Assembly (NCBI GenBank): GCA_016098155.1
Contig: JAAAJB010000009.1
Coordinates: 1,400-65,399, forward strand
Source: Actinomortierella ambigua
Taxonomy: Eukaryota; Mortierellomycota; Mortierellomycetes; Mortierellales; Mortierellaceae
Direction: 5' to 3'
Length of the DNA stretch: 64,000 nucleotides
Shown one piece after another: positions 1 to 64,000 of the stretch (position 1 is the first letter of the stretch; each line of letters begins with the position of its first letter). Position numbers and translations under genes: made by a program. Below the pieces are notes generated by a model. The model did no database searches. It was not told where the DNA came from and saw nothing but the letters and a program-made list of their open reading frames with translations.

Positions 1-1500
1 AAAAAAAGCATGAGATGGTGGCAGTCAGAGTGGCGGCAACGGCTGGTGTTTTTTACATCACATCGACTGTTGCGTTTGAGGTGTTAGCGCTGGATCAAAT
101 TCTCAGTGGACAACAACCCCTCGTCTAATTTCAAGTAGCACTAATTATCGTGTAGTACGTAGTAGACGAGTTCCAACCCCGTCCCTCTGTCTCTGCCTGT
201 CTGTCTCTCTCTCTCTCTCTGCCACCCGCCCTGTCTCTCTTGTGGCCTGCTGCTCCACTGCTCCAAGGTCTAAAGACAAAAAAAAAAGACAGCCAAACTG
301 ACGAGCCCTGGGGCAGATGCCATGGCGAGATAGACAAGGCACCAAAATGACCTCACCAAATAAAACAAAGTGAACACCAATGGAGACCATCGGCTCCCTG
401 ACCTCAGCTCCTCGCAAGGTTAGGTCGCTTGCTTGACCATGCCTCCGTATGCTCAGGACCTTTGCCCAAGAGGGAGAAATCCAAGAGAGGCGCTTCTCCA
501 CCCCCCCTACCTCTTCTTTTTGTCCTGTCTCTGTCCCCCTATTCTCCTTTTTCCTCGAGGTTGTGGACCTGCGTGCCTGCTCTCGCAACCTCATCTCTCT
601 CTTCCCCCCCCCCTTCCCCCACACACACAGCACACGCGCTCTCTTGTTGCGTGTGGTGGTGGTGTTGCCCCCCTCTCTCTGTCTCCGTCTCCCTCCCTTC
701 CTCTCTCTCTCTCTGACTGTGTGTCTGTCTCTCATCTTTGTCTCTCGTATCCCCCCCCCTCCTCCTTCCCACTCACCTGGGACGGGGAATGTTCGGTGGG
801 TGGCAGCATGCTGGTTACTGCTGCGTGTCCTTTCTCTCAAGCTGGTCACCAGTCTGGCAGGGGCACTTTGGCACATACCTCGCTTCCTCGCCGTCGCATA
901 CATATTCAAAGTGCAGGCAGGCAGGAGAATATATTCTTTGCCCTGCCAAGAGCAAACTGGACTGTTCTTCCAAACTCTCGCCCGCACACACGCTCTCATT
1001 CTCTCTCTCTCTGTCTCTCTCCTCTCTCTCTCTCTCTCCCGCTCTTATTATTCTGTCTAGCTGTTGCACATGGTCCTTCGTCTGCTGCTGCCACCACCAC
1101 TACTACAACCCAGCCAACCTTTCGCTTTTCTTTTGGCTTCACCTTCAGTCCATTTATCTTTCTCCCTTCTCCTTCATTTCCTCCAGCCCATCCCTTTCTC
1201 TCTCCCCGACCCTCCTTCTCTCCTTTGCTTCGCATCTCCCGCATTCCATTCCCCTCTCTCTTTCTCTCATCCCGTTGTACATACCCCCCCTCCCCCCTCC
1301 TTCACTCCCTTCCTCAGCTGCATCTTCGCAAGAAAAGGAAACAAGACATCGCATTGGAGGTCCCTTTGGCATCGCAGTCTGTAGCAGCACCCTTCTATCC
1401 TCTCCCATCTCACTCTACTGCCTCGTCCGCTTCCAGCTCCTCCTCAGCAGCCTCTTCGCCATCATTGTCCAGTAGTCCCTTTGAACACTTGCCGCTGTCC
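1..1500. other. pyrimidine-rich leader/promoter of the histidine kinase gene
   Basis: This stretch is dominated by CT, CCCT and TCTC tracts (for example 200-225, 600-720, 1000-1040). The tracts stay open in several frames simply because they lack stop codons. A frame continuous with the kinase is open from an ATG at 439, but its translation is Ser/Leu/Pro low complexity without domain character. I read it as promoter and 5' leader, possibly with a leader intron; AG sites such as the one near 1316 could end one. The last ~90 bases before 1501 translate as a Ser/Ala-rich run and could be coding if an upstream exon exists. Confidence 0.55.
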
Positions 1501-4500
1501 ATGATGGCAGAATCATACCTCTGCCATGTCGGCTCTGTCCTGGATCTGTTGATCTCGGACAAGGCTATGGACCCAATCTCGTTATCATTCACCTCACACT
1601 TCCCACTACCTCTTGACTATGCAGACTCTGCATCCCATCCTCTCATTCAAAAGGTGGACACCGCGTTGCAAAAGGTGGTCCAAAAGATGCTGCTCCTCGA
1701 GCAAGAACTTGCTCGTGTACGTCATGAGACGGGCGTCGTCAAGGCAGCTGGCCCAGCCAATGCATTGCTGACAGACATTGGAATGGCGCCTCCCATTCTC
1801 ACTCCACCAGTCGACGCTCTCTCACCGTCGATTTCGGCGACCACGCGATGGGGCGAAGGCTCCTGGTTTGTCAACCACACGGCGTCCTTCAACTCGGTTC
1901 AGGAACGGCCTCCACTGCCATCCATCTCGAGTGCTATTTCCGAGTCTTCAAACTCGTCCGAGGACTTTCACACGCCCCTCGGCACGACTCCCGTTCATTA
2001 TGACCTTGCTTCCACATCTCAAGATACCACTGCCATCACTGCCGCCGCCGCCACCACCATCGCTTCCCCCTTCGCTTCTCGTACTCCCCTTGCTGTGCCG
2101 GCGACGGCGTTCTCTGTAGGTTCTTTGTCTGCTCCCTTTGCTCCATTGCATGCCAACGGCGTTTCTGATGGCATCAGGGAGGCACACGCCCAGGCACCAA
2201 CCGTACCACTCGCATCAATGATGAACCCTTCCCTGATGACATGCTTCCCGCCTATCATCAATGGTCAGGGATCTGCTGGCAACATTAGTAGCCCTCTGCA
2301 CACATTTTCCTCTTCGTCTTCGTCCTCCCTGCCCTCCTCAATAGTCTCCTCCTCTGCATCATCGGCAACATCCAACACTGCAGCATTATCAACAACAACA
2401 ACAACAAGAGCAAAGCAAGATCGTCGCCCCTGTCAGACATGCATACAAAGCTGCGCCAATATTGCTGCTGCCGTCATCACAGGCGACCTCTCAGGCCGCG
2501 TCTTGTGTGGTAGTCCAGAATGTCAAGGATCGGACCTGATAATCTCCATCAATGACATGGTCGGTAAGCTGTCAAGGTTCACCCAAGAGGTCATCGAGGT
2601 CGCTGCTCAAGGGGTCGAAGGCAAACTAGGCGTGCAGGCTGGCGTGGAAGGAGAGCGTGGCATCTGGAAGGAGTTTATCAGCCATCTCAACTCTATGACG
2701 GCGTCGCATTCAGAGCAGGTGCGCGATATTGCATCCGTCTGCACGGCTGTCGCGCATGGTGACCTGTCCCAAAAGATCACCGTGTCGGTGAAGGGCGAGA
2801 CCTTGGTTCTCAAGAACACAATCAACACGATGGGTAAGTTTATTGCTCTCTTTTCAAAAAGAGTCAGGCATGTTGCATTCGATGAGCATGAAGTGGGCCA
2901 CAAAACACATACACACATACACACACACAAAAGAGTCGAGAGCTGGCTTGCTTTGCTTTGCCTTTTTTTTCGCTTTGCTTCCCTTTTTTTTTTGTTCCCT
3001 TTCTTTCTTCCCTTTGTTCGTTTGTTCGTTCGTTCGTGTTTTTTCTTTTCTTTTCTTTCTCTCTTTGGCATGGCTGATGGGGAAGAGAAAGATGTAAGGG
3101 GTCGGGGTGGGGTCACACAGGCACACGTTTTGCGTGTGCAAGAGCGACTGAGGTTCCAACCTCTTACACCCTCCCTCCCCTCTGTCCTCTCTTTCACTCT
3201 CACCCTTGTACACGCACATTTCGTACACGCACGCTAGATAAACACCGCACTCGCATACACTCTTTCCCTCCTATGGCAACATTTTGGGGATCGCAGCCTT
3301 TTCGTGGTCTTCCCTTTTGCTGTTGGGCCCTTTCTCGGGCTCTCTATACCATTTTTCTTCTTCTTCCTTTTGTGTGTATTTGTCCTATCCCCTGTCACAC
3401 ATGCGTTGCGTGTTGCCTTTTAGACCACCCATCTCCGCCAGCACTCGTCTTTTGCCTTGTCTGCATGCACCCACCCCTTCCCTTCCGCTTTCTTCTCTTA
3501 TTGCAAAGTCGCAAAACACTGCAGGGGGAACGAAAAAATCAGCGAGACGATGGGAGCTCATCCAGACACACGCACACAAAAGTGCTGCATAGGGCTGGAC
3601 AGGCCTTGAAGGCTGTCGGGGAGAAGGGTGGGGGATGTGGGGAAGGAAGGGGAGCAGGGAACGCATTATGGAGAAACACGCTGCAAGCTGGTGCCTCTTG
3701 CGGTACTTGATTTAGGCTGATATTAACATACTCTCTCTCTTATCTTGCTCCAACCCAACATTACTTGCTTCTTTCTGGCCGCTGTTTTTGCGCAATGTCA
3801 TGTCACGGCTGCGTCGTTGCCTGGTTCTTGTATACCGCCTTACTGCTTTGTCGTCTGCTCTCGGGTCCTGACTATCGCCACTGTATTTGTCATGGTCGTA
3901 TGCTGGAAATGTTGTTCTCACTGTCCATCTCTTTCCTCTGGCCCCTTCTTTTTTTCACTCTCTCCGCTCTGCCTGCACTCCCGCACGCGCCCTCTCTTCT
4001 CTCTCTGTCTCTGTCTCTTCGTCTCTGTTTTCTCTCTCTCTCTCTCTCTCTCTCTCTTTTCCCCCCCTTCCTCCTCCGCCCCCCTCTCTCACTCCAATGT
4101 TCGCTGCCCTCGTACCTGTCATGTGTGTGGTTTGTTTTCGATGCTCTTTCGCCGTGCCCACTTGCACCACACACACTCTATCCACCATCACCCCTCGTTT
4201 GTCCCTCTATTCACGCTCACTCTCTCCCCCTCTCTTCTCTCCCCTCTTTACTCCCTTGCATCATTGTTTACCCTACACAACCTTTTATCATGCAATCTCG
4301 GTTTGGGTTGGGTGCTGCTGGTGGTGGTGGTGGTGTTGGTAACTGGGTTGCGGTATCCTATTTTATACTATCGTGATATGCAGTCGATCAGCTGCGATCC
4401 TTCTCCTCCGAGGTGACGCGAGTGGCCCATGAAGTCGGGACAGAGGGCAAGCTCGGCGGCCAGGCATATGTGAAGGGTGTCGATGGCACGTGGAAGGAGT

Positions 4501-7500
4501 TGACCGACAACGTCAACACGATGGCCGCCAATCTGACGGCTCAAGTGCGCGACATTGCAAGTGTGAGTAAGGCAATTGTGAAGGGCGACTTGAGTAAGAA
4601 GATCTCAGTGGAGGTGAAGGGCGAGATGCACGATTTGAAGCACACGATCAACACGATGGTGGACCAGTTGCAGGAGTTTGCCCTCGAAGTGAGTCGAGTC
4701 TCGCTAGAGGTCGGTACGGAGGGCAAGCTTGGTGGGCAGGCCCATGTCAAGGATGTCAGTGGCACGTGGAAGGAGTTGACGGACAATGTCAATCTGATGG
4801 CATCGAACCTGACGACCCAAGTAAGAGACATTGCGACGGTGTGCAAGGCCGTCGCGTGTGGTGATTTGACCAAGAAGATTGATGTGCAGGCCCAGGGCGA
4901 GATCCTGGAGCTCAAGGTGACGATGAATACGATGGTCGACCAGCTGCGTACGTTTGCCGCCGAGGTCACACGTGTCGCTCGTGAGGTCGGAACGGAGGGC
5001 AAGCTTGGTGGTCAGGCCGAGGTCGAGGGCGTCGATGGTACATGGAAGGAGCTGACGGACAACGTCAACACCATGGCCGCGAACCTGACAGCCCAGGTGC
5101 GTGATATTGCCAGTGTCAGTAAGGCTGTCGCTGCAGGAGATCTCAGCAAAAAAGTCACCGTCGAGGTCAAGGGTGAGATGTTGGATCTCAAGCATACCAT
5201 CAACATCATGGTCGACCAATTGCAAGAATTTGCAACAGAGGTGACGCGTGTATCCCTAGAAGTCGGTACGGAAGGCAAGCTAGGTGGCCAAGCTGTTGTC
5301 AAGGATGTCTCGGGTACCTGGAAGGAGCTCACGGACAATGTCAACACCATGGCCGCCAATCTAACCACACAAGTGCGTTCGATTGCCGAAGTCACAACAG
5401 CTGTCGCCTGTGGTGATCTCAGCAAGACGATCGATGTCCAGGCCCAAGGTGAGATCTCCGAACTGAAACTCACGGTGAACTCGATGGTGGAGCAACTCCG
5501 CACGTTCGCAGCTGAGGTCACCCGTGTCGCTCGTGAGGTCGGTACGGAAGGTCGTCTCGGAGGCCAGGCTCTTGTGAAAGGTGTCGACGGCACGTGGAAG
5601 GAGCTCACAGACAATGTCAACACCATGGCCGCCAACCTGACAGCCCAAGTCAGGGACATTGCTGGCGTTTCAAAGGCCGTCGCAGCAGGTGACCTAAGTA
5701 AAAAGATTTCCGTGGAGGTCAAGGGTGAGATGTTGGATCTCAAGAATACGATCAACATCATGGTGGACCAGCTGCAAGAATTCGCCACAGAGGTCAGTCG
5801 AGTGTCGCTAGAAGTCGGTACTGAGGGCAAACTCGGTGGTCAGGCCGTTGTCAAGGACGTTTCTGGTACCTGGAAGGAACTCACGGACAACGTCAACACG
5901 ATGGCTGCTAACCTGACCACACAGGTGCGTTCGATTGCTGAAGTTACAACGGCTGTCGCTTGTGGTGACCTGAGTAAGACGATCGATGTCCAGGCCCAAG
6001 GTGAGATCTCGGAGCTAAAGCTCACGGTGAACTCGATGGTAGAGCAGCTCCGCACGTTCGCCGCCGAGGTCACCCGTGTCGCTCGTGAGGTCGGTACCGA
6101 GGGCAAGCTGGGAGGTCAAGCCCAAGTCAAGGGCGTTGACGGTACCTGGAAAGAGCTCACAGACAATGTCAACACCATGGCTGCCAACTTGACGGCCCAG
6201 GTGCGTGATATTGCCGGAGTGTCCAAGGCTGTCGCTCGTGGTGATCTGACGCAGAAGATTTCGGTTGACGCGAAGGGAGAGATCCTGGAACTGAAGAACA
6301 CAATCAATATCATGGTAAGTCGCAAGGAGGGGCTCCAATGGATACAAGGTTTTCTTTTTTGTTTTGTTTTGTCCAAACATTCCTATCGCCATTTTCACGT
6401 GATTAGGAGATGACACACACTCAATCTACTATCTTTGCGCAACGTTCAATACTTGTAGGTGGACCAACTCTCTACGTTCTCGGCTGAAGTCACCCGCGTG
6501 GCCCGTGAGGTCGGCACAGAAGGCAAACTCGGAGGTCAGGCCGTGGTGAAGGATGTCTCTGGTACCTGGAAGGAGCTGACGGACAATGTCAACACCATGG
6601 CTTCAAATCTAACCACACAAGTACGCTCGATCGCCGAAGTCACCACAGCTGTCGCCTGTGGTGACTTGAGTAAGACAATTGACGTTCAGGCTCAGGGCGA
6701 GATTTCCGAGTTGAAGCTGACGGTGAACTCGATGGTGGAACAACTCCGTACGTTTGCCGCAGAGGTGACGCGTGTCGCTCGCGAGGTCGGAACCGAAGGT
6801 CGTCTTGGCGGTCAGGCTCAAGTCAAGGGCGTCGATGGCACTTGGAAGGAGCTCACGGACAATGTCAACACCATGGCCGCCAACCTAACAGCCCAGGTCA
6901 GAGATATTGCCGATGTCAGTAAGGCCATCGCCCGTGGCGATCTTAGCAAGAAGGTGACGATTGAGGTCAAGGGTGAGATGCTGGACCTGAAGCACACGAT
7001 CAACATCATGGTGGACCAGCTACAGGAGTTTGCCACGGAGGTCAGTCGAGTGTCGCTAGAAGTCGGCACCGAGGGCAAGCTTGGTGGCCAGGCTGTCGTT
7101 AAGGATGTCTCCGGCACGTGGAAGGAACTCACGGACAACGTCAACACCATGGCAGCCAACTTGACCACGCAGGTGCGTTCGATTGCCGAAGTCACGACGG
7201 CTGTCGCATGTGGTGACTTGAGTAAGAAGATTGATGTTGAGGCCCAGGGCGAGATTTCGGAGCTCAAGCGCACGGTGAACTCGATGGTGGAGCAGCTGCG
7301 TACGTTCGCCGCTGAAGTGACCCGTGTCGCTCGTGAGGTCGGTACCGAGGGTCGTCTTGGTGGCCAGGCCGAGGTCGAAGATGTTGGTGGTACCTGGCGA
7401 GAGCTGACGGAGAACGTCAACACGATGGCAGCCAACTTGACAGCCCAGGTCAGAGATATTGCCGACGTCAGTAAAGCCATTGCTCGCGGCGATCTTAGCA

Positions 7501-10500
7501 AGAAGGTCACGGTCAACGTCAAGGGCGAGATACTCGATCTGAAGAACACGATCAACTCGATGGTGGACCAGCTTCAAGAGTTTGCTACCGAGGTCAGTCG
7601 TGTCGCCCGTGAAGTTGGTACCGAGGGCAAGCTTGGTGGTCAAGCTCTTGTCAAGGGTGTCGACGGCACGTGGAAGGAACTGACGGACAATGTCAACACG
7701 ATGGCGTCAAATCTAACCACGCAGGTCAGAGATATAGCCGATGTCAGTAAGGCTGTCGCCAAGGGTGACTTGACGAAAAAGGTCACTGTGAACGTCAAGG
7801 GTGAGATGATGGACCTGAAGCACACGATAAACACGATGGTCGACCAGCTACAGGAATTTGCCACCGAAGTCACGCGCGTGTCTCTCGAGGTCGGTACTCA
7901 GGGCAGGCTTGGAGGCCAGGCCAACGTCAAGGGTGTCGATGGCACGTGGAAGGAGCTGACCGACAACGTCAACACGATGGCAGCCAATCTAACGACCCAG
8001 GTGCGCTCTATAGCCGAAGTCACGACCGCTGTCGCCTGTGGTGACCTGAGCAAGAAGATTGACGTGGAAGCCCAGGGTGAAATCTCAGAACTCAAGCTCA
8101 CGGTCAACTCGATGGTGGAACAGCTGCGTACGTTCGCCGCTGAGGTCACCCGTGTCGCTCGCGAGGTCGGAACTGAAGGCCGACTGGGCGGTCAGGCCGA
8201 GGTCGAGGGCGTTGACGGCACGTGGAAGGAGCTCACGGATGGTGTCAATACCATGGCTGCCAACCTGACAGCTCAGGTACGTGACATTGCCAGTGTCAGT
8301 AAAGCTGTCGCCGCTGGAGATCTCAGCAAGAAGGTCACCGTCGAGGTCAAGGGTGAGATGTTGGATCTCAAGCACACCATCAACACCATGGTGGACCAGT
8401 TGCAAGAGTTTGCCACGGAGGTCACACGAGTGTCGCTAGAAGTCGGTACGGAAGGCAAGCTCGGTGGCCAAGCCCTTGTCAGGGATGTTTCCGGCACGTG
8501 GAAGGAACTCACGGACAACGTCAACACCATGGCTTCTAACTTAACAACACAGGTGCGTTCCATTGCCGAAGTCACGACCGCTGTCGCTTGTGGTGACTTG
8601 AGTAAGAAGATCGACGTGGAGGCTGAGGGTGAGATCTCCGAGCTCAAGTTGACGGTGAACTCGATGGTGGAGCAACTGCGTACGTTCGCTGCCGAGGTCA
8701 CCCGTGTCGCGCGTGAGGTCGGCACCGAGGGCAAGCTCGGTGGACAGGCCGAGGTCGAAGGCGTCGGTGGTACGTGGAAGGAGCTCACGGACAACGTCAA
8801 CACGATGGCTGCCAACCTGACCACACAGGTGCGTTCGATTGCCGAAGTCACGACGGCCGTCGCCTGTGGTGATCTCAGCAAGACGATCGATGTCCAGGCC
8901 CAGGGCGAGATCTCAGAGCTCAAACTGACGGTCAACTCGATGGTGGAGCAACTCCGTATGTTTGCCGCTGAGGTCACCCGTGTCGCTCGCGAGGTCGGAA
9001 CCGAAGGTCGCCTCGGAGGCCAGGCTATTGTCAGGGGCGTTGACGGCACGTGGAAGGAGCTCACGGACGGTGTCAACACCATGGCTGCCAACCTAACAGC
9101 TCAAGTACGCGACATTGCCGATGTCAGTAAGGCCATCGCCCGTGGAGATCTCAGCAAGAAGGTCACTGTCGAAGTCAAGGGTGAGATGCTTGACCTGAAA
9201 CACACCATCAACACCATGGTGGACCAATTGCAAGAATTCGCCACTGAAGTCACTCGAGTGTCACTAGAAGTCGGTACGGAAGGCAAGCTTGGTGGTCAGG
9301 CTCTCGTCAAAGATGTTTCCGGCACGTGGAAGGAGTTGACCGACAACGTCAACACGATGGCCTCTAATCTAACAACACAGGTGCGCTCGATTGCCGAAGT
9401 CACGACCGCTGTCGCGTGCGGTGACTTGAGTAAGAAGATCGACGTGGAAGCTGAGGGCGAGATTTCGGAGCTCAAGCGCACGGTGAACTCGATGGTGGAG
9501 CAGTTGCGTACGTTCGCTGCTGAAGTCACTCGAGTCGCTCGCGAGGTCGGCACCGAAGGCAAGCTCGGTGGACAGGCCGAGGTCGAAGGCGTCGGTGGCA
9601 CGTGGAAGGAGCTCACGGACAACGTCAACACGATGGCTGCCAACCTGACCACACAGGTGCGTTCTATTGCCGAAGTCACGACGGCCGTCGCTTGTGGTGA
9701 TCTCAGCAAGACGATCGATGTCCAGGCTCAGGGCGAGATCTCGGAGCTCAAACTGACGGTCAACTCCATGGTGGAACAGCTTCGTATGTTTGCCGCCGAG
9801 GTCACCCGTGTCGCTCGCGAGGTCGGAACCGAAGGTCGTCTCGGAGGCCAGGCTATTGTCAGGGGCGTTGATGGCACGTGGAAGGAGCTCACGGACGGTG
9901 TCAATACCATGGCTGCCAACCTAACAGCTCAAGTACGCGACATTGCCGATGTCAGTAAGGCCATCGCCCGTGGAGATCTCAGTAAGAAGGTCACGGTGGA
10001 GGTCAAGGGTGAGATGCTTGATCTGAAACATACGATCAACACGATGGTCGACCAGCTACAGGAGTTTGCCACAGAGGTCAGTCGAGTGTCGCTAGAAGTC
10101 GGTACCGAGGGCAAGCTTGGTGGCCAGGCTGTCGTCAAGGATGTCTCCGGCACATGGAAGGAACTCACCGACAACGTCAACACCATGGCCTCCAATTTGA
10201 CTACACAAGTACGTTCGATTGCTGAGGTCACGACCGCCGTCGCCTGCGGTGACTTGAGTAAGACGATCGATGTCCAGGCCCAGGGTGAGATCTCAGAGCT
10301 CAAGCTGACGGTCAACTCGATGGTGGAGCAACTTCGTATGTTTGCTGCCGAGGTCACTCGTGTCGCTCGCGAGGTTGGGACCGAGGGTCGTCTCGGAGGC
10401 CAGGCTCTTGTCAGGGGCGTTGACGGCACGTGGAAGGAGCTCACGGACGGTGTCAATACCATGGCTGCCAATCTGACAGCTCAGGTACGTGACATTGCCA

Positions 10501-13387
10501 GTGTCAGTAAAGCTGTCGCCGCTGGAGATCTCAGCAAGAAGGTCACTGTCGAAGTCAAGGGTGAGATGCTTGACCTGAAACACACCATCAACACCATGGT
10601 GGACCAGTTGCAAGAGTTTGCCACGGAGGTCACACGAGTATCGCTAGAAGTCGGTACGGAAGGCAAGCTTGGTGGCCAGGCTCTCGTCAAAGATGTTTCC
10701 GGCACGTGGAAGGAACTCACGGACAACGTCAACACGATGGCTTCCAACCTGACAACACAGGTGCGTTCGATTGCCGAAGTCACAACAGCCGTCGCTTGCG
10801 GTGACTTGAGTAAGAAGATTGACGTCCAAGCCCAGGGCGAGATTTCAGAGCTCAAGTTGACGGTGAACTCGATGGTGGAGCAACTACGTACGTTCGCCGC
10901 CGAGGTCACTCGAGTTGCTCGTGAGGTCGGTACTGAGGGTCGTCTTGGTGGTCAGGCCGAGGTTGAGGGCGTTGGTGGTACGTGGAAGGAGCTCACGGAC
11001 AATGTCAACACCATGGCTGCCAATCTGACGGCACAGGTCAGGGATATTGCCGACGTCAGTAAGGCCATTGCCCGCGGAGATCTCAGCAAGAAGGTGACGG
11101 TCAACGTCAAGGGAGAAATACTCGATCTGAAGAACACGATCAACTCGATGGTGGACCAACTGTCGACCTTTGCCAACGAGGTCACCCGTGTCGCCCGTGA
11201 GGTCGGCACGGAGGGCAAGCTTGGTGTCCAGGCTCAGGTCAAGGATGTCCGTGGCACGTGGAAGGAGATCACGTCGAATGTCAACACGATGGCCGCCAAC
11301 TTGACGGCCCAGGTGCGCGCCTTTGCCTCGATCTCGTCTGCTGCTACAGATGGTGACTTCACCCAGTTCATCACGGTTGAAGCCTCAGGAGAGATGGACT
11401 CGCTCAAGACCAAGATCAACCAGATGGTGTACAACCTGCGTGAGAGTATCCAGAGGAACACCGCTGCCAGAGAGGCGGCCGAGTTGGCCAACCGCTCCAA
11501 GTCCGAGTTCCTGGCCAACATGTCGCACGAGATCCGGACGCCTATGAACGGTATCATTGGTATGACCTCCCTGACCCTGGAGACCGAGTTAACGCGTCAG
11601 CAGCGTGAGAACTTGGTCATTGTGAGCCAGCTGGCGCACTCCCTGTTGACGATCATTGACGACATTTTGGATATCTCAAAGAGTAAGTGAAAGACTGCAA
11701 GATTATGGAGCTCAAAGATATTATGGCGAAGATTTTTTTTTCTTTTGGGAGTAGAAAAGGCTGACTCTGATCACTGTTTTCACCTCATCACAACCATTTA
11801 GTCGAGGCAGGCAAGATGACCATCGAACAGGCACCGTTCTCACTGCGCACTCAGGCATTCGGTGTCCTCAAGACTCTGGCAATCAAGGCCCACCAGAAGA
11901 ACCTTGACCTCATCTACAACGTTCACAACGATTTCCCGGACCAGCTCATTGGTGATCCTCTGCGTCTGCGACAGGTTATTACCAACCTCATTGGTAATGC
12001 CATCAAGTTCACAACAGAAGGAAGCGTTGTCCTTGACTGCGTGTGCAAGAGTCGAACGGAAGTAGGCGTTGAGCTGCAGTTCTGTGTGTCCGACACAGGC
12101 ATTGGTATTCAGAGCGACAAGATTGAGGTTGTCTTTGACACGTTCTGTCAGGCAGATGGCTCGACCACGCGCAAGTACGGAGGCACAGGTCTCGGCTTGT
12201 CGATCTCGAAGCGTTTGGTAGCGCTGATGGGAGGCGACCTTTGGGTCAACAGTACGTTCGGCAAGGGCTCTCAGTTCTTCTTCACGGTGCGGTTCAACAC
12301 TGGTACCATGTCGCAGGAACAGATTGCGCTCAAGACCAAGCCGTACGTGGCACGCCATATCCTGTACATTGGGACGGTCAAGGAAGATGTGATTTCGAGC
12401 GCTGTCATGAAGACCCTGGAGAAGCTTAACTTTAAGGCGACGCACATCACTTCGCTGGAGCAAGCAGCAGCCCTTGTCCAGCCCATGGCAGGATCGGCGA
12501 CCGCCCAGGAGAAGTCGATGTTTGACATCATCATTGTGGACAACGTCAAGGACATTCGCAAGATCAAGGAGATCTTTATGCTCCGCTTCCTGCCCATTGT
12601 GCTGCTCTCGATGACGACGCCCTACATCAGTATGAAGGTCTGCCAAGATCTCGGCATTGCCAGCTACTTCAACCCGCCTGTGCAATTGCCGGACCTGATG
12701 AACTCATTGTTGCCGGCGTTTGAGTCGGCGTCGGCGCTGCCTACGGATGCGGAGCATGCGATCCCGCTGCACATTCTGTTGGCGGAGGACAACGTGGTGA
12801 ACCAGAAGCTTGCTGTACGTATTCTCGAGAAGTTTGGACACAAGGTGACGATTGTGGCGAACGGCAAGCTGGCGGTGGAGTACTTTAGCAACAAGCACTT
12901 TGATCTGATTCTTATGGATGTGCAGATGCCGATCATGGGAGGCTTTGAGGCAACACAGGAGATCCGAAAGATTGAGATGATGTCTGGCCGTAACGAGCAT
13001 TTGCCGATCATTGCTTTGACTGCACACGCCATGATTGGCGATCGGGAGAAGTGTCTCTCTGCTGGAATGGTAAGTCTATGATAAAGAAAAAGAAGAAGAT
13101 GAAGAAAAAAAAAAGAGGAAAAGGCCCTCCCTGCCCCTTTTGCTCTCCAAGACCCTCCTCTAATCACTCTTTCCTTGTTACACACGAATTAGGATGAGTA
13201 CATCACGAAACCTTTGCGGCCCAACGAGCTGATTGCGACAATCAACAAGTTCCCACCCAAGAACTGCCCAGATTTGGCCCAGAACGACTCGTTCTACGAA
13301 TATCATAATTTGCGATTGGGACAAAGCAACGCGACCGATGTCCAAGGGTCCTCTTCGACGTCGACATTTGGAAAGCCAAAGGCATAG
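1501..13387 (+). CDS. group III hybrid histidine kinase with 26 HAMP units
   Basis: Exons 1501-2833, 4384-6314, 6459-11682, 11802-13069 and 13193-13387 join in frame to about 3316 residues. Order: Ser-rich N terminus, a divergent HAMP unit at the exon 1 end, 25 well-conserved 92-residue HAMP/linker units, HisKA with [10 protein letters not shown] (phospho-His about residue 2778), HATPase with [15 protein letters not shown] and GGTGLGLSI, then a receiver with LMDVQMP (phospho-Asp about 3202) and YITKP. No transmembrane segment or signal peptide is seen, as in cytosolic Nik1/Os-1 kinases. In other fungi these kinases act above the HOG MAP-kinase relay in osmosensing and are the target of phenylpyrrole and dicarboximide fungicides. 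Family members usually carry about five to six such repeats in ~1300 residues, so this one is far longer. The start is chosen at ATG-ATG 1501 because the upstream frame is low complexity; 439 is an alternative. All catalytic motifs are intact. Confidence 0.93.
2834..4383 (+). other. 1.55-kb intron 1 of the kinase gene
   Basis: It begins GTAAGT after ATG-G and ends CAG before TC-GAT, restoring Met-Val-Asp-Gln across the junction. It is more than ten times longer than the gene's other introns (about 120-145 bases). It is filled with T-, CT- and CA-rich low-complexity DNA, including a perfect (CT)n at 4031-4058. No coding or RNA feature was recognised inside it on either strand. Confidence 0.85.
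4031..4058. repeat. (CT)n microsatellite
   Basis: About 13 to 14 uninterrupted TC/CT dinucleotides inside intron 1 of the kinase gene, near its 3' splice site. Confidence 0.9.
4410..11453 (+). repeat. coding tandem array of 276-bp HAMP units
   Basis: Units 2-8 begin at 4410 and repeat every 276 bases to intron 2 (6315-6458). Units 9-26 begin at 6486 and run with the same period to 11453 with no length change. Two classes mostly alternate. One has a [10 protein letters not shown] core, RDIA.VSKA and DLKHTIN. The other has [25 protein letters not shown] and [10 protein letters not shown]. Units 16-18 (8418-9245) and 19-21 (9246-10073) form an almost identical three-unit duplication. Confidence 0.95.
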
Positions 13388-13991
13388 AACGCGTGAATAC
13401 GCTTTTGACGTGGGTTGCTGTTCTTCTTTCATTTGTTCCGCTTCTCAAAAAACCCCCCCTTCTTTTCTTTCTTTGTATTATTTCTCTATTCACTTGTTAC
13501 CCTTTTTTTACATAGTTTCTTTCATTTTTGTCTACTTTCATTATTTTTCAGAGTTCTGCATATACCTTGTTCTTTTTTATGAAAAAATCACACTCAATTC
13601 CTTACTTTACAATAATTTCCAGTGAGAAGTTTTTTTTTGTAAATTTATATACTTTTTTACGTGCATTTGATCCAAGCCACGCGTTGTCCTGTTAGAGAGT
13701 AAGAGTGTCAAAGTCCATTTACCCACCAACTCTTCCTGAGGCACATTCACACCCAACGCTCCTGAGGCACATTCACACCCAACGCTCCTCACCCCATTCC
13801 AATCAGCAGCGGCACTCTGTGAGGCACCACATTCCAGACTCTTCTCAGAAGCCTAGGAGCCTGTCCTTCCCAGCGAGTGCTCCAATTGTTCTGCATCCGT
13901 TTGTCAATCAGCGATCCCCTTCTCCTGATACTTTTAACGCCACCGCCCCCCTCTCTCCTCTCCTTGCTTTTGTCCACCCAAAACCACCACA
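13388..13991. other. intergenic region, kinase 3' end to TAF5 promoter
   Basis: The first half is AT-rich, as expected for a 3' untranslated region. The second half is the TAF5 promoter and leader and contains the 26-base direct duplication listed separately. No gene was recognised. Confidence 0.6.
13735..13786. repeat. two tandem copies of a 26-base unit
   Basis: The unit starting CCTGAGGCACATTCAC occupies 13735-13760 and is repeated exactly at 13761-13786, about 205 bases upstream of the TAF5 start codon. Confidence 0.92.
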
Positions 13992-16900
13992 ATGGCATCT
14001 TCAGGCTCAGGCACCGCAGGCGCATCGGGGTCAGCACAGGGGCAGACTGGGTCGACGACGGCGCCTCCTCCGCCAGCAGCACCTCAGACGCAACAAGAGG
14101 TGGATCGCATTGTGCTCAACTACCTGAATCAAAAGGGGTACAAGCATGCCGAGTACATGTTGAAGCATGAAGCGAAAATCTTGTCGCTGGAAGAGATGGC
14201 GGCGACGTTCAACCCAGCGGAGAGTGATGGCACCGTGCCCGGATTTGTCATGCTGTACGATCGGTCGGATATGGGCAACCCCGAGGCATATGACATTGCC
14301 TACTCGGCCATGAGACGATGGGTCGGCAACTCGCTGGATTTTTACAAGGTAATAACAAAGGAACAAAAGAACGAGGGATATCTAATCATGGTGGTGAGGA
14401 AGAAGGAGAATAAGACGGAGCGGGAGGAAGAGGGCAAGGGAACGCGCGCAAGGATCAGGACGACGCATGGGATATGGGTGTGTCAAGAAACAAGAAGAAA
14501 TACTGACAATTCCTTGTGTTGCATTCCTCCGCAAATGGATTAGCCCGAGCTCATGTCAGTGCTGTTCCCGCTTTTCGTCCACAGCTATCTCAATCTCGTC
14601 AGCAAGGATTTGAAGGAAAACGGTATGGATTGAAAGAGACAGAGAAAGACAGAGCGAGAAAAGATCTCCGAGCCGACGTGGCACCAAAAGAAAGATGTTG
14701 TTGCTAACACCAACCCACCGGTGGTTCCTTTTCTTCAATGCGACTGTTTCCAACTAGCTCGCAAGTTTATGGAAAGCTATCGGGCGGATCACATGGAGTT
14801 ACACGCGCAGGACATGGCACGCTTGGCAACGATCACAGACGCCCAGCAAGCCAAGGAGAACGAGTTGGCGCAAATGTACAGGACCAACAAGTACCATGTG
14901 CGTCTGTCACAGGTGTCGTTTGAGCTGCTGATTGCATTCTTGCAGGACAACAAATTTATGGTTCTTCTGCGGATTGTGAACCAGCATCTTAATATTCAAG
15001 TGACAGCTGCCAACCAGTCCAAGACGAGTCAGGACGAGGATGTGATTGGCATTACAGGTCATGGCAGCAATCAGCTGACAACTTTCAACCAGCAGAAGGT
15101 CCTCCTGGGCGCCATGCCCATGGACCCCGGCTTCCAAACCCAAGTCGAGCAGACCTTGAAGGAGGAAGAGGCTCGCTCCATCAATGATAATGTAAGCGGA
15201 CTGAGATTCGATGCCCACTAAATTTTGATTTTTTTTTTTCGAGAGCAGATTTACTTTAACGTGATTGGCATTCTAACTAACCAAACATTCTACATTGCGT
15301 ACGGAACTCAACTAGGCCATGAATGGTGAAGTCCAGCCTACAACGTTACTGGACGACTTTAAGAAGGTCAAGACAGAGGCAGGCGTTGATTCGCCTTCCC
15401 GGGATGACATTCCACTTCCACCCCTGTATGTCAGCCGAAAAAAAAATGAAGCACTCAACTAGAGATTTGAGGTGGAAATCCTTTTTCGTTCACTAACATC
15501 AAGTACTTTCTCGTTTCTTCATGATCCGTCAATAGGAAAGGAAGCGACATCCAAGCCGAGATTGAATTGTTGCGCGACTTGAGGAAACGCGTGTCTCTTG
15601 GTCCTGGAGCGCTGCCTTCGATATGTGCGTACACGTTCCACAATACCAACGACAATATGAACTGTGTAGCCGTCTCGCAGGACACGACATTTATGGCGGC
15701 GGGCTTCTCAGAGTCCTATGTTCGCCTGTGGAGCCTCAAGGGCGAGAAACTGCGGGGCATGCGGAGTAACTTTAACCCTGCTACCATCAATGACTGTAAG
15801 TTTTGGTGGTACATTTGTTTGTTTTGTCTTTTTCTATGCAAGGGGTGAGGTATTTTGCAGCACATTCTCATGCATACGTGTGTAATTTTTTTTTGTTTTG
15901 CTGAAACAAAATCCTTGATAGCATCGGATCTGAACCGTCTGAAAGAAAAGTCGGGAAGCGAGTCGAAACGGCTGATTGGACATTCAGGACCAGTATTTGG
16001 AGCAAGTTTTAGCCCTGACAACAAGTACCTCATTACATGCTCGGAAGACAAGACAGGTATGCTGGAAGCCTCTCGTATTATGTAGGAGAGGGAATCATCA
16101 AAATTGGCTTGTACACGTATTGACATGTCTTCCCTTTTCCCCTTTTTTTCTTCTTCTTCATTAGCTCGTTTGTGGAGCACAAACACATTTACAAATCTCG
16201 TCTGTTACAAGGGTCACAACTACCCCGTGTGGGACGTCGAATTTGGACCGCTTGGCTTTTATTTTGCAACAGCTTCTCACGATCGGACGGCGCGCCTGTG
16301 GAGTTGCGACCATATTTACCCTCTTCGGATCTTTGCAGGCCATTTATCCGACGTGGACGTGGTGAAGTTCCATCCCAACTCAAAGTATTTGGTGACGGGT
16401 TCAAGCGACAAGACGTCACGACTGTGGGATGTCCAGCGTGGTACATGCGTGCGAGTCTTTACGGGCCATGCAGGCGCCATCAATGCCTTGGCTGTGTCGC
16501 CCGACGGTCGCCTGATGGCTTCCGCTGGCGATGATCGTACGATTCAGCTCTGGGACTTGGGATCCGGTAAGCGGCTCAAGAAGATGACGGGCCACCAGGG
16601 TATCGTCTACTCGCTCGACTTTAGCGCGGATGGCCATGTGTTGGTCTCGGGTGGCTCGGATTGCACGGTGCGTACTTGGGATGTCAAGAAGGATACGACG
16701 ACACCATTAAGCACTGTAAGCACGGCAGCAGCAGCAGCGACAGCAGTTGGAGGAGGAGGAACATCAGTAGGCGGCACAGCCAATGGATTGGCGTCGTCGT
16801 CGTCGATCCTATCGCCTACAGCAGCTACGGCAGCAGAGAGCGGCAAGCACAAGAAGCTGAATGGTCATGGTTCTTCATCGTCTATCTCCTCTATTTCAGG

Positions 16901-17069
16901 GGCAGGGGCAGCAGGATCGGGAGCAGCAGCGACATCGATTCACCATGGTGCAGGCGTGATCGAGTCGGAGGACCACTTGGCGTGCTTTGCCACCAAGCGG
17001 ACACCGATCTATAAGGTGCAGTTTACAAAGCGGAACCTGTGTCTTGCAGTGGGCGCCTTCTCGGGATGA
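13992..17069 (+). CDS. TAF5: TFIID subunit TAF5 (LisH, NTD2, WD40)
   Basis: Exons 13992-14348, 14544-14622, 14758-15191, 15316-15425, 15536-15795, 15922-16056 and 16165-17069 give about 759 residues, the usual length for TAF5. After a Gly/Ser/Pro-rich N terminus comes a LisH motif (VLNYLNQKGY). The TAF5 NTD2 helical domain follows (AYSAMRRWV, FVHSYLNLV, ADHMELHAQD), then at least six WD40 blades with repeated D-x-T-x-R-L-W signatures. The end KVQFTKRNLCLAVGAFSG is characteristic of TAF5. A Ser/Ala/Gly-rich insert of about 100 residues lies between the last WD blade and this tail. TAF5 is a scaffold of TFIID (and of SAGA in fungi) in RNA polymerase II initiation in the nucleus. All introns are short GT-AG and restore the frame. 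Confidence 0.95.
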
Positions 17070-17907
17070 GGAGGAGAGTTATCCGATGATTTTGTTCGCG
17101 TTCCGCACACCTATAATTCTCTCGAATAAAAAATAAAAATAACAAGTCGGCTTAATTTTTCGAAGCTTTGCAACCAGTAGCAGGGTGTAATGAAGGTGTA
17201 TATTGACTAAAGTCTACAACAGCGCCACTAACTATATCACTGCGCGGTGGGAGCTTGGTCTGCTGTCTGTACCGGGGATCTGCTTAGCCTGGGCTGAGAG
17301 AACAATACCCGGGGCAGGCACTTGCGACATCATCGGCACCATTATAGGAGCAAGCTCGGGTTGGGGAGCGCAAAGGTGTCGCATAGCCTGGGACAGTCTG
17401 CTGCCAATGCAGTTGGACTTGAGAACTAAAATCGGGACCTGTCCAACAGTGGGACATCTCGTGGGTGCTCGGGCGCACAGCCTGCACGACGGTAGGGCTT
17501 CTTCAGCACCTTGGGAAGCGGAGGCCGAGATGACCAGTTGCCCTTTCGCTTGGCGGTGCGATCCTTGCTCCTTTATTGCCTGAGAGGCGGGGCTCGGCAG
17601 CCTTAAACTCGACACCAGACCGGAGCTTGAACTTGGCACGTTGCCACCAAAGACTAAAATATCGTTTGCCCCCTGCGAATCTCGGTCTGATCATTCATCG
17701 CACTCCGCATGGTAGGGACCTGAAGGCACACTTGCCCACTGCTTGGGAACGGAATGCCCTCGATGCACTTGAAATTGATCAGGTCCATCTCGCTCATCAA
17801 GGCTTAGGACATTGCGACACCACTCTCCGTCTCTCTCTCCACTACCACACAGGATTCGCATAGCTCCATTTACAGGACCGAGACGCTAATCTGAACACAC
17901 GCTAACC
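17070..17907. other. intergenic region without recognised gene
   Basis: It holds the TAF5 3' end and the upstream region of the PIN-nuclease gene. Several ORFs of 60-135 codons exist on both strands (for example 17232-17639 minus and 17576-17863 plus). They overlap each other, match no family I recognise and show no splice or motif support. The base composition is less pyrimidine-biased than other promoters here. Confidence 0.5.
17125..17130 (+). terminator. AATAAA polyadenylation signal of TAF5
   Basis: A canonical AATAAA 56 bases after the TAF5 stop codon, followed by further A-rich sequence. Confidence 0.6.
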
Positions 17908-20638
17908 ATGTCGCTGGACGCGCTTCGGCAACAGCACCTTCTTGAGACACAAAACCAAGCAGTGACTCAACGGCAGGAGCAAGAGCAATTTCTCCAGCAA
18001 CAGCAAGCCCAGCTACGAGAGCAAGAAGAGTTGTTTCGGACCAAGCATGAGCATGATGCACCACATGATCAGCATCAGGCATGGTTGCAATTCCAACAGC
18101 ATGTACAACAAGTGGTCACTCAGCAGCAGCAGGAACTACTACGCCAGCAATACGAAGCGCAGATGGCATTGAGGGAACAGCAGTGGCGTGTAGAGCAAGA
18201 GGCTATGAACCAACAGATGCAACACCTGCAGCAGCAACAGCAACAGCCTCTGTCCAACTTGCCGCCCCTGTCCTTTGGCGTCAATCCACAACACCAGCAC
18301 CAGTATCACGAGCACCATCATACCCACTACCAGCACCAGCACCAGCAACACCAAAACCAACACCAGCATCCGAACCAGCACCCGCACCCGCCCCAACATC
18401 AGTCCCAACACCAACACCAGCACCAGCCTCAACACCAACACCAACCCCAACCCCAACAACACCCGCAACCTGTCTATATGGCGCAGCACCAGCATTCATT
18501 AACGACACCCCAGCCTCAACAGGTACAACATCAGCATCCATTACCGACAGTAGCATCGACATTAACAGCAACAGCAGCAGGAGGAGGCAATGGAAACCTC
18601 TTTATCCTCAACGATAGCGATAATGATATCGACATGGACATTGACGACGAAGCCCAGGTGACATCGATTGCCACTTCCATCCAACAACTGCGTCAATCGT
18701 CACACGGTGGCGACAAGCACAAAAACCTGGCATCGATGCCCGCTGGATGGGATGCCGATATCTTGTCTGGTAGTGGGCGCAAGTCCAAGAAAAAGTCCTC
18801 GGCAGCAGCAGCAGCTGCTGCGACGACGGCGACGACGACGACGGCGACGGTGGCGGCGATGGTGGCGGCGGCACAGGTCCAGATGGACCAGCGCGAGGAC
18901 TTTGACACACAGGATGCACCGCCGCGGGCGGTGGTGGTGCTGGACACGAACGTGCTGATCTCGAACCTCAACTTTGTCAAGGAGATGATTGGGCGATACG
19001 GATCGATCGAGGGGCGACGGCGGGTATGGAAGCAAAATGGTATTCAGGTACCTCGGATCCATTTTGTGCTACCGTGGGTCGTCGTGCAGGAGCTGGACAA
19101 TATAAAGGCGTCCAACCGACACCAGCGTCCTGGAGGCGAAGTGGGTTTGGCAAGCAAGGCGGTACGAGCCGTGACTTTTGTCCATGAAGAGATGGCGAAA
19201 GATGAGGAGACACGCGGTCTGTGGGGTCAGAAGCTTGGTGAATGTGTCGATGCCAAAACGGTATGTTCCTTTTTTTTTTTTTTTCTTTCTCACTTTCATT
19301 TTTCTTCATGCGCAATATCTGCAGCTAAAACGATCTTTTCATTCCTCGCCTAACTCGCGCTTCTCCGTCTTGTTGCTTTTCCATCTTAATTCCATGTGTT
19401 AGATCAAAAATGACGACACGATTCTAGACTGTTGCCGGTTTTTCAAAACACAGTTCCCAGACCTTCGCGTGACGCGGGTCTCGCTACTGTCGAACGATCG
19501 GAACCTTGGTGTGAAAGCCATGATTCATGAAATTGGCCATATCTCGTTCCATAACACGGGGTTCGCTGCCGAAAAGGTCGTCGAGCTTATGTTGCACGGC
19601 AAAGTCAAGGATTTGACGGATGGCGAGAAGGACAGTATGGCCTACTCCTCATCGGCTTCATCAAAACCAACAACATCATCATCAGCAACATCAACAACAA
19701 CAGCAACAACAAAGGCCTCATCGCTCGACCGCCGACTGTCCTCCTCAAAGAAGGCCCATCTTGATCTGATGAATGAACTTGTTGTACCCGACGACCCAAC
19801 GCGGACTGCGTCCCTGAACCCGGATGGCATGACCTTTGAACAGATAACAGATTATGTCAGCCAGATCGGAGCACCCAAAAAACAACGTAGCGATAACTAC
19901 CGTCTCGATGTTAACGACCAAGCCCTAGAACGCCTCAAAGCGAGGGCCAAACCGCTCGGAAAGCCACCGCCAGGGATGCAAATCGCCCTGTTCCGCCTGA
20001 CGAGCCAGGTCGTGGCGACGGTGCGCCAGTTCCTGGAACTGGCTGTCATGGACCATCTGGCAGCCTATTACGGGTCGCAGTGGCGCGAGCTGGCCGATTA
20101 CAAGGCCTCGAAAGTGAAGGCGTCCGACCTACCCTACGAGACGCGGCGGATGCAGGCATCGATACGGCTGATGCGACGGTCATGGTCAGGAGTTTTTAAA
20201 GAGCTGTATGGTGGAGGTGGGATGTCAAAAGGTGGAAGTATGGCCCAGGCTGCGGAACGGCATCTGGACTCGATGGCAGATTTTATTAAGCGATGGGAAC
20301 GTGTGGAGATGTTTGGGCTGGGCAAGATTTACCGCAAGGATGTCGATCAGTTCCTGGAGGATGTGGAGGTCGTCTTGGCTGGATTGCTCGTCAAACCGGA
20401 ACTGTCCCCGGCGACCAAGGAGGAGCGCGAGAAAAGGGCGGCCAAGATGATGGGTAAAACGACGGGGTCGTTGAACGGAAAGGGCCCGTCGGCTCGCGAT
20501 ATGGATGACACGATGGATGAAGGCGATCCGAGTAGTGTCCTGCTGACCCATGAAGATCAAGAACAGCTTTACAGCCCCGCGCTACGCATTAGACTTGTTC
20601 AGCAATGGAAAAGCCGATGTAAATCGATGCCTATGTAA
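17908..20638 (+). CDS. Swt1-like PIN-domain endoribonuclease
   Basis: Exons 17908-19260 and 19403-20638 encode about 862 residues. The N-terminal ~120 residues are Gln-rich coiled coil. A His/Gln/Pro tract of alternating His-Gln follows at about 125-190. The PIN domain follows: VVLDTNVLISNL (first acidic residue Asp346), WVVVQELDNIK (acidic Glu), and after the intron NDDTILDCC and LLSNDRNLGVKA (third acidic). The C-terminal ~330 residues are helical, with a conserved-looking core around FRLTSQVVATVRQFLELAV. The domain order fits Swt1, a nuclear-envelope-associated nuclease in mRNP surveillance in yeast. Yeast Swt1 is about 460 residues, so the extra length here is mostly disordered N terminus. 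Family assignment is from PIN motif spacing; other large PIN proteins are a less likely alternative. Confidence 0.82.
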
Positions 20639-20755
20639 CAAAAGAAGTGAATACAACTCCTCCCACACACACACCCTCTCTCTCTCTCTTTATCTATCCA
20701 TCTCTCCGACGTTCTTTCGTTCCTGTTGTACAAAGAGTGAAGTGTGGAAGGAACA

Positions 20756-20761
20756 AATAAA
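20756..20761 (+). terminator. AATAAA polyadenylation signal of the PIN-nuclease gene
   Basis: AATAAA 118 bases after the stop, before an AT-rich run. The convergent ABC gene ends only 63 bases beyond it. Confidence 0.55.
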
Positions 20762-20823
20762 TATATATAAAAAAACATGGGTGATGTGTTCATATTCAAG
20801 AAAAAAAAATGCTATTGAGGTGC

Positions 20824-23800
20824 CTAAGGCTGTAATGGCTGCTGAGGCTGCTGTTGTTGCTGTGGTGCTTGCATTGATTGCTGTGGTTGCTGCTGCTGTT
20901 GGTGTTGTTTTTGTTGTTGTTGCTGTTGTGCCAAGGCCAAGAGCGATGCAAAGTTGGGGCTATCGGGACTACAAATCTTGCGGAAGGCACCACCCTGGAC
21001 TTTTTGGAGTAGCTCACAAGGGGTACCGTCCTCGACAATGCGTCCATGGTCGAGCACGATGATACGGTCATGGCGGGCGACAATCTGGTCCAAGCGATGG
21101 CCGACGCTCAGCACGGTCGCCATCGTTCCTTCTGCGAGCTCCTTGGTCAAGATCTGGTCCAGCCGTTGCGCGGTCAGGTCCGAGACCCGCGACGCCCAGT
21201 TCTCGAGAACAACAATCTTGGGCCGGCGCAGGAGCACGCGCGCCAGGCCGAGGAGCTGTCGCTCGTTCGTGTCCAACTCGACGCGACCTTCTTCGTCCGC
21301 GTCCTCTTCGTCGTCGCTCGAGGTGTCGTCGATGCCCGGCACGGCTGCACTCATGGCCTCGGCCGTCAAGGTGTCTTCGCTGCCCATATGGTACGGGTTG
21401 TTGCTATCGCGGTTTGTTTTGCTCTTGCTCTTGCCTCCTTGGGACGAGGGCGGTGTCATCGAGGGTGACACGCCGATCGTCGAAGACAGTTGGCTCAATC
21501 GCGCGGTCGCCTGTTCCAAGGTCTCCTGTGTTTCAGCATCGGCGCCCTCGCCGCCACCGCCGCCGCCGCCGCCTGCCCCCGAAAGCTGCATCAAGGCTCG
21601 TAACCCACCCTTGGGCCCCAAGGTGGTTGGGGCCGAGGTGACATCGCGCAACTTTTGATTGGCCTTGGTACTCTTCTTGATCTTCTTGGTGGCCTTGCGG
21701 CGGGCACGTTCTTCCTCTGTCTTTGGTTTTGGCTCACGGCCCCGGCGGAAGAACCGCAGGTGTCTTCTCTTCTTCTTCTTCTTGGACGGATGCTGTGATG
21801 TGCCGTCCTGGTCGTCCTTGGAAGCAAGTGGAGCCGAGGCTGGCGTCAATAGTACTGTATCCAACTTGAGTCTGTCACTTAAGAAACTATGGAAAGAGAA
21901 TAAAATAATAATTTTTTTTTAACAAACAAACAAAAGCGACATAGACAGGAAGGGGAGGGAAGGGGAGCAAATGATATGAAATACCGTTTTTTTTCGAAAA
22001 CTTACCATGCTTGCAACACCGCGTTCAGATCAGCATCCTCAAACTCGCCACGTGGGTCCAGGTTGAACCGGACGGTGCCCTCAAAGATGGCGCTGCGCTG
22101 GGTGAGGATCGCGATCCGGGATCGAAGGTCGTGCAAGCCCATCTTGGACGTATTTATATCGATGCCATCGATCACAATCCGTCCCAGATCCAACAGACCA
22201 TGTTCAAGATCCAGCTTGGCCTTGGCTGCCATGCGGGTAGCCTTGGCCGAAGGAGATGAAGAAGGAGAGCCTTCTGCCGCCGCCACGTGTGCGAGCGCCG
22301 TTGCCCGCTGAGCTCGCATCTGCTCCTCCTCGTACGTGTCCCAGAGCCGGAACAGGCTCTGGACCATCACCGCCTTGCCACTTCCCGTCGTGCCCACGAT
22401 GGCCACCTTTTGACCCGCTGGGATATTGCAGGTCACTGGTCCGAATCCTCGCTCCTTGACTATGTCGGCTTCAGGAGGAGAAGGAGGAGAAGAAGGAGAA
22501 GGGGAAGGAGAAGGAGAAGGAGAAGCCGTCGCCTTGCCGCCATTGTCACCCTGGCTAAATCCTCCCACGGCGTTGGGGTCAGATGGTAGCGGAGGTAAGC
22601 CACGCTCTAGGTCTTGTTGTTGTGACTGTGCTGCCGATGCTGATGCTGGCACTGGTGCTGGAGGTTGCTGTGCTGGCATCTGGTTCAGGACGGACGGCGC
22701 TATCAGAGTCGACATGGTCGAGCTCGATGCGTTACTCAGATGACTGATGCCCGAGGCCATAGTATTGGCAGCCGAAATGTTGGTGCTCGTACGCCCAGTC
22801 GTCGGGTCCAATGGCTGGCTGGCGGCGAGGTTTGGAGCAGGAGGCGTCTTTGTCGTCTGCGGTTGCGGCTGTGGTTGAGCGGTAGCTGAGGGTCCTGCCA
22901 CAGCAGCTCCTCGTCCTGCCGATAAGGTGGCCGATGGCGCGCTAGCTGTGCTCTCGCCCTTTGAGCTAGAGTAGTTGCAAAACTCGATCGCTCCATCGTG
23001 AGGCCAGTTGGCTGGAGGGCGAAGCTTTTCGGATACCGTGTGTGGGGGCTCCTGGTTCTCCTTGAGCGTCAACTCTCTACCCAAACGACGGGTCCTCTCG
23101 AGCGCCCACTGAAGACGGTTGCGGATGCGACTATAGCCCTGCAAGCATGCCAGGACCTTATCACTAAACTGCAAGGTGAAGTACAGGCACAAGCCTGTCA
23201 AGGTAGGGTTCATCGTGTCAAAGTTATGCAGCACCAGCAGCGCCACAGTAAAAGGGGCAATGGCGCTGATCAGATCCACTTTCCAATGCAGCCAACGATC
23301 GGCACAGGCACCAAAGTAGACTGTCTTCAGATACACCTCCGTCTCAGCTAGGCCAGCCTTGGTCGCGCGACGTTCGAGGCCATAGCCACGGATAGTGGCC
23401 AGACCATAGAACGTCTGTCGGAACTGCTCCTTATCCATGCGGTCGGCTCGGATAGACATGCGGTGCATCTCCTTGGACAGGTTGAGACCCAGCACTGAAA
23501 CCGAACCAAACAGGAATACGAGCGCCACCATCGCTATCAAGGCCAAGGGCACCGTTAAGCCGACCACGGCCAGGATCAGGCCGATGCTGACCATGTCTGA
23601 CAGGAATTGACAAAACTCCTTCGCCAGCTTGACATCCAGACCCGTCATGTCTCGTTGGAAACATTCCTTGATAGTTGTCAGTGTCTGCTTACTGAACAGC
23701 GCTGACCCAGGCGCCTGCGAATTCGCTCGAACCTCAAAGACCATCAAGCGTGCGCGGACCACAGCCTTGAGAAGGCGCGCGTAGATGGCGTCGGCACCCG

Positions 23801-26780
23801 TTTGGGCACCCTTGCGGAAAAACAGCGCGTCCAAGAGCATGAAAAGCGTTCTCACAATGGCCATCGCGGCAAAGAGGAGCAACGATTGTAGAGGAGGGAT
23901 GGGCCATGGGCTGACTGTCCCCGTTTCGTGGTCGGGCATCCCTGGTGGCGCCGGCGACGTGGTTGTGTCGTTTGAGAGACGCATACCAAAGGCATTGTAG
24001 ACAGGCATGGTCTGGTTCTGGGAAGGCGATGTGTGCCAGGGACTGTTGTGGGCCCACAGACCAAGCCAGCTGATACGGATTACAAACAAGCCCTGGCTCA
24101 CCAAGAGGGCAAAGAAGGCGCCCAGCAAGAAAATAAAGCTGCCAGAGGAGAAGATGTAGTACATAAACGTCTGCAGGCCGACTTTAAGGCCCGCTGCGGC
24201 CTCACGGCTCTGGGTTGCATCCAATTCATCATAGTCGCTGAGGTTACTCAGCTTGTTGACGGGCAAGGCATTAGCCTTCTTGAGTTGCTGGGTATCCAGA
24301 GGCTGCTGGGCATCTTCGGCACGGCTAAGGGCGTTCGAGACGACACCCTGTCCGAGATTGGCGGGCACTGTAGAGGCACCTGGTATGACCGTCGTCGGGA
24401 AGGCGTCAGGGTTACCTGGTGCCTGCCGGATCCAGCCCTGAGCCAACACCTCACGCACTGTGCCATGACCCAGCACATAGCCCTGGTCCAGACCGACAAC
24501 ATAGTCCACATCATTCAAAAATGATCGGATATGCAGCTGGTTCGTGACTATGATTCGCGTCTTGTTGCTTGTCAATGGTCCTAGACTATTGAATCGCAGA
24601 AATGGTGTCAACCCTCCCGGTCTATTCAGGCGGCTCAAGTTGAAGATATCATGAAGTCCATGCATTAACTTACAGACAATTCTTCCAGATATACTGACGA
24701 GTCTTGCCATCGACAAAACTCAAACAGTCGTCAATCAAAATGTGCGAGGCGTCCGAGTAAACAGCGCGAGCAATAGAAATACGCTGCTTCAGCGACATTG
24801 ACCACTCCATCGACTATGCAGGCAAAGAAAGTATATCTATCGGTCAGCATCAACTTTGAGAAGAGAAAGATCCAAGAAGAAAGCAAGTTTCCACAAAAAA
24901 AAAATACCCTGTCGCCAACGATCGAGAGATCGCCTTTTGCGAGCCCTTCCAAGTCCTTGTCGAGAGCACAGGCTTCCAAGACCTGACGGTATCGCTCCTC
25001 ATTCATTTCCTGGCCAAACAAGATGGTATCGCGGACCGTACACTTGCCCGCCGTTCGACCCGACAGTCGATCACCGCCACCAATCTCCAGCCAAGGCTCT
25101 TGCGACGCATAGGCAATGTCGCTTCCAAACCCTTGTTTGCCATGGTAATAGTCCTTGCGAGGGAAGTAGGTCTTTCCGGACCGTCGGGCCATCTCACCAA
25201 TCAAAGCCAGCAGGACTGCAGACTTGCCCGACTTGCGCGTGCCCGTGATAAGCGAAATATTGCCCGGTGGGAAAGATAGGTTCAAGTCGCGAAGATAAAA
25301 CTTGTCGGGGCTGATCGCGGTCGGATCGTCATGATGGCCAGCGACAAACTGATCAGAGTATCCAAGACGACCATAATTGCTGGAGGAAGGTGAGATCTGA
25401 GGCGTGGGCATCGAATAGCCAAACAACGACAGCGCTCGCACCATCCAGTCCGGGGATGCTGACATAGCCGAGTGATGACTCTGGACGCGACTTCGGTTCC
25501 AAATGGGACGGCCACCAGCTCCACCGCCGTTGGCGTTCATGCCAGAATGATCCCCTGCACCGCTATGCCCTGGCTCTTCCATAAAGGTCTCGTTGCCAGA
25601 TCGACGCGGGTGGGTGCGGCAAAGCGGAAACTCAAAGGTCGCGTTGACGAAGCCAATGATGGGGATGTTGGCGCGTTGAGCCATCCTGTGGTCGCGAATG
25701 ACTTGAGTATCGCGGTCGTTTTCATCATGGTCCAGGTAACCGTTAATTCTCTCCAAGGACTTGACCATCGCTTTCAAGTTCATGACTACCACCGGAAGTG
25801 ACTAGTCAGCGTAGCAATCCATTAAAAAAAATAAAGAGAGAGAGGGAGAGAGAGAAGGTATTAGAATGGGTGAAGAGAAAATGTCGAGCACTTCAAAGCA
25901 ACGGCGATTCGAGAAAATGACCAGTGTCTTACGTTAATGGCGTGGGTTTGAAGATCAATCAACACAAGTGTTGTGAAGAGGATCTGTGGAGTCAGGGTTT
26001 GACCAAACAAGATAGAAAAGGAGGCAAGGATGACAAAAGCGACAAAAGCATGAATAAGGTCGCCACCCATAGGAACTGAAATCAAACTCATGAGCGGTGA
26101 ACTTTTCGCGTCTGTACGGGTTTCTTGGCGACGCGTTTTCAAGATCTTGTTCATCAAAATGTCCTCCCAGCCAAGGTACTTGATGGCTCGCAAGTTGTTT
26201 AGGAGCTGCAACATGTCAATGAAAAACAAATTAAAATAAAAGAGTGACAAAAGATTTCTGTCAGAGTTATGTATGGTCATGGAAGGTAGAGTGAAGATCT
26301 ACTACCATAGTATCCCGAGCAAGGTTGACCATTGGGTAGGGTATTACCTCGCTGATGAGAGCATTGCTACGCTCCATATCCTTAGGTCTCGGGTCAAATT
26401 TGCCGGAAAAGAGCATGCTTGCTATCGCAGAAATGGGATACCATGCCAGCACAGCAAGTGCTCCAGCCCAGGCCGAGTGACCAATGTAGAAAAAGAGCTG
26501 GATGGCTGCAATCACAATCTATGAAACGAAGGAATAATGTGAACAAGACACCCTCTTGAGCCTTTTTCAACGGCAAGTACTATCATGCCGAATCTCTCAT
26601 AATTAGAAAAGCTTATGTACCATCAGAGGATAGGCCATGACATAAAAGGACTCCTTCCATCCTTGTCCAATGTGTTTCACATCAACCGACATGAGATCTA
26701 TAAGAGGTCAATAAGGAATAACCAGTTTTGTCAACAACTTTCTCAATACTACTACGCCAGTATGTCGAAATAATGAATTA

Positions 26781-26820
<40 letters not shown>

Positions 26821-28690
26821 CTCACCGACAATGTCATACTTGATGGGGTCCATATCCTTGCGGAGCAAAAGTTTCTCGTACACCAGGCTACTGGTCATAC
26901 CCATTGACTTAGTCGCCATTCTCTGGCTCATATGAAGGCCTCGTTGGAGTACTATTGGAGATATAGAAACGGTTGAATTAACAAAGTTTGGTAATAAGAA
27001 TCAGTAAGAACATGTGTACCTACTCTGGTATATTCCCCATAGGTAAAAAAAAAATGACCTACCTGCAGAACGAACAACAAGAGATAGACCTAGCACTGCC
27101 ACATAGACTAGGGCCTCATTCTTCTTGTAGTCAGTAGGGTCTTGAATGTAACCGAGGAGCGTGAAGATGACCATTGGAGGAACAAGACCCAGCAAGCACC
27201 ACACAATTGCCCAGATAAATTGCTGCCACAAGGTCAAAGAGAAAAGGGTGAACATGGTGCTCAAGACTGTCGTATCCCTGGTTTCAAGGTGCAAAATAAT
27301 TGCTGTTAGTATTGAAATACAAGTAGTCCACCCCAGAGCAAGACGTCTTCCTGCTTAGGATGTAAGGGGAGACCTACCGATACTCGAGAAAGTCTTCAAA
27401 CACAGTCTTGATCTTGAGATCTTTGTCCATGGCCCACAGGTCGCGCTCCTGAAGCGGTTGCTTAAAGGCCTTGATCAAGACAGGGTGCAGCCAGGTGAAG
27501 GCAATCCTTGAATACAGAGAGCTTCTTGATTCGGGAGAGATGACCTATTTTGTTTTTGTGGTTGACCAAATGAAATGTCAGCAGTTGTCACACGAGTAGC
27601 ACAAAAAAATATAAAAAAAATATGGCGAGAGGGGAGCAATCGACAATAAGATGCTGTCTCACATAAATGTTCATGATTGCCTTTCTTGTATTGCGTCGCC
27701 ACTCCAGCCCCGCGGAGAAGAGAATAAGGTCGAAATTGAGATACTTACACCCTTCGACACTCGGCCGGGACCCTTCACCGGCTGGGGAGGCACAAGGGGC
27801 TTGGTGGCGAGGGTGAGAGCGCCCATGGAGATGGAGAGAAGGGTCGAGACTGCAATGACCTTATCATCCATGCTCCACTCGTCCACATCGCGCGTGAAAT
27901 CGTGCTGGACAAAGTGCAGCACGCCCATTATGGCTGTGGCGAGGTAAATAATATCCAGATGAGTGATAATTTTGTAAGGGCTTGACCGACGAGGGTGGGC
28001 CAAAGCAACGAAGGACAGGAGAGCGGCGTAGGCCTAAAGGAGTGGCCACATTTTTCACCGCCCAAGAGATACCGAAGTTATCCGGAAAAAGGTTTGTGCA
28101 TGGACAAAAGAAAGGGACAAGGGGTAAGCGTGCATGGACATAAACCGTATTAGGCATTGAGTGTCCCAGCTGGACTCGAAAAGAGAGCACGCTGTATTGT
28201 TTTTCCTTGGTGGGGTGCCCTGGGCAGGGGAAGGAAAGGGACTTACCCACAGTAGGCCGTGCATCATAGGGAGCCAAAATGGCCAGTGATCGTCAAGGTC
28301 TTTAGGCAAAAGATTGCTCCTGCTGTTACTGCTGCCACTAGAAAGCACTTGTTGATTCAATGTTTCAGCGGCCCGAAGACTAGGATCCGAGCCTCCTTTT
28401 CCTGGCTGACTGTTGTTATCATCATCGGCAATCTTGTACAAGGCCAGATAGGTATAGAGCGCAATTTGACCCATGGCACCAAGGCATCTGAGTAGCGAGA
28501 GTGGGAAAGTTCGCCTGGGCTTGAGCAAGCGGCTCTGGTCCTGGGCATCGTGCCGCGACTCTTCTTCTCCTTGGACCACGACCTCGCTCGAGAAACGATT
28601 AAACATCCGCTGTCGTTCCTGACGCCCACATTCTCCCGAGATAATTGCTAGTGAAGTGAATAGAATGATAAACGTTGGGACAACCTGCAT
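20824..28690 (-). CDS. ABCC/MRP-like ABC protein with degenerate ATPase sites
   Basis: Twelve exons (28690-28247, 28033-27749, 27544-27378, 27277-27063, 26951-26826, 26697-26621, 26518-26348, 26205-25933, 25801-24908, 24813-24674, 24585-22006, 21886-20824) join to about 2144 residues, long for the family (~1500). Order: TMD0 of about five helices, TMD1, NBD1, TMD2, NBD2, the ABCC layout of membrane exporters. NBD1 has Walker A GTRKSGKS but signature SMSLKQR instead of LSGGQ, Walker B LIDDC, and VTNQL where the switch His should be. NBD2 has Walker A TGSGKA (Ser/Thr replaced by Ala), LDTNERQ in place of LSxGQ, and VLENWAS in place of LDEAT. Only its H-loop (SVGHRL) looks normal. NBD2 also carries a ~200-residue Lys/Arg-, Gly- and Asp-rich insert before the signature, and the C terminus is poly-Gln. 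The frame extends in phase upstream to a splice site at 28741, so the true start may lie in an exon near 28.87-28.94 kb that I could not join cleanly. Substrate unknown. Confidence 0.88.
26789..26817. repeat. (AG)n microsatellite in an intron
   Basis: About 14 AG dinucleotides between exons 5 and 6 of the ABC gene. On the coding strand it is a CT tract just after the donor. Confidence 0.9.
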
Positions 28691-29852
28691 CAAACTAAGG
28701 TGCCACTCAACAGCGCCGAATGCAACGAAACGAATGTAAGTCTAATGAGCTAGTTTCATTCCAGAACCCAAAGTGTTCCTGAGAGAGGCGGGCTTGAAGG
28801 GAGAAGGGAGGGAGGGGACGAAAAAGACGAGTGCTGGCTCTGCAAAGTCTTTTTACCTTTCCGATATCAGGTGTCCTGGAGCGTCTGGATAGGGCTGCTC
28901 CATGGTGTGCAGACGCGATCGAAAAGTGGATTAACGATCAGGTAGAGGTTGAATGATGCGACTGGAATGTGAGAAAAAAAAAAAAGAGGTGAATGTAGCT
29001 CTAAAATAAAGGGGGGTTGGTTGGTTGAATGGTTGAGAGCACAAAGGTATGGCTTTTGAGAGCACACTTTAGATAGAGGGAAAGGAAAGGCCCTGTTACT
29101 GCTCACAGAACGCACCCACACCTACTCTCTTTCTCCTGTCTCTACGTCGCTCCAAAAAAAAAAGGGCTAGTGGGTTTTGTTTGTTTCTCAGACTCCCAGA
29201 AGAGAACAGACTCTGCGAAGTGAGGATGTGTGGCCAAGCATCCGCTGACGCAACACCGCAGCATGATATACACGGAACGCACCGTTACGAGTAAGCTAGT
29301 TGAGCCAACACAAGCCTGCCTACGCAGTTGAAGGTCTAGCAAAGGGGAAAAAGGACCAGGATACAACCTCAACATCTCGTTTGAACATACTACGCCCATT
29401 CTCCTCATGTCATTGGCTGACGCGAAACGCGATTTTTATGAGTTGGCTATAGCCATTCATCAGTTCCTACATGCTTCTGCGCCCGTATCGATTTGCTGTT
29501 TCAAAGTAGCTCTGTGAATGCGATTCTTTCAGTCCCAACAATGGGAAATCAGAGGCGATTGTACGAGGTCATCCATCGATTTTACGGTGCTTTTTTGCCT
29601 TCCACCGCGCATCGTATCCTCGCTCTATTGTCCCTGATTTTCATACAACACTGAATTCCGATGGGTGCCCCTTGATTTCTCGGTCGTTCGTGTCTGATAC
29701 TTTGTTCTTCGATGATTTTCGCCACCTGTAACTCCCCCTAGCGCTGCATTGCTTGCAATGCACTCGGCGAATACCACCGCATGTGGCCAAGTGACCTATC
29801 CTCTAGACTTTGCATGAATGTAGTACTCGACATTGACACTTAGTCCGAGCGA

Positions 29853-30023
29853 ATGACGGGCCAATTGTACATCAACACCGTTTACTCCAGAGGCGACAAG
29901 GCAGTTGACCACACTCTGTATCATAAGAAGCTGCAAGACGATAGTTTTTACCTTGGTCGTCGTCTGACGTATTACTTTAATTGTGTGAGAGACATTGAAG
30001 GTCTAATCAGTGACAGCAGGTAA
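29853..30023 (+). CDS. questionable small ORF (56 codons)
   Basis: ATG at 29853 opens a frame without homopolymer bias (starts MTGQLYINTVYSRG) that stops at 30021-30023. A perfect donor AG|GTAAGT lies at 30018-30025. Splicing to the AG near 30060 would extend the frame to a stop near 30195, giving about 100 residues, but the implied intron is only ~41 bases, shorter than any other here. No family was recognised. It could be a real short gene, a relic or chance. Confidence 0.18.
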   Translation: MTGQLYINTVYSRGDKAVDHTLYHKKLQDDSFYLGRRLTYYFNCVRDIEGLISDSR

Positions 30024-30517
30024 GTGAAGGGCATCAGCACCTTACTCAAGGGAAGATTAGAGAATGCTGTGCTGAAACATTACTTGGTATCAGATATGGA
30101 CTCTCCTCTTACCTCTACGGTATGAGCACCAGCTACCAGCGAAGGAGCAGCATTTCAGCCTTGGGAGGGGGAGAGATTATCGAATTTGCGATCTGATTAG
30201 AGAGACCAGACATCTTGTACGGTGAAGATGGGGTAGAGAAGAGGGGAGACAAATTGGTTCGCTTGGTTTGTGCTGCTGCTGCTGGAGAAATGTACTACCT
30301 TAATAATCAAGCGAGCCGTCGCGTGGGGCAGGGTTCTATCTCGACAAGTATGTATTCGTGAGGGACGTGAGGGATGCGCAGCGTGAACCCGCAAGGAACA
30401 CCTTGACCTACGTTTTGGGCATAGTCAATTGGCCAACCTCCCCTCCGGAGGCTTGGTGAGCTAGTTGGCTATGTGAGAGGGAGAGAGAGGGAAGAGTAGG
30501 AGGTAGACTAGATCAGA

Positions 30518-30565
30518 CTGATAGACAGACAGGCAGATAGACAGACAGATAGACGGACGGATAGA
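30518..30565. repeat. GATA/GACA-type microsatellite
   Basis: Imperfect repeats of GATAGACAGACA and related units in the upstream region of the oxodicarboxylate carrier gene. Confidence 0.85.
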
Positions 30566-30907
30566 GAAGGAAAAGAGATCTTGCAGGTTTAGGGTTCGGG
30601 TGGGCAGGCCTTCCTTCATATGAAAGGTAGATCCAAAAGACAAAACAAGCAAGAGGGGGGGAAAATGCGGGGTTGAGGTGAGGTTGCTTTTGCTGCTGCT
30701 GGCTGATAACGAGTGACAATTGAGGGGACGGGGGTCCAATCGCACACTGCTCAAAAATGACTCGAAAACCCATTTCTACTCTTTGGTACCCTGTCTCCTT
30801 TTCCGCTTCTTTCTTTTCTTTCTCTTCCTCCACTTTTTACGTCCCCTCCTCCCAACCACCCTCCCCACTCTCCTATTTTCCTTCTTCCCCTGCCTTCAAC
30901 ACACAAA

Positions 30908-33167
30908 ATGGCCACCGCTGTCAACCAAGAAAAGAAGGCACACAAGCGTAAGAAAGGAATCCCATCGTCTCGTGCTCCTCGTGCTCCTCGTGCTCTCCGC
31001 TCGCTCGTCTCCTCGACATCGTGGATGTGATGGACAGTGACAACCTGTTCCCTCTCCCTCTCCTCTTCCCCTCAACCATGCCGGGATAGACATGGACACA
31101 CGTACCGCCTTATGCCACCAGGGGACATGGAGCATCGGCAACAACAGTGGCACTACACACGTGGGATCCTCCTTTGGTTGTGTGAGAATGGCTCCGACCA
31201 GTTTGTTTTTGTGATCGATAAAGAAGGAAAGAAAAAAACACGCAAAATGAAAGCGAGGCAAGATAACGCAAGATGTGACACCACCACGGCATTGGATCGT
31301 TGTTATCTTGGACAAGTCGCATGGAGGGGGGAAGGCCTATCCGCCCAGACTATGGACCCAAGAACTTGGACCACCCTGTCGTCGCCTTCCTCTCACCACC
31401 TCCATTCCTTCTCATGGACAGTTCTTCGGAGGAGTAGGAGGAGCTCTCTCCCTTAGCGCGAACTTTCGTAAACACCAGTCAATCTTCTCAAGGAGTAGAA
31501 AGGGGAGGGAAGGGGAGGGAAGGCCGAGACCAGCACTTGTGGGAAAAATTCTCTAAATGGTCGGTCTAATGCCGATCAACCATGACTAACCCATGACCTC
31601 CCCCCCCCTCCATTCCATTCCGCGGTTCTCTCTGTTGCATGTAGCCCTCCCCTTCCAGTGGCAGTTTGTCGCCGGCGCTGTTGCTGGTGTTTCAGAGATT
31701 CTGACCATGTATCCCTTGGATGGTAAGTTCCCCAGTCCTGTTTTTTTTAGTGGCCCTCGACAGTCCCGCGCACCCCTTCCGTCGAGCCCCTATTGGAACA
31801 ATAGACGCAGATCAAGGAGGAACGAGGAATGCTTTAACCTACCTTATGACTAACACCTATCTCCAATCTTTTGGCTTTCTTACATAGTGGTCAAGACGCG
31901 CTTCCAGCTTCAGGTTGGCAAGGGTGGTGCTGATGGCTACAGCTCCATTGGCGACTGCTTCAGAAAGATCATCAAGAACGAGGGGTATGTCCCAACACAT
32001 GTTCAGGCACACGGCTCCCTTTCCTTCTAACCCCCCCCCTCCCTCCCGAAAAAAACCCCACTAGCCTTCGCCCCTCTAAACTTGTCCTTTGGTATTGTTT
32101 CATTGTTATTATTGTTATTTAGATTCGGTACACTCTACCGTGGAATCATCCCGCCGATCATGGTCGAGGCACCCAAGCGTGCGACAAAGTTTGCAACCAA
32201 CGAGCAGTACACCATCTGGTACAGGAACCTGCTCGGCGACGACTTTAACAAGCAGACCCTTGCCGTTCTGACCGGTACCAGCGCTGGTATTACCGAGGCT
32301 TTCCTTGTCGTTCCTTTTGAGCTTGTCAAGATTCGTCTCCAAGATAAGGGCAATGTAAGGAAGAAAGGACTGGGACAAGATATGAAAGAAACACCTTAAT
32401 TGGACCGTGGGATTTTTTAGGCGGTTCACCATTTCTGGGACGGAAAGAAAAAAAAAAGAGCTGACTCAGAGGTACATTTTTTGTTTCTCTTCATGAATTA
32501 GGCTGGTCGGTACAACGGAACCATTGATGCTCTTACCAAGATTGTCCGACACGAGGGTATTTTGGCATTGTACAACGGTCTGGAGGCAACTCTGTGGCGC
32601 CATGCTGCCTGGAATGGTGGATACTTTGGATGCATCCAAATTGTTCGTGACACACTTCCCGAGGCTGAGGTGAGTACCTTTTGTGTTTAAGTTGAGGCCA
32701 TGTGCTTTAGTTTGCTCCGCTTCGGGGAGAGGAGAGGGGGAAAGAGGGAGGTTATTCTAAAGCTCTCACATGCGAGTAAAATTTTCCGAGTCGCGTGCTC
32801 TTTTTCACACTAACCATGGATTGTATTTTTTTTTTCTTTCCTTCTCGAATCTCGACAGACACCAAACGGTTTGTTGGCCCGTAACTTTGTTGCTGGAGCC
32901 ATTGGTGGCACATTCGCAACAATGCTCAACACACCCTTCGACGTTGTCAAGACACGTATCCAGAACCAGCCCAAGGGCAACCCGCTCAACAAGTACAACT
33001 GGACATTGCCCGGCGTGGCCACCATCTATCGCGAGGAAGGTTTCCGCGCCCTGTACAAGGGCTTTGTCCCCAAGGTTCTGCGTCTCGGTCCCGGTGGTGG
33101 TATCTTGCTAGTCGTCTTTGACACCGTCTCCAACTTGATCCGCAAGCACATCCTGATCGACTACTAA
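30908..33167 (+). CDS. mitochondrial 2-oxodicarboxylate carrier
   Basis: Exons 30908-30947, 31645-31722, 31888-31984, 32123-32354, 32502-32669 and 32859-33167 encode 307 residues, the standard mitochondrial carrier length. Three carrier repeats are visible, each opened by the signature Pro-x-Asp/Glu-x-x-Lys: PLDVVKTRFQ, PFELVKIRLQ and PFDVVKTRIQ. Family-specific stretches include KFATNEQY and WRHAAWNGGYFG, as in Odc1/Odc2 and human SLC25A21. The protein exchanges 2-oxoadipate and 2-oxoglutarate across the inner mitochondrial membrane, linking lysine metabolism to the TCA cycle. Exon 1 is only 40 bases and is followed by a ~700-base intron containing purine- and pyrimidine-rich DNA. All phases close exactly. 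Confidence 0.95.
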
Positions 33168-33942
33168 GTTGATCCAAATTTCTTGTTCAAGTAACAGTAC
33201 TTTGCACCTTCTTTTCATCACCTTTTGCCAGAAAGTCATCATCTAATCATCCAACAACAAATACAGCAAAAAAAAAAGGGTCATCACCAATAGTGTAAAA
33301 CACCATAGAATATATCTTGCAATTGCTCAGCATGTTATGGTTCTCGCATCTCCATGCTAATCATTCCACTACCTTGGGAAGTTGGAGCTGTTCCAGGCTG
33401 GAGATACCCTCGAGGGCTGGGCTTCGTTGGTGTCTCCATCACAACGGGCCATGGTAGCAATCTGGGGTCGTGGATCCGATAACCGGAGCTCCCGCTGGGA
33501 GCTGGGAGGCGATCCATTCGATAACATAAAGGAAACCATTACAGTGTCGGGCTTTGGGCTTGTTATAATAATCCAACAGTAGCCAGGATCTGGTGTCAAT
33601 AATGCCAAGTCAGCCGCGCTAACCATTAGTCCTCGGAGAGCCGTCTGTTGCCGCCAGCTGGTTGTACCTTCAAAGGCATGGACGCACCAGTCATGAACAT
33701 TCCACTGTTCAAAATGGGCTTACAAAAATGTGCAACGAGTTCCAGTGTTTGTATCAGGCGAGGAGTGCTTGAACTGCATTGCCAAATAGAAATGCACAGC
33801 GTCAATACTCTGGCTGGTACTAATCTCAGACACCACAGCGACCGCATCTCTTCCTGTTGTGAACAACTTTCACCATCAAACAATACAAATAATATAATTG
33901 TCACTAATGTACAAGGGTTTGCAGTAAGAAAGATACATGCGA
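33168..33942. other. convergent intergenic region
   Basis: It contains the 3' ends of the carrier gene (plus) and the Mga2-like gene (minus). On the minus strand near 33630 there is a short run resembling a tRNA A box (TGGTTAGCGCGG), but no matching B box or acceptor stem. No gene was recognised. Confidence 0.55.
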
Positions 33943-36900
33943 CTATTTACTCGCGTCGTTGCTACGTGCGAAACACCATGGGCCCGTACGCGTTGTTGCA
34001 ACCACCTCCTGGGTGGTGGGGTGAATGAGCTCAAAGACAAAGACATATCCTGGATCCCTGAGCTCCTTGATCGCCTTATTGGCCTCAGCTTGCAACTTCG
34101 CCTTCCACTGTGGATCATATTCACTCGATCCTTGCTGCTGCAGCTGCGTCTGCACTTGCTCGCGCTCGCGCTTGATCGCCATGAACCGCTCCTTTTCGCG
34201 CTGCACCACTTGATGCATGCTGGAGCAACGGACTCGGCCCCTGACCTCACATCGGCCCTGACGCACCTCCACCACTCCACCATCCATCAATGGTGCTGGA
34301 TGCTGAGGATGGTCGGAAGACATCGGGATTCCAAACTGCAGCGCTGGGCTCCAGTCCACAGTCTTCATCATCGAGCGTGTAGGCGAGCTTCTGCCCTGTT
34401 CGTGCGACCTCTTGTTGCAGTCCTTGCAAGCACCGACGATCTTGACTCGACCACCTTCCCCTCCTTCCTGGGCTGCTGCTGCTGCTGCTGCTGCGGCATC
34501 ACGAGGACCGAGTTCAACAGAGCAACGGATGTCATACGTCATCTCGGACAGGAGCGATGGCGCCTTTCCGCTAATACGCTTGACCAGCTCGGGCGGGAAC
34601 CGAAGACCCAAGTACGAACTTGGCAGGACAAGACCCTCTGCCATCATCGCGTTAACCGTCAGATCAAAGTCAAACATAAAGTATTCGCCTGTTCGGAAGG
34701 GGCTGCTTGCCATCGCCGACTCGGTGGCACGCGAAGAGAAGGATGGGCCGCCGGCTGTAATCATAGCAGCCTTGGACGACGACGACGACGACGACGACAA
34801 CGATCCAGCAGTAGCGGCTTCCGAGCCTCCCAGCGCTGCGGCAACGGCCTTGGCAACCATGGTCGAGGTCGATGAAGGGCCAACCATGGTCGAGGTTGAC
34901 GAGGTTGACGAAGGGGCAGGCATGGCCGAGCTCGTTTCGAGGCATCGAAGCTGGACCTTCATCTCGATGCCTGTGGACGGGAGTTGCTGGCGATGCAGTT
35001 CCTTCAAGCGGGTTTGGACCTCGGAGATGACTCCGGAATGGTAGCCAGATTCTTGCTGCTCGGCCGTAGTTGCTGCACCTCCCACTGATCCAGATGCCTC
35101 ATCGGATGCGTCCCCTTGCTTGGAGGATGGGCCAACCGTCGACTCTGGATCGTCGACAAGCTGCTGTGACAAGATTGTCTTTGGTGACTGGACACCGTCC
35201 TGTTCATCAGTGACGTCCTCGAGCAAAGGTAAGCTCTGGTGGCGACGAGGTGACACAGCGGTAAGAACATGTAATCCTTCAAGCAGTCGTGGTAGACGTG
35301 ATACAATTGCTTCCTGGTTCACATCACTGTGGCTGTTGATGTCCGTAGCGCTAGCACCTACCAATGGCTGCGCAGTCTCCTCAGTCTTGACTTGAGCAGG
35401 ATGAGCAAGGCCTGGCAGCCATTGAGAGTACTCTTCAGGTTGATATCGTCCACAGGCCGTGGTCAAAAGGTTCAACATCTCAGGTGTCCGTTCTACTGTA
35501 CGTCCAAGTCTAGCGTAAAACTCTTCTGGTGTCTTGGCGCCACCTGCTGAGACGCCGGCTACGTGCGGCACATTGAGAAAAGATGGCAAAGTGTTTTTTT
35601 TTCAGGTCAGCCCATATTTCACCATTTGCAAACACATACTCTAGCCAGCACTCATCTTTTTTTTTCTTTTGAACAAACATCATACCTTGAACAAGGGCAT
35701 GAGCAACATCCGCTTGGTCCTTAAAGACGGCATACATCAAAGGCGTAAAGCCCCATCGATCACGCGCCTCAATCTCACAGCCAAGCGAAACAAGCTCAAT
35801 GGCAAGGCGAGCAAAGCCCATCAAGATGCTCAGATGAAGCAAGTTGCTGCCATCCTCCAGTTGCATGGAGATATCAATATCCGTCGGCAGGTGCTCAATC
35901 GTCTTGAGCAGTCCTTGCTCGACCTGCTCCAGTGTCAACGGGCGTTGTTCAGAGCTCTGGGATTGGGTCGGATATCCATCGCTCGCGGCCTGAGCATCAG
36001 CAGCAGCAGCATCAGAAGCATCGGCATCAGCATCAGCAACATTAGAATGCGTTGTAGCTCCTGGCGAACCTCCACTGCCTGAGGGCGACGACAGATGAGC
36101 TGGGATGCTTCGAAGAATATCTGTCGCGGTACCATGCTGGCCTGTCGCCTGCGCATGCAAATACTCGAGGGCACGGTGGGCCATACGCAACTGCAGTTGC
36201 AGGATCAACAGCTCAGTCTCGTTGTCGTCGGTGTAGGTGAACTCGGCAAGGTTGGTGTAGCTCGTGCCAACACCCTCACAGATGGTCACGGGGACTGTAC
36301 CAGGCAACGGGCTCTCGGGGGCTCGGCACAGCAGGAGGGCCGAGGTCTCGACGACAATGTCGCTCGCAGGGAAGCATCCAAAGTACGGCACCATGCCCGC
36401 ACGGAAGGACTGTCCGCGGATCGCGACATGGGTCACCTTGCGGATGGGACCTTGGTTAGGACGGATTTCGATGATGGATGGACTTGCAGGTGCTGCAGAG
36501 ACAGGGGAGAGGCCAGCGGTGGTTGACGGCGTTGGCGGCATCAGTGTTGAGCCAAGATGTGAGGCGACATAATCATCCAACGATGGGGTTTGTTGTTGTG
36601 GTTGAGGGGTGGTGCGCGAGAGGGCATCGGGAAACAGTGGGAGCAGAGACGAAGGCGAATGTGCATCCTGATTCATCATGCGAGCGTCCAGCATCGATGG
36701 AGTTAGAGCGAGCGAGGTGGGGTAGGTGGATGGGCTGTAGGCCATTGGCCCAGGTGTCGCGTGCTCTGAGGGAGTGTCACTATCGGTGACGAAATGCGGC
36801 GGGGACACGCTACCGTCGGGAGTCTTGCGGTGCTTAATGACCTTGGTCTTGGGTGTCGGCGTGCCTCTGTTGGCCTTCTCCACGCGTTGGTCCACCAAGA

Positions 36901-37906
36901 GCCGCTTGGCTTTGTGGTGCCCGGAGCACATCACAGGCGTTGTGGTGCATGTCGCCAAAATCTCCCCACCGTTCATCTCGCTGTCGTCAGACACCTCGCC
37001 AAGGCCAGGGGACAGTGACGAGCGCATGCTACTAGATGAAGCACTATTGCGCTTGACTCGAAATTCAAAAATGTACTTGTCCTTATTGCCTCGCTCACTG
37101 TGGTCTGTGGAGGAGCAGATGACTTTTGCCAACAGCGTCAGGGAGCCCGTGTAGATGTCGATATGAGAGTACATAGCAGGGTCCGTTGGTGAGGGGGAGA
37201 GCGGGTCGAGAAGGAGGAGGATCGGTGATGAAGGTCCATACTATGTGATATTTCATGGAAAATTTAGAACATTGCGACACACGGTAAGAAAAAAAAAGCA
37301 GTGTTGGACGCATGCCAGCTAAGACTTGCATTTCCGCGCTTGCGCAAAAGAAAAGGATTGTTGGGTCTTCTGGGAAAGAGAGAGAGGGAAAAAAGGGGGG
37401 CCTCCAAGTTTGTTGCTTGTACAGATTAGGAAACTTACTTTGTGGCAGCATTTCGCGCAAGCGCCGCGTCGCACTTGTCCACTTTTTTCCAATCGGACTA
37501 TAATCTCGAGAGTGAGAGCCTCCGACTCTGACGCAGGCTCGCCAGAAGTGTTGATGGCGTTGCGTCGTTCAAGACGCATTGCTGGGAACTCTGTGGCATG
37601 ACTACCATCGGCCCGAAGGAACTGGAGCTTGATGAGAAACTGCTGGCCTGTTCGTACTTCCTCGACCGACCGTGCTGGAGCCTTGTAGCCAGGCGTTGAT
37701 AGTTCGTCGATTTGGTCTTTCTTTTGAATGATACGCGCATCGAGCTTGTAGCCTGATGGAGGGGTCTTTATAGTACAAAGTCGGGAAGGGAAGGGAACGG
37801 AAGAGGGAGGGAAAAGGAGAGACGCACACACACACATACAAACACAGAAAGAGACGGAGAGAGGGAGAGAGAGAGACAGAGTGAGAGTGAGAGACAGGGT
37901 GAGGGT

Positions 37907-37951
<45 letters not shown>

Positions 37952-39224
37952 CGGCAGACAGAGAGTGAGTGAGGTGATGCGGAAGACGAGAAACAAGTGT
38001 GAGGACGACAGGGGTCAAAGCTACGGATTGCTTACAACGAACGTATGCTCCAGTTTAACGCGCGAGTCCAGGAGTCGCTGTGTCATATCACTTCCAACAC
38101 TTGACTGTGACATCCTGCGAAGGAAATCATCATCTGAAGAATGGAGAGCCGTGAATATGCGTTGGGTTAGCGATCTTGTGTATGGGTGAAATATGTGTGG
38201 CATTGTTGAGGGTGACAAGGTGGAAAGTTGGGTGGAGGAGAGAATCAAGTTGAAAGGAAACAAGAGTTTAAAAAAAAAAAGTACAGCTAAAAAAAAAGGA
38301 GAGCACCCTGTACTATAGCGGAGCTGATGACAGAAACTTGCGCTGCAATAACAGTAGTGTGGCGCGAAAACGCGCTACGGACGCAAGGCGACTTTGTGTT
38401 GAGGGATCGCATTCTCGGCAATGTTATCCAAGGTTTGCATTCCATAGCTTACCTGCATAGTGTGTCCCATTGGAGGAAGTCGGAGGGTAGGCAAGAGGCT
38501 GGTGGTGACCAGCAGAGGGAGGCGCTGATGAGGAGGAAAGGTCAAGGATGGCAGTGTTTGACGCAGACTTTAACTGTGCTGCGTACCCCTGCCCGTGGTC
38601 TTGATGGCTATGTTGGTGAATGTGTGCTACAACGGCTTCATGTGACTGCTTTGCATTAGGCGACAGCTGAGTGCCAGCTACTATTGAGCGGTAATACGGT
38701 TGCTGGTAAGTGTGAACTTGGGCCAAGGTGGGCTCGGGAAATGATGCTACAGGGAGAACATCCATTGGCGAGAATGCAGAGGCAGAGTCGCTAGCCGTGG
38801 ATGGTGTTAGATAGGGGATGAATAGATCGGACCCACTCGAGAGTGGATGTAGCGGGAAGGTGGACGGTGAAGAGGTGGTGGGATTCAGGGTGGCGAAGGT
38901 CTGATAAGAGGTACCGGTAAAGGAGACTGTGGGGATATGATTGACAGAAGTAGCGAGCGGTGGTAGCGGTAGAGCAGACGAAAGAGCATCCGTGTCTTGC
39001 TGACGTTGCTGCTTCTGACTTTGAAGATGCTGCAGCTGCAATTGCGCTTGGAAATGCTGATGCTGCAGTTCGAGTTGCGAATGGGAAGGTTGAGGATGGG
39101 CAGCAAGTGGGTGATGATGTTGATCAATGATGGGAGGATGAGGTGCAGGTGGCGAAGGGTCTCCGCTGAAAGGGCTCGAGGCCGAGGATGGGTCCTCGAG
39201 CCCGGCAGTTATAAAGGCAGACAT
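33943..39224 (-). CDS. Mga2/Spt23-like IPT-ankyrin regulator, no membrane anchor
   Basis: Exons 39224-38453, 38133-38036, 37765-37439, 37240-35686 and 35558-33943 give about 1455 residues. Order: Gln/Ser/Pro-rich N terminus; a beta-rich domain at about 300-510 holding GACAKCCHK and YIFEFRVKR; an IPT/TIG domain at about 656-736 (IIEIRPNQGPIRKVTHVAIRG); two ankyrin units at about 859-917 (DGSNLLHLSILMGFARLAIE, RWGFTPLMYA); a Ser-rich linker; and a C-terminal region (about 1200-1455) that repeats the pattern of the first domain (VGACKDCNKR, RVRCSSMH, GYVFVFELIHP). In yeast, Mga2 and Spt23 are ER-anchored factors released to activate the OLE1 desaturase gene. IPT, ankyrin and the N-terminal domain match that class, but no C-terminal transmembrane segment is present. 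It may act as a constitutively soluble regulator; that is inference. The intron 3 acceptor (AAG at 37766-37768) is the weakest junction. Confidence 0.82.
37912..37948. repeat. (GA)n microsatellite in an intron
   Basis: About 18 GA dinucleotides inside the second intron of the Mga2-like gene, flanked by degenerate GA-rich DNA from 37855. Confidence 0.9.
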
Positions 39225-40115
39225 GGCACAGGCAGACGGACAGATAGATAGAGACAGGCAGGTGGGCGGGCGGTAGACAGGTAGGGTAGGCAGGGTAGAG
39301 CAGGCAGGTAGAGCAGGCAGGTAGAGCAAGTACGTAGAGTAGGCAGGTAGAGCAGATGGGCAGGCCTGTTGTTGACTAGCGCAGAAACAAAAGTCGGCGA
39401 CTCTGCGCGAGCGAGTTGAGGAGAGAGTGGCGGACGAGGAGAAGGGGAGGGGGAGGAGGGGAGGGGAGGGAGACCAAGGGACAGTTGGAATACGAGTCGA
39501 GCCAAGAGTACGAGCCACTAAGTTGGTTGTGTGCGTGTATGTACGTGTGTACTCCGTGGGTGTCAACAGAGTTGAAAGTGCGAGATCGCCCACAACAAAC
39601 GCCGAGAAAAAAAAAAGGACAGAGACACACACAACGGGGTATGGTGTGGTGTAGTGGAGTAGGAGAGAAAAAGAAGAGTGAGCAGCTTTTGCGAGAGATC
39701 GAAAGGAATGAACACTTGGACTGCGCTCTATCGCACAAACGCAGAATAAACAACGGGCGCCCGTTGGAGCCGAATTAGCTACTGCTGTACCTGGTTCGAC
39801 CCAGCTCCCGCTCAAAGAAGCTTCCAACACTAACTTGAGACAAGCTCGAGACCGCGCCCGCAGCGCACAGCCCGAGATATCTTGTGGAACTTTGCCCGAT
39901 GTACCTTATGGAACTTCCCCCCCCCTCCCTCTTGGGTGTCATCAGGAAAAGTGGTTGGGGAGGGGGAGGGGGGAGAATTCAGGCAGCATGGTGGGAAATA
40001 ATGTTTTTGACGGAAATAAAGGTCCAAGTGACGCCGACAGTGCACATTTAGGTTGCATGCATGTTCTGAAGACACATCATTCCAACCCCCCAAGTCAGGA
40101 CATACCACCTCAGCC
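39225..40115. other. divergent promoter region
   Basis: It is shared by the Mga2-like gene (minus) and SF3a66 (plus). On the minus strand it is CT-rich and open in two frames without coding character. No other gene was recognised. Confidence 0.6.
39289..39354. repeat. 13-bp minisatellite upstream of the Mga2-like gene
   Basis: About five units close to GGCAGGTAGAGCA, lying 65-130 bases upstream of the ATG at 39224 on the minus strand, so within its leader or promoter. Confidence 0.88.
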
Positions 40116-40955
40116 ATGGTTGACAGACAGAATCGCGTCGGCTCCAAAATCGGAAGTGCTGGTGTGGCAGGAGGCTCCGAGTCCAATGTCGATCGTCGCG
40201 AGCGTCTGCGTCGCCTCGCCATCGAGACGATCGACCTTGCCAAGGACCCTTATTTCATGAAGAATCATCTCGGATCGTATGAATGCAAGCTCTGTCTGAC
40301 ACTACACACCAACGAAGGATCGTATCTTGTCCATACCCAGGGCAAGAAGCATCAGACCAACCTCGCTATCCGTGCCGCTAAGGATGCCCATGAACGTGCA
40401 GAGCATGTGGGACCTATGACGGCACAGCAGCAGCAACAGCAGCAGCAAGGTCGTCACGCACCTCAGATCAAGCGCAACATCATCAAGATTGGACGACCTG
40501 GCTATACGGTGACAAAAGTCCGGGACCCACTCTCAAAGCAGGCTGGCATGCTTTTTGAGGTGGACTATCCAGAGATTGCACAGGATGTTGAACCCCGCTT
40601 CCGCTTCATGTCAGCCTATGAGCAGCAGGTGCAGGCACCCAACAAAGCCTATCAGTACCTAGTCGTTGCCGCCGAGCCCTACGAGTCGATTGCTTTCAAG
40701 ATCCAGAGTCGAGAGATTGATCGCACAGAGGGAAAACTTTGGTCGCATTGGGATGTGGACCAAAAGAGATATACGATGCAGTTCTTTTTCAAGAACGACC
40801 GACGAACACTCCCCCACCAGCTTGTAGACAACGCACAGGGTCAGCCAACATCAGCAGGAACATCGGGCAACACAGGATCTGCAACAGGTGCCAACAGTAC
40901 TCCAGTTGCCAACCCACTCAACCCTTTTCAGACACCAGTCCGATCAGCAGCCTAG
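40116..40955 (+). CDS. splicing factor 3A subunit 2 (SF3a66/Prp11)
   Basis: A single exon of 279 residues. The ATG at 40116 is preferred over an in-frame ATG at 40053 because conserved SF3A2 residues begin there (VDRQNRVGSKIGSAGV). A C2H2 matrin-type zinc finger follows (YECKLCLTLH to HTQGKKHQTN), then the SF3A2 core (NIIKIGRPGYTVTKVRDP, LFEVDYPEIA, WSHWDVDQKRYTMQFFF). A Gln run (GPMTAQQQ...) sits between finger and core, and the short tail is Ser/Thr/Gly/Pro-rich. The protein is part of SF3a in the U2 snRNP and acts in branch-site recognition in the nucleus. Unlike its neighbours it has no intron. Confidence 0.95.
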   Translation: MVDRQNRVGSKIGSAGVAGGSESNVDRRERLRRLAIETIDLAKDPYFMKNHLGSYECKLCLTLHTNEGSYLVHTQGKKHQTNLAIRAAKDAHERAEHVGPMTAQQQQQQQQGRHAPQIKRNIIKIGRPGYTVTKVRDPLSKQAGMLFEVDYPEIAQDVEPRFRFMSAYEQQVQAPNKAYQYLVVAAEPYESIAFKIQSREIDRTEGKLWSHWDVDQKRYTMQFFFKNDRRTLPHQLVDNAQGQPTSAGTSGNTGSATGANSTPVANPLNPFQTPVRSAA

Positions 40956-41053
40956 CTTTATAATCTCATTCTAACATGTACAATACACCTGGTATACGAT
41001 TTTTTTTTTAAAAGAAAAAAATGGGGGGGGGGGTGGATGGGTCTCTACATGGT

Positions 41054-44000
41054 CTAAACCCACTTTTCACCCGTCTCGATGGCGGACACGACCTTCTTCA
41101 GCACCGTCTCGACACGGTCGTTCAAGAACACTGTTTCCACTAGTCCAGCATTTTTCTTGGCATGCTCCTTTTCTTCTTCGGTCATGCCAGATTCCAATGC
41201 AGCTCGGACGGCTTGTTCACGACGCATCTCTTCCTGTATGATCATCGGAATGGTCAGCATCACCTTTGATAGCTTGAGCGTCAGTCGAAAGCGACCCAAC
41301 ACATCCAAATAGGCGAGCGAGCGCATGCGATGGTTAATGTCTGAGAGTTGCTCCACTTGGTCGTGTATCAGATTCATATACTTTTTACAGCCTATTGGAG
41401 CCAAGATGGAAAGGGTACGATCGCATTCGAATAAGCATTTTGTGTTTTGTTCGCCGCGTGTATTCATGAATCATTGATAGTAGTCAACTTACCAAGGAGG
41501 ACAAAGCGTAGGCGAAGGAACATCTCTTCGATGACACCAATCACATCGTCGCCCAGTTTCACGCCTCCCGCGGTGTTGTTCATCGAGTCTATATATTTGG
41601 AGTATATGCGCAGAATGATATGAGTTAAAAACAAGACAGTCGCAGACAAATGAGTGCGCAGCGACAGATCAACAAATAATGATGATGATGACGATGATGA
41701 TGATGACTTACTTATCATGTTTCGAATAACTTCAAAATCGCCATCCATAAACTCAAAGAACACTTGCGAAAGGACAGACTGTAGTGTTTCGTCGCCACCA
41801 AGCATTGGCTTGCCGGCCGCACCTCCAGTGGAGTCATACACAAAGCGTGAATTTGGTTTCGACAGCGTCTCGTAAGCCAGCGAAAGTTCTAGAGACGCAG
41901 GAATGGTGAATCATAGGTTAGAAATAGAATTTGACACGACTGCACTCAGATAAGTGCTATCGCACTATACAAACTACCACAGCAACGCAACAGGGGATAT
42001 CAAGGGGGGGGCCACAGGGTGGGGTAGGAAAGGGGTGGTGAGTAGTGGTGGTAGGAGGGGGGGAGGGAGGGAGAGACGAGGGAAAGGGAGGACGGGAAAG
42101 GAGAAGGGAGGGAGCGTGCCGTTCCGTGGGCCGGATAACATCGTCCCCAGCACGATACACAAAAAGAGAAATTGGCGCACGTGTAAGCACCCTCATCTTC
42201 AGTCGCGAAGGAGATAGCATTGCATGTGCCAGAATCTCTGTGGGGCACAGGCGGACCGGGACTCTTAGCTCGTGCTAGCTCTCTATTACCGACCCCCTCC
42301 CCTCTCCACCCACCGACGGTGAAGGCTATATTGTCTGTTCGCACCAGCCTCCTCAAAACCCTCGTTGTGAAGAGCTGAAAAGGCATGCTGTTTTGGTGAT
42401 AATTGATACACACGGACTGACCACTTTGGGCAGTGCTTGTCGGAGGGAAACACAAACACGCCAGGACCATGCACACACACCCTGCGGCCAGGAAGGGGGT
42501 GTGTTAGCACACTCCCTGGCGATGGGTTGTTGTTACCCACTTGCAGACATGTCTTGACTCCCTCGCTTCCGCAAAGGGCAAAAATAGACACATCAGTGCA
42601 ATCCGATGGGTTGGAAGAGAGAGAGACGAAGGACCTTGGCCGTCTCAATTCTTCTTATGAAGTCCTTCCTACTCCACAGGCAATCCGACGTGAACACGAG
42701 TTGACGGTGTTTCTCCCCCTTCCACCACCACCCCCCTCCATTGTCTCATTCCTTCTTTATCGTGATGAGGGTAGAAAGCGATAGGCACATACCCAACGCG
42801 CATGCAAGTGAGCGCTTGCCCCCCTTCTCCCGTTCCTTGACCTCCCACTAGCACTACCCACCGCTGCCACCGCTGTCACCACTTGAGAAATGAGCTCTGG
42901 GTTGCACTCATCCTCACCATCGTCATTATCATCATATCTGGATGGAAAAGGGGGAAGGAGGGAGATTTTGTGCAGTTGTCGGGCCGATCAACGACTGCAC
43001 GCATTCGCACGCATGTGTGGTTTGCTTCTGTTCACAGGCGTGTTGTTGTTGGCCGCCCCTTCATCTACTGGCCCTTTTTTTTCATTGTTGACCCCCACTT
43101 GCATCTAAATGAAGCTGGCGAGGCAAACAAGAGCAAACCTAGGTAGGGAAACCCAAACACACCAACCATGTTCCTCTTGGCCTATCTTGCCCTCCCATTC
43201 CCCTCATTAACATCCTTGAAAGCATAGCACGACATACTCTGAAAGGCTTCTGTGGCCCTAGGGTACTCTGGAAACTTGTCAGGGTGGCACACTCGAGACT
43301 TGGCGATATAGGCTCTATTGAAATGTCATTGTTGTGCGGTAACCGTGAGATGGGTGAGCAACGAATGTTAAAAATCACTCTACTCCTTTCCTCCAAAAAG
43401 AGCGCAAATAGATGGTCTATCTACTCGTCTTCCATGGACTGTGCCTGTGTTGTGTGGTGTATGTGAAGAGACACATTTTTCATCTTTGAGCTGCCTGTCC
43501 TCCCCCCCCCAAGCTTGTTTAGCCCTCGTCACAGTGCTAGACACATGTTTGCGACCGTCGCTCCTACAGTAAACAGTTGACTTCCATCCCCTCCCATCTC
43601 CCTCTCTTCCACCAGCTCTCCTTTCAACACCCTTTTGTTGCCTCAGTCGCAATGTGCTCTCATAAGACCCACCAGAAGGCTGTCACACACCCCGTTTGTT
43701 GGAGAAAGACTGAGTGTTTGTGTCTGTGCCTATGGTGTGTCTGTGGTGTGTGCGTCGGGCTAGAAGGCGACAACCGCCCGAGAAAAGGGAATGGAATGCA
43801 GGGTTGCTATTTGTTACCTTCGAATCTCTTCTGCAGTAGCATTGCGGCCAACAGCTAGCACCTTGTACAGGTTCTCGGTATCTAGAATGTCATCCACAAT
43901 CTTATAGCGTTCCTCAGGTGATTTAGGGCCCGTTGGTCGATGCTGCTTCTGCTTTTCTGGTTGGTGCCTGTGTGGTACGGATGGAGACTGCTGTTTATGG

Positions 44001-45073
44001 CATCGCGTGGATGTAGGACTGGTTCCGCCATTGTTTCCATATCCAAACCACGATTGCCGCGTTGGCGAGGCCGTTCGCGAGGTTGGAGACGATCGATGAT
44101 GGCTCGAGGAAGAGGTGCCAGAAAATGAGCGCCGCGCAGATGCCCGACCATGGCTGCCATAACCGTTGTTCGGGCTTGCAGACGGCCCGTTGTTCGGGTT
44201 GGGCTGATTAGGATGGTAGCCCTGTTGATAGCTGTGACGATGATGATAGTAAGCATTAGGGAAGCCCTTGGGCTTACTGCTTGTAGGGCTACTGCTGCTG
44301 AAAGGGCTACTGCCACTGTTGCTAATGCCGCTGCTGTGGTGGTTGTCATTGTTGCTGCTGTTGCCGTTGCTGTTGTGGCTGCTGCTATTATTACTAGTGG
44401 TATTACTGTTGGGTGACCCCGACTCGGCGAAGTTTCGCTTGCGAGGATGTGAAGTATGGTTGGGTGACGAGAACGACTGATCGGAGCTCGCAGAGTTAAA
44501 CCCTACGAATGGCACATCGACATTTCCCATCTGGGGTGAAGATGGAGGCGTGCGTGGGGCGGCCGAGAAGGAGGCATTGCGCCGTCGACTATGATGCTTC
44601 CTTGTAGAATTGCCTGGAAAGGCATTAGGAGGCATTCCTCCACTAGAATAATGGCTGGGAGACTGGGGAGGTGTCAAAGGGCTCGTGCCCTGGCCGTGGC
44701 TTCGGCCATAGCTGCTATTGCCGTTGCTGCCACTGCTGTTGGGAGGAGGAGCACTGTGCCGACCGCCATATGAGTACCGACGACTATGGTGAGCGTTGAC
44801 CCCTCCGCCAGGAGATGGTCCTCCAGGAGAGTGATGTGAGTGGTGGGGGTGCGAGTGCGAATGGGGGTGCGAGTGAGAGTGGCCACACTGGGACGAGCGG
44901 CGATGAAACTGGTGGTGATGCCGATTAGAAGGCGCCGTGACAGCACCGCCACCGGGCCCGTCGACAACCGACTCTGAGGGTTTTCCGCCAGGGAGCGTGT
45001 GCTTGGCAACAGCCACGGTCCCAGACCAGACGGTCGAGGCGATGGAGTAGGTTAGGGACGGGATAAAGGACAT
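41054..45073 (-). CDS. J-domain (DnaJ/Hsp40) protein with internal J domain
   Basis: Exons 45073-43818, 43314-43238, 41888-41712, 41588-41493 and 41391-41054 join to 647 residues. The first ~400 residues are disordered, rich in His, Ser, Asn and Gly, with alternating HSHSHPHSHS near residue 60-75 and long Asn/Ser runs. The J domain lies at about 400-465: NLYKVLAVGRNATAEEIRRA, the HPD motif in VCHPDKFPEYP, and FQKLSLAYETLSKPNSRF. The C-terminal ~180 residues are helical (FFEFMDGDFEVIRNMI, EEMFLRLRFVLLG). No zinc-finger or CTD client-binding module is seen, so it is a class C J protein that should stimulate an Hsp70. Compartment and clients are unknown. The ORF starts at MSFIPSLTYSIAS, a weakly hydrophobic N terminus. 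Its stop is 98 bases from the convergent SF3a66 stop. Confidence 0.85.
41889..43237 (-). other. 1.35-kb intron 2 of the J-protein gene
   Basis: It runs from GTATGT after the HPD-bearing exon to CTAG before AA-CTT, restoring Gln-Lys-Leu inside the J domain. It is much longer than the gene's other introns. Its content is G-run and purine-rich DNA with no recognised gene. Confidence 0.8.
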
Positions 45074-45390
45074 GCGTCAAATGAATTACAAGGCGGGGGC
45101 GAGGGAAGAGGGCAGTAGAGTGCTGGGAAAGGAGCTGCCCCAAGTCGAGAGCAATGGGGTGGTGTGAAATTGTCGATGAATGCAATGCAAAAGAAGGAGG
45201 CGAATTAGAGAACAATGGAAGCGAGAAGGAAATGGACAGACACACACACCACTTTCCCCCCACCTTCCTCTGCAGCAGGGGGGAGGAGGGGAGGGGAACA
45301 GACACCATGTGCAACACACGCCAATTTTCACGAGGGGGGGCAAGAGGGGGGGACAAAATATCCCAACGTTGGGTCAATCACCATCTTATA
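45074..45390. other. short tandem intergenic spacer
   Basis: 317 bases between the UPF0014-like gene stop and the J-protein start, both on the minus strand. It is G-rich on the plus strand (C/T-rich as leader) and has no gene. Confidence 0.6.
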
Positions 45391-47419
45391 TTATTGGGAT
45401 GTCAACAATGGGGTCCGCTCCGTCGCACCTGTTGCTGCCCCAGGGCCATCCCTTCTGGCTCCACCATTTTGCTGACGATACTCTCCCTCGTGTGAGTGAT
45501 GCGGCTGATGCTGCCGATGCTGGCCATGCTGACCCTGTTCGACGGACACGGCGGCCTCTTCTTTCACAAAACAGCAGCACAAGTGACGACGAAGGGTGAC
45601 CCAGACCTTGTCAGGAAAATCACGCACCGACTTTGGCAGCAGCGATTCGTTTCGAATCACCCTCTCTGGGCGTAAACGATGACTCTTGTCAAAGCAGGTC
45701 CTGAAGCACAGCTACGTTCCGACATTCAAAAGAGAACAGAGGGCTCCGTGTCAGACAAGAACGAATAAACACGCGTTTACAAAAAAGAAGAGAGAGAAAG
45801 AAAAAAAATGAGAGTTGCACCTCACACCGAGAACTTACATAGATGGCGCCAAGAGTACCAAAAGCAGATGCAGATGAGATCATGTACATAATGATCTAGT
45901 GACAGACAGAGGACAACATGGACCCTTGCGTTTAGAGCGTCTGATCGCATACAACGTTGTTTTCAAAGTGCAACATGTGTAGACTATCTATCTCCGCCAG
46001 GAGCACCCCTTACCATTTGACTCTTTGCGGCGTTTAGAACATTCGCACCTGCAATAAGCTGGCCAGTCATCATTCCCGGGATAGAGATAAGGCCAATGAT
46101 GCTAACACAAGGGCAGATGTAAAGCCACGATTGGTTTCAATCCGGTCTATCAACTCTAAACAGCAGGACACCCAAGACAAATAGGCAACATGTACGTAGC
46201 TGTTGTTCGCTTACCTCATCTGGTTGATTGTTGGCAACATGGCCTTGCGTAGAGCCTCTCTAGCAATCGGCTGAAAGGCCTCCCACCGGGTGGCGCCCAT
46301 AGCAAGATACTGCTCGATTTTCTCCTTGTTGTCACTATTTGGCATTCACCCCACCAGGAAAATATCGGAAAGGATCAGATCCCGTCTCGTTCAGTACGTA
46401 CTCTTTGGCCAGCCACCTCCTATTCCTATTCGACCCTCGTTACCTGATGTTGGACAGACAGTGATCAAGTCCAAGGGTGATCGCCGTCATGCAGTTGCCT
46501 AGCAGCATACCCATAGTGGGAATGTACTCCTTGGCTGAATGGAACGGGTCGACGCCCATGGACAACCGAGTGCCTAGTCATTTGAGAAGAATCAGCAGGG
46601 CTTAGCAAACACCGTTTAAAAGAGGCAAAGTCGCATACAGTACACTGCTTCACTTCAACTCTGCAAAAAAACTTGCCTAGCAAACCAACAGTCATGCAGC
46701 TCGTGGTCATTGACACCAACACTGAAGGAAACTACACAGAGACAAAAGAGACACATCAGATTATCTGAATCGCCCAGCCAGCTCACCCTGCCAAAACCAG
46801 CGGTTCTTACCATCAAAATGAAACGCTTCTTGCTCTTGTTAAACACGGCCTCGTACGACCCCAGAAATGAAAGCACCACTGTTCAGAGTGCAGAAGAAAA
46901 GGCAAATAAATCAACTGAAGCTTAAGCTTAAAGACGTCAAGGCCTTGTAGAGTAGAGTAGAGGTGAAAAACAGCAACTTACGGGCCATCAGAATGATCAA
47001 GACTGGATTCTCGGCTTCAAACACATATTTCAGGACCATTGCCTACACCGGAGATTTCTGTTATTTCTCTTGCTAAAATGACACATTGACGATCTATTTG
47101 TTGTTCTCTCTGTGCAATTACCATGGCTGTCAACTGCACCACGCACCGGATAGCGCTGACAAACAGTGGCCTTTCAATGTGCAGTCCAAGGGCAATGGAA
47201 AGGATACCTAGGATCGATCCATCATGTGCACTGGTCAGAATGAGGTCGCACGTTACAAGAAAAAAGAGCTTTGCACAAGCCGACAAGGGGGTCCGAGTCC
47301 CACTTACCATTGATAATAATCAGAGAGAACGCAATTGCAACATGTGTCCATTGCAATTCAACCATAGGCTTGCCACAATCGGGTTTGTCCCCGAGGGCGC
47401 AGAGAGATGCAATGTCCAT
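45391..47419 (-). CDS. UPF0014/FetB-like polytopic membrane protein
   Basis: Ten small exons (47419-47308, 47207-47122, 47042-46982, 46878-46811, 46731-46677, 46573-46444, 46334-46215, 46101-46014, 45895-45839, 45711-45391) give 365 residues. Family signatures run the whole length: ELQWTHVAIAFSLIIING, SAIRCVVQLTAM, SYEAVFNKSKKRF, YIPTMGMLLGNCMTAITLGL, MGATRWEAFQPIAREALR, PGMMTGQLIAGANVLNAAKS and about seven hydrophobic helices. In bacteria the family (FetB/YbbM) pairs with the ATPase FetA in metal export; in plants ALS3 pairs with STAR1 in aluminium tolerance. The fungal role is unknown. The C-terminal ~90 residues are a hydrophilic, His/Gln-rich tail (CCCF, then HGQHRQHQPHH). The intron after exon 5 has a GC donor (G|GCAAGT). 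No partner ATPase gene of the FetA type is in the window. Confidence 0.9.
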
Positions 47420-47813
47420 GCTGAATGTCAATTTGAGACAGTGGGAAAGAAAAACAAAGCGAGTTCAGAAAGCTCCCTGCACCAAACCGCTCGAAATCCC
47501 CCCTCCGTCTCTTCTCTCCTCCGCCTCTCCCAACCAAAATTGCAAAATAGCGTGCGTGGAAATTTTTCTGTAGCCATTGTAATACTACTTGTAGATAGAT
47601 CTCCTGTCAACGGCAGGACAACACATCACTCGCGTGGTTGTCGGGCTTCAGGAAGAAGCTGTTACTGCCTCGCGGCTGTAACTGCAAAGTCATCCCCCTA
47701 TACAGTAGCACTGAAAACCCCTCGCTTTCTTCATTTATTCTCTCTTTCCCTCAGACACACTCTTTCGCACACGCACACCTCCACTCTCTCTCTCTCTCAC
47801 TCTCTCTCTCTCT

Positions 47814-47845
<32 letters not shown>

Positions 47846-48084
47846 TGCCACTTACCTCGTCAAAACTCCATCGTAACCAAGGTGGTTTGCTGGCTGTCCT
47901 GGGCCTCTCAGCACCAAATCGTGGTACGCTTTCATCAGTCAGGTTTTCATCCTACTCCTTCTCCTCTGCTATTCCTCTTTTGACCCTATCCTTGAGGCAC
48001 TCCAACTCTTTTGCTGACACTTCTCAACGCTTCCTGCGAAATGTACAACTCATTTATACATGTTAATAGCCCCCTGCCTTTAAA
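47420..48084. other. divergent promoter region
   Basis: It lies between the UPF0014-like gene (minus) and the MFS gene (plus). It contains the (CT)n tract listed separately, then pyrimidine-rich leader. No gene was recognised. Confidence 0.6.
47783..47845. repeat. (CT)n microsatellite, interrupted
   Basis: About 63 bases of CT dinucleotides with three short interruptions, within the divergent promoter. Confidence 0.9.
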
Positions 48085-49799
48085 ATGAGTTTGCAGCCAT
48101 ACTCCAATGGGTCATTACGTCAAACAACAACTCAACCTCGCAGCAAGACAGCACCACATGAACAAGCGGATGGGGGCGAGAACTACATTGGTGTAGATGA
48201 TCATATCATGCCCGCAGATCATATTTACCCAGAAGGAGGGCATGGATGGCTAGTAGTCGTTGCGACATTTGTAGTGTGCTTCTGGTAAGGATGCCAAGGG
48301 TCTTCATACTTGCCTTTCGTTGATGGCCACCAACGCTAATATGTGTAGTTCCGTGCATTCACAGGAATCTTGGATTACTCGTGTCATGGGGTGTATTCAA
48401 AGAGTTTTTGATCAGCTCCCAGGTCTTCCCCAATGCAGACACCCGACAACTGTCGTGGATAGGCGCCATTGGCATATGTGCACTTTATTTGGTAGCCCCT
48501 CTCGTCGCACTCTTAGTGAAGCCACTCGGCATCAGGCCTGTATGGTGCATCGGTATCGCTCTTGCTTGCGGTGGATTTCTCGCAAGTAGCTTTGCCACTA
48601 AAGTATGGCACCTCTACGTGGCCTTTGGAGTTCTCTTTGGAGCAGGCAGCGGCATCCTATACTTTGCTTCGCTCGTTGTCCTCTCGCAATACTTTTTAAA
48701 ACATCGTGGTCTCGCGGCTGGACTTTCGGGGGCTGGTGCAAGTGTCGGAACTATGGCTCTTGCACCAGCTTGGCGTCTGATGCTCGAAAGCCTCGGCTTT
48801 CCATGGACGCTGCGCGCTATTGCCGCTGCAATGTTTCTTTCTCTTTGCATTGTCTTTGTGTTCATTCGGCCAAGAGACCCACGAGCACGAGACGCCGACA
48901 GCACTCTGCCATCTGCTGCATCCATGTCGACCTTGAATCCGACATCTTGCTCTCGTGACGCAGGGGAGCCTGCCAATGCACCGGCCATTTTCCTTGACGG
49001 GTCTGACAAGCCGCCTTTGTTGTCGTCCTCATCTTCACCACCTCCTGCTGTTTCGATTCAAAACTGCCAGCCACTGGACGATCGTCCTGTTCTCCTGGGC
49101 TTTATGCCATCATCACCTCTGGTTGGTGCGACAGAGTCAACGCCGGCAGTTCCTGCTCTCAATGTAGCACAAAGTCGCTCTCGGGTGCATGATGGCCTGG
49201 CTCCAGACTTGCCATTGCTCCGTGAGCCACGTTTCATATTACTGTGGGCCATCTCCTTCATTTTCATGTGCGGGTATCTTATCCCATTTTTCGTGATCCC
49301 CACGTACGCGACACACGCGGGAATATCACCCTCGAGGGCCGCAAGTCTGATCAGCATAAGCACCGCAGCATCACTTGTGTCGCGTATCGTTCTCGGGATA
49401 ACAGGAGACCGTCTTGGAGTCTTTAACACGTCCTTGGCGTGCTTTGTGATTTCGAGTTTGTCGTGCTTCGTCCTCTGGTATCCGGCACACGACTACCCTT
49501 TGCTGGTCGCGTTCATGGTGGTGTATGGTGTATTCGCAGGCGGTTTATTCCTCTTGTTACCAATCGCTGCCACCTTGATTGTAGGTCAAGATCGCCTTCC
49601 TACAGCCCTCGGCTTCAGCTTTGTGGCAAATGCCCTGGGCGGCTTGGTGGGCTCACCCATCGGTGACGCTATTGTCTCAGCGTCGGGTGGGGACAACAGA
49701 TGGGCCATTCTCTTTACAGGGTTGACGCTCGTCGCCTCAACGGCTCTCTGTGCAGTCTTGCGCTTTACGATGGATCGCCGTCTGTTCCATCTTGTTTAA
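48085..49799 (+). CDS. MFS transporter, monocarboxylate-porter type
   Basis: Exons 48085-48284 and 48365-49799 encode 544 residues with about twelve membrane helices. The first helix is preceded by EGGHGWLVV, the Asp/Glu-Gly-Gly-x-Gly-Trp signature of the MCT (monocarboxylate porter) family. NLGLLVSWGVFKEFL and GAGSGILYFASLVVLSQYF fit MCT helices 1 and 4. A long hydrophilic Ser/Pro-rich loop (about 48880-49215) separates the two six-helix halves. Fungal members (Mch-type) are plasma-membrane or vacuolar, and several have non-carboxylate substrates such as riboflavin, so the substrate cannot be named. The stop is at 49797-49799. The single intron splits the Trp codon ending CFW and is 80 bases long. 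Confidence 0.9.
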
Positions 49800-52421
49800 T
49801 ACTACTATTTGTCCTCGAGAAGCTCCAGCTTTGCATAAACTCAATATTATTGGATCAGCAACAACAAAAATGAATTTAGCATCCAGCTGCACTTTCCCGA
49901 CATGATGGGTCTCCCCCTCGATTGTTTGCTTGCCCTATTGAGTCTGCAGCCGACTTGAAGGGGGAGAGAGTGAGTGAGAGAGCGAAAGAGGTGCAGAGTT
50001 CAACACGGAGAGAAAGAGAGAGAGAGAGATGTAGAGAGAGAGAGAGAGATACGCTCTCAGCCTGCTGCTGTTTTTTGTAAAAAAGAAAAAAAAACCGTTG
50101 CGAGCAAGAGGCGAACAGCAAACAGGAGATGGAAGTCGCGAGCCAGAGAGCCTACACCTTCGAGTACTTCTCTTGTTGAGAGCAAACTTTCTATTTCTGT
50201 GTACGAACAGACAAAACAAACTGGTCTCGTTTGAGAGTAAGAGTGGGACGACTGGAGTGATGGAGTGGATGATTGTCGATGGAGAATGGGCAAAAAGCAT
50301 GTAATTGCTTTCTTGGTCGTTTCTTTTTTTCTTTTCTCGTTGTGCCTTTCCCTCACCACCCTCCCACATATACACATCCTCCCGTGAAGGTGTTCCACCT
50401 CCGTCCTTGTCTCCTTTCCTTCCTCCTTCCTTCTCCCACTCTTTCTCTCGCCCTCCCTCGCTCGCCATCATCAACTCTAGTTGATTCCATCTCTGTCCTT
50501 CCCTTCATTGTCATTTTTTTTTCACTCTCTCCGTTACCCTGTCCTTCTGCCCCTTTATCCTTCTCCTTTCTCCGTCGGCAACACTTGGAACGAGAAATTG
50601 TACAGATCTTCCCCTCTCCCTCCACACTGTACATACATACGACCACCTTCCCACCTTTACCCTGTTACTTCGTTGCTTCGCAACCACCTCCTGTTCCCTA
50701 CTCTCCAAGGGCTTTCGAAACGAACAAGAAAAAAAAAAAGAAACGACTCCTCTCCTCGCCCCTTTCCCCCCTCCCCTTGTTTGTTGTCCAATCTTCTTCC
50801 CAGGCTTGCTTACTTTCTCTGCCCACTTAGCCCTAAGAGAAGGAGTAGCACCGCATCACACACACCCACGCACCCTCTATCTCTCTCTTCCTCTCTCTGT
50901 CGTCTCGACGCATTGCAACCGTTCACGCCTGCATTGCATCCTCTCCAGATTCTGTCGCAAGGTAAAGATAAGAAAGAAACCCTTGTTACCCTGCAACCCT
51001 TTTTCTAGCCTTTTCGGGCCACGTTGTGCATAGGTGGTAGATCCTCCCCCCTTTTTTTTATTGCCTCTGGCGTAACAGCTTGTTCTACCCAGAGTATAGA
51101 CGCGTTGATTCTGTCAAAATTGGTTACCAGTGGTTGAGATTGTCGTCCATGATTGGTACCGTTTTAAAACGCGTGCTTCGAGGCCTTCTTCCCTCCTTCG
51201 ATACCTCCCCACCCCCCTCCACTCATATGTGGTTCCGTTGTAGCCCATCTGCCCATGTTCATGTTTGGCTACACGAGGCTGCTCAAGCAAAACATACATG
51301 CATTAGTGCTGATCCTTAATCAAGTCGATTGTGTGTTATGTGGGTGCTGTTTGTCACTCCCCAAAACATTGCCGTGCTCACACATCTCGTGGTGTCCCCT
51401 CCTCATTGCTCAATTGTGGTTCGGGTCGTTCACTGGCCTCGTCTTTTTCGCTTTCCTTGTTCCGCTCAATTTGGTCAGCAACAACAAACACACTACTTTT
51501 GTATCCCCGCTTTGGTCACCTTGCTGTTACAGCATCACTCTTGAGTTTCTTTTTTGGCGGGATGCTATCCTGTCGTTGTTGCACTCCCTTTTATTATTTG
51601 CTGTGATGATCCGAGGTCACTCCGTCGCCTTTTTTTCGGACGCCTCCTCAATCTGCTGTCCTTGGAGCTGAGATGGATGTGTGGGTTCTCTTTAGTCACA
51701 CTCACACTGAGCCAACGAATGCCAATTTAAATGTGCCCGTGAGTGTGTGAGTGTTTACCATGTTGACGAGGCGCACTACCTATGAGTGGTTCCCATCCTT
51801 CCCAAGGAAACCTGTTGTTCCCCACGCCCTCTCCCCTGATGTTGTTCCTTCATACCTCATCCGATTATCCTACCCATGCCGGACAAAAGGTATGCAGGAT
51901 AGGCATCCCGTTGGAGGCTGTGGCCCCTTCGCTTTTCTACTATTTCTTCAGCCTTTTTATCCCCTTTGTTCTCTTTTTTTCTTTCTGTTGGCCTCTCGCG
52001 TTCTTTCGATCCTTTCTTTGTCAGATAAAACCTGGTGTCCCCACCATCCCCACCCCCCCACCCCAATTGGCTGCATCCTCCGCTGCAACCATCTGCACAA
52101 TTATATTACATTTCTGCATCCCTTCCTTTTACCACACAACATTTGGGCGCCAGCTAGTCCATCATTTGCTTCCTTTGTGGCCCCCGCGACCTCTTTCATC
52201 ATCCTGCTTTTGGTCCAGCAGTCTCTTTCTCTCCTTGGCTTTTCTTTCCCTTGTTCCTCTTCCCACGTTTCTCTTCTTCTCTTTTTTGTTTCTCTGTTTT
52301 CCATAAACAGCACAGCAAGCGCAACCTCTTTCCAACACTACGTCTTTATTCAAGACAACCGTTCGCTCTGTATCTAATTTCTCCTTCGCCAACATTTTCA
52401 GCCATCTAGTAATTTTCAGCC
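49800..52421. other. 2.6-kb upstream region of the START gene
   Basis: The first ~300 bases hold the MFS gene 3' end and GA-rich DNA. From about 50330 to 50930 and 51940 to 52380 the plus strand is strongly pyrimidine-rich, with open but low-complexity frames. A good donor (CAAG|GTAAAG near 50960) suggests a leader exon followed by a long leader intron ending shortly before 52422. No independent gene was recognised. Confidence 0.5.
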
Positions 52422-55400
52422 ATGTTTGGCATCAAGAGGATAAAGCAACCCCAGACATCAAAGACCTCCAACAGAAGCGATGTAGAGGATACTGTTCTCA
52501 ACTGGGATGACCATCAAAAGGAGTTTCTCGGAGCAAGCCACGTGGATTTCACTCGATCTCAGCGGAACAGCCAATACTTCCTGCCACAGCAACAGCAACA
52601 AATTCAGCAACAAATCCAGCTTCAACTTCAACAGCAGCAGCAGCAGCAGCAGTCGTTCCAGCTTCAACAGCAGCAACAACAACAACAGCAGCAGCAGCAG
52701 TCATTCCAACATCAGCAGAAACAGCAGCACCCATACCAGCTTCAACAGCAACCGCAACCACCGCCACAACAGCCATTCCAGCATCAACAGCTCCATCAAC
52801 AACAACCTCAGATTGCGCTGAGTGGTCAGTATCTGCATCCTTCCACGCTCACAACGGCGATGCAGGCTTCCGGATTCGACTATCCCATGAGCAGTAGCAG
52901 CTTGGACGACGACGACGGCAATGAGACACCAGGGCTGTCGCTCCAACAGCAAAAGATGTTGAATCGCCAGTCGCAGTTCTATGCAGCAGACCCTCACAAA
53001 ACGACAAAGGAGTATCACATCAGTCAGGCTATTCAAGCCGTGCAGCTCCTCAAAGCTGCATCCAAGCCGACAGGGTGGAAGAAGGTCATCAAGCACAAGT
53101 CAGGCTGTCTTGTCTCTCAATCGACATCCAATGCCGACAAGCACCCTGCTTTTAAGGGTGAGCATATCATTCGTGGATACCGTGCGCAGGACGTCTTTTC
53201 CATTGTCGGTGTCCGGAAGCTCTGGGAGTATGTCAATCAGCTCTTGCTGTGGTTATTATTTTCGCATGCATACAATATTCATAACCGTAGATGTTTCTTG
53301 TTATTTTTTTTTTTTGGTGTCGTCTGTGGAAGCATGCCAAAGTAACCCCGCATTTTGGGGTGCTAAATGCGCTCCAAGAAGCCATATCTAATCGCCTCTT
53401 TGTTTTGTTTGTCTTCTTTTAATTCCGCCTCCCGCGCCCCTCCTTGCTTTCTTTTTTACATTCTCGTTCGCTCCACGACCACACACAGCGACTGGTATGA
53501 CGAGCTGAACTGTGTAGAGTCCTATGATGACTCCACCTCCCTGATGTACATGGTTATGAAGGGCACCATGTCCTCCAAGTAAGTGACCTCCCTCTTCCCA
53601 CCCTCCGTGTTCCCCCCTTGTTTTCATCCCTTGTCTGTGTTCCGACGTTGGTGGTGTTTTGTATTTTTTTTTCTCCCATTCTTCGCCCCCTTTGCCATCT
53701 CCTGCGTTCGTCTTTTTTTTTCTGTGAGCCTCTCCCTTCTTTCGTCTTGCCTCCTTTCTCCTACTTTTTTTCCCCCTCCCCTCTTTCCCCACGACTGTAA
53801 TCTTGACCTCCCTGGCTTTCTCAAAATCCTGCCTCCTCCTTGCCCCATCACCCCCCGCCCCTTCTCGCCCTAACCACCCCGCACTTTCACCTATCCAACC
53901 ATCCAACTCATCTTGCCCCCCTTCATGCTCTTTATTCCCATCTTTCCTATTCTCTCTGACTGCCTTTGCTGATGTGCCATCCAACAACCCCCCTTCCCCT
54001 TCGTTCCACCCCCGGTGTCTCTATCCATTCATTAACGACCTGTTGCTATCGCCAATCCAAAATGTAACGATATCAACACCTTCCGTTCTTCTCCCCTTCC
54101 CCTAATGTTTGGCTCCTCCTTCTCGTTGTCCTCTTTCTCTTTGCCCTCTTTCACTCCCGCTCTAGAACAAGAGATGTGTCCATGGTCGAACGGATAGATG
54201 TCGAGAGTGACGGTACCATCTTTTTCGCGTCCTGTTCCGTCGAGTCCAACAAGATTCCAAAGGTGTCCGGCAAGGTGCGTGCCGACATCTTCATTGCTGG
54301 TTGGATCATCCAACCCCTGCCGTCCAATCCACCCATCACAAAAGTCACCTATGTTATCCAGACCGACCTCCTGAGCCGCCTGCCCAAGTTTATCGCACGA
54401 CGTTCGCTGGCCAAGCGAGCTCTCGTGATTACAACCATCGAGAGCCACCTCAAGAAGAACGGAATCCCGTTAGCCATCAACCATTTCACCTCACAGACGC
54501 ATCGCCATCGCAGCCTAAGCGAGCCCCTCCTGGCAGACAAGTCTCTCCTGGCGTCTGGCTCTGATGAGCAGCTGCAGCAGCAGTCTGGCTCCGCGTTCCT
54601 GTCTCCCCTGACAGGGTCAACAAGGCATGGCGGCGATGGCTCCGATCTGGACCCCGAGGAGCAAGGCTTGGAGCAGCTGGACGACGACCCCGAAGACTTG
54701 ACAGACGAAGACTTTCACAGTGCGACGATGTCTGCAGTCTCCCCTTCTTTCACCACCATGGACCACTCTGCATCGCGCAACTCACTTGCACCAAGCCTTA
54801 TGTCATCCAAGTCGCTTGCCCCCTCCATCTTCACCAACGAGTTTCTGGACAATAGCAACTTTTTGGGTGACCAAGCGCTCTTTGGCGACTCGTTGCTGTT
54901 TGGCAAAGGTGGCGTCTTTGAGAGCACGTTGAAGCAACAGCAGGATACTGTCGTTGCCCCTACACCGGCGACAACGTCGTCGATGGGACACGGTGGCGCT
55001 CCTGTGCCTGCTTCAACTCGGATTGACCATCGACGGTCTATTCTTGTCAGCACCAACCTGTACCAGCAGGGCAACGGGAGCTCCAATGCTCTATCGCACT
55101 ATCAACAACAACAGCGCCCACAGACAATACACCAGGCACAGTTGCATCAGCAGCAACAGCTACAATTGCAACAGCTGCAGTTGCAACAGCTGCAATACCA
55201 ACAGCAACAGCAACAGCAACAGCTAGTGGCGCATCGACCGCATCAGCACCAGGCCACCCTGCAGCCTCTTCCTTCACCTCCTGAGCATGGTTGCCCCTCG
55301 ACTTCTGCCGACTCTGAGCCCCCTAAGTTGCCAAGTGAGATGATGCCTCCGTCAAGCCCCATGAAGTCAAGGCGAGAGTCGCGCATGCTCTCAAGCCAGC

Positions 55401-58400
55401 AGAACCTTTCTCCGACACGGCACTCAATGCTCCTTGCTTCCCAATCCCCAGCGACACCACCACTCACACCAACTGCCTCGCTCGATGGCAAGGATACCCC
55501 GTCAGACTCTGATTCACTAACACCACCAAAGGTCGTTCTTCGCAAGCCAAAGCCCTCGATGCTCAACACGGAGAGCGCCAACAGCATGGCCGCTCGCCCG
55601 AGCTCGATGGCATTCTCGTCCCTTGGAATGCGTTCGCCCTCTGCCATGATGGATGCCCGCCGCCATAGTACTCTGATTGGCAGCCGGAGTTCGACCTTTG
55701 TTCCCCGCCATGCGGTTCCAATTCGGGGCAACCCGAACGTTTCGTTACATGGTCTGAGTCGCCCTTCGGGCTCAAATGGACAGCTCATGACAAATGCGTT
55801 CAAGCGTCATTCTACTGCTCCGAGCCTGGATTCAACGAGGTCTGCCACTACGCCATTCACGCCAATGATGGTCCTCCCCCATCGTCACTCAGAGACGGCT
55901 CGCAAGGCACTTGCCATGTTCAAGGTTCTTGCTTCCTCTCCTGAAGACCGCTGGCGTCAACTGTCAAATGAGGATGGCTTCAAGAGCTACAGTCGTATTA
56001 TCTCTGGTGCTGGGTTACCCATGTTGCGTGGTGAAGGAATCATCACTGGTGGGTGGACTGTTGAGCAGATTAACGCCGTTATTGAGAGCGCAGGATGCCG
56101 CCAAATCTGGGACGATCGGTTCGAAAACTTGTCGATTGCCGAAACCTTTAACCACAACGAGTATCTCTTCCACATCACCTTGAAGGGCATTGGCTCTCTT
56201 ACGTAAGTTGCATCGTCTACTGTGTTTACGCTCTCATATGGTGAATGGATGTGTAGGGTCTGTTCTCACCAAAACAATTTGAATATTTGCTCGATATCAT
56301 AGTGGACGAGACCTTGCAGGAGTGGCCATCATCGACCGCGACCCCCAGACGTCTACCCTGTACAATGTGTCGACCTCTGTCCTGGATCCAACAATTCCTG
56401 AGGATCCCGGTCGTATTCGTGCATTGTTGGAGTTTTCAGGTTGGTCGCTCAAGCCCACGTTTGATAACCAGGGCAACACGGTGTCGGTCGAGGTCACCTT
56501 TGTGATCCAGATTGACATTCGTGGAACTCTCCCCAACTCTGTTGTAAAGTCGATGACTTCGAGCATGACCATGGCGGTACAGCGCCTGAACCAGTTTATC
56601 AACAAGGTTGGCTACCCGCCATATGCATCCCATATTGCCGGTACTCGCCTGCTGGACACTTTTGATCCCAAGACTGGCTTCTACGAGCTGTGTTACAAGG
56701 CGGCACCAGGCTGGACGGAGGTCCGTGTTGGCCGTAAAGTCTACAAGGACGGCTATGACTTTTTCATCAAGCCGGATGACCCAACTGTGCGAGTAGAACT
56801 TGCACCAGATTTTGGTGGAGTGCGTGTTTGGACTACTCTGGACCATGAAGGCCAAAGTATCATAGCCCAAGTTACCCGCAAGGGCCAAGTCGCCGCCACA
56901 GCAGCGCCTGGCAAAGGTGACCGAGCCACCCCGGACCAAGAAGAGAACGACGAACACCAAGAATGCAAGCACAAGGGACCCGGCCCGGACCGCCAGCAAG
57001 GAGCGAGCAGCGGCTATGCTGCTGAGGGTAATGATGGTTCAGCGAGTGAGGCTGGGGCTTCGTCGTGTCTACGGCAGCAGAACGGGAGTTTTCCTAGCGG
57101 TGAGGACTCGTCCGCCGCAGCGTCTTCTTCGAAGCGCCATTCTGCCAGCCGTAAGCGAAGAAGCACCAGCTTCACAACCTTGAGCGCTTTCAGTCCTAAT
57201 GCTCTGTCTTCCTTTTCATCGCCCTCGAGTACTACGTCCCCTACTTCTCCCAGTTCTGGCTCTCCTTCTTGTTCTCCTTATTCTTCTGGTGCTGGTTGGT
57301 CCTTCTCAGGTTCTTCTTCATTTGGTACTGACGCTTCCCGCCCCGATTCCCAGGTCTCGGTCACGGGCGCATCCTCCCGAAGAACGTCACAAGGATCCGA
57401 GAGGAGTCGCTCTAGGGGCCGCCTCCCTCGCGGCGCGGTCCCGATCCCTCCTGCAGGATCGCCACAACCACCGTTGCCCCGCCGCTCCAGCTCCCTGACG
57501 CGGTATTCACTACCTCTGGCTCCCTATGTGGCCGAGGCCGACGCCCCTCCTGTTCCTCTCCCGATCACCAGCAACGTCCCGACGACCGGCCTTGCGTCGT
57601 CCCCAACTGCTTCCGAGTACAACCTACCATCCGTGTCTTCTCCTAGTACCGTCATCCCTGCTCGTGTTTCTTCCATTTGCTCTGCTCCTCTTCCTTCTAT
57701 TCCAGGCCATAGCAGCCAAACCCATGGTGCCAACGACGACTCTGTCTCCCCAACGACACAAGCCGAGATCAAGTCGGAGCCTCTGCCCTCGTTGACCAAT
57801 ATACCCGCTGCCTCTGCGTCGACGACTTGCCTGACCGCCATCGAGACCACTACGGCTCGTTCTGCCCCGGTAGCTACCGCTACTGCCACTGCTGCCACAT
57901 CCTCCTCTTCCCCTGCTTGTATTTCGACAGAGGCCACCGCAGTCCCACTCGCCATTGATACGACGTGCGTTCTTGCCACGACCGCCACTGCTGGCACTGG
58001 CGACGAAAACGACCAGTCATCATCTCAAGCGCCCCTTTCGCACTCGCCCACCTTGCCGCCTTCGCCCAAGGATCTGAGGAAGAAGCTAGATCTCGCCTTG
58101 GAGCAGCCCAGCTCGTCCGCGACGGTGGCCGTGATGGCGTTGACGGAGGAGCAGCAGGTCGAGATGATCTCGGCTGGAGGGCGTGAAGAAGAAGCCCTTG
58201 CCGAGTTGGCTCCTCCTCCTCCTCAGCTCCAAGAAAAGGTGCCTTCGCCCACCGGGCCGACTTTTGCCCCCGAGATTTCTGCCGATGACGAAGTGCTCCC
58301 CGTGGCTACGGCGACCTTGACCGAAAATGACACCGTTGTTGCCCCTGTTGTTGCCCCTGCTGTTGCTGCTGTCATCGTTGCTCCCACAACCTCGACTGCT

Positions 58401-59177
58401 TTGCCTGCCTCGAGCAGCCTCAAGTCTGTCTCTGGTACTCGCAAGCCACGCGATGTGCGCGTCACGTTCTCGTTGGACACGGTTGACAAGCCCTCAGCCT
58501 TGGATCAGGTTGCTGCCGATGCCACTGCGGCGGCTGCTGCTTCTGCCACCCCCGGAAGCTCTGCGACGGACGAGAGTGGCAATCGCTCGCCTTCGCTGCG
58601 CCGTGTGGGTATCATCAAGTCGGGCGTTGTCCAAGATCAGATGATTCGAGTGGGTGGTGGTGGTAATGGCTCAGACTCGGAGCCTCGCGTGATCAAGTCG
58701 ATTCTGCGCCGGCGCCCCAATGACGATGCGACGGTTGCTTCTCGAGAGATGGCCAGCAATGGCAGCAACAACAACCACGATGCCTTTACGATCAACAAGG
58801 TGGTGCGGTTGGAGGGCTATGAGAGTGACGAGGCCGAGTTTGTCGACTCTTTGGTGACCGCGTCCAGCAGCTCGAGCGAAGTAGCGGCTGCAACGGCTGT
58901 GTTGACAGCGGCTGCGGTGGCCATGGAGGTGGCGGTGATGGACCAGAAGAAGCAGCAGGCGGTGACCGAATGGGAACGTGCCAAGGCTGGGCTCTTTGCG
59001 TTGAACAGATCGTCGTCGGGCAATGAGGTCCTCGAGGCCCTGGTGGAGATTGCGGTTGTGTTTGTGAAGCATATGTCCCCTCTCCAGATCAAGCTGACGC
59101 TGGTTATGATGCTGATCGTGTACTACTTGCGCCATGTCGCCCCTTCTACGGCTGTTACGGGCGAGGTGGCACCCTAA
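52422..59177 (+). CDS. large double-START lipid-binding protein
   Basis: Exons 52422-53227, 53489-53578, 54166-56202 and 56303-59177 give about 1935 residues. A poly-Gln region occupies about 55-130. A START-like domain lies at about 195-405 (GWKKVIKHKSGCLV, KLWDDWYDELN, GWIIQPLPSNPP, VTYVIQTDL). A disordered Ser/Gln linker follows. A second START-like domain lies at about 873-1084 (WRQLSNEDGFKSYSR, GGWTVEQINAVIESAGCRQI, EVTFVIQIDIRGTLPNSVV). A short beta-rich segment reaches ~1165 (YELCYKAAPGWTEVRVG, VRVELAPDF). The next ~700 residues are Ser/Thr/Ala/Pro-rich. Near the end, LTLVMMLIVYYL at about 1905-1920 could be a C-terminal tail anchor. START domains bind sterols or phospholipids. A membrane-contact or lipid-sensing role is inference. 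The first START is split by two introns whose phases restore the fold. Confidence 0.85.
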
Positions 59178-59184
59178 TTTCCTC

Positions 59185-59190
59185 AATAAA
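59185..59190 (+). terminator. AATAAA polyadenylation signal of the START gene
   Basis: AATAAA 8 bases after the stop codon. The next start codon is 172 bases after that stop, so the intergenic spacing is tight. Confidence 0.45.
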
Positions 59191-59348
59191 CCATCTCTTT
59201 GTATTTTTTTGGGGGGGAGGTTCTCCTCATTCAAACATCTTTGTCTCTCTTCGCTCCACACAGCTACTCCAGAATCTTTCAGCAAGTTTTGTTCCTGCGT
59301 GTGTTCTATACATCCATTCTTTTTTCATTCAGCTCCACATAAACAAAG

Positions 59349-61424
59349 ATGACGACAGTCATCGAAGAATTATCACGGCCTCATCCTTTGACCTCTTCTG
59401 GGCAGCACAACCTGTCTGCAAGCGACACGTCTAGCCGATATCGCCGTCCACATCAGAGCTTGGGGCGAGCAAATTCGCACCCACACCTGCCACCAGGGCC
59501 ACAGAACAGACTACATGCTCATCTTCATCAGCCACGCTTGTCCACCACGGCGTCAGAAGTAACGGTGGCGACAACTGGAATAGAACATGGTAACCATCCC
59601 TCTTCGCAGTCGTCAGCACATGGCATTGAGCTGGGGCGTGATGGTGATCAATATCGGCGGGAAATGGGCACTATTGATCGGGGCGATTGCTCTCCAGTCG
59701 CGAATAAATCAATGATCATCTCCCCCGTTTTAGGTCCACCACAGCCTTTAAAGGCAACCGCGTCGCCAGCAGCTGTCGTAGAGATGCCACCAACCACTGC
59801 CCCACCAACCCTTGCCACAAGGTCGATGCCGCCTCAAATCATGACGCGCACGGCTCGAATCTTCCGCAGGTTTTCACAAAGTCAGCGCCAGCTGTCACCG
59901 ATCGCAGAGCCACATGGGCACGAGCAACACGAAGAGCTGGAGCGGGCACACCCATCCCCCGACCACCAAGAACCACACACTACGCACAACAATGGCAGCA
60001 CCGCCTTGGATGACCACGCCAAAAGCGCCAACGGGATCCACTTTAGCCTTTTATCGCCGCCCCCTCCTCCACCACCACCACCCTCTCATTCTACTTCTTC
60101 TACCACCAGTCCATCGCCTCTTCCTTTGCCTGTACCGACCCCTCCCCTGCGACCACCAGCACCCGTCTCTGTTGCGATTGAACAGCAGCTGGGCGACCCA
60201 GGCCTGGCTACTGCGACAAACCATAACCCGAACCATCACGCCAACCAACTCTGGCAGGCAAGCCACCATCATCACCATCGCCCTACCAGTCGAGGCTGGT
60301 TTGGGCTCGACTCCTTCAAACGGTCCAAGAGCTTGCACGTGGATCACAGAGAAGAAGCCCTGTTGCGCCGCACCTTGCAGCTGCAGCACCCTCAGTCCTC
60401 CATGTCCACATCGGATTTCGCTTCCACGCCCGATGCTGTCCTTCTCCAGGAACCTGCAGCTTCGGCGGCACCACCAGCAGCAGCAGCAGCCATGGCTACG
60501 CCAGCCCCGACCAGACGTCCCTCAAAGATCCAGCAAGTGATAGTGGCTGCCTTGCGAAATGAGGAGCAGCCGCAGCCGGTAGCATCGTCTACAAGCCCTG
60601 GGCATGCTCCGACATCTTTCCCGCTGCCTCCCTCTCCTCCTCCTCCTCTGCCTCTTCTTCAGAGCGCACATTCAGATGCCTCCGTGTCTTGTCAGGAGAC
60701 TGACTCGCGGTTGGCCCCATCTGACGCACCACAGCCTCTTTCCCGGAATGGGCAGAAACAGACGACCTCGCATGCACAAGAGGGTGTCATGACTGAAGCT
60801 AAAGTTGGAGCCTTTGGCGCTGGCGGTGGTGATGGCGCTATGAGAGGTGGAGGAGGAGGAGGACAGCGACCTCAGTTGGCGTTCCTTGATCGAACGGTTC
60901 AATCCGACCGATCCTGTTGTCTTCCTCCACCCCCGCCACCGTCGTCGTCGTCGTCGTCGTCTACCGCGCGCTGTAATTTCGGATCAGTGATGTACACTGA
61001 GATGTTGATGATGAACGCTGACGAGACGGAGGAAAAGGACGAATTGCACGGCATGGAAAGAGCAGCCAATGGTACAAACAGCAGCGGCAGCAGAAGAAGA
61101 GGACGATGCAGAGGGGCGTGTTGTTGGAGGACCACCCATTATGGCGGTGACGGCGGTAGTAGGGGCCCTGAAGAGCAAAGGGGGGAAGGGTCCAGATGCG
61201 GTCAGCAAACGTGCGCGTCTGTGCTTCGCCGCCACAAGAGGGCGTGGATCGCGCTCGCGGTCTTGCTCATCCTAGCCGTAGTGGTCAGTGTGGTGTTGGT
61301 TTTCACACTGCGGCCCCGACAGGACGACACCATGGCCTGGATCGAAGACGAAACGGCCCTCCATGAGGTTGAGGGTAGTTTGTCTCCAGAAGAGACTGCA
61401 CACCAAGAGGACGTGACCAAATAA
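59349..61424 (+). CDS. unrecognised single-pass membrane protein
   Basis: A single open frame of 691 residues starting MTTVIEELSR. Residues 1 to about 620 are low complexity: Pro runs (SPPPPPPPPPSHS), His-rich patches (NHNPNHHANQL), Ala and Ser runs, and scattered basic RRFS-type sites. One transmembrane helix is near residues 632-655 (WIALAVLLILAVVVSVVL), preceded by RRHKRA and followed by a 37-residue acidic tail, so a type II or Nin-Cout orientation with a large cytosolic N terminus is likely. No family was recognised. The segment just before the helix (GACCWRTTHYGGDGG) has atypical composition, and an unseen intron there cannot be excluded. No signal peptide. Confidence 0.7.
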   Translation: MTTVIEELSRPHPLTSSGQHNLSASDTSSRYRRPHQSLGRANSHPHLPPGPQNRLHAHLHQPRLSTTASEVTVATTGIEHGNHPSSQSSAHGIELGRDGDQYRREMGTIDRGDCSPVANKSMIISPVLGPPQPLKATASPAAVVEMPPTTAPPTLATRSMPPQIMTRTARIFRRFSQSQRQLSPIAEPHGHEQHEELERAHPSPDHQEPHTTHNNGSTALDDHAKSANGIHFSLLSPPPPPPPPPSHSTSSTTSPSPLPLPVPTPPLRPPAPVSVAIEQQLGDPGLATATNHNPNHHANQLWQASHHHHHRPTSRGWFGLDSFKRSKSLHVDHREEALLRRTLQLQHPQSSMSTSDFASTPDAVLLQEPAASAAPPAAAAAMATPAPTRRPSKIQQVIVAALRNEEQPQPVASSTSPGHAPTSFPLPPSPPPPLPLLQSAHSDASVSCQETDSRLAPSDAPQPLSRNGQKQTTSHAQEGVMTEAKVGAFGAGGGDGAMRGGGGGGQRPQLAFLDRTVQSDRSCCLPPPPPPSSSSSSSTARCNFGSVMYTEMLMMNADETEEKDELHGMERAANGTNSSGSRRRGRCRGACCWRTTHYGGDGGSRGPEEQRGEGSRCGQQTCASVLRRHKRAWIALAVLLILAVVVSVVLVFTLRPRQDDTMAWIEDETALHEVEGSLSPEETAHQEDVTK

Positions 61425-61474
61425 CCAGACCGGTAATTTTTTCCCCTTAAACCACCACGCGCGTGTGTATAGCA

Positions 61475-61480
61475 AATAAA
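61475..61480 (+). terminator. AATAAA polyadenylation signal
   Basis: AATAAA 50 bases after the stop of the single-pass membrane protein gene. The next start codon follows 60 bases later. Confidence 0.5.
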
Positions 61481-61539
61481 AAAAAGGTTGGAATACGCGA
61501 CAATTGTTCCCCACACACACGTCCTCCGTTTTTGCAAAC

Positions 61540-64000
61540 ATGAACTCGATTGCCGAGGCAACGAAATCAACCATCAACACCATCAAGATTAGGGCGCTGC
61601 TGTCTAAGGCCCTTAGTTCAGACCCCAAGCCGACACCTGGATACCTCTTCCCTGAGATTGCAAGTAAACTACGTCGAATGCATGCAGCAAGTCAATGAAC
61701 ATGTCAAGTTCCATGAGCCTGAAAAAAGGGCATTAGCATTCTGACTCATGTTTGCTGTGGGGTGGTGGTGGTGGTGGATTATAGATGCGACAAGAGCACC
61801 AGGAGGTAGCGACGTTGTCCTGAGGCAGCTTCTCAGAATCATAACACCTTCCAAAAGTGGGCGAACCAACAACACTACTTTGACCTCCGTCATTATCGGG
61901 AATGACCCCAAAGGCGGCAGCAGCCGCAGCAACAGCGGTAACAATACCTATGCCAACAACAACAACAATAACCACAACAGTAGCAATACCAGTGCCGGCA
62001 CCGCATTATCATCGACCTACGATGACTCTGTGCATGTGATCCTAAAAGCGCTCAAGATCTTACGCCAACTAGCCCAGTCCGGGTCTGTCGAGATCCGGAT
62101 GCAGATGGCCCGCCTGGCCAAACAGCCGCTCGCCAACCTCGTTGGCTTCCGTGGCGAATGGGATCCCATCCATGGCGACCAGTGGAACCACAGTGTGCGC
62201 CAGGCGGCAGAGGACTTGGTCGAGTATTTGCATGCACACCCGGTCCAGGAGCACGAGCTGGTCGCTGCCGCCACCATGGCGAAGAAAGAAAGGCTCGTCG
62301 AGGAGGAGGGGGAAGTGGCGGGGATGCAGAAGGCAGTCAGCAACGAATTTGACGACGATGACGACGAGGATGCAGGCGAGTTCTTGTCGGTCAGGGAGAG
62401 CGAGTTGCTCAAGAGCAGCACGCAGGGTCTACCGGGATTTGGAAATCCAGGTATATTATTATTATTATTTCTCATGCTGGGTAACGTGTTGGCCTAGTAT
62501 TTTTTTTTCATGTGCGGAGATACCTGACACAGACTTTCTTTACTTTGAATACCCTTCCCCTACCCCCGCACGCAGAGTTTGAGGAGTCGAGCAGTGATGA
62601 TGAAGGCGATAGAGTTGGACAACGACAACGACGAGGACAACGGCATGGCAAATCATCCGGGCGCTCAGGCCAGCGCCGCCGCCTTCCAAGAGAGCAGCGC
62701 ACACCACCTCCCGAGCCACCGCTCCCCGGATTCGGAAGCGACAGTCTCCAAGGTTCTCATGGGACACGTTCCAACGCGGGTCATCCTCCATCGTTGATGG
62801 ACCGTCTTGTCGATCGTCTACAGGAACTGGCAGCGCCAGCCCCGCCCACCGCCATGGCCCTCAATGCTGCCAAACGACAACAGGAACGACGTCGACAAAA
62901 GTTGTTTGTGGGCGAGTATAGCATGGCGGACGAACAACCTCCCATCTCAACAAGAGGAGGAGGAGGAGGAGGAGGAGAAGGAGAAGAAAGGTTCGGGAGC
63001 GAAAGTCTTCTTGCTCCATTGTCGCCTTCATCCACCACAACTCCGGTCTCTACTTCCTCTATGACCCCTTCCTCGTTGAAGGCAGCAGCAGCGACAGGGC
63101 CGGTCTCGATCATGGGTACGAATCCGTTCCGACGATTTCCACGGCAGCCTGGACAGATTCTGGGTGGGTGGGCAGAGCCGGGCGAAGGAGTATCACAAGC
63201 GCAGAAATGGAATCGGACCCTTCGTGCTGGTGCGGGTGTGCGTCGAGTCGAGGAGACAAGCCGACATCCAGTCTCGCTTCAGGTGTATTCACTAGCGCAA
63301 AGCGTTCAAACAGGTTTTGTCCGCACGTCCCCTGGGGTTTTATCGGCCCATCCCAACGACAGTAGCGACGTCATCGAAAATAATAACGGCGACAAGAGCA
63401 AGATGAAGCCGGTGCCGAGCCTAGAGCAGGAGACGCAACCGGAGCATTCGGAGGACGATGATGATGATGATTCTGATTTGGAGAGCGACTTTATGCTGTG
63501 GGGCACTGCCAAGACCATATGCGACATAGTTCTGGAGGCAATCAAAGTAGAACAGAATAGCGGGGAGCAAGGAGCGACAGGCTCGCAGACCCTGGCGATG
63601 CCAAGTGTCCCGGTCGTCACGGGTCTCTTGCGGGATTTGAACGATTGGATCGAGCACGAGGACTGGGATCGGCGCTTGGTAGGTTTACCCTTTTTTTTTT
63701 CTTCGTCTTCTTCCTCCTGGAGTGCCTCAGCTGCGTCAGGTCATGTGGAGATTATGAACGACGCAAAGCTAAACGCTTTGCCATCCATTCTACTCGTAGA
63801 AATACCTCTATTTGCTGGACACTCTTCTTGCCCATCATCAGATACGGAAGGAGATATTGATCTGCCCTTCAATTTCGATGCTCATGACGACATTGGATGG
63901 CCCTAAATGCGTTGGTGCCTCGCAGCGATCAGTTTCCAGTTTTTCTGCTTATGTAAGTTACATGCTTGGTGTGTACAAGTAGTCCCTCCTGGCATCCATT
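61540..64000 (+). CDS. tepsin-like ENTH/VHS protein, 3' end beyond the window
   Basis: Exons 61540-61663, 61785-62450, 62576-63678 and 63800-63952 are in frame, and a donor GTAAGT at 63953 shows the gene continues past the edge. At least 682 residues are present. The N-terminal ENTH-like domain includes PTPGYLFPEIANATRA, VLRQLLRII, ILKALKILRQLAQ, and WDPIHGDQWNHSVRQAAEDL, a pattern shared with tepsin, the AP-4 accessory protein of trans-Golgi vesicles. An Asn-rich insert (NNTYANNNNNN) splits the domain. After an acidic and Ser/Gly/Pro-rich linker a second helical region appears (FMLWGTAKTICDIVLEAIK, VVTGLLRDLNDWIEHEDW, KYLYLLDTLLAHHQIRKEIL), which would correspond to tepsin's VHS-like domain. 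Splicing from TTG|GTAGGT (63679) to CGTAG|AAA (63800) is inferred from this continuity; the intervening frame has no helical pattern. A generic epsin is the alternative. Confidence 0.68.

Follow-up and report, generated by a model that had tools for sequence, protein, structure and literature searches.

A long HAMP array behind a putative cysteine cap in a predicted group III hybrid histidine kinase of Actinomortierella ambigua

The kinase gene and its surroundings

The stretch of Actinomortierella ambigua DNA analysed here (64,000 nucleotides; hereafter the window) carries on its forward strand a five-exon gene (1501-13387). The gene encodes a hybrid histidine kinase of 3,316 residues, has no internal stop codon, and all four of its introns run from GT to AG. 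Exon 1 (1501-2833) contains the start, a low-complexity N-terminus, a degenerate half-HAMP (half-HAMP 0) and unit 1 of a long repeat array; units 2-8 are encoded by exon 2 (4384-6314) and units 9-26, together with most of the DHp (HisKA) domain, by exon 3 (6459-11682). The HisKA phospho-acceptor domain with its H-box was assigned by Pfam to 11496-11682. Exon 4 (11802-13069) covers HATPase_c (about 11951-12295) and the receiver domain (from about 12773), and exon 5 (13193-13387) the end of the receiver domain, the C-terminus and the stop codon. Intron 1 (2834-4383; 1,550 nt) interrupts the first codon of unit 2, and intron 2 (6315-6458; 144 nt) lies at the boundary of units 8 and 9; both introns within the array are placed at unit boundaries. 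Intron 1 is more than ten times as long as intron 2 and is largely pyrimidine-rich, as is the region upstream of the gene. The modelled start is supported by a Gryganskiella protein, P0035, whose N-terminus resembles the first residues of the window protein. A database protein of A. ambigua, P0126, is 100% identical over the searched region; it starts 22 residues later, carries one substitution and has one extra residue, differences confined to the part ahead of unit 1, and its 26 units are unchanged.

A Pfam domain scan of exons 1, 2 and 4 and the end of exon 3 (10599-11682), with units 9-23 outside its scope, gave HAMP, HAMP_2, HisKA, HATPase_c and Response_reg above cut-off. The conserved histidine, the N-box and the receiver aspartate were recognised by eye in the translation. 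One receiver domain accompanies HisKA and HATPase_c, as in group III (Nik1) kinases. No strongly hydrophobic stretch was found by hydropathy, the one measure used in place of a dedicated predictor (highest 19-residue Kyte-Doolittle mean, 1.64). The best relatives among the matches listed include a protein named NIK1 (P0127), with which the window kinase falls in the Mortierellales in a tree of the core, read without support values and including no short ascomycete Nik1. Judged from sequence, the gene belongs to the group III hybrid histidine kinases (Nik1/Os-1 type). The original prediction is supported in these points: a single Nik1-type hybrid kinase, no membrane segment, and a relay-type HAMP array.

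Searching the genome (33.8 Mb, 846 contigs) with Pfam HAMP, where match counts are lower bounds, yielded at least 24 matches above cut-off (24 of 26 candidates scored), every one in this gene, which is the only HAMP-array kinase found by that profile search. HisKA matches number at least 11 on 10 contigs, this gene included, and HPt matches at least two. On contigs C246 and C429, where the HAMP search gave no match, HisKA is matched in open frames that are 2,443 and 2,410 residues long. Elsewhere in the window, two adjacent frames at 54176-59177 match the START domain, the first one above the Pfam cut-off and its neighbour below it; they are 27% identical over their first 107 residues and are possibly an old tandem pair. 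A frame on the reverse strand (35510-37174) has IPT/TIG and ankyrin domains, an architecture known from Mga2/Spt23-like regulators of fatty-acid desaturation.

Spacing, age and integrity of the array

A motif scan returned 26 units with a spacing of 92 residues in 25 of 25 cases, in agreement with the count originally given; the claim that every unit has kept its exact length is true of the window protein. Since one 92-residue repeat of CaNik1p corresponds to a HAMP pair (two concatenated HAMPs, according to the accessible text of PMC3848655), the array would amount to 52 HAMPs with the degenerate half-HAMP in front. Open stretches of 678 and 1,743 codons within it are beyond chance. The two terminal units are divergent. 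Unit 1 (2557-2832), in exon 1 upstream of intron 1, pairs at 84-86% with unit 1 of four of the five Mortierellales proteins compared, and unit 26 (11151-11426) is 95-96% identical to the last unit in five aligned Mortierellales proteins. At the protein level, units 17 and 18 (8667-9218) are identical to units 20 and 21 (9495-10046); the pairs 17/20 and 18/21, three units apart, show 15 nucleotide differences each and are among the closest pairs by pS.

The longest exact repeat within 2557-11426 is 84 nt. Across the 276 pairs formed by the 24 interior units, the median pS was 0.64 versus a pN of 0.147, and the median dN/dS was 0.108 (259 pairs, leaving out 17 saturated ones). These values point to purifying selection acting on the interior units. 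The original prediction had allowed for an array expanded in assembly or largely spliced out of the transcript. The pS/pN pattern and the shortness of the exact repeats argue instead for an old, translated array: the 84-nt ceiling, the selection on the units and P0126 with its same 26 units all speak against an artefact. An artefactual origin was considered and, for these reasons, appears unlikely.

A cysteine occupies column 67 in 12 of the 26 units (units 3-24, window 4659-10874), often at intervals of 184 residues. The same column holds a cysteine in 19 of 23 units of L. elongata AG-77 and in none of 17 in a partial Lobosporangium protein. In the unit lists behind the column-67 counts, the unit alignments and the motif counts, gap filling added no unit, and incomplete units at the edges were dropped; the unit numbers and spacings given below come from a count made without that step. 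Open frames of 272 residues lie opposite the array on the reverse strand (5012-5830 and 8273-9091) and are probably a by-product of its codon pattern.

Unit number and spacing among relatives

Three homologue searches, of which the best 120 of 7,995, of 7,996 and of 1,894 matches were taken, listed 237 different proteins, and their units were counted with an HMM built from those of the window protein. The sample is biased to long arrays by length filter and scoring and contains no ascomycete protein. Unit numbers were compared in 69 of the 77 fungal proteins, the window included, after dropping seven partial proteins and P0126, which represents the same locus. They range from 16 to 39: ten proteins have more than 26 units, four have 26 (counting the window) and 55 have fewer. 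Coemansia sp. RSA 986 has 39 units (5,388 residues), Mortierella alpina 30 and Linnemannia zychae 28; among the 161 listed proteins that are bacterial or unnamed, the range is 12-22. The view of 26 units as an outlier is not supported, ten listed fungal relatives having more and three others just as many. The comparison on which it was built holds in part: the accessible text of PMC3848655 does describe group III kinases with five to six repeats, but long arrays are found in many relatives. Given the length bias and the lack of ascomycetes, these counts show long arrays to be common in several lineages but say nothing for a rarity of short ones. The window gene is intact, and one of many long-array Nik1 kinases. 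A parity rule for unit number was also considered and is ruled out by the near-equal split in the 69 proteins (35 even, 34 odd).

Spacing is far more constant than number. In the 70 non-partial fungal proteins listed (seven partial ones omitted), 1,365 of 1,394 inner spacings are 92 residues, six are 93 and the other 23 range from 62 to 151; every inner spacing is 92 in 49 of the 70. The bacterial or unnamed proteins show an inner spacing of 92 in 1,783 of 1,789 cases and a first gap of 97 in 150 of 161. HMM start positions account in part for first gaps of 91 or 93, and the motif-based spacing of the window protein is 92 throughout. Some of the 23 odd inner spacings are near one and a half units. 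That arrays change by whole units only is not proven, as these 23 may include gene-model faults or part-unit changes.

None of the papers listed by the literature searches reported long arrays in early-diverging fungi, within a coverage that excluded figures and most subscription papers. Early-diverging fungi do possess group III kinases (PMC5285503), and HAMP is nowhere mentioned in the accessible text of that source, figures aside. For Myxococcus, the available part of PMC4603909 records that a poly-HAMP tract has expanded or contracted between species.

Unit classes and their order in Mortierellales

Units of the window protein resemble one another more at lag 2 (84.4%) than at lag 1 (71.5%), a difference that widens in M. 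claussenii (89.8 versus 71.2%) and in the partial Lobosporangium protein (94.9 versus 69.3%); it is small or absent in the Linnemannia proteins and thus strong in only some Mortierellales. Two classes of unit, A and B, can be told apart in both halves of the unit. M. claussenii and Gryganskiella have units that match unit 22 at 100% identity, and Lobosporangium has one that matches unit 6 at 97%. Units 17 and 20 combine an A front with a B rear by admittedly crude labels, and their nearest counterparts outside the window protein are Linnemannia units; labelled in the same crude way, L. elongata AG-77 has 11 mixed units out of 23 and L. zychae 12 out of 28.

Proteins were aligned unit by unit with a gap cost of our own choosing. 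Against M. claussenii, units 1-12 pair with units 1-12 at 86-99%, units 13-15 with 14-16 and units 22-26 with 17-21, leaving window units 16-21 and M. claussenii unit 13 without partners. The ends and the order are thus kept, and the surplus is one interior block that includes the protein-identical pairs. The ends also pair with those of M. alpina and Entomortierella, except for unit 1 of M. alpina-b, with gaps more scattered; the pairing with L. elongata is looser. The named L. elongata proteins, in their gene models as deposited, differ from one another by gained or lost units amid units that are 100% identical. Unit numbers also vary between species, but the length-tunable sensor originally suggested is conjectural as regards any effect on function.

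As a new lead, classes A and B are common to several Mortierellales genera, and the order of the units is largely kept. Homogenisation species by species is not favoured as the main origin of the classes, because some units are 97-100% identical across genera and synonymous differences within a protein are large. It nevertheless plays a part in Lobosporangium, where 16 of 17 units find their closest match within their own protein.

A cysteine motif in front of the array

The degenerate half-HAMP that precedes unit 1 is matched by an HMM of the rear half-units with an i-E of 9e-4. The same HMM finds something before unit 1, at an i-E of up to 1, in 57 of 68 listed fungal proteins; four residues of unit 1 lay inside the stretch searched, and in a few of the 57, whose proteins have truncated starts, the match is to a unit of the array itself. 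Five cysteines (C311, C314, C318, C336 and C341) cluster in half-HAMP 0 of the window protein (2431-2523, forward strand), where the motif C-x2-C-x13-G-x7-C lies at 2431-2508. Among the matches listed, the motif occurs in 63 of 70 non-Dikarya fungal proteins (a count in which the window and P0126 are one locus), in none of seven long Dikarya proteins and in none of the 161 other (bacterial or unnamed) proteins. Shuffling of the N-termini gave an expectation of 0.01 occurrences in 69. The seven non-Dikarya proteins without the motif comprise four that are partial or begin inside or near the array (P0206, P0015, P0059 and P0009), P0035, which is partial and lacks the first half, P0214, which keeps apparent remnants, and P0027, which has none. 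An additional cysteine or histidine follows within five residues of the motif, at no fixed place, in 61 of 62 motif proteins.

Of the four ligands that a metal or thiol site would call for at conserved spacing, the motif supplies three. The Pfam scan of exon 1 gave no family for the motif, and none of the papers listed by the literature searches showed one like it, again outside figures and most subscription papers. We propose, as a new lead, that the cysteines of half-HAMP 0 form a putative metal or thiol cap that feeds the rod described below. In Drk1 a HAMP cysteine, C392, perhaps at a corresponding place, affects the response to fludioxonil (accessible text of PMC6433957).

Structure and proposed signalling mechanism

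Group III kinases work as cytosolic dimers, phosphorylating Ypd1 and holding Hog1 inactive. Phenylpyrrole fungicide action requires these kinases, and their stimulus is unsettled. In the solved chain 9trk_A ('histidine kinase,Gcn4p') the units have a relative that is 72% identical (113 of 158 residues; E 2e-79), a closeness that makes a HAMP fold very probable; the solved chain 9trj was also matched, and Aer2 (3vol) weakly (E 0.007). Stacking of the units, as helix-connector-helix elements, in a parallel dimer of the Aer2 type is putative. AlphaFold models of three units were poor, with a mean pLDDT of 43.6 alone and 49.5 with 20 rows taken from the window itself, and served for helix pattern and period only. 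Foldseek with the poor model gave no match at E<=0.001, the best being the Aer2 poly-HAMP 4i44 (E 0.029). The rod is therefore drawn from relatives.

Neighbouring HAMPs in a chain have been proposed to switch alternately (available text of PMC3570549). As far as the text of PMC3848655 is available, deletion of the HAMPs of CaNik1p activates Hog1, and DhNik1p becomes constitutively active on losing four of its five repeats; HAMP deletions are thus not uniform in effect. Fludioxonil turns Drk1 into a phosphatase, by the same accessible part of PMC6433957. With these precedents, the window kinase would form, as a cytosolic homodimer, a long rod made of the half-HAMP with its cysteine cap, 26 HAMP pairs and the DHp-ATPase-receiver core. 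Each HAMP would switch between two states of helix packing and hand the change on to its neighbour, the input would most likely come through the N-terminal cap, through strain along the rod or through both, and the core would feed the Ypd1-Ssk1-Hog1 relay and, as a group III trait, would confer sensitivity to fludioxonil. If each HAMP inverts the packing, a pair is neutral, so that gain or loss of a 92-residue unit would leave the phase and sign of the signal unchanged, and free drift in pair number would be expected; the 23 odd spacings may qualify this. Unit number could then drift by unequal exchange while both ends stay fixed. The dimer, the rod, the relay and the HOG output are carried over from the family by analogy; the sign neutrality of the unit and the sensing role of the cap we infer ourselves. 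We give a probability of roughly 0.7 to the reading as a whole, namely a group III kinase whose capped rod of 26 HAMP pairs relays helix packing to the core and whose unit number drifts between fixed ends.

What the cap does is a separate matter. A purely structural zinc knot, keeping the rod tip together without any part in sensing, stands somewhat short of even odds, and the extra cysteine or histidine soon after the motif in nearly all motif proteins is as in structural zinc sites. We hold it doubtful, but worth stating, that the rod of the non-Dikarya Nik1 kinases is a capped sensor, with the first half-HAMP turned into a metal or thiol cap whose state would be carried by sign-neutral HAMP pairs over ~100 nm to the kinase core; the column-67 cysteines of Mortierellaceae may add a redox response. 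The length is a rough estimate from the helix pattern of the poor model.

The array might alternatively be mainly a spacer or scaffold, for which any number above a few would work and 26 would have arisen by neutral unequal exchange. The spread of 16 to 39 units without parity bias and the L. elongata proteins with unmatched units amid identical ones are what such a scaffold would lead one to see. Purifying selection inside the units, a unit order largely kept between genera and the recurrence of long arrays in bacteria and in fungi of distant lineages speak against it, and we consider it rather unlikely.

Binding of DNA or a partner along the array, more than relaying, would follow the precedent of the Myxococcus xanthus poly-HAMP kinase AskB, which binds promoter DNA in vitro and has partial HTH_6 (PF01418) matches over its HAMPs (accessible text of PMC7643160). 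PF01418 also appears in the precomputed Pfam lists of P0126 and of P0231, an M. xanthus match, and exon 2, taken whole, scored 27.5 bits with Myb_DNA-bind_5, for which the cut-off is 21.7. No single Myb_DNA-bind_5 stretch passes by itself, however, PF01418 was absent from the scan of exons 1, 2 and 4 and the end of exon 3 (units 9-23 unscanned), and helical repeats attract partial matches, many unrelated helical families having matched too; we regard array-wide binding as improbable. Inflation of the array by assembly or splicing is conceivable in principle, as P0126 may not be an independent assembly, but has a next to negligible chance against the short exact repeats, a pN far below pS, 18 units within one open exon, the small differences of P0126 lying outside its identical array and a unit order common to other genera.

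Arrays of up to 39 units raise the question of how far a conformational signal travels along HAMPs, a distance that could be tested with the natural range of 16 to 39 units. The conserved cysteine cap offers a concrete, mutable candidate for an input site in early-diverging fungi.

Comparison with known systems

The poly-HAMP of Aer2 (3LNR, 3VOL, 4I44) has a concatenated HAMP fold with alternating conformers, which the window kinase presumably shares, but it is a three-unit array in a chemoreceptor and its sequence match to the window units is weak (3VOL, E 0.007). Bacterial poly-HAMP hybrid kinases of the AskB type and 9trk/9trj share the 92-residue unit with the window kinase; the bacterial or unnamed proteins listed differ in having 12-22 units and no cysteine cap (0 of 161), against 26 units and a cap. 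The group III kinases CaNik1p, Os-1, Bos1, TcsC and Drk1 likewise combine N-terminal 92-residue repeats of HAMP pairs with a HisKA-HATPase_c-receiver core and have no transmembrane part; those described carry five to six repeats (PMC3848655, as far as its text is available), compared with 26 in the window kinase. The cap is absent from the seven long Dikarya proteins compared, a set without ascomycete sequences. The Nik1-like proteins P0124, P0127, P0134 and P0205 of Mortierellales, Mucorales and Kickxellales share the architecture and the cysteine motif and, with 26-39 units, differ from the window kinase in unit number.
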